Shown piece after piece: positions 1 to 26,182 of a stretch of DNA of 26,182 bases. Both the position numbers and the translations under genes were made by a program. Position 1 is the stretch's first letter, and each line of letters begins with the position of its first letter. The notes beneath the pieces were generated by a model. The model was not told the origin of the DNA, ran no database searches, and worked only from the letters and a program-made list of their open reading frames with translations. Source of the DNA: a virus; IMG/VR virus record IMGVR_UViG_3300020394_001438, positions 1 to 26,182 of that record, one strand, 5' to 3'.

Positions 1-778
1 CCTCGCGGACCTCCAGCAGAGCCTGGTCAATCTGATCCAGCTGGCCCGCGAGCCATACGTCAACATCAATGCCGTGCTCAGAGCCGTGGTCCAGAACCGC
101 GTTCAGGGCCTCGCGTACCTGCCCCCGGATGAGCGCCTCGGCCTGGAAACACAAATCCGCAGCCTCCACCCGGATGGCTTTGCTTTCATCGTCAGGGGGG
201 GTTGTCTTCAGTCGCTTGCGATTGGTGGCCAGCTCGTCGAGCTTTTTGTTCTTCTCCCCGATGACTTCGTCCTTCGCCGATGCGTCGGCCCGTGCCTCGC
301 GCAGTGCTTTGCGCAGTTCCCGGCTGCTCATGGTGTCGATGTCGTCGAGGGTCATGCCGTTGACCGTTCCGCCCTCTGCCAGCGCCTCTAGATCGTCATC
401 ATCCTCCAGCATCAATTCGTAGAGTTTGGTTTTACCCAGCGTGGCCAGTTTCTGTGTCTTGCCCTGCAAACGAGGCGACATAAACTTTACGGACGCTTGC
501 ATCAACCGCTGGGCGATGCGCTTACTCATGCCCAAGCGCTGCTCAACGATCTCGATGAAATCGCCGTGGGGTTCGTGCTCGCGGATGACCAGCAAGCGCT
601 TGCCGGCTTCGAGCATCGCCTCAGCGCTTTGCGCCAGGCACCAGGTTGCCTCGTTGATCAGGCGCAGCCGGTCGTATGGCTGGCCATCTAGATAGGCTTC
701 AGTGATCTCCCGCGAATGGGCCTCCCATTCGTGCTGGATAGGTACTTCCGCCGGAGCGGCCTTCGTGTTCTTTGCCAT
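1..778 (-). CDS. DUF3102-like phage early protein (partial, runs off left edge)
   Basis: An open leftward frame runs from an ATG at 778-776 to the window edge with no stop (259 codons seen). It starts MAKNTKAAPAEVP and is preceded by a purine-rich AGAGGGG ribosome site. Residues about 40-95 (WCLAQSAEAMLEAGKRLLVI, then HGDFIEIVEQRLGMSKRIAQ) look like the DUF3102 family: a helical segment and a helix-turn-helix-like stretch found in phage and mobile-element proteins. Residues about 150-195 (RELRKALREARAD onward) are highly charged and probably coiled coil. It is the last visible gene of the leftward early operon, 33 bp after the IclR-like gene. In related transposable phages such genes lie close to the transposition genes, which would be further left (inference). 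Its function is unknown. Confidence 0.8.
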   Translation of the reverse strand, partial: MAKNTKAAPAEVPIQHEWEAHSREITEAYLDGQPYDRLRLINEATWCLAQSAEAMLEAGKRLLVIREHEPHGDFIEIVEQRLGMSKRIAQRLMQASVKFMSPRLQGKTQKLATLGKTKLYELMLEDDDDLEALAEGGTVNGMTLDDIDTMSSRELRKALREARADASAKDEVIGEKNKKLDELATNRKRLKTTPPDDESKAIRVEAADLCFQAEALIRGQVREALNAVLDHGSEHGIDVDVWLAGQLDQIDQALLEVRE

Positions 779-811
779 TCGTTATGACCCCTCTTTCGGA
801 TCGACGTGAAA

Positions 812-1114
812 CTACCGGGCGCCGGCGGCAACCCGGGACTGCAACTCGTTGATTCGCTCCTGAGCTTTCTGCATCTCCAGCGCGTGAGACTGCGCGATCT
901 GGAGCATGCCGATACTGAGGGCGAAACGGCCGTCGTGGCGGCGCTCCGCCAGCCCTTCCTCAATCAGGGCTTGCATGATTCGGGATATCCCGGACGGGGT
1001 AAGGCCCGTCGCGCGGCACAGCTCTTGGTTGCTCATTCCGGTCAGCGTGTGCCCCTTGAGCGCCTTCAGGACGCGCACGCCCTTATGCAGGTATGTCGCT
1101 TTATCAGCTGACAT
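812..1114 (-). CDS. IclR-type winged-helix DNA-binding protein, 100 aa
   Basis: The 100-aa protein starts MSADKATYLHKGVRVLKAL; the ATG at 1114 has a GGAGGAG ribosome site 6-7 bases upstream, so the longer upstream frame is not used. Residues about 10-70 form the winged-helix pattern of the IclR N-terminal domain: a helix (KGVRVLKALKG), an HTH (SNQELCRATGLTPSGISRIM) and a wing (EEGLAERRHDGRFAL). The C-terminal 30 residues are a charged helix, probably for dimerisation. The ligand-binding domain of full IclR proteins is absent, as is usual for phage versions. It overlaps the preceding gene by 11 bp, so translation is probably coupled. It is likely an early regulator or an accessory DNA-binding protein of the transposition module; the target is unknown. 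Confidence 0.82.
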   Translation of the reverse strand: MSADKATYLHKGVRVLKALKGHTLTGMSNQELCRATGLTPSGISRIMQALIEEGLAERRHDGRFALSIGMLQIAQSHALEMQKAQERINELQSRVAAGAR

Positions 1115-1358
1115 GGCGCAGCTCCTCCGGATAGCGGGCCCGGCGCGACAACTCGTAGTCGCTGATCTGGCAGGTGCCGTCGTCGTCCGGCCCGTCCAGG
1201 CCCGCGTAGTCGGGGAAACGCAGGAAGCACTTGGCCGGCTGGCCTTTGCCCCGTGCGGGCTCACGCCGGACGAAATACGCCAGGCGTTCGCGCGACTCGG
1301 CGCCCAGCGGGCAGCTCACCATCAGCGGTTGGCCGGGTTTCAACATGCTCGGTCTCAT
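1104..1358 (-). CDS. Small early protein of unknown function, 84 aa
   Basis: The 84-aa frame starts MRPSMLKPGQPLMVSC and ends SRRARYPEELRHVS. Its ATG overlaps the TGA of the upstream gene in an ATGA arrangement at 1355-1358, and its 3' end overlaps the next start by 11 bp, so it lies in a tightly packed leftward operon. The protein is hydrophilic, with no signal peptide or membrane segment. Cys17 and the later Cys residues at about 44 and 62 do not form a CxxC metal knuckle. The central stretch (RFPDYAGLDGPDDDGTCQIS) is acidic. I do not recognise a family. Support for it being real comes from spacing, overlaps and codon use rather than homology. Confidence 0.65.
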   Translation of the reverse strand: MRPSMLKPGQPLMVSCPLGAESRERLAYFVRREPARGKGQPAKCFLRFPDYAGLDGPDDDGTCQISDYELSRRARYPEELRHVS

Positions 1359-1840
1359 GAATCGTCCTCCAGGTTGAGCGGCAGCTCCGGCGTGCGGTGC
1401 TGCTCGACATTTCGGTGGTGATGGGCAAGGCCTTCCATGGCGCCCTGGAGCTTTGCCAGGGTCGCGTCCGATTCGGTCTTGCCTTCGTAGAAATCGATCA
1501 GGGCGGCGATGGCGTTCCCCACCTCGCTCTGCAGTGACATCACGTCGCGGGCGCTGGCCTTTTTGCCGGTGGGGATTTCCACGACCAGGCGCCCGCCACT
1601 GGCAGCCAGCCAGCGGCTGACGAAGTTGATGCCGCAGGTCCGTTCGTAGGCGGGGACCATCACGGCAGGCATGCGGCCGTTCTGCAGCCACTTGTAGAGC
1701 GTCCAGTGGTCGGCCATGCCCATACCCTCGGCAATCCGTTCCACGCTCAGGTTGTGGACGTCGCGGGCGTACTCTTTGCACCACTCCATCGCCTGCCGAA
1801 GGCCGGTGGGCACACGGGTTTTCCAGCGCCGGCGGCTCAT
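1355..1840 (-). CDS. Putative HTH DNA-binding early protein, 161 aa
   Basis: The start MSRRRWKTRVPTGLRQAMEW at 1840 is preferred because a G-rich ribosome site lies 6-7 bases upstream; the in-frame ATG at 1882 has none. Residues about 28-60 (LSVERIAEGMGMADHWTLYKWLQNGRMPA) look like a helix-turn-helix. A conserved-looking segment follows (YERTCGINFVSRWLAASGGR), and the C-terminal half is helical. It may belong to the loose group of CII-like or toxin/antitoxin-like phage regulators, but I cannot name a family with certainty. It is the first gene of the leftward cluster after the embedded rightward gene and is translationally coupled (ATGA) to the 84-aa gene. It could be a regulator of early transcription or replication. 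Confidence 0.75.
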   Translation of the reverse strand: MSRRRWKTRVPTGLRQAMEWCKEYARDVHNLSVERIAEGMGMADHWTLYKWLQNGRMPAVMVPAYERTCGINFVSRWLAASGGRLVVEIPTGKKASARDVMSLQSEVGNAIAALIDFYEGKTESDATLAKLQGAMEGLAHHHRNVEQHRTPELPLNLEDDS

Positions 1841-1908
1841 TGGAAGCCCCCCGCAGACCGGCTTCCAAACAAACCCCGGCATTGCATCTGGTGAAACAGG
1901 GTTGCTCT

Positions 1909-1926
1909 ATGCCCAAATTTCGGCAT
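1909..1926. promoter_or_regulatory. Inverted repeat in the divergent gap 1841-1952
   Basis: The 112-bp gap separates the leftward gene starting at 1840 from the rightward gene starting at 1953. It holds a small dyad, ATGCC-N8-GGCAT, with an AT-rich centre (CAAATTT). It sits 27 bp ahead of the rightward start codon, where an operator or promoter would be expected. No convincing -35/-10 pair is visible in either direction. Confidence 0.35.
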
Positions 1927-1952
1927 CATTAATCGACGAGAGGAGATGCCCA

Positions 1953-2273
1953 ATGAGCGGCGATCTGAAGGCCCTACGGGACCAGTTGGAGCGGCTGCAT
2001 GAGCGCGTGGATGTTCTGTCGGCGCAGTCTGACGCAGCGAACTATTTCGCGATCGGGATTTGCGCGGCGCTGAACGACGTGCTGCAGGTGGCCAGTGAGC
2101 ACTGCCCGCAGCTGATTCGGGATCTGGAGCCGCGCTATCGAGAAGGCCGACTGCTGTATAAGCAGGCCGATCGCGGCGCTGATGTTGGTACCGCGCCCGA
2201 GTCCTATCAGCCGATGAGCATGCTGTACGCGCTGTTGGACAGCCAGGGGGCATTCCGTAGAGCAGGTCTGTAG
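1953..2273 (+). CDS. Rightward gene of unknown function inside the leftward early region, 106 aa
   Basis: The ATG at 1953 follows an AGGAGA ribosome site at 1941-1946. The protein starts MSGDLKALRDQLERLHERVDVL, a heptad-like amphipathic helix that suggests coiled-coil oligomerisation, followed by a mixed hydrophobic helix (NYFAIGICAALNDVLQVA). There are no membrane segments and no recognised domain. Codon use is GC-rich at third positions, as in the neighbours, which argues that it is real. Its TAG (2271-2273) directly abuts the stop of the convergent Ner-like gene (2274-2276), with no intervening base and no terminator. Leftward transcripts from the early promoter would therefore be antisense to it. 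Possibly a lysogeny-phase or moron gene. Confidence 0.72.
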   Translation: MSGDLKALRDQLERLHERVDVLSAQSDAANYFAIGICAALNDVLQVASEHCPQLIRDLEPRYREGRLLYKQADRGADVGTAPESYQPMSMLYALLDSQGAFRRAGL

Positions 2274-2486
2274 TCATGCGACCGCTGCCTGCTGCTGGCT
2301 CTTGAGGCCAAGAGCGACGGCGATTTCGTGTGCGCGACCATAACGGGCTTTATCAAACCCGTTGAGGACCCGATACACGGCATTGCGGGGATAACCATTC
2401 TCCTCGGCCCACTGGGTAACGGTGATGCCGCGTGCGCGGAATCGCTCCTTGACCTGCTCGGGGCTCAATGATTTAGGGGTTGCCAT
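2274..2486 (-). CDS. Ner/Cro-like early regulator, HTH protein, 70 aa
   Basis: This is a small DNA-binding protein: MATPKSLSPEQVKERFRA, then an HTH-like stretch (TVTQWAEENGYPRNAVYRVL) and a basic C-terminal helix (YGRAHEIAVALGLK). Size, position and orientation match Mu Ner, the first gene of the early operon, which dampens early transcription and opposes the repressor. The start at 2486 is chosen because AGGAG lies 11 bases upstream. The in-frame ATG at 2507 (77 aa) lacks a ribosome site but cannot be excluded. It is transcribed from the strong promoter at 2539-2566 and is divergent from the repressor gene. Identification as Ner rests on the HTH pattern and synteny, not on close sequence identity. 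Confidence 0.78.
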   Translation of the reverse strand: MATPKSLSPEQVKERFRARGITVTQWAEENGYPRNAVYRVLNGFDKARYGRAHEIAVALGLKSQQQAAVA

Positions 2487-2514
2487 GGCGGCGGCGGCTC
2501 CTGTCATTGCTAAA

Positions 2515-2535
2515 AGATGTTTAGTAGATGTTTAG
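2515..2535. repeat. Tandem 10-bp repeat in the early leader
   Basis: AGATGTTTAG occurs at 2515-2524 and again at 2526-2535, an 11-bp repeat period or one helical turn. On the leftward strand it reads CTAAACATCT twice. It lies just downstream of the -10 of the early promoter, between the likely start site and the Ner-like gene, a natural place for Ner-like autoregulation. Confidence 0.6.
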
Positions 2536-2538
2536 ATG

Positions 2539-2566
2539 ATTATGGGACATAAATGTCCCATGTCAA
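2539..2566 (-). promoter_or_regulatory. Strong leftward early promoter
   Basis: On the minus strand there is a perfect -35 TTGACA (2566-2561), a 16-bp spacer and a -10 CATAAT (2544-2539; 5 of 6 consensus bases). Transcription would start near 2532 and read leftward into the Ner-like gene. The spacer is filled by the GGGACAT/ATGTCCC dyad, so a bound repressor would block RNA polymerase. This is the counterpart of Mu Pe. Confidence 0.75.
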
Positions 2567-2582
2567 GAGGCTTTTATGTCCC
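2544..2582. promoter_or_regulatory. Repressor operator array
   Basis: GGGACAT (2544-2550) and ATGTCCC (2553-2559) form a 7-bp-arm inverted repeat around AA. A further ATGTC lies at 2560-2564, and an exact ATGTCCC at 2576-2582 overlaps the start codon of the repressor gene. Sites therefore cover the early promoter spacer, its -35 and the repressor translation start, which suggests both repression of the early promoter and autoregulation. The binding protein is inferred to be the XRE repressor encoded next door. Confidence 0.65.
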
Positions 2583-2965
2583 TTTCGATAGGTGAGAGGC
2601 TGCGGCAGGCACGGGGCAGCATCGGGGTTGCGGGCTTTGCCGCCGCCCTTGGGGTCAACCGAAAGACCGTTACACGCTGGGAGAGTGGCGATTCGATCCC
2701 CGATGGGGCGTCATTGCTGGCGCTGAAGGAGCAGTTTGACGTTGACCCATCCTGGCTATTGACTGGCAAAGGGGCCGGCCTGGAGCTTTCAGAGGACGAA
2801 CGTGAGCTGCTCGCCCTCTATCGCGCCGCGCCTTTGGCAGGCAAGGCTGCCGCTGTCGGCGCGCTGAAGGGAGTGGTGGCCAGCGGAAATAACGTGGTCG
2901 TAACGGGCGACGGGAATCGTGTCGCGGGTGGCAATGTCCACCGTGGCGGCAAGAAGCGAGAATAG
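2576..2965 (+). CDS. XRE-family phage repressor (Mu c / lambda CI role), 129 aa
   Basis: The ATG at 2576 has AAGAGG five bases upstream. Residues about 4-60 form an XRE HTH: IGERLRQARGSIGVAGFAAA, LGVNRKTVTRWESG and a DPSWLLTGKG end typical of phage repressors. A short helical segment follows (LSEDERELLALYRAAPLAGK). The tail carries an unusual Asn/Gly/Val stretch (GNNVVVTGDGNRVAGGNV), like short beta-strand turns. It lacks the S24 autocleavage peptidase of LexA-type repressors, so induction must work differently. It is divergent from the Ner-like gene, and its start codon lies inside the operator array. A strong palindrome follows the gene. It should maintain lysogeny by shutting the leftward early promoter. 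Confidence 0.87.
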   Translation: MSLSIGERLRQARGSIGVAGFAAALGVNRKTVTRWESGDSIPDGASLLALKEQFDVDPSWLLTGKGAGLELSEDERELLALYRAAPLAGKAAAVGALKGVVASGNNVVVTGDGNRVAGGNVHRGGKKRE

Positions 2966-2976
2966 GAATTAATTAC

Positions 2977-3000
2977 AAAGGCGTCAGCGCTGACGCCTTT
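2977..3000 (+). terminator. Perfect palindrome after the repressor gene, probable terminator
   Basis: Two 12-base arms, AAAGGCGTCAGC and GCTGACGCCTTT, form a perfect 24-bp palindrome 12 bp after the repressor stop. Its ends are A-rich and T-rich, so it could terminate in either direction, although the T run is only three bases. Such a perfect dyad could also bind a protein dimer. Confidence 0.55.
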
Positions 3001-3024
3001 GGGAGTGCATTGGGTGACACTGGC

Positions 3025-3222
3025 ATGGACGGTCGGGGGACCATGACAATTATCGGAAACGACAATCGGGTCGTCCTTCGTGATCTCTATGAAGTGCGCC
3101 TATCCGGTGAAGCAGCCCGGTCCGTGGCTGAACGAATCTTAGCGTTGTTGGATCGGGGCGCCGTTACACTGGACGATGACGGCACTGCCATTTCCATTTA
3201 CGTCAACATCAATCGGGGCTGA
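3025..3222 (+). CDS. Small protein sharing the repressor's Asn/Gly/Val motif, about 65 aa
   Basis: The frame is open from a TTG at 3010. I take the ATG at 3025 (a weak GGGTGA seven bases upstream); an ATG at 3043 follows GGGGA very closely and is also possible. The protein starts MDGRGTMTIIGNDNRVVLRD, then has a helix (SGEAARSVAERILALLDRG) and a strand-rich end (AISIYVNINRG). The TIIGNDNRVV stretch resembles the VVVTGDGNRVAG tail of the repressor just upstream, which suggests a functional link such as co-assembly or modulation. It has no membrane segment and no recognised family. It sits 60 bp after the repressor, past the palindrome. Confidence 0.55.
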   Translation: MDGRGTMTIIGNDNRVVLRDLYEVRLSGEAARSVAERILALLDRGAVTLDDDGTAISIYVNINRG

Positions 3223-3244
3223 TGAAGCAACAGAGGGAGGGGCA

Positions 3245-3478
3245 ATGGCGCTGACCACCTGCAAGGAGTGCGCTAGTCGAGTATCGAACAAGGCGGCGTC
3301 CTGCCCGACCTGCGGGGCTCCCTTAAGGGGGGCGGCGATATCGGGTGAAGGGGCGGGCTTTCTCTTGATTGTGAGCGGCATGCTCACCGCTATGGCCGCT
3401 CAGCCACCGCTGTCTACCTGGGGTGGTGTAGCCATCGCTGCTGGTGTGGTTGTTTTTCTCATGGGGCGGATGCGATGA
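3245..3478 (+). CDS. Zinc-ribbon, two-helix membrane protein, 77 aa
   Basis: The ATG at 3245 follows a strong GAGGGAGGGG site. The N terminus carries a zinc ribbon, with Cys6, Cys9, Cys20 and Cys23 in TCKECASRVSNKAASCPTCG. Two hydrophobic helices follow (about 36-51, EGAGFLLIVSGMLTAM, and 57-74, WGGVAIAAGVVVFLMG), ending in Arg. Zinc-ribbon plus transmembrane proteins of this size are common on mobile elements and in bacterial genomes, and their roles are mostly unknown. It lies between the repressor and the lysis cassette, where temperate phages often carry accessory genes expressed in the lysogen. An inner-membrane location is inferred, with possible roles in host physiology or superinfection exclusion. 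Confidence 0.72.
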   Translation: MALTTCKECASRVSNKAASCPTCGAPLRGAAISGEGAGFLLIVSGMLTAMAAQPPLSTWGGVAIAAGVVVFLMGRMR

Positions 3479-3488
3479 CGGGGATGAA

Positions 3489-3818
3489 ATGCGAATAATA
3501 TCTGCTGCGCTGCTGACGGCGGTGTTGTGTGCCGGTTGCGCAACAGCCACGTCTGGCAGAGAGTTCCGTGTCGAGAACGTGGGGCAGTTGCGGCCAGGGC
3601 AGACCACAATCAGTCAGGCACGCGCACTGCTCGGTGAGCCTTATCAGGTAGTGGAGGCCAGCAGCGGCAATCGGCTGTACATCTGGCAGCATGTCGAATC
3701 CCGCGCTCGTGGGACCTCAGTGAACACCGATCTACAACAACTGGTTGTCCTATTTGACTCGGAGGCCCGGATGGTCAGAATCCAGCAGCGCATCAATGTG
3801 CCTGGTGCGCCCCAGTAG
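3489..3818 (+). CDS. BamE/SmpA-like lipoprotein, 109 aa
   Basis: The ATG at 3489 lies just after the preceding stop, with a GGGGA site upstream. The N terminus (MRIISAALLTAVLCAGCATA) is a lipoprotein signal with lipidated Cys17; the -3 residue is Cys instead of the usual Leu. The mature part (VGQLRPGQTTISQARALLGE, then YIWQHVESRARG and VVLFDSEARMVRIQQRI) follows the BamE/SmpA/OmlA pattern: a G-x-T helix start, an LGxP turn and strands ending in a basic tail. Host BamE supports outer-membrane protein assembly. A phage-borne copy could alter the lysogen surface or block superinfection; that role is inference. Ser/Ala after the Cys suggests outer-membrane sorting. Confidence 0.72.
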   Translation: MRIISAALLTAVLCAGCATATSGREFRVENVGQLRPGQTTISQARALLGEPYQVVEASSGNRLYIWQHVESRARGTSVNTDLQQLVVLFDSEARMVRIQQRINVPGAPQ

Positions 3819-3902
3819 CGGTATCGTCTGAAACCGGCGCCGGGCTGGAGCCGGCGAGAACACCAAATTAATCACCATTAACCACTGAAAACGGGGGATC
3901 CG

Positions 3903-4097
3903 ATGAGATCACTGATGCTATTGCTAGCCATTGCCGTGCTGGGTGGATGCACCACCGCAGGGCCATATATTACGAACATCTCCAGCGACGGAAACGGCGG
4001 CCTTAACGTCGAAAAGTGCGCCGCCCACTTCAACGGCTGGACGGGCACCATATCCAACACGGACTGCACCTCGCAGCATATTCAGCTCAGGCGCTAG
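3903..4097 (+). CDS. Very small lipoprotein, 64 aa
   Basis: The ATG at 3903 is preceded by GGGGGATCCG, with the G-run as ribosome site. The signal (MRSLMLLLAIAVLGGCTTAG) has a clear LGGC lipobox with lipidated Cys16 and Thr at +2, predicting the outer membrane. The mature 49 residues include GPYITNISSDGNGGLNVEKC and a second Cys pair, Cys39 and Cys55, that could form a disulphide. I do not recognise a named family. It is the last gene before the putative late-promoter element at 4111. Placement next to another lipoprotein and a membrane protein suggests a cassette of lysogenic-conversion or exclusion genes. Confidence 0.68.
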   Translation: MRSLMLLLAIAVLGGCTTAGPYITNISSDGNGGLNVEKCAAHFNGWTGTISNTDCTSQHIQLRR

Positions 4098-4114
4098 CTC
4101 TGCAGCGCGGTTTT
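4091..4114 (+). terminator. Weak hairpin plus T run ahead of the lysis module
   Basis: GCGCT (4091-4095) pairs with AGCGC (4104-4108) and is followed by GGTTTT. The T run is also the first arm of the 4111 element. It could end the accessory transcript, but the stem is only 5 bp. Confidence 0.3.
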
Positions 4115-4131
4115 GCCCGCGTTCAAAAGAC
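4111..4131 (+). promoter_or_regulatory. Putative late-promoter activator site, copy 1 (lysis module)
   Basis: TTTTGCCCGCGTTCAAAAGA followed by C is identical to copy 3 at 17647 and differs by one base from copy 2 at 11914. The core is a dyad, TTTTG-N8-CAAAA. It lies 71 bp before the holin start. Mu C protein binds a similar short dyad upstream of Plys. The element and its three placements are seen directly; the activator role is inference. Confidence 0.6.
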
Positions 4132-4140
4132 GTTTCTCCC

Positions 4141-4172
4141 TACGCCCCCGATCATGGGGGCGTAGTCGTTTT
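4141..4172 (+). terminator. Strong hairpin in the lysis leader, terminator or attenuator
   Basis: TACGCCCCC (4141-4149) pairs perfectly with GGGGGCGTA (4156-4164) across a 6-base loop, followed by GTCGTTTT. It has the look of an intrinsic terminator but lies between the putative late-promoter element and the holin gene, so it may insulate or attenuate lysis gene expression. Confidence 0.5.
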
Positions 4173-4201
4173 GGGACACCAAGAACCAACGGAGAAACCC
4201 C

Positions 4202-4522
4202 ATGCGTATCCCCCGCTTTACCGATTGGCTACTGATCGCCGTTGGCCTGCTCCTGGCCATCGCGGTCATCCAGCCGCAACAGCTCCCCGTCGTGCTCTAT
4301 AAAGGCTGCCTGGTCGCACTGGGTGGTGTCGTCGGGTACTGGATTGATCGTCGCCTGTTCCCGTACGCCCGCCCCCACGAAGCCGTCAAGGCGCATATGA
4401 AAGCACTATCGCGCTCTGATGGGGACGCGGCGATCGGTCACGGCCTAATCGCAGCGTTGGCGATGATGAGACGGGCCGTCGTGGTCCTGGCCTGTGTGCT
4501 CGGCTTAACGCTGGGGCTATAG
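4202..4522 (+). CDS. Holin, 106 aa
   Basis: MRIPRFTDWLLIAVGLLLAI begins a protein with three likely membrane helices: about 8-25, 30-48 (VVLYKGCLVALGGVVGYWI) and 87-106 (MMRRAVVVLACVLGLTLGL). The cytoplasmic linker RRLFPYARPHEAVKAHMK is basic. Size, topology and position immediately before the muralytic enzyme match the putative holins of B3/D3112-type phages. Holins form inner-membrane lesions at a set time and release the endolysin. The gene follows the 4111 element and a strong hairpin, suggesting controlled timing. It has a weak AACGGAGAAACCCC ribosome region. Two bases separate its stop from the next start codon. Confidence 0.82.
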   Translation: MRIPRFTDWLLIAVGLLLAIAVIQPQQLPVVLYKGCLVALGGVVGYWIDRRLFPYARPHEAVKAHMKALSRSDGDAAIGHGLIAALAMMRRAVVVLACVLGLTLGL

Positions 4523-4524
4523 CC

Positions 4525-5178
4525 ATGACACGCGTGCAACGAAGGGGCTGCGTGGTGGTGCTTGTCGCGATGATCCTGGCCGTTATGGCGGTCGCGGTCA
4601 GCGCATGCCAGCCGGCATATGCGGACGACATCCCACGGGCCGCCCATGCGCACCAGCGCACCCTGATTCGCGCCGCACACGCGCACTGGGGCCTCGACGC
4701 GCCCATTGCGACGATGGCCGCCCAGGTGCATCAGGAGAGCGCCTGGCGGCACGATGCAAAATCGCCGGTCGGGGCCGAGGGCCTGGCACAGTTCATGCCC
4801 GCAACGTCTGACTGGTTTGCCGGCCTGTATCCCGACTATCTCGGGGAACGCCAGCCGTATAACCCCGGTTGGGCGCTTCAGGCACTGGTGCTCTACGACC
4901 GCTGGCTGTTCCAGCGAATCCAGGCGGCGCCCACCTGCGACCGGTGGGCGATGACACTGGCCGCTTACAACGGCGGCCTCGGATGGGTCTACCGTGACCA
5001 AAGGCTCGCCTCGGCTTCCGGGGCCGATCAGCGCGCCTGGTTTGATTCGGTGGAGCGATTCAACGCGGGTCGCTCCGCCGCAGCTTTCCGTGAAAACCGC
5101 CATTACCCCAGGGCAATCCTGCACCGGTGGGAACCGATGTATGAGCGGGCCGGCTGGGGCGCGGGGGTCTGCCCATGA
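4525..5178 (+). CDS. Endolysin: SLT-type lytic transglycosylase, 217 aa
   Basis: A hydrophobic N-terminal segment (about 9-28, VVVLVAMILAVMAVAVSAC) acts as signal or signal-anchor. The lysozyme-like SLT domain follows, with catalytic Glu71 in HQESAW, GAEGLAQFMP at 83-92 and AAYNGG at 146-151, the three hallmark motifs. The enzyme cleaves the MurNAc-GlcNAc bond of peptidoglycan, forming 1,6-anhydroMurNAc. Because it carries its own export signal, it may be a SAR-type endolysin released by membrane depolarisation; that is inference. Its stop overlaps the Rz start (ATGA at 5175-5178), tying it to the lysis cassette. Cys28 in SACQP resembles a lipobox, so lipidation is an alternative. Confidence 0.9.
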   Translation: MTRVQRRGCVVVLVAMILAVMAVAVSACQPAYADDIPRAAHAHQRTLIRAAHAHWGLDAPIATMAAQVHQESAWRHDAKSPVGAEGLAQFMPATSDWFAGLYPDYLGERQPYNPGWALQALVLYDRWLFQRIQAAPTCDRWAMTLAAYNGGLGWVYRDQRLASASGADQRAWFDSVERFNAGRSAAAFRENRHYPRAILHRWEPMYERAGWGAGVCP

Positions 5179-5582
5179 TCACCCGCTGGCTGCTCGCCAT
5201 CGTTGTGTGCGCTGGCCTGGCCGGGTGGCTGGGTTATCAAAAGGGCCACGAGAGCGGCACGCTGGAAGTCCGCGCTGAGGTCGACAGCCAAGCCGTGGAA
5301 GATCTCAACACGATCATCCAGAGCCACAAAGACCTGGTGGAGGAAGCCAACCAGGCTAGCCTCGATTTGCAGGCTGCTTCAGCGCGAAGAGCGCGCTACG
5401 ACGACAACACCACCGAGGAGTTGCGCAATGTGCTTGCTGAGACGGCTGGCCTGCGTGCTGACGTTCGGTTTGCTGCTGGCGTCATGCGCCAGCTCGAAGC
5501 CGCCCGTGACCGCGCCGCCGCCGCCGCTGCCGGCGGGCTTGATGAGCCCGTGTCCGGCGCCGCCGCCGGTGCCCGCGAATAA
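5175..5582 (+). CDS. Rz: i-spanin Rz, 135 aa
   Basis: A single N-terminal membrane helix (TRWLLAIVVCAGLAGWLGY) is followed by a periplasmic, strongly helical, charged region (about 30-115) with coiled-coil character and an Ala-rich end. This is the Rz inner-membrane spanin layout. With Rz1 it fuses inner and outer membranes in the last step of lysis. The start overlaps the endolysin stop by 4 bp. The second half of the gene also encodes Rz1 in the +1 frame, a classic embedded arrangement. Primary sequence is not conserved in this family, so the call rests on topology, position and the overlapping Rz1. Confidence 0.87.
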   Translation: MITRWLLAIVVCAGLAGWLGYQKGHESGTLEVRAEVDSQAVEDLNTIIQSHKDLVEEANQASLDLQAASARRARYDDNTTEELRNVLAETAGLRADVRFAAGVMRQLEAARDRAAAAAAGGLDEPVSGAAAGARE

Positions 5583-5691
5583 CCCCGACGCCATGGTCGT
5601 TGGGCTCAAGCGGATGTATGACCGGTACGGCCTGTGCGCCGGTCGGCTTTTTGAACTACAGCGCTGGCTGATGAGGGGGCGCGATGAGTGA
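5428..5691 (+). CDS. Rz1: o-spanin Rz1, lipoprotein overlapping Rz, 87 aa
   Basis: In the +1 frame relative to Rz, an ATG at 5428 with GAGGAG seven bases upstream starts MCLLRRLACVLTFGLLLASC, a lipoprotein signal with lipobox LASC. The mature part is proline-rich (KPPVTAPPPPLPAGLMSPCP), as expected for Rz1. The C-terminal YDRYGLCAGRLFELQRWL extends past the Rz stop, so Rz1 is only partly nested. It should sit in the outer membrane and bind Rz across the periplasm. Its last 8 bases overlap the next gene. Confidence 0.88.
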   Translation: MCLLRRLACVLTFGLLLASCASSKPPVTAPPPPLPAGLMSPCPAPPPVPANNPDAMVVGLKRMYDRYGLCAGRLFELQRWLMRGRDE

Positions 5692-6034
5692 GTTCTCGAT
5701 CGAGATCGGAAAATTTCTCGCGCTGGTGGTGACGCTCATCGGCATCTTCTACGGTATGAGCCGCAGCCAGCGCGCTGGCTTCGAGAAGCACATCGACGAA
5801 AAATTCAAGGCGCTCGGTGACGAGCTGACCCGCGTCGAGAAAAACGCCGCCACTACCGCTGCCGAAATCGCCCGGGTGGAACGCGACCTCCTGGAGCTGC
5901 GCGCAGAGTTACCTGATCGGTATGTTCGGCGCGAGGACTACATCCGGGGACAGAGCCTCATCGAGAGCAAACTGGACGCCCTGGCTGTGAAGCTGGAGAA
6001 CCTACAGTTGAAGGAGGCCAAACGTGGACCATAG
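5684..6034 (+). CDS. DUF2730-like phage protein, 116 aa
   Basis: An N-terminal hydrophobic helix (about 8-24, GKFLALVVTLIGIFYGM) is followed by a long charged helix (about 30-116) with heptad-like repeats (FKALGDELTRVEKNAATTAA, then VERDLLELRAEL). This membrane anchor plus coiled coil, and its position between the spanins and the terminase genes, match the DUF2730 proteins of Mu-like phages. Their function is unknown. The start overlaps Rz1 by 8 bp and the stop overlaps the next gene by 11 bp. It might be a further lysis accessory or an anchor for packaging; neither is demonstrated. Confidence 0.75.
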   Translation: MSEFSIEIGKFLALVVTLIGIFYGMSRSQRAGFEKHIDEKFKALGDELTRVEKNAATTAAEIARVERDLLELRAELPDRYVRREDYIRGQSLIESKLDALAVKLENLQLKEAKRGP

Positions 6035-6326
6035 AAAAATTCGGCGGGAAAGCATGCGCTGGAATCTGATCCTGACGCTCAATCATGCCCGGCCGATTGG
6101 TGCCCATGAGCAACTGGTGCTGCAGACCGTCCAGGGGGTATATCCCGATGCGACACCGACCGAGGTCCGCCGCGAGCTGGAATATCTGGATGACCGCAAG
6201 CTCATCGAAGTGGAGCGGGATCCGTCCGGCGCCTGGCGCGCAAAGTTGACTCATTATGGGGTGGACCTGGCCGAGTACACAGTTGACTGTTTCCCGGGCA
6301 TCGCCCGCCCCGAAAAGTACTGGTGA
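6024..6326 (+). CDS. Mu gp26-like winged-helix protein, 100 aa
   Basis: A GTG start at 6024 with AAGGAGG six bases upstream begins MDHRKIRRESMRWNLILTLN. The body fits a small winged helix: helix (ESMRWNLILTLNHARP), helix (EQLVLQTVQGVY), recognition helix (TPTEVRRELEYLDDRKLIEV) and wing (ERDPSGAWRAKLTHYG). Proteins of this size with this fold lie just before the DUF3486 gene in Mu-like phages. The role is unknown; DNA binding during packaging or late regulation are possible. It overlaps the DUF2730-like gene upstream. Confidence 0.72.
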   Translation: MDHRKIRRESMRWNLILTLNHARPIGAHEQLVLQTVQGVYPDATPTEVRRELEYLDDRKLIEVERDPSGAWRAKLTHYGVDLAEYTVDCFPGIARPEKYW

Positions 6327-6331
6327 GGCCA

Positions 6332-6850
6332 ATGCCGCAGGTATCGAAAGTTCAACGGCTCAGCGCCGAAGACAAGCAGTGGCTGGACCAGCAGCTGGTT
6401 CAGCGCGGCTTCTCCGGCTACACGGAGCTGGAGACGCTCTGCAAAGAGCGCGGCATCGACATAGCGAGCAGCAGCTTGCACCGCTACGGCTCCACGTTCA
6501 AAGACCGCCTGGATCGCGTGAAGCTGGTCACGGAGCAGGCCCGCGCCGTTGTCGCCGAGGCCCCGGACGACGAGGGCGCCATCAACGAAGCGCTGATGCG
6601 CCTGGTGCAGGAAAAGTTGTTCGGCGTGGTCATGGAGATCGAGATGGCCCCGGGCGACATCGGGAAAATCGCGAAAGCGATCGCCGACCTTGGCCGGGCC
6701 AGCGTCAGCCAGAAGCGCCTGGCCGCCGAGGTGCGCAAGCAGGCCCTGGAAGACGCGGCGAACAGCGCGGAGAGCGCCGGCCGGGCCCAGGGCGTCAGCG
6801 ATGATGGCATCGCCGCGATGCGCGCGGCGATCATGGAGAGCATGGCGTGA
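6332..6850 (+). CDS. Terminase small subunit, Mu gp27-like (DUF3486), 172 aa
   Basis: MPQVSKVQRLSAEDKQWLDQ starts at the ATG at 6332; a GTG at 6323 in the same frame would add three residues. Residues about 10-60 (WLDQQLVQRGFSGYTELETL, then IASSSLHRYGSTFKDRL) are the DUF3486 signature, with a small HTH-like unit ending in the SSLHRYG motif. The rest is helical. In Mu this protein pairs with gp28 to recognise and cut the phage DNA, packaging host-flanked genomes by headful. The stop overlaps the start of the large terminase gene by 3 bases. The match to the family is strong. Confidence 0.87.
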   Translation: MPQVSKVQRLSAEDKQWLDQQLVQRGFSGYTELETLCKERGIDIASSSLHRYGSTFKDRLDRVKLVTEQARAVVAEAPDDEGAINEALMRLVQEKLFGVVMEIEMAPGDIGKIAKAIADLGRASVSQKRLAAEVRKQALEDAANSAESAGRAQGVSDDGIAAMRAAIMESMA

Positions 6851-8406
6851 CCCTTAACCCCATCGCCGCCGGCGTCAAACAGGCAAACGACACGAACGCC
6901 ATCCTGCTGTCCTATCAGCAGAAGTGGGTGGCCGATAACTCGCCGGTCAAGATCATCGAGAAGAGCCGCCGGATCGGCCTGTCGTACGCTGAGGCGGCTG
7001 ATGATGTGCTCTATGCCGCATCCGAAGCCGGCGCCAACGTCTATTACATCTCCTACAACAAAGAGATGACCCAGGGGTTCATCCAGGACTGCGCGGCCTG
7101 GGCCCAGGCCTATCAAATGGCCGCGTCGCAGATCCAGGAATCGGTCATCGAGCAAAGCGACAAGCAGATCCTGACCTACACCATCAAGTTCGATTCCGGC
7201 CACATGATCCAGGCGTTCACATCGAACCCCCGGAACCTCCGTTCCAAGGGGCGTCCGGGCGAACGCCTGGTGATCGACGAGGCGGCGTTCGTTGACGATA
7301 TCGGCGAGCTGCTGAAGGCGGCCATGGCGATGACCATTTGGGGCGGCCAGATCCGGATCATCAGCACCCACAACGGTGAGGAAAACCCGTTCAACCAGCT
7401 GATCAACGACGTCCGCGCCGGCCGCTACGATTACTCCCTGCACCGCGTCACCCTCGACAATGCTCTAGACTCCGGCCTCTACCGCCGGATCTGCAAGGTG
7501 ACTGGGCAGCTCTGGAGCGAGGAAGGCGAGCAGCGCTGGCGCGAGCAACTGATCAACCGCTACAAGCCGAATCACGACGAAGAGCTGTTCTGCGTGCCGG
7601 CGCTCGGCGGCGGCGCCTATCTCACCCGCGCGCTGGTGGAGCCACGCATGGCGCCGGCGCCGATCGTCCGCTTCAACGGCGACCGGGCCTTCAATGAAGC
7701 GCCGGAGCCGTCCCGGGCCGCGCAGATGTCCGACTGGATCCGCGACGAGCTGCTGCCCTTGCTGCAGCGCCTCGACCGCTCGCGCCGGCACGCGCTGGGT
7801 ATGGACTTCGCCCGCAGCGGCGATATGTCCGTGCTGGCGCCGATGGAAGTCAGCAAGACGCTGCACCGTACGGTGCCGCTGCTGGTGGAGCTGCACAACG
7901 TCCCGTTCAAGCAGCAGGAACAGGTGCTCTTCGCGCTTGGCGATCGCCTGCCGCGACTCTCGGGCGTGGCGATCGACAGCACCGGTAACGGCGCCTATAT
8001 CGGCGAGGCCGCACACGATCGCTGGGGCTCCATGGTGGACCAGGTGCACTTCAGCGAATCCTGGTACCGGGACAACATGCCGCGCTACAAGGCGCGATTC
8101 GAGGACCAGGTCATCACCATCCCGCTCGATGACGACGTCCTCGAAGACCACCGCGCGTTCCGCCTGGTTAACGGCGTAGCGCGGCTGCCGAACGGCAAAA
8201 CCGACAAGAGCGGCAGCCGCCACGGTGACTCGGCCATCGCGATCGTTTTGGCGGATTCGGCCAGTCTGATGGACCTGCCCCCGATCGACTTTCAGTCCAC
8301 CGGTCAGCGCGCTTCCGTTCTGGCCGGTGAACAGTTGGCTGGGCCCACGATCACCGAGACCGGGTTCGGCACCGTGGGCGGCGGCCCTGACCTTGGAGGC
8401 TTTTGA
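6847..8406 (+). CDS. Terminase large subunit, Mu gp28-like, 519 aa
   Basis: The GTG at 6847 overlaps the preceding TGA. The ATPase domain shows a degenerate Walker A (EKSRRIGLS, about 38-46, with no GKT/S), Walker B (RLVIDEAAF with Asp144 and Glu145) and a coupling STHN at 173-176. The nuclease domain (RNase H-like) shows GMDFARSGD (Asp320), AIDSTGNG (Asp377) and RHGDSAIA (Asp461), three metal-binding aspartates. It pumps DNA into the procapsid at the portal and cuts it after a headful. Length fits the Mu gp28 family. The non-canonical Walker A is usual for this branch. The portal start codon shares one base with its stop. Confidence 0.93.
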   Translation: MTLNPIAAGVKQANDTNAILLSYQQKWVADNSPVKIIEKSRRIGLSYAEAADDVLYAASEAGANVYYISYNKEMTQGFIQDCAAWAQAYQMAASQIQESVIEQSDKQILTYTIKFDSGHMIQAFTSNPRNLRSKGRPGERLVIDEAAFVDDIGELLKAAMAMTIWGGQIRIISTHNGEENPFNQLINDVRAGRYDYSLHRVTLDNALDSGLYRRICKVTGQLWSEEGEQRWREQLINRYKPNHDEELFCVPALGGGAYLTRALVEPRMAPAPIVRFNGDRAFNEAPEPSRAAQMSDWIRDELLPLLQRLDRSRRHALGMDFARSGDMSVLAPMEVSKTLHRTVPLLVELHNVPFKQQEQVLFALGDRLPRLSGVAIDSTGNGAYIGEAAHDRWGSMVDQVHFSESWYRDNMPRYKARFEDQVITIPLDDDVLEDHRAFRLVNGVARLPNGKTDKSGSRHGDSAIAIVLADSASLMDLPPIDFQSTGQRASVLAGEQLAGPTITETGFGTVGGGPDLGGF

Positions 8407-9944
8407 TGGATTACGAACAGACTCCCTCCGGCATCTTTGTCCCGGTGAACTTCGCCGCCACTGGCGCCCAGCACCGCCCGGAAATGCGTGAGGTCGCCAC
8501 CACGCTCGACGGCCGAGACATTACCCGGGGCTACATCGACCCGGTGGCGATCCAGCCCACCACGGACACGGTGCTGCGTCTGCGCGGTAACGGCGACTAC
8601 CGGATCTATCGTGAGGTGCTGCGCGATGACCAAGTCGCCAGCTGCTTCAACCAGCGCCAGCTCGCGGTGGTCGGCAAAGAGTGGGCCGTGGATCCAGGCG
8701 GCAAGACCCGCAAGGACAAGGCCGCCGCCCAGCACCTCGAAGAACAGCTGCACGCCGTTGGCTGGGACCGAGTCACCAGGTTGATGATGTACGGGATCTT
8801 CTATGGCTTCGCGGTGGCGGAATCCATGTGGGGCCGCGACTCGCGTCATATCATTCTGGACAACATCAAGGTCCGTAACCGGGCCCGATTTGGCTACGAC
8901 GGCAGCGCCCGCTTGCGCATGAAGACCTTCAGCGAGCCGGAAGGTGAGCTGATGCCCGATAAGAAGTTCTGGACCTTCACCACCGGTGGAGACCACGACG
9001 ACGAGCCCTACGGCATCGGCTTGGGGCATTGGCTGTACTGGCCGACCTTTTTCAAGCGCAACGGCTTGAAGTACTGGCTGATCTTCCTGGAGAAGTTCGG
9101 GCAGCCCACTACCAAGGGCACTTACCCGCGCAATGCGCTTCCGGATGAGCGCCAGAGGCTACTGCAGGCGCTGAGCGCGGTGAACACGGACGCCGGTATC
9201 GCCATTCCCGAGGGCATGGAGATCGAGCTGCTGGAGGCCGCACGCAGCGGCTCAGCGGATTACCAGAGCCTGTATGACCGGATGGACCGTGCGATCGCAA
9301 AGGTATGTCTCGGTCAGGTGGCCAGCAGCGAGGGCACGCCCGGCAAACTCGGCAACGATGATCTGCAGGGCGAAGTCCGAACGGACCTGGTCAAGGCCGA
9401 CGCGGATCTGATCTGTGAATCGTTCAACCGTTCCATCGGGCGCTGGCTGACCGAATATAACTGGCCAGGCGCGGCCGTTCCTCGTGTCTATCGCAAGGTA
9501 GAACCGGAAGAGGATCAGAATCAGAAAGCCGAGCGGGACGAGAAGATCTACAAGATGGGCTTCAAGCCGACGCTCAAGCACATCCAGGATAACTACGGCG
9601 GCGACTGGGTGGAGCGCGCACCTGAGCCGCCGCCAGGGTCCACTTTGCCCGGCGCCCAGCCTGGCGCCGCAGCGAACTTCGCCGAAGGCCCTGAAAGCCC
9701 GCCGGCGCAAATGCTGCCGACCGCACGGGACAACCTGGAAACCGTCACCAACGGCTGGCTGGATCGCGTCCGCACGCTAGTGGATGACGTCGCCAGCCTC
9801 GAAGAGCTGCGCGACCGGCTGATCGAGGTGTACCCGGACATGACGCTGGACCAGTACGCGGATGCGCTGGCCGAAGCGATGGCGGCCGCCCACCTGGCGG
9901 GCCGCAACGAAGTCACCGAGGAGTCACCGGATGCCCTCCGCTAG
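8406..9944 (+). CDS. Portal protein, Mu gp29-like (DUF935), 512 aa
   Basis: The ATG at 8406 (MDYEQTPSGIFVPVNFA) has GGAGG about 7 bases upstream; the TTG two codons of sequence earlier is not needed. Hallmark stretches of the DUF935 portal family include YREVLRDDQVASCFNQRQLA, VGKEWAVDPGG, YGIFYGFAVAESMW and FLEKFGQPTTKGTYP, with a C-terminal helical tail that is acidic and Pro/Gly-rich. Twelve copies form the ring at one capsid vertex through which DNA enters and leaves. Position between the large terminase and the F-type protein is as in Mu. The C-terminal region after about residue 420 is variable in the family and may contact the scaffold. Confidence 0.93.
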   Translation: MDYEQTPSGIFVPVNFAATGAQHRPEMREVATTLDGRDITRGYIDPVAIQPTTDTVLRLRGNGDYRIYREVLRDDQVASCFNQRQLAVVGKEWAVDPGGKTRKDKAAAQHLEEQLHAVGWDRVTRLMMYGIFYGFAVAESMWGRDSRHIILDNIKVRNRARFGYDGSARLRMKTFSEPEGELMPDKKFWTFTTGGDHDDEPYGIGLGHWLYWPTFFKRNGLKYWLIFLEKFGQPTTKGTYPRNALPDERQRLLQALSAVNTDAGIAIPEGMEIELLEAARSGSADYQSLYDRMDRAIAKVCLGQVASSEGTPGKLGNDDLQGEVRTDLVKADADLICESFNRSIGRWLTEYNWPGAAVPRVYRKVEPEEDQNQKAERDEKIYKMGFKPTLKHIQDNYGGDWVERAPEPPPGSTLPGAQPGAAANFAEGPESPPAQMLPTARDNLETVTNGWLDRVRTLVDDVASLEELRDRLIEVYPDMTLDQYADALAEAMAAAHLAGRNEVTEESPDALR

Positions 9945-11187
9945 CTACGGCTCAGTCCCGTTCCGGGAGCAAACCGATTTCTTTCGGCAGAAGCTGAACG
10001 TCCCGACCCAGGCCTGGACTGATATCTACGGCGCCGAGCATGACTTTGCTTTTATGGTCGCCGGCGCGAACCGGAACGCGATCGTCGCCGACTTCCGGGA
10101 AGCGGTGGAGGACGCCATCGCCGGCGGCGGTACGCTCGAGCAGTTCCGTAAGGACTTCGATCAGATCGTTGAGCGCCACGGGTGGGACTACAACGGCGGG
10201 CGGCAGTGGCGCTCGCGGATCATCTACGACACCAACCTCTATTCCAGCTACAACGCCGGCCGGTACCAGCAGCTTTGGGACGCCCGGGAGGCCGTTCCGT
10301 ACTGGCGGTACGACCACTCCGACGCCGTACAGAACCCTCGGCCGGTCCACCTTTCCTGGAACGGGTTGGTGTTGCCTGCAGAGGACCCCTGGTGGCGCAC
10401 CCACTTCCCGATCAACGCCTATGGTTGCCACTGTGGCGTGACGGGGCTCACCGACGTGGATCTGGAAGACATGGGTAAGAGTGGCCCCGACCAGGCACCG
10501 CCGATCAACTGGGTCACCCGGGAGATCGGCCAGCGCAGCCCGGACGGCCCCCGCACGGTGCGCGTCCCCGAGGGCCTGGACCCGGGCTTCGACCACATCC
10601 CCGGCCGGAGCCGGCTGGAAGGCGCCGTGCCGCCGGAGCGGCCGGATCCGCCGATCGCCGGCTCCATGGGTGGCCCAGGGCTGCCGAACCGGCGCGCCCC
10701 GGATGCGATGCCGCCGGCACGCACCGCGCCGGCCAGCCGGTTGCTGCAGGAGGGTCTCAGCGAGGAACGGTATGCCGAAGCCTTCCTGGAAGAGTTCGGC
10801 GCAACGCTCGACCGGCCACGGCTCTTCAGGGACGTTCTGGGTGAAACGCTGGCGATCGGCCGCGGACTCTTCGAGCAGCGCCGCACTGGCGCTCTCAAGG
10901 CGGACAAGAACGGCCGGGGCCGCTTCATGAAGGTGCTGGCCGACGCGATTCAGAGCCCCGACGAGATCTGGGTGCGCATTGAGTGGCAGGCGGCGCGCAA
11001 GGTGGCGGTGGTGCGCCGGCGTTACCTCGCGCGTTACCTGCTCCCCGGGATGACCGTGCCGGCACTGGCGGTGTTCGAGTGGAGCGAGTCCGGCTGGGCG
11101 GGCATCACGGCGTTCCAGCTGGAATCGGGGGACATCAACGATATGCGCCTGGGCATCAGGCTGTATCGGCGGGAAGACGAAGAGTAA
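9931..11187 (+). CDS. Mu F-type head morphogenesis protein with C-terminal PBECR2-like nuclease domain, 418 aa
   Basis: The start at 9931 (MPSASYGSVPFREQTDFFRQ) has GAGGAG 8 bases upstream and overlaps the portal gene by 14 bp. Residues about 1-180 are the Mu F domain: TDFFRQKLNVPTQAW, IYDTNLYSSYNAGRYQQL and a WWRTHFPINAYGCHCGV end with Cys166-His167-Cys168. A Pro/Gly-rich linker (about 210-275) follows. The last 130 residues (FRDVLGETLAIGRGLFEQRR, FMKVLADAIQSPDEIWVRIE, RRRYLARYLLPG, FEWSESGWAGITAF) resemble the PBECR2 family, phage nucleases related to barnase/EndoU/colicin-type toxins. The F part acts in head assembly as a minor capsid protein; the nuclease part may be delivered with DNA into the host (inference). 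Confidence 0.87.
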   Translation: MPSASYGSVPFREQTDFFRQKLNVPTQAWTDIYGAEHDFAFMVAGANRNAIVADFREAVEDAIAGGGTLEQFRKDFDQIVERHGWDYNGGRQWRSRIIYDTNLYSSYNAGRYQQLWDAREAVPYWRYDHSDAVQNPRPVHLSWNGLVLPAEDPWWRTHFPINAYGCHCGVTGLTDVDLEDMGKSGPDQAPPINWVTREIGQRSPDGPRTVRVPEGLDPGFDHIPGRSRLEGAVPPERPDPPIAGSMGGPGLPNRRAPDAMPPARTAPASRLLQEGLSEERYAEAFLEEFGATLDRPRLFRDVLGETLAIGRGLFEQRRTGALKADKNGRGRFMKVLADAIQSPDEIWVRIEWQAARKVAVVRRRYLARYLLPGMTVPALAVFEWSESGWAGITAFQLESGDINDMRLGIRLYRREDEE

Positions 11188-11195
11188 GGAAGGAT

Positions 11196-11217
11196 CCCGC
11201 TGGCCGGCTCCAGCGGG
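11196..11217 (+). other. GC-rich hairpin between the F and G genes
   Basis: CCCGCTGG (11196-11203) pairs with CCAGCGGG (11210-11217) across a 6-base loop, 8 bp after the F stop. No T run follows, so it is more likely an mRNA processing or stability element than a terminator. It lies in the 105-bp gap 11188-11292, in which I see no other feature. Confidence 0.4.
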
Positions 11218-11292
11218 CAGCTTACGCACCTGGTGGCCCAACTGCCGGGGGCAGCACATGCGCAAGCCGGACGCTTAGTTTAGGAGGTTTGA

Positions 11293-11754
11293 ATGGCAGG
11301 CGCCAGAATCGAGTTGGATAGCTCCCGGGCCCAGGCGGCGCTCGGCCGCATGATCGGCGAGCTGCAGAACCCGGTCCCCCTCTACCAGCAGATCATCGAG
11401 TACCTGCGTCGCGTACACGAAGAGCGCTTCCGTGCTCAGCGCTCTCCGCAGGGCAAGCCTTGGGAAGCGCTCAGTCCGGCCTGGCAGAAACGCAAGCACC
11501 GCAACAAAGATAAGATCTTGACGTTCCGGGGCTACCTGCGTGACACCCTGGCCGGCCAGTACGACGCCGGCGGCGTCGAGTTCGGTACCAACCGAGTCTA
11601 TGGCGCCATCCACCAGTTCGGCGGATGGATCACACATCCGCGTGCCGGGAAGATCTATATTCCGGCTCGACCCTGGCTCGGAACCGACGACGATCAGGAC
11701 CTCCACATGGTCCGTTTGGCCCGCATACGGCTCGAAAAATCGGCCCGGGGCTAA
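11293..11754 (+). CDS. Virion morphogenesis protein, Mu gpG-like, 153 aa
   Basis: The ATG at 11293 follows AGGAGG. Residues EERFRAQRSPQGKPWEALSP, LTFRGYLRDTLAGQYDAGGV and VYGAIHQFGGW are the hallmark pattern of the phage virion morphogenesis family (tail completion, PF05069), which contains Mu gpG and P2 gpS. These proteins act at the head-tail interface or tail terminus. The C terminus (IYIPARPWLG followed by a basic helix) completes the domain. The position after F is as in Mu. It is the last gene before a 231-bp intergenic region with the second late-promoter element, so it probably ends the first late transcription unit. Confidence 0.9.
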   Translation: MAGARIELDSSRAQAALGRMIGELQNPVPLYQQIIEYLRRVHEERFRAQRSPQGKPWEALSPAWQKRKHRNKDKILTFRGYLRDTLAGQYDAGGVEFGTNRVYGAIHQFGGWITHPRAGKIYIPARPWLGTDDDQDLHMVRLARIRLEKSARG

Positions 11755-11821
11755 GCGGCCCTAGAAGCCGCCGCGACCCCGCACCCCCTCCGACGGTAGC
11801 CCGAGATCGCGTTCCAGGCCC

Positions 11822-11856
11822 ATAAATCGTTTATAAATCCTCGTCGGCCCTAAATC
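11822..11856. repeat. AT-rich short repeats upstream of the head module
   Basis: ATAAATC occurs at 11822-11828 and 11833-11839, 11 bp apart, and TAAATC again at 11851-11856, in otherwise very GC-rich DNA. It is an AT island in the 231-bp gap 11755-11985, about 75 bp ahead of the 11914 element. It could be an UP-like element, a binding site or a weak -10 region. Confidence 0.35.
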
Positions 11857-11913
11857 CCCCCAGGCCGGGCCGGCGATTCCCGGTCACGGGCTGTCCCTGC
11901 CAGATTGTTCAAG

Positions 11914-11934
11914 TTTTGCCCCCGTTCAAAAGAC
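11914..11934 (+). promoter_or_regulatory. Putative late-promoter activator site, copy 2 (head module)
   Basis: TTTTGCCCCCGTTCAAAAGA followed by C has one C-for-G change relative to copies 1 and 3, located in the N8 spacer; the TTTTG and CAAAA arms are intact. It lies 51 bp before the start codon of the protease/scaffold gene, the position of PI in Mu. Confidence 0.6.
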
Positions 11935-11985
11935 CCGCGTCGCCGGCGGCCACTAGGCTCACCTCATCACGTCAAGGTGAGCGAT

Positions 11986-13125
11986 ATGGATCCACTGGAA
12001 ATTTTCAAAAGCGGCACATGGACCGACATGAGTGGCAAGGAGTTGTCGTTCAGCGACGAGGACCTGCAGGCCACCATTTCCGCCTATGACCCGGCGCTGT
12101 TTAAAGCGCCCCTGGTGGTCGGTCACCCGAAAACCGAAGACCCGGCCTACGGCTGGGTCGACAAGCTGGACCTGGCGGGCGACAAGATGACCGCCACGGC
12201 TGACCAGCTGGAGCCTGAGTTCGCCGCCATGGTGAACGACGGCCGGTTCCCCAAAGTGAGCGCGAGCTTCTTCCACCCTGATTCCAAGAACAACCCCAAG
12301 CCTGGCGTTTGGTATCTGCGCCATGTCGGCTTTCTGGGCGCCGCCGCGCCGGCTGTGAAGGGGCTGAAGGCTGCCAGCTTTTCCGACGACGCTGAGGGCG
12401 TCGTCACCATCGAGTTCGCGGACGCCGACTTCGAGAGCCGCTGGGCGATCAGCCGGGTGTTCCGAAACATGCGGGACTGGCTGCTGGATCAATTCGGCGC
12501 CGAAACCGCTGACCGAGTCGTGCCGGATTTCCTGGCGCGATCCGCTGAAGAGGCGGCGACCCGACCGGATGACGACGCCCAGCCGGCGTTCTCCCAACCC
12601 CCTGAGAAAGAAGAGGAGCCCACCGTGGACCCCAAAGACAAATCGAAGCCGGATAACGCTGACTTTGCACAGCGCGAAACGGCGTTGAGCCAGCGTGAAC
12701 AGGAGCTGGCTGATCGTGAAAAGGCCCTGGCGGAGCAGGAAGACAAACGCCACCAGGAAGAAGTGGCCGCCTTCGCGGACCAGCTGGTCAAAGACGGCAA
12801 GCTGCTGCCGCGTGAAAAGGACGGCCTTGTGGCGTTCATGGCCGGCCTGGATGGCGACGACACCGTCAGCTTCGCCGAGGGCGGTAAGACCGTGGAGACC
12901 TCGCGCGAGAAATGGCTGCGCGGCTTCCTGGAAGAGTTGCCGGAGCGCGTCGACTTTTCCGAGCGCGGCGATGATGAGGACCGGGACGTCACCAGCTCGG
13001 CGAGTTTTGCGGCGCCGGCCGGCTACTCGGTCAACCAAGACAAACTGGAGCTTCATCGTAAGGCGGAAGCCTACGCGTCGAAGCACAAAGTGGACTACAA
13101 CACCGCCCTGTCGGCGGTGAGCTAA
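11986..13125 (+). CDS. Prohead protease, Mu gpI-like, with C-terminal scaffold, 379 aa
   Basis: The ATG at 11986 (MDPLEIFKSGTWTDMSGKEL) has AAGGTGAG upstream; an open frame extends earlier only from a TTG that overlaps the regulatory element. Residues 1-140 (SFSDEDLQATISAYDP, LVVGHPKTEDPAYGWVDKLD, FPKVSASFFHP, LRHVGFLGAAAPAVKGL) match the Mu I protease family. Residues about 200-379 form an acidic, Gln/Glu-rich coiled coil (FAQRETALSQREQELADREK), typical of scaffolds. The protein should guide capsid assembly and then cleave the scaffold and itself. A second product may start internally at 12625, like gpZ in Mu. Ser110 or Ser112 and a His may be catalytic, but I cannot assign them. Confidence 0.88.
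   Translation: MDPLEIFKSGTWTDMSGKELSFSDEDLQATISAYDPALFKAPLVVGHPKTEDPAYGWVDKLDLAGDKMTATADQLEPEFAAMVNDGRFPKVSASFFHPDSKNNPKPGVWYLRHVGFLGAAAPAVKGLKAASFSDDAEGVVTIEFADADFESRWAISRVFRNMRDWLLDQFGAETADRVVPDFLARSAEEAATRPDDDAQPAFSQPPEKEEEPTVDPKDKSKPDNADFAQRETALSQREQELADREKALAEQEDKRHQEEVAAFADQLVKDGKLLPREKDGLVAFMAGLDGDDTVSFAEGGKTVETSREKWLRGFLEELPERVDFSERGDDEDRDVTSSASFAAPAGYSVNQDKLELHRKAEAYASKHKVDYNTALSAVS
12625..13125 (+). CDS. Possible internal in-frame scaffold protein, Mu gpZ-like, 166 aa
   Basis: Within the protease gene an in-frame GTG at 12625 is preceded by AAGAGGAG (12611-12618) at 6 bases, a good ribosome site. The product (MDPKDKSKPDNADFAQRETA onward) would contain just the coiled-coil scaffold region and C-terminal tail. 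Mu and several other phages make the scaffold from an internal start of the protease gene, giving an excess of scaffold over protease. The site is seen in the sequence; its use is inferred. Confidence 0.6.
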   Translation: MDPKDKSKPDNADFAQRETALSQREQELADREKALAEQEDKRHQEEVAAFADQLVKDGKLLPREKDGLVAFMAGLDGDDTVSFAEGGKTVETSREKWLRGFLEELPERVDFSERGDDEDRDVTSSASFAAPAGYSVNQDKLELHRKAEAYASKHKVDYNTALSAVS

Positions 13126-13138
13126 GGGAGCCTCAACC

Positions 13139-13477
13139 ATGAGTGCACAGTCTATTGCGGTGCTCACCCTGACCTTTGCGGCGACCGCTCAGGTCACCGC
13201 TGAGCGCTTTGTCGGCTTCGACGGCGCACCGGCCACTGCTGCTGGTACCGCCGCTGGTGTTTCGCGCACCAATGCCGCTACCGGCGATGACTTCGCCGCT
13301 GATGTCATCGGCACGTCGGTGGTGGAGGCTGGCGGAGCGATCGCCGTGGGGGGTGAGATCGAAGTTGGTACGGCCGGTAAAGCCGTGGCACTCAGTGCCG
13401 GCGTGACCGTCGCCCGCGCCCTGCAGGAGGCGACCGCCGATGGCGATCGCATCGAAATCCTTCTGATCGGCAACTAG
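13139..13477 (+). CDS. DUF2190-like capsid decoration protein, 112 aa
   Basis: The protein is MSAQSIAVLTLTFAATAQVT, then a Gly/Ala/Val-rich beta pattern (RFVGFDGAPATAAGTAAGVS, ATGDDFAADVIGTSVVEAGG, IAVGGEIEVGTAGKAVALSA), ending in DRIEILLIGN. This alternation of small residues and short strands is characteristic of DUF2190 capsid decoration or stabilisation proteins in Mu-like and B3-like phages. It lies between the scaffold and the capsid gene, 13 bp after the former, and has an AAGGGAG site. It probably binds the outside of the mature capsid. The family match is good although the sequence is low in complexity. Confidence 0.85.
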   Translation: MSAQSIAVLTLTFAATAQVTAERFVGFDGAPATAAGTAAGVSRTNAATGDDFAADVIGTSVVEAGGAIAVGGEIEVGTAGKAVALSAGVTVARALQEATADGDRIEILLIGN

Positions 13478-13489
13478 GAGATAACCATC

Positions 13490-14425
13490 ATGCCTCAGAT
13501 GAGCAACCAGCAGGTCCGGGTTATCGACCCGATCCTGACTACCCAGGCACGTGGCTACCGTCATCCCGGACATGTTGGCATGACGCTGTTCCCGCGTGCA
13601 CCCGTATCCGTGGCCGGCGGCCAGGTTCTCACATTCGGTAAGGAGTCTTTCCGCCGATACAACGCCCGGCGTGCCCCGGGTGCGGCGACGAAACGCATCC
13701 AGTTCGGCTATCTGGGGGAGCGCTTCTCCCTGGTCGAGGAATCTCTGGAAGGCGTGGTTCCCCGTTCTCACCTCCGCGATGCGAGTCAGGTGCCTGGCAT
13801 TAACTTGGGTCAGCGTGCTGTTCGTAACGTCATGAACGTTTTGTCGCTGGGCCTGGAATGCGACCAGGCAGATCTCGCTCGTGATCCGGCTCGCTATGAC
13901 AACGACCACAAGGTCGACTTGGCGGGCGCCAAATGGACAGACGATGCCAATAACCCGGCCAAAGACATCCGCGTCGGCGAGGAGGTCATTCGTGAATCCA
14001 TCGGCATGGCCCCCAACACACTGGTCCTCAGTGCCAAGGCCTTCGCCGCCATGCGCGAGAATTTGAATGTTCTGGATCGGTTCAAGTACACCTCCAGCGA
14101 TTCGGTCACTGCGGAGATGATCGCCGCGATGCTCGACCTGGACCAGGTTGTGATCGGTAAAGCGGTTGTGGCAGGCGAAGGTGATGCATTCTCCGACGTC
14201 TGGGGCAGCGACGCGATTCTCGCCTACTGTGCTCCTGACAGCGGTGAAGGGGCCAATATGGAAGAGCCCAGCTTTGGCTACACCTACGCGATGGAAGGTC
14301 ACCCGCTCGTCGAGGAAACCTACTACGCCGACAACAACAAATCCTGGATCTACCCGGTGACCTACGAGCGCGATCCTGTGCTCACTGGAATCACCGCCGG
14401 GTACCTTCTGCGGAACGTCGGTTAA
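13490..14425 (+). CDS. Major capsid protein, 311 aa
   Basis: The ATG at 13490 has AGGAG at -9. Starting MPQMSNQQVRVIDPILTTQA, it contains YRHPGHVGMTLFPRAPVSVA near the N terminus, an SLVEESLEGVVPRS segment, APNTLVLSAKAFAAMRENLN in the core and YAMEGHPLVEETYYADNNKS near the end. This fits HK97-fold major capsid proteins of B3/D3112-type phages, in contrast to the unrelated-looking gpT sequence of Mu itself. Position after scaffold and decoration protein, size and a strong ribosome site support this. Hundreds of copies build the icosahedral shell. The short N-terminal part suggests that the scaffold is separate, as found here. Confidence 0.9.
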   Translation: MPQMSNQQVRVIDPILTTQARGYRHPGHVGMTLFPRAPVSVAGGQVLTFGKESFRRYNARRAPGAATKRIQFGYLGERFSLVEESLEGVVPRSHLRDASQVPGINLGQRAVRNVMNVLSLGLECDQADLARDPARYDNDHKVDLAGAKWTDDANNPAKDIRVGEEVIRESIGMAPNTLVLSAKAFAAMRENLNVLDRFKYTSSDSVTAEMIAAMLDLDQVVIGKAVVAGEGDAFSDVWGSDAILAYCAPDSGEGANMEEPSFGYTYAMEGHPLVEETYYADNNKSWIYPVTYERDPVLTGITAGYLLRNVG

Positions 14426-14499
14426 CCCATACCACCCGCGCCGACGCAGGGATGAGCACAGGGCCAAGGGACGGCCCCAGGCGCTAACGGAGAGTAAAG

Positions 14500-15021
14500 A
14501 TGCCCAAGTATCCGATTCTCAGCCCGGTGAAGTTTGGGGGTGAGATCCATAAACGCGGTGAGCTGGATTGCACCGAGAAGGAGGCCGCCCCTCTGATCAA
14601 GTCGGGCAGCCTTGGGTCTGCTGTCGACGGCGCTGGCCAGACCAGCAATCCCGTGCCCGGTGGCGCGTTGACCCCGGAGCAATTCTCGGCGGCCGTGGCG
14701 AAGCTGGACACGCAGAACAAGAGCCACTGGACCAACGCGAACAAGCCGGAGGTTAAAGCACTGGCGGAAGTAGCGGGACTGAAGCTGAAAGCCGCCGATC
14801 GCGACCACTTATGGGCGCACCACCAAGCAAAGAACGCCCCGATCGAGGGTGTCTGGGTCAAGGCCAAGGACGGCACCGTGACGTTCGGTGAGCACGAGAT
14901 CGATACCGATGGTATCGGCTTCGCCGACGGTGTGCTGACGGAGGAGCAGTTGGCCGAGCTGGAAGCCAATGACCAGGTAGAGGTCGAAGCCGGCACCTTC
15001 GAGGGCATGGTTCAGCAATGA
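14500..15021 (+). CDS. gp35-like structural/connector protein, 173 aa
   Basis: An N-terminal small beta domain (KYPILSPVKFGGEIHKRGEL, ending LIKSGSLG) is followed by a Gly/Pro linker, a helical segment (NKPEVKALAEVAGLKLKAAD) and an acidic tail. Mu-like phages have a gene of this kind (gp35 position) between capsid and the gp36-type protein. The N-terminal domain resembles the DUF7210 type and is repeated in the small protein at 15979. Its role is not established; a capsid-associated or connector function is likely from context. The 74-bp gap before it has no clear element. Its stop overlaps the next start (ATGA). Confidence 0.7.
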   Translation: MPKYPILSPVKFGGEIHKRGELDCTEKEAAPLIKSGSLGSAVDGAGQTSNPVPGGALTPEQFSAAVAKLDTQNKSHWTNANKPEVKALAEVAGLKLKAADRDHLWAHHQAKNAPIEGVWVKAKDGTVTFGEHEIDTDGIGFADGVLTEEQLAELEANDQVEVEAGTFEGMVQQ

Positions 15022-15527
15022 ACTACGTCACCCACCAGCAGCTCGCCGAGCGGCCCGGGGCCAGGGAACTGGCCCAGGTGGCCACCGCCCAGCATGAACG
15101 GGTAGTGGCCGCTGAGCTGATGGAGGCCACGCTGCTGGATCAGGACCGGAGCACCTGGCCGGCTGATGAGGTGGCGGTCGCCGACGATGCCCTGCAGCGG
15201 ATCGACGACGCTATATCGGATGCCCAGGCGCAGATCGATGGCTTTCTGGCGAGGCGGGGCTATCTCCCCCTGGATCCGGTACCCCGCGTCGTCAGCAATT
15301 GGGCCCGGGCCATCACCCGGTACCTGTTGCACAAGGACCGCCTCAGCAGTGACGACGGCAGCGACCCGATCGTCCGGGACTACCGGGACGCTCTGAAGCT
15401 GCTGCAGCTGACGGCCGACGGCAAGTTCAGCCTCGGTGCAAACGATAGCCAAGCCAGCCAGGGCGCCGGCTCGCCGGAGTTCCGCACCGGCATGACCACC
15501 TTCCGCGACAACCTGGGTGACTACTGA
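15018..15527 (+). CDS. Head-tail connector, Mu gp36-like (DUF1320), 169 aa
   Basis: MNYVTHQQLAERPGARELAQ opens a DUF1320 protein; the signature continues with DDALQRIDDAISDAQAQIDG, FLARRGYLPLD, VVSNWARAITRYLLHKDRLS and VRDYRDALKLLQLTADGKFSL. The all-helical fold is that of gp6/gp15-type head-completion proteins, which bind the portal after packaging and create the tail-binding surface. It overlaps both neighbours (ATGA upstream, TGATG downstream), so the connector genes form one coupled unit. Family assignment is firm; the exact place in the neck is inferred. Confidence 0.9.
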   Translation: MNYVTHQQLAERPGARELAQVATAQHERVVAAELMEATLLDQDRSTWPADEVAVADDALQRIDDAISDAQAQIDGFLARRGYLPLDPVPRVVSNWARAITRYLLHKDRLSSDDGSDPIVRDYRDALKLLQLTADGKFSLGANDSQASQGAGSPEFRTGMTTFRDNLGDY

Positions 15528-15982
15528 TGAGCCAGCCGCTGGACACCACACTCATTGAGGCCCGCATCCGCGATGTGGTCTCGCAGTTTGAGGTGGTGGG
15601 TGGCGCGGCCGACTACGCCGCCGTGCAGGACCTTCGGGGCTTTCGCACGCCAAGCGCCTTCGTCGTCGCCGGCCAGGAGAAGCGGGTGCCGGAGGCCTCG
15701 GAGGGCCAGCGCAGGATCAGCGGTAAGCAGCAGGTTGAGACCACCTTCGGGGTGGTTCTGGCCTTACGGAACTATCGGGATCCCCGTGGCGAGGCGGTCA
15801 ACACCGACGCCCGGCCGCTGATTGGCGCGGTGCGCGATGCGCTCATGGGCTGGACGCCCGGCGCGGGGATCATGCGGCCGATCGCCTGGCAGCAGGGCGA
15901 CGTCCTGGACTACGACGCCAACACCCTGTTGTGGGCGGAGGTTTTTTCCACAAAGCACTTCATCGGAGGCAACGCCCCATGA
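15527..15982 (+). CDS. Mu gp37-like protein (DUF1834), probable tail terminator, 151 aa
   Basis: The protein runs MSQPLDTTLIEARIRDVVSQ, DLRGFRTPSAFVVAGQEKRV, VETTFGVVLALRNYRDPRGE, ALMGWTPGAGIMRPIAWQQG and ends with a strand LLWAEVFSTKHFIGG. This alpha-beta pattern is the gp37/DUF1834 family, related in fold to lambda gpU and other tail terminator proteins that cap the finished tail tube before it joins the head. Its order after the gp36-like gene is as in Mu. It overlaps its neighbours at both ends. The function is inferred from family and synteny. Confidence 0.85.
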   Translation: MSQPLDTTLIEARIRDVVSQFEVVGGAADYAAVQDLRGFRTPSAFVVAGQEKRVPEASEGQRRISGKQQVETTFGVVLALRNYRDPRGEAVNTDARPLIGAVRDALMGWTPGAGIMRPIAWQQGDVLDYDANTLLWAEVFSTKHFIGGNAP

Positions 15983-16206
15983 CCACGAAGCAAAAGACCG
16001 TGACGGTCACCCTGGCCGGCCCGCACGAACACAAAGGCCGCCCGTGCAAAAAAGGGGACCAGATCGAAGTCACGCCGCGCCAAAAGGCGTGGCTGGAGAA
16101 GATCGGGAAGCTGGAAGGCTCCCGCCCCGGCGGCTACCAGCCCGCCGAGACCGCCCCGCCGGAGAAGACCGGCGGCAAAGACAGCAACAAGGGGGCTGAC
16201 CAATGA
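15979..16206 (+). CDS. Small DUF7210-like protein, 75 aa
   Basis: The ATG at 15979 overlaps the previous TGA. The first 45 residues (KTVTVTLAGPHEHKGRPCKK, GDQIEVTPRQKAWLEKIGKL) form the same kind of small beta domain as the N terminus of the 14500 gene. The rest is a hydrophilic Pro/Gly/Lys tail without predicted structure. It is coupled to the tail tube gene through an ATGA overlap at 16203-16206. It is probably a minor structural or assembly protein; the function is unknown. Confidence 0.7.
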   Translation: MTTKQKTVTVTLAGPHEHKGRPCKKGDQIEVTPRQKAWLEKIGKLEGSRPGGYQPAETAPPEKTGGKDSNKGADQ

Positions 16207-16970
16207 GGGATTTCTCGCTGCAAGGCAAAGTGTATCTGGGTGAGCGCCTGGCCAATGGTAAGCCCGGCGCAATGCGCTGGGTGAACGACGCTGGCCTCTT
16301 GAACATCGCGATGAGCGTCACGGAGGAAAACCGGCAGGAAAGCTATTCCGGCAACCGGCAGACCAGCGCGACCTTGAACACCGCGACCGAGGTGACCTTC
16401 AACCTCACGCTTCGCCACGGCGACGCCAAGAACCTGGCGCTCGGCCTCTACGGCAAGGCGCTGACCGTGGCGTCTGGCTCCAAGACTGGCGAGCCGCTGC
16501 CCGAGCCTCTCACCATCGGTGACCGGGTGATTCTGGATCGCGGCAACATCAGCAATCTGGTCCTGTCCGATTCAGCGGGCACACCGACGGAGCTGGTGGA
16601 AGACACGGACTACCGCATCGAGTCGGTGCCGGGTGGCGTGCTCGAAATCCTCAGCGATCTCAGCGGCTTCACCGCGCCCTTCGAAGCGGATTATGAGTTC
16701 GGCGCCAGCACCGATGTGACCATGTTCACCGAGCGTCCACCGATTCGTTACCTGATGCTCGACGGCGTCAACACCGTCGATGACAGCGGGGATCGTATCC
16801 GCGCGCGCCTGTATCGCCTGAAGTTCAATCCGGTGAATCAGCTGGACCTGATCAACGAGTCCTTCGGTGAGCTGGCGCTCAGCGGTACCGCGCTGTTCGA
16901 CCCGCTGAGCGAGCCGGATCCGGCACTCGGTGGCTTTGGCCGTATCGAGCTGCTGGACGAGGGCGCGTAA
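16203..16970 (+). CDS. Major tail tube protein, 255 aa
   Basis: The protein begins MRDFSLQGKVYLGERLANGK and has a beta-rich body: ALRHGD-type strands (VTFNLTLRHGDAKNLALGLY), an Ig-like middle region (IGDRVILDRGNISNLVLSDS) and a C-terminal strand set (IRARLYRLKFNPVNQLDLIN, FGELALSGTALFDP). Size, order and the EVTFNLTLxxxxxxNLAxxLxG motif match the tail tube proteins of D3112/B3-like siphoviruses. It stacks in hexameric rings around the tape measure. It lies directly before the frameshifted chaperone genes, the standard siphovirus order. The overlap with the previous gene (ATGA) and with the next (TAATG) indicates coupled translation. Confidence 0.87.
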   Translation: MRDFSLQGKVYLGERLANGKPGAMRWVNDAGLLNIAMSVTEENRQESYSGNRQTSATLNTATEVTFNLTLRHGDAKNLALGLYGKALTVASGSKTGEPLPEPLTIGDRVILDRGNISNLVLSDSAGTPTELVEDTDYRIESVPGGVLEILSDLSGFTAPFEADYEFGASTDVTMFTERPPIRYLMLDGVNTVDDSGDRIRARLYRLKFNPVNQLDLINESFGELALSGTALFDPLSEPDPALGGFGRIELLDEGA

Positions 16971-17491
16971 TGGCACGCCGGCATCCGAAGAAAAAGCAGG
17001 CGAAGCAGCAGGCCGAGGCCGAGGACGATCTGTCCATCCTCCACCCGGATCGGGAGATCCACGTGGGGGGTGAGACGGTCACCGTCCGTGAGTACGGTTT
17101 CGTCGAGGGCCTGCGGATCCGTGCGGCGGCCGCGCCGCTGATCGATGAGCTGTACCAGGTCATGCGCGGCGGTGACTCGGACCTGGACAGCATCTATGCG
17201 TTGCTCGCCGAGCACCACCAGCTTCTGGTGGAGCTGATGGCGGCCTCGATCGACCAGGATCTCGAATTCATCCAGGGACTCAGCGATGGGGACGGCAGCC
17301 TGCTGATGGACACCTGGTGGGTGGTCAACTCGGCTTTTTTTATTCGGGCTGTGCAGCGGAAGATGCAGATCAGTCGGGTTCACGGTCGAACGACGGCGAC
17401 ACGGAGTTCCGCTGGAGGGACGTCTACGCCGCGCTCATCGCCGACGGACACCCCCCAGACCGACTCGGGCGATACACCGAGCGACAGCTAA
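16970..17491 (+). CDS. Tail assembly chaperone, short form (G-like), 173 aa
   Basis: A basic start MARRHPKKKQAKQQAEAEDD leads into a conserved core (HPDREIHVGGETVTVREYGF, VEGLRIRAAAAPLIDELYQV, DLEFIQGLSDGDGSLLMDTW). After the T-run at 17335 the zero frame continues for 49 codons into a Ser/Thr/Arg-rich, low-complexity end typical of an unselected frame. In long-tailed phages the short chaperone binds the tape measure and, through the longer frameshift form, recruits tail tube subunits. It is not part of the finished virion. The position between tube and tape measure genes is diagnostic. Confidence 0.85.
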   Translation: MARRHPKKKQAKQQAEAEDDLSILHPDREIHVGGETVTVREYGFVEGLRIRAAAAPLIDELYQVMRGGDSDLDSIYALLAEHHQLLVELMAASIDQDLEFIQGLSDGDGSLLMDTWWVVNSAFFIRAVQRKMQISRVHGRTTATRSSAGGTSTPRSSPTDTPQTDSGDTPSDS

Positions 17492-17622
17492 AGCTCTACT
17501 ACGACGCTGCACAGCGCCGAGAGCGTCACCACCGCGCCGATCTCTTCCTGGATGTCAGGGCGGCGTTCGGCGCGGACAAACACCAGGCGAATGACCACCT
17601 GCGTGCCCTGAAGAAAGACTGA
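16970..17622 (+). CDS. Tail assembly chaperone, -1 frameshift fusion (G-T-like), 217 aa
   Basis: The product joins codons 16970-17341 to the -1 frame 17341-17622. It reads WWVVNSAFF then YSGCAAEDADQSGSRSNDG and a well-structured helical domain (FRWRDVYAALIADGHPPDRL, YTERQLKLYYDAAQRRERHH, LFLDVRAAFGADKHQANDHL). The ERQLKLYYDAA and helical pattern is typical of the downstream chaperone domain in phages with this arrangement. The domain has no good start of its own, so it should be made only by frameshifting, giving a small amount of long form. It ends 2 bp before a hairpin and 24 bp before the third late-promoter element. Confidence 0.83.
17335..17341 (+). other. Slippery heptamer for -1 ribosomal frameshifting
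   Basis: Seven T in the phase T_TTT_TTT follow the Ala codon GCT (17333-17335). This is a canonical X_XXY_YYZ slip site. It lies where the zero frame turns into a shadow-like sequence and the -1 frame takes up conserved-looking coding sequence. Confidence 0.8.
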
Positions 17623-17623
17623 A

Positions 17624-17650
17624 CGGCGGCTGCGGCCGCCGCTTAGTTTT
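17624..17650 (+). terminator. Hairpin plus T run ahead of the tail module
   Basis: CGGCGGC (17624-17630) pairs with GCCGCCG (17635-17641) across TGCG; CTTAGTTTT follows. The T run is also the first arm of the 17647 element. It looks like an intrinsic terminator placed immediately before a new promoter signal. Confidence 0.5.
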
Positions 17651-17667
17651 GCCCGCGTTCAAAAGAC
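17647..17667 (+). promoter_or_regulatory. Putative late-promoter activator site, copy 3 (tail module)
   Basis: TTTTGCCCGCGTTCAAAAGA followed by C is identical to copy 1 over the whole element. It lies 30 bp before the tape measure ATG. This position corresponds to a tail-module promoter such as Mu PP. CATCAT at 17686-17691 is a possible but weak -10. Confidence 0.6.
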
Positions 17668-17697
17668 CCCGCCCACCGTCGTCGCCATCATCCCGCT

Positions 17698-20364
17698 ATG
17701 GCCTCCGACAACCTCGATCTCGCACTCCGCATCCGCGCGGACCTAAAAAGCGCCCTGCGCCAGCTGGACCAGTTCGACAAAGGGCTGGACCAATCTGGTA
17801 AGCGGGCGCGGCGTGCCAGCCGGGATCTGGGTACCCTGGATGGTGCCGCGAACAAACTCCGAAACACGATGGCGGCCGTCGCCAGTGCGCTGCTGTTGCG
17901 TGAGATCGTCCAGGCGGCTGACACCTACACTAACCTGCGCAGCCAATTACGACTGGTTACGGACAGCCAGGAGGACCTGAATAGCGCCTGGGAAGCGAAC
18001 TATGCGCTGGCTCAGGAAACCCGCCAGGGCCTGGCGCCAACAGTTAACCTCTACGCGCGCCTGGCGCGAGCCACCGAAGAGCTGGATCTCAACCAGCAGC
18101 AGCTGCTCACCGTCACCCGGGCCATCAACCAGTCGTTCATCGTGTCCGGCGCGTCGGCCCAGGAAGCGGCGTCGTCGACGCTGCAGCTCAGCCAGGGCAT
18201 CGCGAGCGGGACGTTGCGTGGTGAGGAACTGAATTCTGTATTGGAAAACAGCCCGCGTCTGGCTAGAGCGATCGCCCAGGGCCTTGGCGTCACGATCGGG
18301 GAGCTGCGTGAACTGGGCCAAGAAGGCCAGCTCACCGGCGAGGCCGTCACCAAGGCCCTGCTGCGCACGGCCGACACCATCAACGACGACTTCCAGAACA
18401 TGGAGCGCACGGTTGGTCAGGCGCTGCAGCAGCTGCGCAACGACCTGGTCGTGACGTTTGGCCAAACCGACACGACTGGCTTCGTCGACTCGATCGATGA
18501 GCTGCGCACCATCGTCACCGACCCCCAGTTCCAGAAGTCCGTGGTGGCGCTGGGCACGGCATTCGCTACCCTCGTCGGTTGGTTGGCGAAAGGGACCACA
18601 GAAGGGGTCGAGTTCACGCGCTGGCTCGGCGAAGAACTCGCCGCGAAGATCAACGGCATCGCCGCCAACGACATCCCACGGCTGGAACAGAAGCTGGCGG
18701 GGCTGAGGAAAGAACTCGATCCGGACACCCCATGGTTGGAGATGGACGTCGGCCTGGTGTTCACCAGCGACGAAGAGATCCGACGGCAGATCGCCGAGAC
18801 CGAAGCCCAGCTCAAGCGTGCTTATGACTCGCAGGAACTGGCGCGCAAGCTCGGTCAGTCAACATCCACCGGTGACAAGAACCAAGACGAAGACGACGAC
18901 GGCAAACCGCTACTGGGTGGTGGTGACGACAAGGAGGCCGAAAAGCGGCTCAAGCGCCAGCGCAAGTTCGTCGAGGCCCTGGAGCGCGAGGCGGAGCTGT
19001 ATGAGGCCTCCGATGCGGCCGTTCGCCAGTACGAGATCACCCAGCAGGGTCTCACTGGTAAGTTGCTGGAACGCGCCGAGGCGGCCAACAAAGCGCTCAC
19101 TGAGCAGGAAAAGCTGACCCAGGCGACCAAGGACGCGGCGGCCCTGAACGACATCCAGAACCAGCTGCTGGAGGGTCAGGGCCGTGGCGCCGAAGCCGTG
19201 GGCGCCGAGCTGGAGGCTGAATACGCGGATCTGTTGAAGCGGCTCAAGGCGCGCGGCGACGACGCCGGCGTCGACCTGATTAATAGCCTGATCAACGTCG
19301 AGGTCGCCAGCGCGCGCCTGCAGGAGCTGCAGGGCCAGATCGACCGCGTGTTCGCGGCACAGTCCCGCCAGGAGAGCCGGATCCAGGCCCAGCAAGAAGC
19401 CGGTGTCATCAGCGAGCTGAACGCCCGCGAGCAGCTCGTGGAGCTGCACCGCGCCACCGCCGACCAGGTGGACGAGCTTCTGCCGAAGATGCAGCAGTTG
19501 GCCGAAGTCACCGGCGACAAGGCCGCGCTGGAGCGCGTCAAGGATTTGCGCGCCGAGATGCAGAACCTGCGCCTGGTCACCAACCAGTTCGCCACCACGC
19601 TGCGGGATTCGTTCGAGGAGGGCCTGGCGGACGGCCTGCAGAAGCTCGCGAAAGGCACCCAGGACCTCGAAGACACGGTCCGTGGCGTGGCCCAAGCCAT
19701 CGCCGACGCCATGCTGCAGCTGGCCGCTCAGAACCTGGCACAGATGGCCACCCAGGGCCTCAGCAACCTGCTGACCGGTGGTGCTAAGGCCGGGGCAGAA
19801 ACGGCGGCGGCCGCCGCCGGCGCAGCAACTATGGCTGGCGCCATCACCAGCGCCTCTGCTGTCGGTGGCTCCACGATTGCCGGCTCGATGACAGCTGCTG
19901 CCGTTGTTGCCGGCCAAACAATCGCTGGCGCCATGACAGCCGCATCGGTCGGCGGCGTCGCCGGCGGCTTCGCGGAGGGCGGCTGGACCGGCCCGGGCAC
20001 GAAGTACACCGTCGCGGGCGTGGTCCACGCCGGCGAGTACGTGCAGCCGGCGCACGTCATGCGTCAACCGGGTGCCATGGGATTCATGGAATCGTTCCGT
20101 CGGCAGGGTATGGCCGCGCTCAACGGTTTCCGAGGTTACGCCAACGGCGGCCTAGTGCAGCCCTCCCCGGCGATCATGGAAAGCCCGGCCGCCACCCTGG
20201 CCGCGAACATTCCGCCGGCGCAGCTCAAGCAGCGTCTGCTGCCCATCCTCTCCGACGACGTCGTCGCCGATGCCCTGCGCGGCCCGGCCGGCGAAGAGAT
20301 GCTGGAGCTGCACATCAGCCGAAACCCCAGCAAGTTCAACCAACTGATCAAAGGAGGCAGCTAA
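17698..20364 (+). CDS. Tape measure protein, 888 aa
   Basis: The protein starts MASDNLDLALRIRADLKSAL at 17698; no clear Shine-Dalgarno precedes it. Residues about 70-270 are the tape-measure N-terminal domain (TYTNLRSQLRLVTDSQEDLN, GLAPTVNLYARLARATEELD, GTLRGEELNSVLENSPRLAR, EGQLTGEAVTKALLRTADTI). A long coiled-coil centre (about 340-680) follows. The C-terminal third has Ala/Gly-rich hydrophobic segments (about 690-760), likely membrane-active, and a Gly-rich GEYVQPAHVM region. The protein sets tail length; at 0.15 nm per residue 888 residues predict about 130 nm at most, a long siphovirus tail. It is also likely to help DNA cross the inner membrane. Confidence 0.93.
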   Translation: MASDNLDLALRIRADLKSALRQLDQFDKGLDQSGKRARRASRDLGTLDGAANKLRNTMAAVASALLLREIVQAADTYTNLRSQLRLVTDSQEDLNSAWEANYALAQETRQGLAPTVNLYARLARATEELDLNQQQLLTVTRAINQSFIVSGASAQEAASSTLQLSQGIASGTLRGEELNSVLENSPRLARAIAQGLGVTIGELRELGQEGQLTGEAVTKALLRTADTINDDFQNMERTVGQALQQLRNDLVVTFGQTDTTGFVDSIDELRTIVTDPQFQKSVVALGTAFATLVGWLAKGTTEGVEFTRWLGEELAAKINGIAANDIPRLEQKLAGLRKELDPDTPWLEMDVGLVFTSDEEIRRQIAETEAQLKRAYDSQELARKLGQSTSTGDKNQDEDDDGKPLLGGGDDKEAEKRLKRQRKFVEALEREAELYEASDAAVRQYEITQQGLTGKLLERAEAANKALTEQEKLTQATKDAAALNDIQNQLLEGQGRGAEAVGAELEAEYADLLKRLKARGDDAGVDLINSLINVEVASARLQELQGQIDRVFAAQSRQESRIQAQQEAGVISELNAREQLVELHRATADQVDELLPKMQQLAEVTGDKAALERVKDLRAEMQNLRLVTNQFATTLRDSFEEGLADGLQKLAKGTQDLEDTVRGVAQAIADAMLQLAAQNLAQMATQGLSNLLTGGAKAGAETAAAAAGAATMAGAITSASAVGGSTIAGSMTAAAVVAGQTIAGAMTAASVGGVAGGFAEGGWTGPGTKYTVAGVVHAGEYVQPAHVMRQPGAMGFMESFRRQGMAALNGFRGYANGGLVQPSPAIMESPAATLAANIPPAQLKQRLLPILSDDVVADALRGPAGEEMLELHISRNPSKFNQLIKGGS

Positions 20365-21581
20365 TGCCCGTCGAGATCGGCACGGCCAGCGGCCACCTGG
20401 ACCTGCTGCATCGCCTGCAGCGCTTCGTCTGCGGCCACGGCACCTGGTCCGCTGCGCCGCAGTTTACCGGCGACGGCCCCGGCACTATCAGCGGCATCGC
20501 GACCGCCCCGGCCACGATTACCGAGACCTGGACCATCACCTGCAGCAACGCGGACATCCCCGGCGAAGAGATCTGGACGGTCACCGGCTCGGTCACCGGC
20601 GCCACCGCCGACGCCACCACCGGCACCGCCTACGACAACGGGCTGATCGAGTTCCTGATCACCGGCACCGGCTACGTGGTGGGCGACGTGTTCACGTGGG
20701 ACGTCACCCAGGGGCTGATGAGTGAGGCCGGATCCGCGTGGACCCTGTTGAGTGAAGGGCTCGATGGCGACTTTGATCAGGACTACTACCTGCGCGCGCC
20801 CGGACTCACCGGCGCCGAGGAGATCTACCTGAACGTCGGCGCCTATCAAAGCGGTGCCAGCGACTATTTCAACTGGGAGGCCCGTGGCGCGATCGCCCAC
20901 GAGCCGACCTTCGCGTTCAACGGCCAGCCGGGCGTGAGCCCGAACGCCAACCTGCTGCTGTGGAACGACGCCATTCCCTACTGGCTGGTGGCGAACGGGC
21001 AGCGACTCATTCTGGTGGCCAAGATTTCGACCACCTATCAGCTGCTGTACCTCGGCAAGATTCTGCCCTACGGCACGCCGGCTCAGTTTCCCTATCCAGT
21101 GCTGGTAGCGGCCACCACCGACCGCGCCGCCACTCGCTGGTCGAACAGCGACACGGACTCGTCCAGCGTCCTGAACCCAGGGAAGGGAGTCTTCCTGTAC
21201 ACCACTGACGGCGGCTGGAAGCGAATCGAGAATCGATATGGCGCCAACGGCCAGGGGAGATGGCAGCAGGGCCTCTTAGATATTTTTCCAACTCACAGTA
21301 ATGCCTTCGGTGATCCGGGAACCGGGAACGCCGATTTTAACGGGCCGCAGGTGCATCCCGCACCGGATGGAACTTACACGTTACTGCCCTTGGTCCCGCT
21401 CTGCCGAAACGCGGAATACGCCTCGTTGAACCAGTACGGTGAGTTGGACGGGTTGTTCTGGGTCACCGGCACCGGTAACGCGGCGGAGAACATTCTCTCC
21501 ATCGATGGGGATGATCACCTGGTCATCCAGAATATATATCGCACCAGCTGGACCGATTACGGCGCAGTGAGGTTGACCTGA
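20364..21581 (+). CDS. Tail structural protein A of a paralogous pair, 405 aa
   Basis: The ATG overlaps the tape measure TAA and follows AAAGGAGG. The N-terminal helix (GHLDLLHRLQRFVCGHGTW) is followed by a beta-rich inserted domain (about 35-115, many Thr/Gly repeats: TETWTITCSNADIPGEEIWT, TGTAYDNGLIEFLITGTGYV). The core has YYLRAPGLTGAEEIYLNVGA and AKISTTYQLLYLGKILPYGT; the end has DGLFWVTGTGNAAENI. Proteins of this type follow the tape measure in D3112-like phages as virion structural proteins. It resembles the next gene in layout. Base composition falls in its last 130 codons. The exact role, tip or adhesion related, is unknown. Confidence 0.72.
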   Translation: MPVEIGTASGHLDLLHRLQRFVCGHGTWSAAPQFTGDGPGTISGIATAPATITETWTITCSNADIPGEEIWTVTGSVTGATADATTGTAYDNGLIEFLITGTGYVVGDVFTWDVTQGLMSEAGSAWTLLSEGLDGDFDQDYYLRAPGLTGAEEIYLNVGAYQSGASDYFNWEARGAIAHEPTFAFNGQPGVSPNANLLLWNDAIPYWLVANGQRLILVAKISTTYQLLYLGKILPYGTPAQFPYPVLVAATTDRAATRWSNSDTDSSSVLNPGKGVFLYTTDGGWKRIENRYGANGQGRWQQGLLDIFPTHSNAFGDPGTGNADFNGPQVHPAPDGTYTLLPLVPLCRNAEYASLNQYGELDGLFWVTGTGNAAENILSIDGDDHLVIQNIYRTSWTDYGAVRLT

Positions 21582-22537
21582 TGGCATATGAAACGGGCGT
21601 TGCAACGGATGTCATTGATCTTCTGGCTAAAATCCGGAGCTTGGCAGACGATCTTGGCTGGACGATCGACCGTCACGATCCAGCGGAATTGGCCCTACAT
21701 CACGCCGATGCGGGTTACTTCACCTTGCGGGCTACTCCGGAAGAAGACGACATCCAAACCAATTGGGACCCTGGTCCGTCTATATCGATATGGGGACACA
21801 CTGGTTTCGATGCTGGCGCCGCGCACAATGCTCAGCCGGGCTCATCCGGCGGCGAGTACGGCAGGACCAACGCACTGCGCGGGCCGTTTGCGGCATACCA
21901 TCTGTTCGGCACCACGCAGTATATTCACTGTGTCATTGAAATCGTTCCTGGGGAATTCGGGCATTTTCATGTCGGGCGGCTCGACAAGACAGGGGCCTAT
22001 ACCGGGGGCGAGTACGTGACCGGCACCCGTTGGGACTATTACCTTGCCGGTACGAGTTATCATAACGACGCGTCGTCCAACCAGCACGCAGTGCCCTTCG
22101 ACGGCGTCTCATACTATGGCCCCGGGCAAGGCGCCGTAAGGCTCGATGCTGACGGATACACGGGAGAATGGGGCGCTTTTAAATACATTGGCAGCGACTC
22201 CCAAGCTTGGGGGCCCTTGCGCTTACTGGACAATCATAGTCGCTCGCCCTACAGCCACTACTGGGTATCCACGCCTAACACGGTAAATGCTCTGTCGCCG
22301 TTGGCGCCGATCTTAGTCGCGTTCTTGCTGCGGGATACGAAAACGTTCCTCGCCGGTGCGCCGGCCGATCTGCGCATCGTGAACATGAGGAACCTGACTC
22401 CTGGCGAGACCATCACTATTGGCACCGACGAATGGCTGTGCTTCCCGATCAAGAAACGCGGCTTGGAACGCTATGGGCCTGAACATGAGGTGAACTCGGG
22501 AATATTTGGCTTCGCCTACAGGAAGGTCGAGTCGTGA
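21581..22537 (+). CDS. Tail structural protein B of a paralogous pair, 318 aa
   Basis: The protein begins MAYETGVATDVIDLLAKIRS, LADDLGWTIDRHD, then YFTLRATPEEDDIQTNWDPG, CVIEIVPGEFGHFHVGRLDK and a Tyr/Gly/Asp-rich middle (AGTSYHNDASSNQHAVPFDG). The segment order (helix, LRA strand, QPG turn, EI-x-Y/F-x-x-x-x-x-G-R/K strand) parallels the preceding gene, without its inserted beta domain. The GC content is clearly lower than in flanking genes. The start overlaps the preceding TGA. It is probably a virion component near the tail tip; variation in base composition suggests recent exchange, as is common for host-interaction proteins. Confidence 0.7.
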   Translation: MAYETGVATDVIDLLAKIRSLADDLGWTIDRHDPAELALHHADAGYFTLRATPEEDDIQTNWDPGPSISIWGHTGFDAGAAHNAQPGSSGGEYGRTNALRGPFAAYHLFGTTQYIHCVIEIVPGEFGHFHVGRLDKTGAYTGGEYVTGTRWDYYLAGTSYHNDASSNQHAVPFDGVSYYGPGQGAVRLDADGYTGEWGAFKYIGSDSQAWGPLRLLDNHSRSPYSHYWVSTPNTVNALSPLAPILVAFLLRDTKTFLAGAPADLRIVNMRNLTPGETITIGTDEWLCFPIKKRGLERYGPEHEVNSGIFGFAYRKVES

Positions 22538-24222
22538 TTTCCGTAATGCACGCGATCTGGCCCGCATCAGCCGGGTTTAACCCCATGCTGGACGCCGCTC
22601 GCGCATTGCCGGGGGAACTCGGCGTTTCCGTGCTCGGCTCCCAGCCGGTCAGCAGCACCGAAACGCTGGACACCCAACCGATCGCGGAAAATCCACGTAC
22701 ACCACCCGCGCGGCGGCTGGTCCGATTCCTGGACGACTACTACTTCCGGATCCACGTAAATCCGCCGGTACTGGATGCGGGCAACGTGGTATCCGCGCAA
22801 ACGCATGAGGTGCGAATCTGGAACGCCTATTTGGAGCCACGCACCCTCAACGATCTATCGAGTGAGAACGCCGAGGGCATCCAGATCGCCGGGCCCGGCA
22901 CGCCGCCAATGGAGTTCGAGCCGCTGCGAGAACGCTTGTGGGAGATCGCGATCGGCGTTGACGGCCCACCGGTGGTCGACGCCGCGTTCACCTGGCAGTT
23001 CACCGGTGAGCCACCTGCAGCACTCCCCATCACCGGCAACCGCGTGACGGCCTGGCCCTGGTCGCCGAATTGGAAAGAGAGCGTCCAGGAGCGCCTGGAA
23101 TGGCTCACCGACATGCTGCCCAGCCAGACCGGCGTCGAGCAGCGGCGCGCCGGCCGCGACCTGCCACGCCGGCACTACGAATTCTCGATCTCGGCGGAGG
23201 GTCCCGACCGGGCTCTGCTGGATCTTGCCGTCTTCGGATGGGGGGCCCGCCTGTGGGCGCTGCCCATCTGGCATGACGTCCAGTGGCTGCCAGGCGTCGC
23301 GGCCGGCAGCCCGGAGATCGTCTGTGATACCCGGTACCGGGATTTCGATGAGGGCGGCCTGGTGCTGCTGCTTGGCGAGCAGGCCGTTGACTACGAAGTG
23401 CTGGAGATCCTCACCCTGGAGTCCGACCGCATCATCTTGCGGAACCCGGTGAAGCGGGACTGGCCGCACACCGTGCGGCTCTATCCGGTTCGCACCGCGC
23501 GCCTGACCGATCAGCCGGCGCTCACGCGGATGAACAACCGGGCGGTGCGTGGCGATGTGGAGTTCCGCCTCGAAACGCCGTCGGCCTGGCCGGCCAGCCA
23601 CGTGCTCCCTGAATATCGCGGCTGGCCCGTTCTGGATATCCGGCCGGAAGAGAGCCGCGACCTGAGCCTCTCCTACGACCGCCTGCTGAGGGTTCTGGAT
23701 AACGGCACGGCCGCGCCGAACGTGCGCGACCAGGCCGGCATCAGTTTCCCGGTGCAGGGCCACGGTTGGCTGCTTGAAGGGGCTGAAGAGCGGGCCGACT
23801 TCCGCAGCTTAGTGTACGCGCTGCGCGGCCGCCAAGGCGCGCTCTGGCTGCCCACCTGGATGGACGATCTGGACGTGGTCGCGCCGGTGGCCACCAGCAC
23901 GTCGTTCCTCGACGTGGCCCACATCCAATATGGCCGGTTCGCCGCCGGCATCACTGGGCGGCGCGATCTGCGGGTGGAGCTGAACGACGGGACGGTCCGG
24001 TACCGGCGTGTGCTGGGTTCCTCTGAGCTGGATGCGGCGACTGAGCGGCTGAACCTCGGTGAGCCCTGGGACGTCGAGTTCGAGGCCAAACAGGTGCGCC
24101 GCGTGAGCTGGATGACGCTGATGCGGTTGGACAGCGACACCGTCGAGCTGGAGCACATCACTGACGTGGAAGGCTCGGCCCGGGCCCAGTTGGTGCTTAG
24201 AGGGGTGCGCGATGAGCTATGA
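22534..24222 (+). CDS. Distal-tail-like protein, 562 aa
   Basis: The GTG at 22534 has AGGAAGG eight bases upstream; an ATG at 22546 is possible but too far from it. The protein has an N-terminal beta region (VRFLDDYYFRIHVNPPVLDA, VRIWNAYLEPRTLND), then two related segments, RHYEFSISAEGPDRALLDLA through WGARLWALPIWHD and ADFRSLVYALRGRQGALWLP through TWMDDL. Each looks like the lid of a distal tail (Dit) ring domain, where a helix precedes an LWxPxW strand. The C terminus is beta-rich. It fits the tail proteins located between the tape measure and the hub in D3112-like phages. It likely forms the ring joining tube and tip; this is inferred from position and pattern. Confidence 0.75.
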   Translation: MISVMHAIWPASAGFNPMLDAARALPGELGVSVLGSQPVSSTETLDTQPIAENPRTPPARRLVRFLDDYYFRIHVNPPVLDAGNVVSAQTHEVRIWNAYLEPRTLNDLSSENAEGIQIAGPGTPPMEFEPLRERLWEIAIGVDGPPVVDAAFTWQFTGEPPAALPITGNRVTAWPWSPNWKESVQERLEWLTDMLPSQTGVEQRRAGRDLPRRHYEFSISAEGPDRALLDLAVFGWGARLWALPIWHDVQWLPGVAAGSPEIVCDTRYRDFDEGGLVLLLGEQAVDYEVLEILTLESDRIILRNPVKRDWPHTVRLYPVRTARLTDQPALTRMNNRAVRGDVEFRLETPSAWPASHVLPEYRGWPVLDIRPEESRDLSLSYDRLLRVLDNGTAAPNVRDQAGISFPVQGHGWLLEGAEERADFRSLVYALRGRQGALWLPTWMDDLDVVAPVATSTSFLDVAHIQYGRFAAGITGRRDLRVELNDGTVRYRRVLGSSELDAATERLNLGEPWDVEFEAKQVRRVSWMTLMRLDSDTVELEHITDVEGSARAQLVLRGVRDEL

Positions 24223-25030
24223 CGATCTGGACGCCTCAATCTCGAACGCTCGGCCGATTCAGCTGTATGAGTTCGCCCGAGGTGCGCAACGGTGGCGCTA
24301 CACCAACGCTGGCCTGGACGTGGTCCAGGATAACCAGACCTTCCACAGCATCCAGATCAAAGACGACGGCATTCGCCAAACCGGCGAAGCCAGCGCCGAC
24401 GCCCTGAACATCGATGTCCCCCTGGATCTGGAGCTGCTCGGCATCTACCGGATCTACCCGCCCAGCACGCCCATCGAGCTGACGATCTGGGATAAAGACC
24501 TGGGCGACCCGGCTGCGCTGGTGAAGTGGGTGGGGCTGCTGAGCGACGTCATCCTGAAGCGTCGCGCTGGCAAGGCGAAGCTGGTCTGCAGGCCACTGTC
24601 GTCCGAGCAGGACAACACCGGCTTGCGCCTGGTGTGGGGCCGCCAATGCCCCTACGCGCTTTACGACACCAACTGCCGCGTCGATAAGGAGCAGTTCCGC
24701 ACCACGGCTACCCTCACCAGCGCCAGCGGCATCACGATCACCGCCGGGCCGTTCGGCGCCCATCCGGACGGCTGGTTCACCGGCGGCTTCATCGAGTGGG
24801 AGGTGGTCTCCGGCGCGGTGGAACAGCGCGGCATCGACAGCCACCTGGGCACCAACCTCACCCTGCTCGGCGGCTCCCTGGAGCTGAAGCCAGGCGTCCA
24901 GGTGCGCGCTTACCCAGGCTGCGCCCGAACGGTGGCGGTGTGCGACAGCAAGTTCGACAACGTCGAGAACTACGGCGGCGTGCCGGCGCTACCCGGGCGC
25001 TCACCCTTCGATGGCAACCCGGTTTTTTGA
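24212..25030 (+). CDS. Tail tip hub protein, DUF2163/BR0599 family, 272 aa
   Basis: The start MSYDDLDASISNARPIQLYE overlaps the previous gene by 11 bp. An N-terminal beta domain (RPIQLYEFARGAQRWRYTNA, TGEASADALNIDVPLDL, ELTIWDKDLG) matches DUF2163, and the C-terminal part matches the BR0599 family: WGRQCPYALYDTNC, then PGCARTVAVCDSKFDNVENY and GG. Four cysteines in two pairs (146/155 and 237/244) are placed as in tail-tip hub proteins reported to bind an iron-sulphur cluster (lambda gpL, RcGTA hub). Cys126 is separate. It probably sits between the Dit-like ring and the J-like protein. The cluster itself is inferred. Confidence 0.87.
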   Translation: MSYDDLDASISNARPIQLYEFARGAQRWRYTNAGLDVVQDNQTFHSIQIKDDGIRQTGEASADALNIDVPLDLELLGIYRIYPPSTPIELTIWDKDLGDPAALVKWVGLLSDVILKRRAGKAKLVCRPLSSEQDNTGLRLVWGRQCPYALYDTNCRVDKEQFRTTATLTSASGITITAGPFGAHPDGWFTGGFIEWEVVSGAVEQRGIDSHLGTNLTLLGGSLELKPGVQVRAYPGCARTVAVCDSKFDNVENYGGVPALPGRSPFDGNPVF

Positions 25031-25042
25031 GGAGACGACGAC

Positions 25043-25279
25043 ATGGGTTTTCTGGTCAATATCGCGATCATGCTGGTGGTGGCCGCTCTCAGCTCGGCCC
25101 TGGCCCCCAAGCCGCCAAAGCCGAAGCCAGCGGCCTTCACGGATTTCGACTTCCCGACCGCCGAAGAGGGTACGCCCCAGGCCGTCGCTTTCGGTGACGT
25201 CTGGTCGACGGGCTGGACGGTACTCGGTGTCGGCAACTACCGCACAACACCGATCGAATCCGACGGAGGCAAGAAGTGA
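25043..25279 (+). CDS. Small tail-tip protein with N-terminal hydrophobic helix, 78 aa
   Basis: The ATG at 25043 follows GGAGACGACGAC. A hydrophobic helix (about 3-20, FLVNIAIMLVVAALSSAL) precedes a Pro/Lys-rich linker, then a conserved-looking segment (FPTAEEGTPQAVAFGDVWST, GWTVLGVGNYRTTPI). That segment resembles the extreme N terminus of J-type tip proteins in other phages, where EEGxPIPVxFGxxR is followed by a W and a YG strand ending RTTPI. Here it is a separate gene. It probably contributes to the tail tip together with the J-like protein encoded two genes later. Confidence 0.75.
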   Translation: MGFLVNIAIMLVVAALSSALAPKPPKPKPAAFTDFDFPTAEEGTPQAVAFGDVWSTGWTVLGVGNYRTTPIESDGGKK

Positions 25280-25485
25280 CCGAGCCGGTCCGGGTCTGCC
25301 CGCGCCACATCCACGAAGCCGGGCTCTGCATGTCCGGCGCGCGCGCCTGGTTCAAGCGGCACGACCTGGCGTTCGAGGACTGCCGGCGCGGTCAGCTGAC
25401 GGTCGACCAGGTCGAGGCCACCGGCGACGCGCTCGGATTGCGTGTCGCCGCTGTCGCACGGGAGGAAGCGGATGGGCGGCAGTAA
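25276..25485 (+). CDS. Small cysteine-containing tail assembly protein, 69 aa
   Basis: A GTG start at 25276 with GGAGG upstream overlaps the preceding TGA. The protein is VCPRHIHEAGLCMSGARAWF, then KRHDLAFEDCRRGQLTV, and ends with an amphipathic helix (DQVEATGDALGLRVAAVARE). Short proteins with CxRHIxxxGxCxxGxRxWF are found beside J-like genes in D3112-like phages. They have no known biochemical function. Three Cys (8, 18, 36) and two His (11, 29) could bind metal, but this is not established. The gene overlaps the J-like gene by 14 bp. Confidence 0.72.
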   Translation: MTEPVRVCPRHIHEAGLCMSGARAWFKRHDLAFEDCRRGQLTVDQVEATGDALGLRVAAVAREEADGRQ

Positions 25486-26182
25486 GGAAGTCACGGTCGG
25501 GTACCGCTACTACTTCGGCATCCACATGGGGATCGGCCGGGGGCCGGTCGACGAGCTGGTCGAGATCCGCGTCGGCGATCGCCGGGCCTGGAGCGGCTCC
25601 GTCACGAGCAACACCCGCATCAACATCAACAAAGGCTACCTCTTCGGCGGTGACGAAGCAGAGGGCGGCATTGTCGGTGGCCTGGACGTCCTAATGGGTG
25701 AGCCCGACCAGGGCGTGCTGACGCGCCTGAAGAACATGCTGGGTGGCCTGGTGCCGGCGTTCAGAGGCATGTTTACCCTCTTCTTCGACGGCCAGATCGG
25801 GGCCATGAACCCGTATCCGAAGCCGTGGAAAATCCGGTACCGCCGGCACACCAAAGGCTGGGACGGCGCGTGCTGGTATCCGGAGAAGGTCAAGATCGAG
25901 CTGGCCGATGGCCAGATCCACGCGATGAACCCGGCCCACATGCTCGTGGCCTGCCAGACAGACCGCCGCTGGGGCCGGGGCCTCAGCGACAACCGCATCG
26001 ACTACCAGTCATACACCGAGGCCGCGGATCGGCTGTACAGCGAGGGCTTCGGCCTCTGCCTGCTGTGGACGCGGAAAGAGTCCGTGAACGCGTTCATGCA
26101 GACGATCATCGATCACATCGGCGGCGCCCAGTTCATCAGCCGGCGCACCGGCTTGATGACGCTGCGGCTGATCCGCGACGAC
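25472..26182 (+). CDS. J-like central tail tip protein (partial, runs off right edge)
   Basis: The ATG at 25472 has GGGAGG 6-7 bases upstream. 237 codons are visible with no stop. The protein is MGGSKEVTVGYRYYFGIHMG, then GPVDELVEIRVGDRRAWSG, ININKGYLFGGDEAEGGIVG and LMGEPDQGV; this VTVGYRYYxGxHxxxCxGPVDxL-type opening is typical of the large tip/hub proteins that follow the DUF2163 gene in D3112-type phages. They complete the baseplate, bind the receptor or hold fibres, and are usually over 1,000 residues, so most lies outside the window. Cys141, Cys163 and Cys191 approximately are scattered, with no obvious cluster. Confidence 0.85.
   Translation, partial: MGGSKEVTVGYRYYFGIHMGIGRGPVDELVEIRVGDRRAWSGSVTSNTRININKGYLFGGDEAEGGIVGGLDVLMGEPDQGVLTRLKNMLGGLVPAFRGMFTLFFDGQIGAMNPYPKPWKIRYRRHTKGWDGACWYPEKVKIELADGQIHAMNPAHMLVACQTDRRWGRGLSDNRIDYQSYTEAADRLYSEGFGLCLLWTRKESVNAFMQTIIDHIGGAQFISRRTGLMTLRLIRDD

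What the first reader, a model, noticed from the sequence alone, without database searches (positions are those of the whole stretch)
3025..4097. Accessory cassette of membrane-directed small proteins between repressor and lysis genes
A zinc-ribbon membrane protein, a BamE-like lipoprotein and a tiny lipoprotein follow one another. None is needed for a virion. A phage copy resembling BamE, an outer-membrane assembly factor, could alter surface proteins in the lysogen, block superinfection or affect host fitness. The combination does not match a defence system I know.
Basis: inference. Interest (0 to 1): 0.6.

Follow-up and report, generated by a model that had tools for sequence, protein, structure and literature searches.

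The report
Repressor-linked envelope gene operon in phage
Right after its immunity repressor this temperate virus carries a short set of membrane and outer-membrane proteins probably made while it lies dormant, and the repressor and its next-door gene share a short peptide that turns out to be a recurring, apparently undescribed pairing of phage repressors with membrane proteins.

Summary
The trio is real: a zinc-ribbon two-TM protein (3245-3478), a BamE-fold protein with a signal peptide (3489-3818) and a tiny lipoprotein (3903-4097), in a B3-like transposable phage between the repressor and the lysis genes. It and the repressor's C-tail carry a short 'GxxNRVAGRDF'-like peptide. An IMG/VR scan for this peptide returned 88 stretches. 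Every distinct hit lay at a repressor's C-terminus or near the N-terminus of the gene just downstream, which usually encodes a tail-anchored or zinc-ribbon membrane protein. Nearly all examined cases carried both copies. Identical residues share codons at only 36%, so the peptide itself is conserved. Some relatives fuse tag, zinc ribbon and TM in one protein; the window looks like a split version. BamE-fold genes follow repressors in B3, phiSHP3, an E. coli lambdoid phage and others. In related phage Fc02, RNA-seq shows that the lipoprotein gene in this slot is transcribed with the repressor in the lysogen. Best reading: a lysogeny operon acting at the envelope, most likely for superinfection exclusion, with the tag coupling the repressor to its membrane partner. 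Function is inferred; the tag pairing is the new observation.

The parts
2576..2965 (+). HTH immunity repressor; C-tail 'VVVTGDGNRVAGGNVHRGGKKRE' carries the tag
   Evidence: Pfam HTH_3 1.4e-7; N-terminal part 59% identical to repressors of B3-like Pseudomonas phages H72/UMP151/Fc02; tail HMM from other phages: top window hit, E 1e-4
2976..3001 (.). perfect palindrome AAAGGCGTCAGC/GCTGACGCCTTT between repressor and tag gene; possible weak attenuator or terminator
   Evidence: sequence; self-match on opposite strand
3043..3222 (+). 59-aa tag protein 'MTIIGNDNRVVLRDLYE...'; N-terminal tag matches those of tag-zinc-ribbon-TM proteins of other phages (alternative in-frame start 3025)
   Evidence: head HMM built from other phages: top of 630 window segments, E 0.0014, next unrelated hit 2.4; local scores 45-47 with L123/L061/L066 heads
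3245..3478 (+). zinc-ribbon protein with two hydrophobic segments
   Evidence: DZR/Zn_ribbon sub-threshold hits; fused tag-ZnR-TM counterparts in L061, L066, L095, L109, L123
3489..3818 (+). BamE-fold exported protein with probable lipobox (phrog_3135)
3903..4097 (+). tiny lipoprotein, family of unknown function
   Evidence: lipobox; homologues in L018, MT836861 and small plasmids
4111..4130 (+). 20-bp repeat TTTTGCCCGCGTTCAAAAGA, putative late-promoter element before the lysis operon (other copies 11914, 17647)
   Evidence: 0 expected by chance; same place in L006, L007, L066
4140..4165 (+). terminator-like hairpin closing the repressor transcript
   Evidence: 11-bp stem plus T-rich tail; similar hairpin sequence in L006 and L007

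Best explanation
The region is the accessory half of the lysogeny (repressor) operon of a B3-like transposable phage. While the prophage is dormant it is probably co-transcribed with the repressor (shown for the same slot in Fc02, inferred here). It yields a cytoplasmic repressor with a C-terminal tag, a small tag-bearing protein, an inner-membrane zinc-ribbon protein, and two exported envelope proteins, one of BamE fold. The exported proteins most likely protect the lysogen at the envelope (superinfection exclusion at adsorption or DNA entry; inferred). The shared tag most likely lets the repressor and its neighbour, directly or through the zinc-ribbon membrane protein, associate, so that repressor state and a membrane-located partner are coupled (inferred from recurrent tag pairing). 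Shown: gene content, fold, slot conservation, tag pairing at both gene ends. Not shown: expression in this phage, any exclusion phenotype, any tag-tag contact.
For: Same slot (repressor, then membrane/tagged protein, then exported protein, then holin) in B3, L006/L007, L033, L034/L035; phiSHP3 and Bhz63 have the BamE-like gene directly after the HTH gene. Unrelated lipoproteins fill the slot in Ps59, H72, UMP151 and Fc02. Unrelated phages also carry a BamE-like lipoprotein after a repressor: E. coli lambdoid PhiR26_1 directly after cI, where lambda has rexAB, and YMC11/07/P54; others place it by the integrase or in the tail module. Fc02 RNA-seq: repc plus the next accessory gene e4 transcribed in the lysogen (PMC9936078); the gene there encodes a lipoprotein. 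Tag pairing: a DNA-pattern scan blind to the partner gave 88 stretches, every distinct motif terminal, partner motif found by script in 11/13 tails and 29/31 heads; reading the four misses by eye, three do have a tagged partner or tagged repressor (L049, L078, L123) and one (L082) does not. Identical residues use the same codon in 36% of cases versus 35% between loci. Window tags found by HMMs built without the window.
Against: No expression or phenotype data for this phage. In L006, L007 and L033 the repressor lacks the tag although the membrane protein carries a GNN-like stretch, and phiSHP3 has neither a tagged neighbour nor a lipobox, so neither part is obligatory. Within the main tag type, repressor and partner are not better matched than random pairings (p 0.32). 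The window's own tail and head are only weakly alike (p about 0.05). The palindrome 2976-3001 could uncouple the downstream genes from the repressor transcript.
Confidence: 0.5

Rival explanations
1. The tag is primarily a lysis-lysogeny control element: a beta-type tag that makes the short repressor (which lacks a CI-type C-terminal domain) oligomerise, with the neighbouring tagged membrane protein acting as a membrane-tethered antirepressor that sequesters repressor on a membrane signal. The lipoproteins are separate cargo.
For: Middle domain of tagged membrane proteins (phrog_5825) matches antirepressor families (phrog_245 2e-6) and Flk (2e-17), with weak ORF6C hits for related partners and a weak ORF6C structural match. 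Tags sit on repressor C-tail and partner N-terminus in dozens of phages.
Against: The window's tag protein has no such domain; no induction data; AlphaFold2 leaves the tag at low confidence in a monomer.
Confidence: 0.3
2. The tag pair works like amyloid signalling motifs: a repressor-side tag seeds a membrane effector that depolarises the cell on infection (abortive infection, a functional analogue of lambda RexAB).
For: Adjacent genes sharing a short G/N-rich motif at opposite ends, the partner carrying a TM, as described for bacterial amyloid signalling sequences in neighbouring Bell and NLR proteins (PMC8086366). rex-like position. Burkholderia P2-like phages KS5, AP3 and Carl1 carry a different motif, again in both proteins.
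Against: No NLR or Bell domain; no BASS model was available to test membership; partners match no PADLOC model.
Confidence: 0.12
3. Host-fitness cargo: the BamE-fold protein and tiny lipoprotein tune outer-membrane protein assembly or surface properties of the lysogen without a role against phages.
For: BamE fold; the tiny lipoprotein family also occurs on small non-phage plasmids.
Against: Profile alignment lacks BamE's N-terminal stretch; the protein in the slot is freely swapped between phages, more typical of exclusion or moron genes.
Confidence: 0.2
4. Late lysis helpers: the exported proteins belong to the lysis operon and act at cell lysis.
For: They lie next to holin, endolysin and spanin genes.
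Against: Late-promoter-like repeat and terminator-like hairpin lie between them and the holin; an Rz-like spanin gene lies further downstream; in Fc02 the slot gene is transcribed in the lysogen and is distinct from the late clusters.
Confidence: 0.05

Closest known systems
Pseudomonas phage B3 ORF18-ORF22 and relatives (Beetrevirus accessory slot; Fc02 repc-e4)
   Same: Repressor, tagged/membrane gene, BamE-like or other lipoprotein, then holin; lysogen transcription shown for Fc02 repc-e4
   Different: B3 and Ps59 carry a tagged two-TM protein without a zinc ribbon; the window has the tag and the ZnR-TM part as two ORFs and adds a tiny lipoprotein. Fc02's repressor lacks the tag
Tag-zinc-ribbon-TM proteins downstream of tagged repressors in L061, L066, L095, L109, L123 (IMG/VR)
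   Same: Same order; same tag type at the N-terminus, zinc ribbon, TM segments
   Different: Fused in one gene there, two ORFs in the window; the zinc-ribbon match itself is weak
phrog_5825 / phrog_6521 membrane proteins of transposable and P2-like phages
   Same: Tagged membrane protein directly after the repressor
   Different: Carry a Flk/ORF6C-like helical domain and a TM; the window's tag protein has neither
lambda rexAB and phage lipoprotein exclusion factors (T5 Llp, phi80/N15 Cor; from own knowledge)
   Same: Genes behind cI made in the lysogen (rexAB) or small envelope proteins that block superinfection
   Different: No sequence relation was tested; no phenotype known here
E. coli BamE
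   Same: Fold and exported form
   Different: Lacks the N-terminal ERVVYRPDIN stretch in alignment; phage-borne

Membership tests
BamE (BAM complex subunit) | BamE domain fold | tested here: met
   Pfam at cut-off, 6 of 7 homologues match; first 17 Foldseek PDB hits are E. coli BamE
BamE (BAM complex subunit) | N-terminal stretch present in solved BamE (ERVVYRPDIN in E. coli) | tested here: not met
   gap at that stretch in the profile-BamE alignment and in BLASTP
BamE (BAM complex subunit) | assembly into the BAM complex | not testable with these tools
   needs pull-down
Outer-membrane lipoprotein | signal peptide with lipobox | tested here: inconclusive
   3903 ORF canonical (LGGC); 3489 ORF has Cys at -3 (LCAGC), Cys17 invariant in the aligned lipoprotein homologues; the phiSHP3 homologue lacks it
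Beetrevirus lysogeny-operon accessory slot | located between repressor and holin in a B3-like phage | tested here: met
Beetrevirus lysogeny-operon accessory slot | co-transcription with repressor in lysogen | not testable with these tools
   shown for Fc02 only (PMC9936078)
Tagged repressor / tagged neighbour pair | tag at repressor C-terminus and at N-terminus of the next gene | tested here: met
   HMMs built without the window find both, E 1e-4 and 1.4e-3
Tagged repressor / tagged neighbour pair | tag carried by a membrane protein | tested here: inconclusive
   tag ORF has no TM; the adjacent ORF has the zinc ribbon and TM segments, as in fused relatives
Bacterial amyloid signalling (BASS) pairs | match to a BASS1-10 motif and NLR/Bell partner | not tested
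   no BASS models available; no NLR or Bell domain seen in family searches
Known anti-phage defence systems | match to a PADLOC model | tested here: not met
   no hit at E up to 1 for window or relatives

The most novel reading that the evidence does not exclude
Many transposable and P2-like temperate phages pair their immunity repressor with an adjacent membrane protein through a shared short terminal peptide tag. The tag physically couples the repressor to the membrane and forms an undescribed lysogeny-control or infection-sensing device, of which the window holds a split zinc-ribbon version.
Probability: 0.45. Interest if true: 0.82.

Novelty: new variant of a known kind. Interest (0 to 1): 0.6.

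Why it matters
A slot behind the repressor that is expressed in lysogens and filled with swappable envelope proteins is where phages keep tools that decide which other phages can enter. The shared tag offers a concrete, cheap test of whether phage repressors talk directly to membrane proteins. The E. coli version is in 515 of 5,426 complete genomes, so it can be tested in laboratory strains.

Tried and rejected
DNA-duplication origin of the tag: rejected, codon identity at shared residues equals that between unrelated loci. Pair-specific matching within the main tag type: tested, not found (p 0.32). The p 0.0003 with Burkholderia phages included rests on three related phages, so roughly one independent switch. 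Host of this phage not identified: the record is a 26-kb viral contig. Close relatives of B3 ORF20 in IMG/VR: none. PADLOC: none. PDB sequence profile for BamE alone is weak (E 0.16); the fold search settled it. Fold search for the tagged membrane protein gave only weak ORF6C-like matches. BLASTP of the window zinc-ribbon protein with a fused relative is weak (E 0.26); that link rests on gene order, tag and zinc-ribbon pattern. The paper on B3-like exclusion genes (10.1128/JVI.00953-20) is not held. Paper searches found no description of the tag, but the library is incomplete.

Full report
What is there. The window is a B3-like (Mu-like, transposable) phage: regulators on the - strand, repressor on the + strand, holin 4202, transglycosylase 4525, Rz-like spanin 5175, then packaging and structural genes. 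Between repressor and holin lie four small genes: 3043-3222, 3245-3478, 3489-3818 and 3903-4097. BamE-like: Pfam BamE 6e-5 at its cut-off, phrog_3135 2.5e-16. The model (pLDDT 82) finds E. coli BamE chains first. Purifying selection is clear, dN/dS about 0.12. The profile alignment lacks BamE's N-terminal ERVVYRPDIN stretch, so it shares the BamE fold but fails that BamE feature. The tiny lipoprotein has no named family, yet relatives exist in a viral contig (66%), a faecal scaffold (46%) and on small plasmids, one of only 1.9 kb.

The slot. In B3, L006/L007, L033 and L034/L035 the same slot holds a membrane gene and a BamE-like gene; phiSHP3 and Bhz63 have the BamE-like gene directly after the HTH gene. 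In Ps59, H72, UMP151 and Fc02 an unrelated lipoprotein (phrog_10370) takes that place. Outside this phage group a BamE-like lipoprotein stands directly after cI in E. coli PhiR26_1, behind a repressor gene in YMC11/07/P54, next to the integrase in Lodos and before the tape measure in PP9W2: typical positions of lysogen-expressed accessory genes.

Expression. In Fc02, whose repressor is 58.5% identical to the window's over its N-terminal 61%, RNA-seq of the uninduced lysogen shows transcription of repc and the accessory gene behind it (e4), separate from three late clusters that start with holin-endolysin genes (PMC9936078). The gene behind the repressor there encodes a lipoprotein. In the window a 20-bp repeat occurs exactly three times, before the lysis, head and tape-measure genes (4111, 11914, 17647; zero expected). 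It recurs at the lysis position in L006, L007 and L066. A terminator-like hairpin follows at 4140-4165. So the four genes most likely end the repressor transcript and are not part of the late lysis unit. This is inference for this phage.

The shared tag. The repressor ends in VVVTGDGNRVAGGNVHRGGKKRE and the next gene begins MTIIGNDNRVVLRDLYE. In B3 the corresponding peptides are ISVTGDGNRTAGRDFHERKE and NIEVTGSNNIVAGRDFIENH. A DNA pattern for this peptide (GxxNR, then a variable residue, then AGRDF) scanned over IMG/VR returned 88 stretches. After removing duplicates, every motif lay either within about 25 residues of a repressor's C-terminus or near the N-terminus of the gene just downstream, none mid-protein. 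The script found the partner motif for 11 of 13 tails and 29 of 31 heads. Reading the four misses by eye, L049, L078 and L123 do have a tagged partner or tagged repressor; L082 does not. The partners are mostly about 210-aa proteins with one C-terminal TM and a helical domain resembling Flk and antirepressors (phrog_5825). A minority carry tag, zinc ribbon and TM in one protein: L061, L066, L095, L109, L123. The window's tag ORF resembles the tags of this minority best (scores 45-47 against 29-31 for B3 and L051) and is followed by a separate zinc-ribbon TM ORF, hence the reading that the window holds a split form. HMMs built without the window find exactly the tag ORF (E 0.0014) and the repressor tail (E 1e-4) among 630 window segments.

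Is the tag pairing selected? At residues identical between tail and head the codon is the same in 36% of cases, as between unrelated loci (35%), so the copies are not recent DNA duplicates. Burkholderia phages KS5, AP3 and Carl1 have a different motif in both repressor tail and neighbour head, suggesting that both ends change together. Against specificity: within the main type real pairs are no more alike than shuffled ones (p 0.32). L006, L007 and L033 repressors lack the tag. The E. coli version is in 515 of 5,426 complete genomes, annotated as HTH protein or regulator plus membrane or hypothetical protein.

Mechanism. Most likely the genes form the accessory part of a lysogeny operon that acts at the envelope, probably to exclude other phages, with the tag coupling repressor and a membrane-located partner. 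The alternatives (membrane antirepressor, amyloid-type signalling, host-fitness cargo, lysis helper) are ranked in the rivals; the antirepressor and amyloid rivals concern the tag and can be true together with an envelope role of the lipoproteins. No phenotype is known.

Novelty. An exclusion or conversion operon behind a repressor is a known kind; B3-like phages already have described exclusion genes elsewhere in the control region (gene 10, olg1). The recurring tag shared by repressor and neighbour was not found in the papers searched (an incomplete library) and its main partner family is listed as unknown in PHROGs.

Noticed in passing
window 4111-4130, 11914-11933, 17647-17666: Three copies of TTTTGCCCGCGTTCAAAAGA precede the lysis, head-protease and tape-measure genes; probably late-promoter or activator sites (Mu Plys/PI/PP analogues).
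   Followed up: partly
window 2976-3001: Perfect 26-bp palindrome in the gap between repressor and tag gene, where most relatives have only a gap of about 12 bp; attenuator, terminator or operator.
   Followed up: no
window 1951-2273: Conserved + strand ORF upstream of the ner-like gene, also in L006/L007, at the position of Fc02 olg1/olg2 (olg1 is an exclusion gene).
   Followed up: no
L010 3942-4444: The BamE-like gene of the B3 record is broken near its 5' end (split as ORF21/ORF22), while L034 has an intact one.
   Followed up: no
L130 1664-1942: A 1.9-kb ColRNAI-type E. coli plasmid carries a relative of the tiny lipoprotein as one of very few recognisable genes.
   Followed up: partly
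L126 3575-4300: The tagged membrane gene of E. coli phage 520873 is frameshifted in that record and left unannotated; intact copies exist in E. coli genomes.
   Followed up: no
L127, L128, L023: Burkholderia P2-like phages KS5, AP3 and Carl1 show a second, different motif shared by repressor tail (QNFEGAxIGQxVTGDV) and neighbour head (NQKFDGxIGQVAGGDV).
   Followed up: partly
L019, L034, L020: Unrelated lipoproteins in this slot share the C-terminal segment LDELNxMQLPYxEYQRRYREITGQ, suggesting domain swapping in front of a fixed tail.
   Followed up: no
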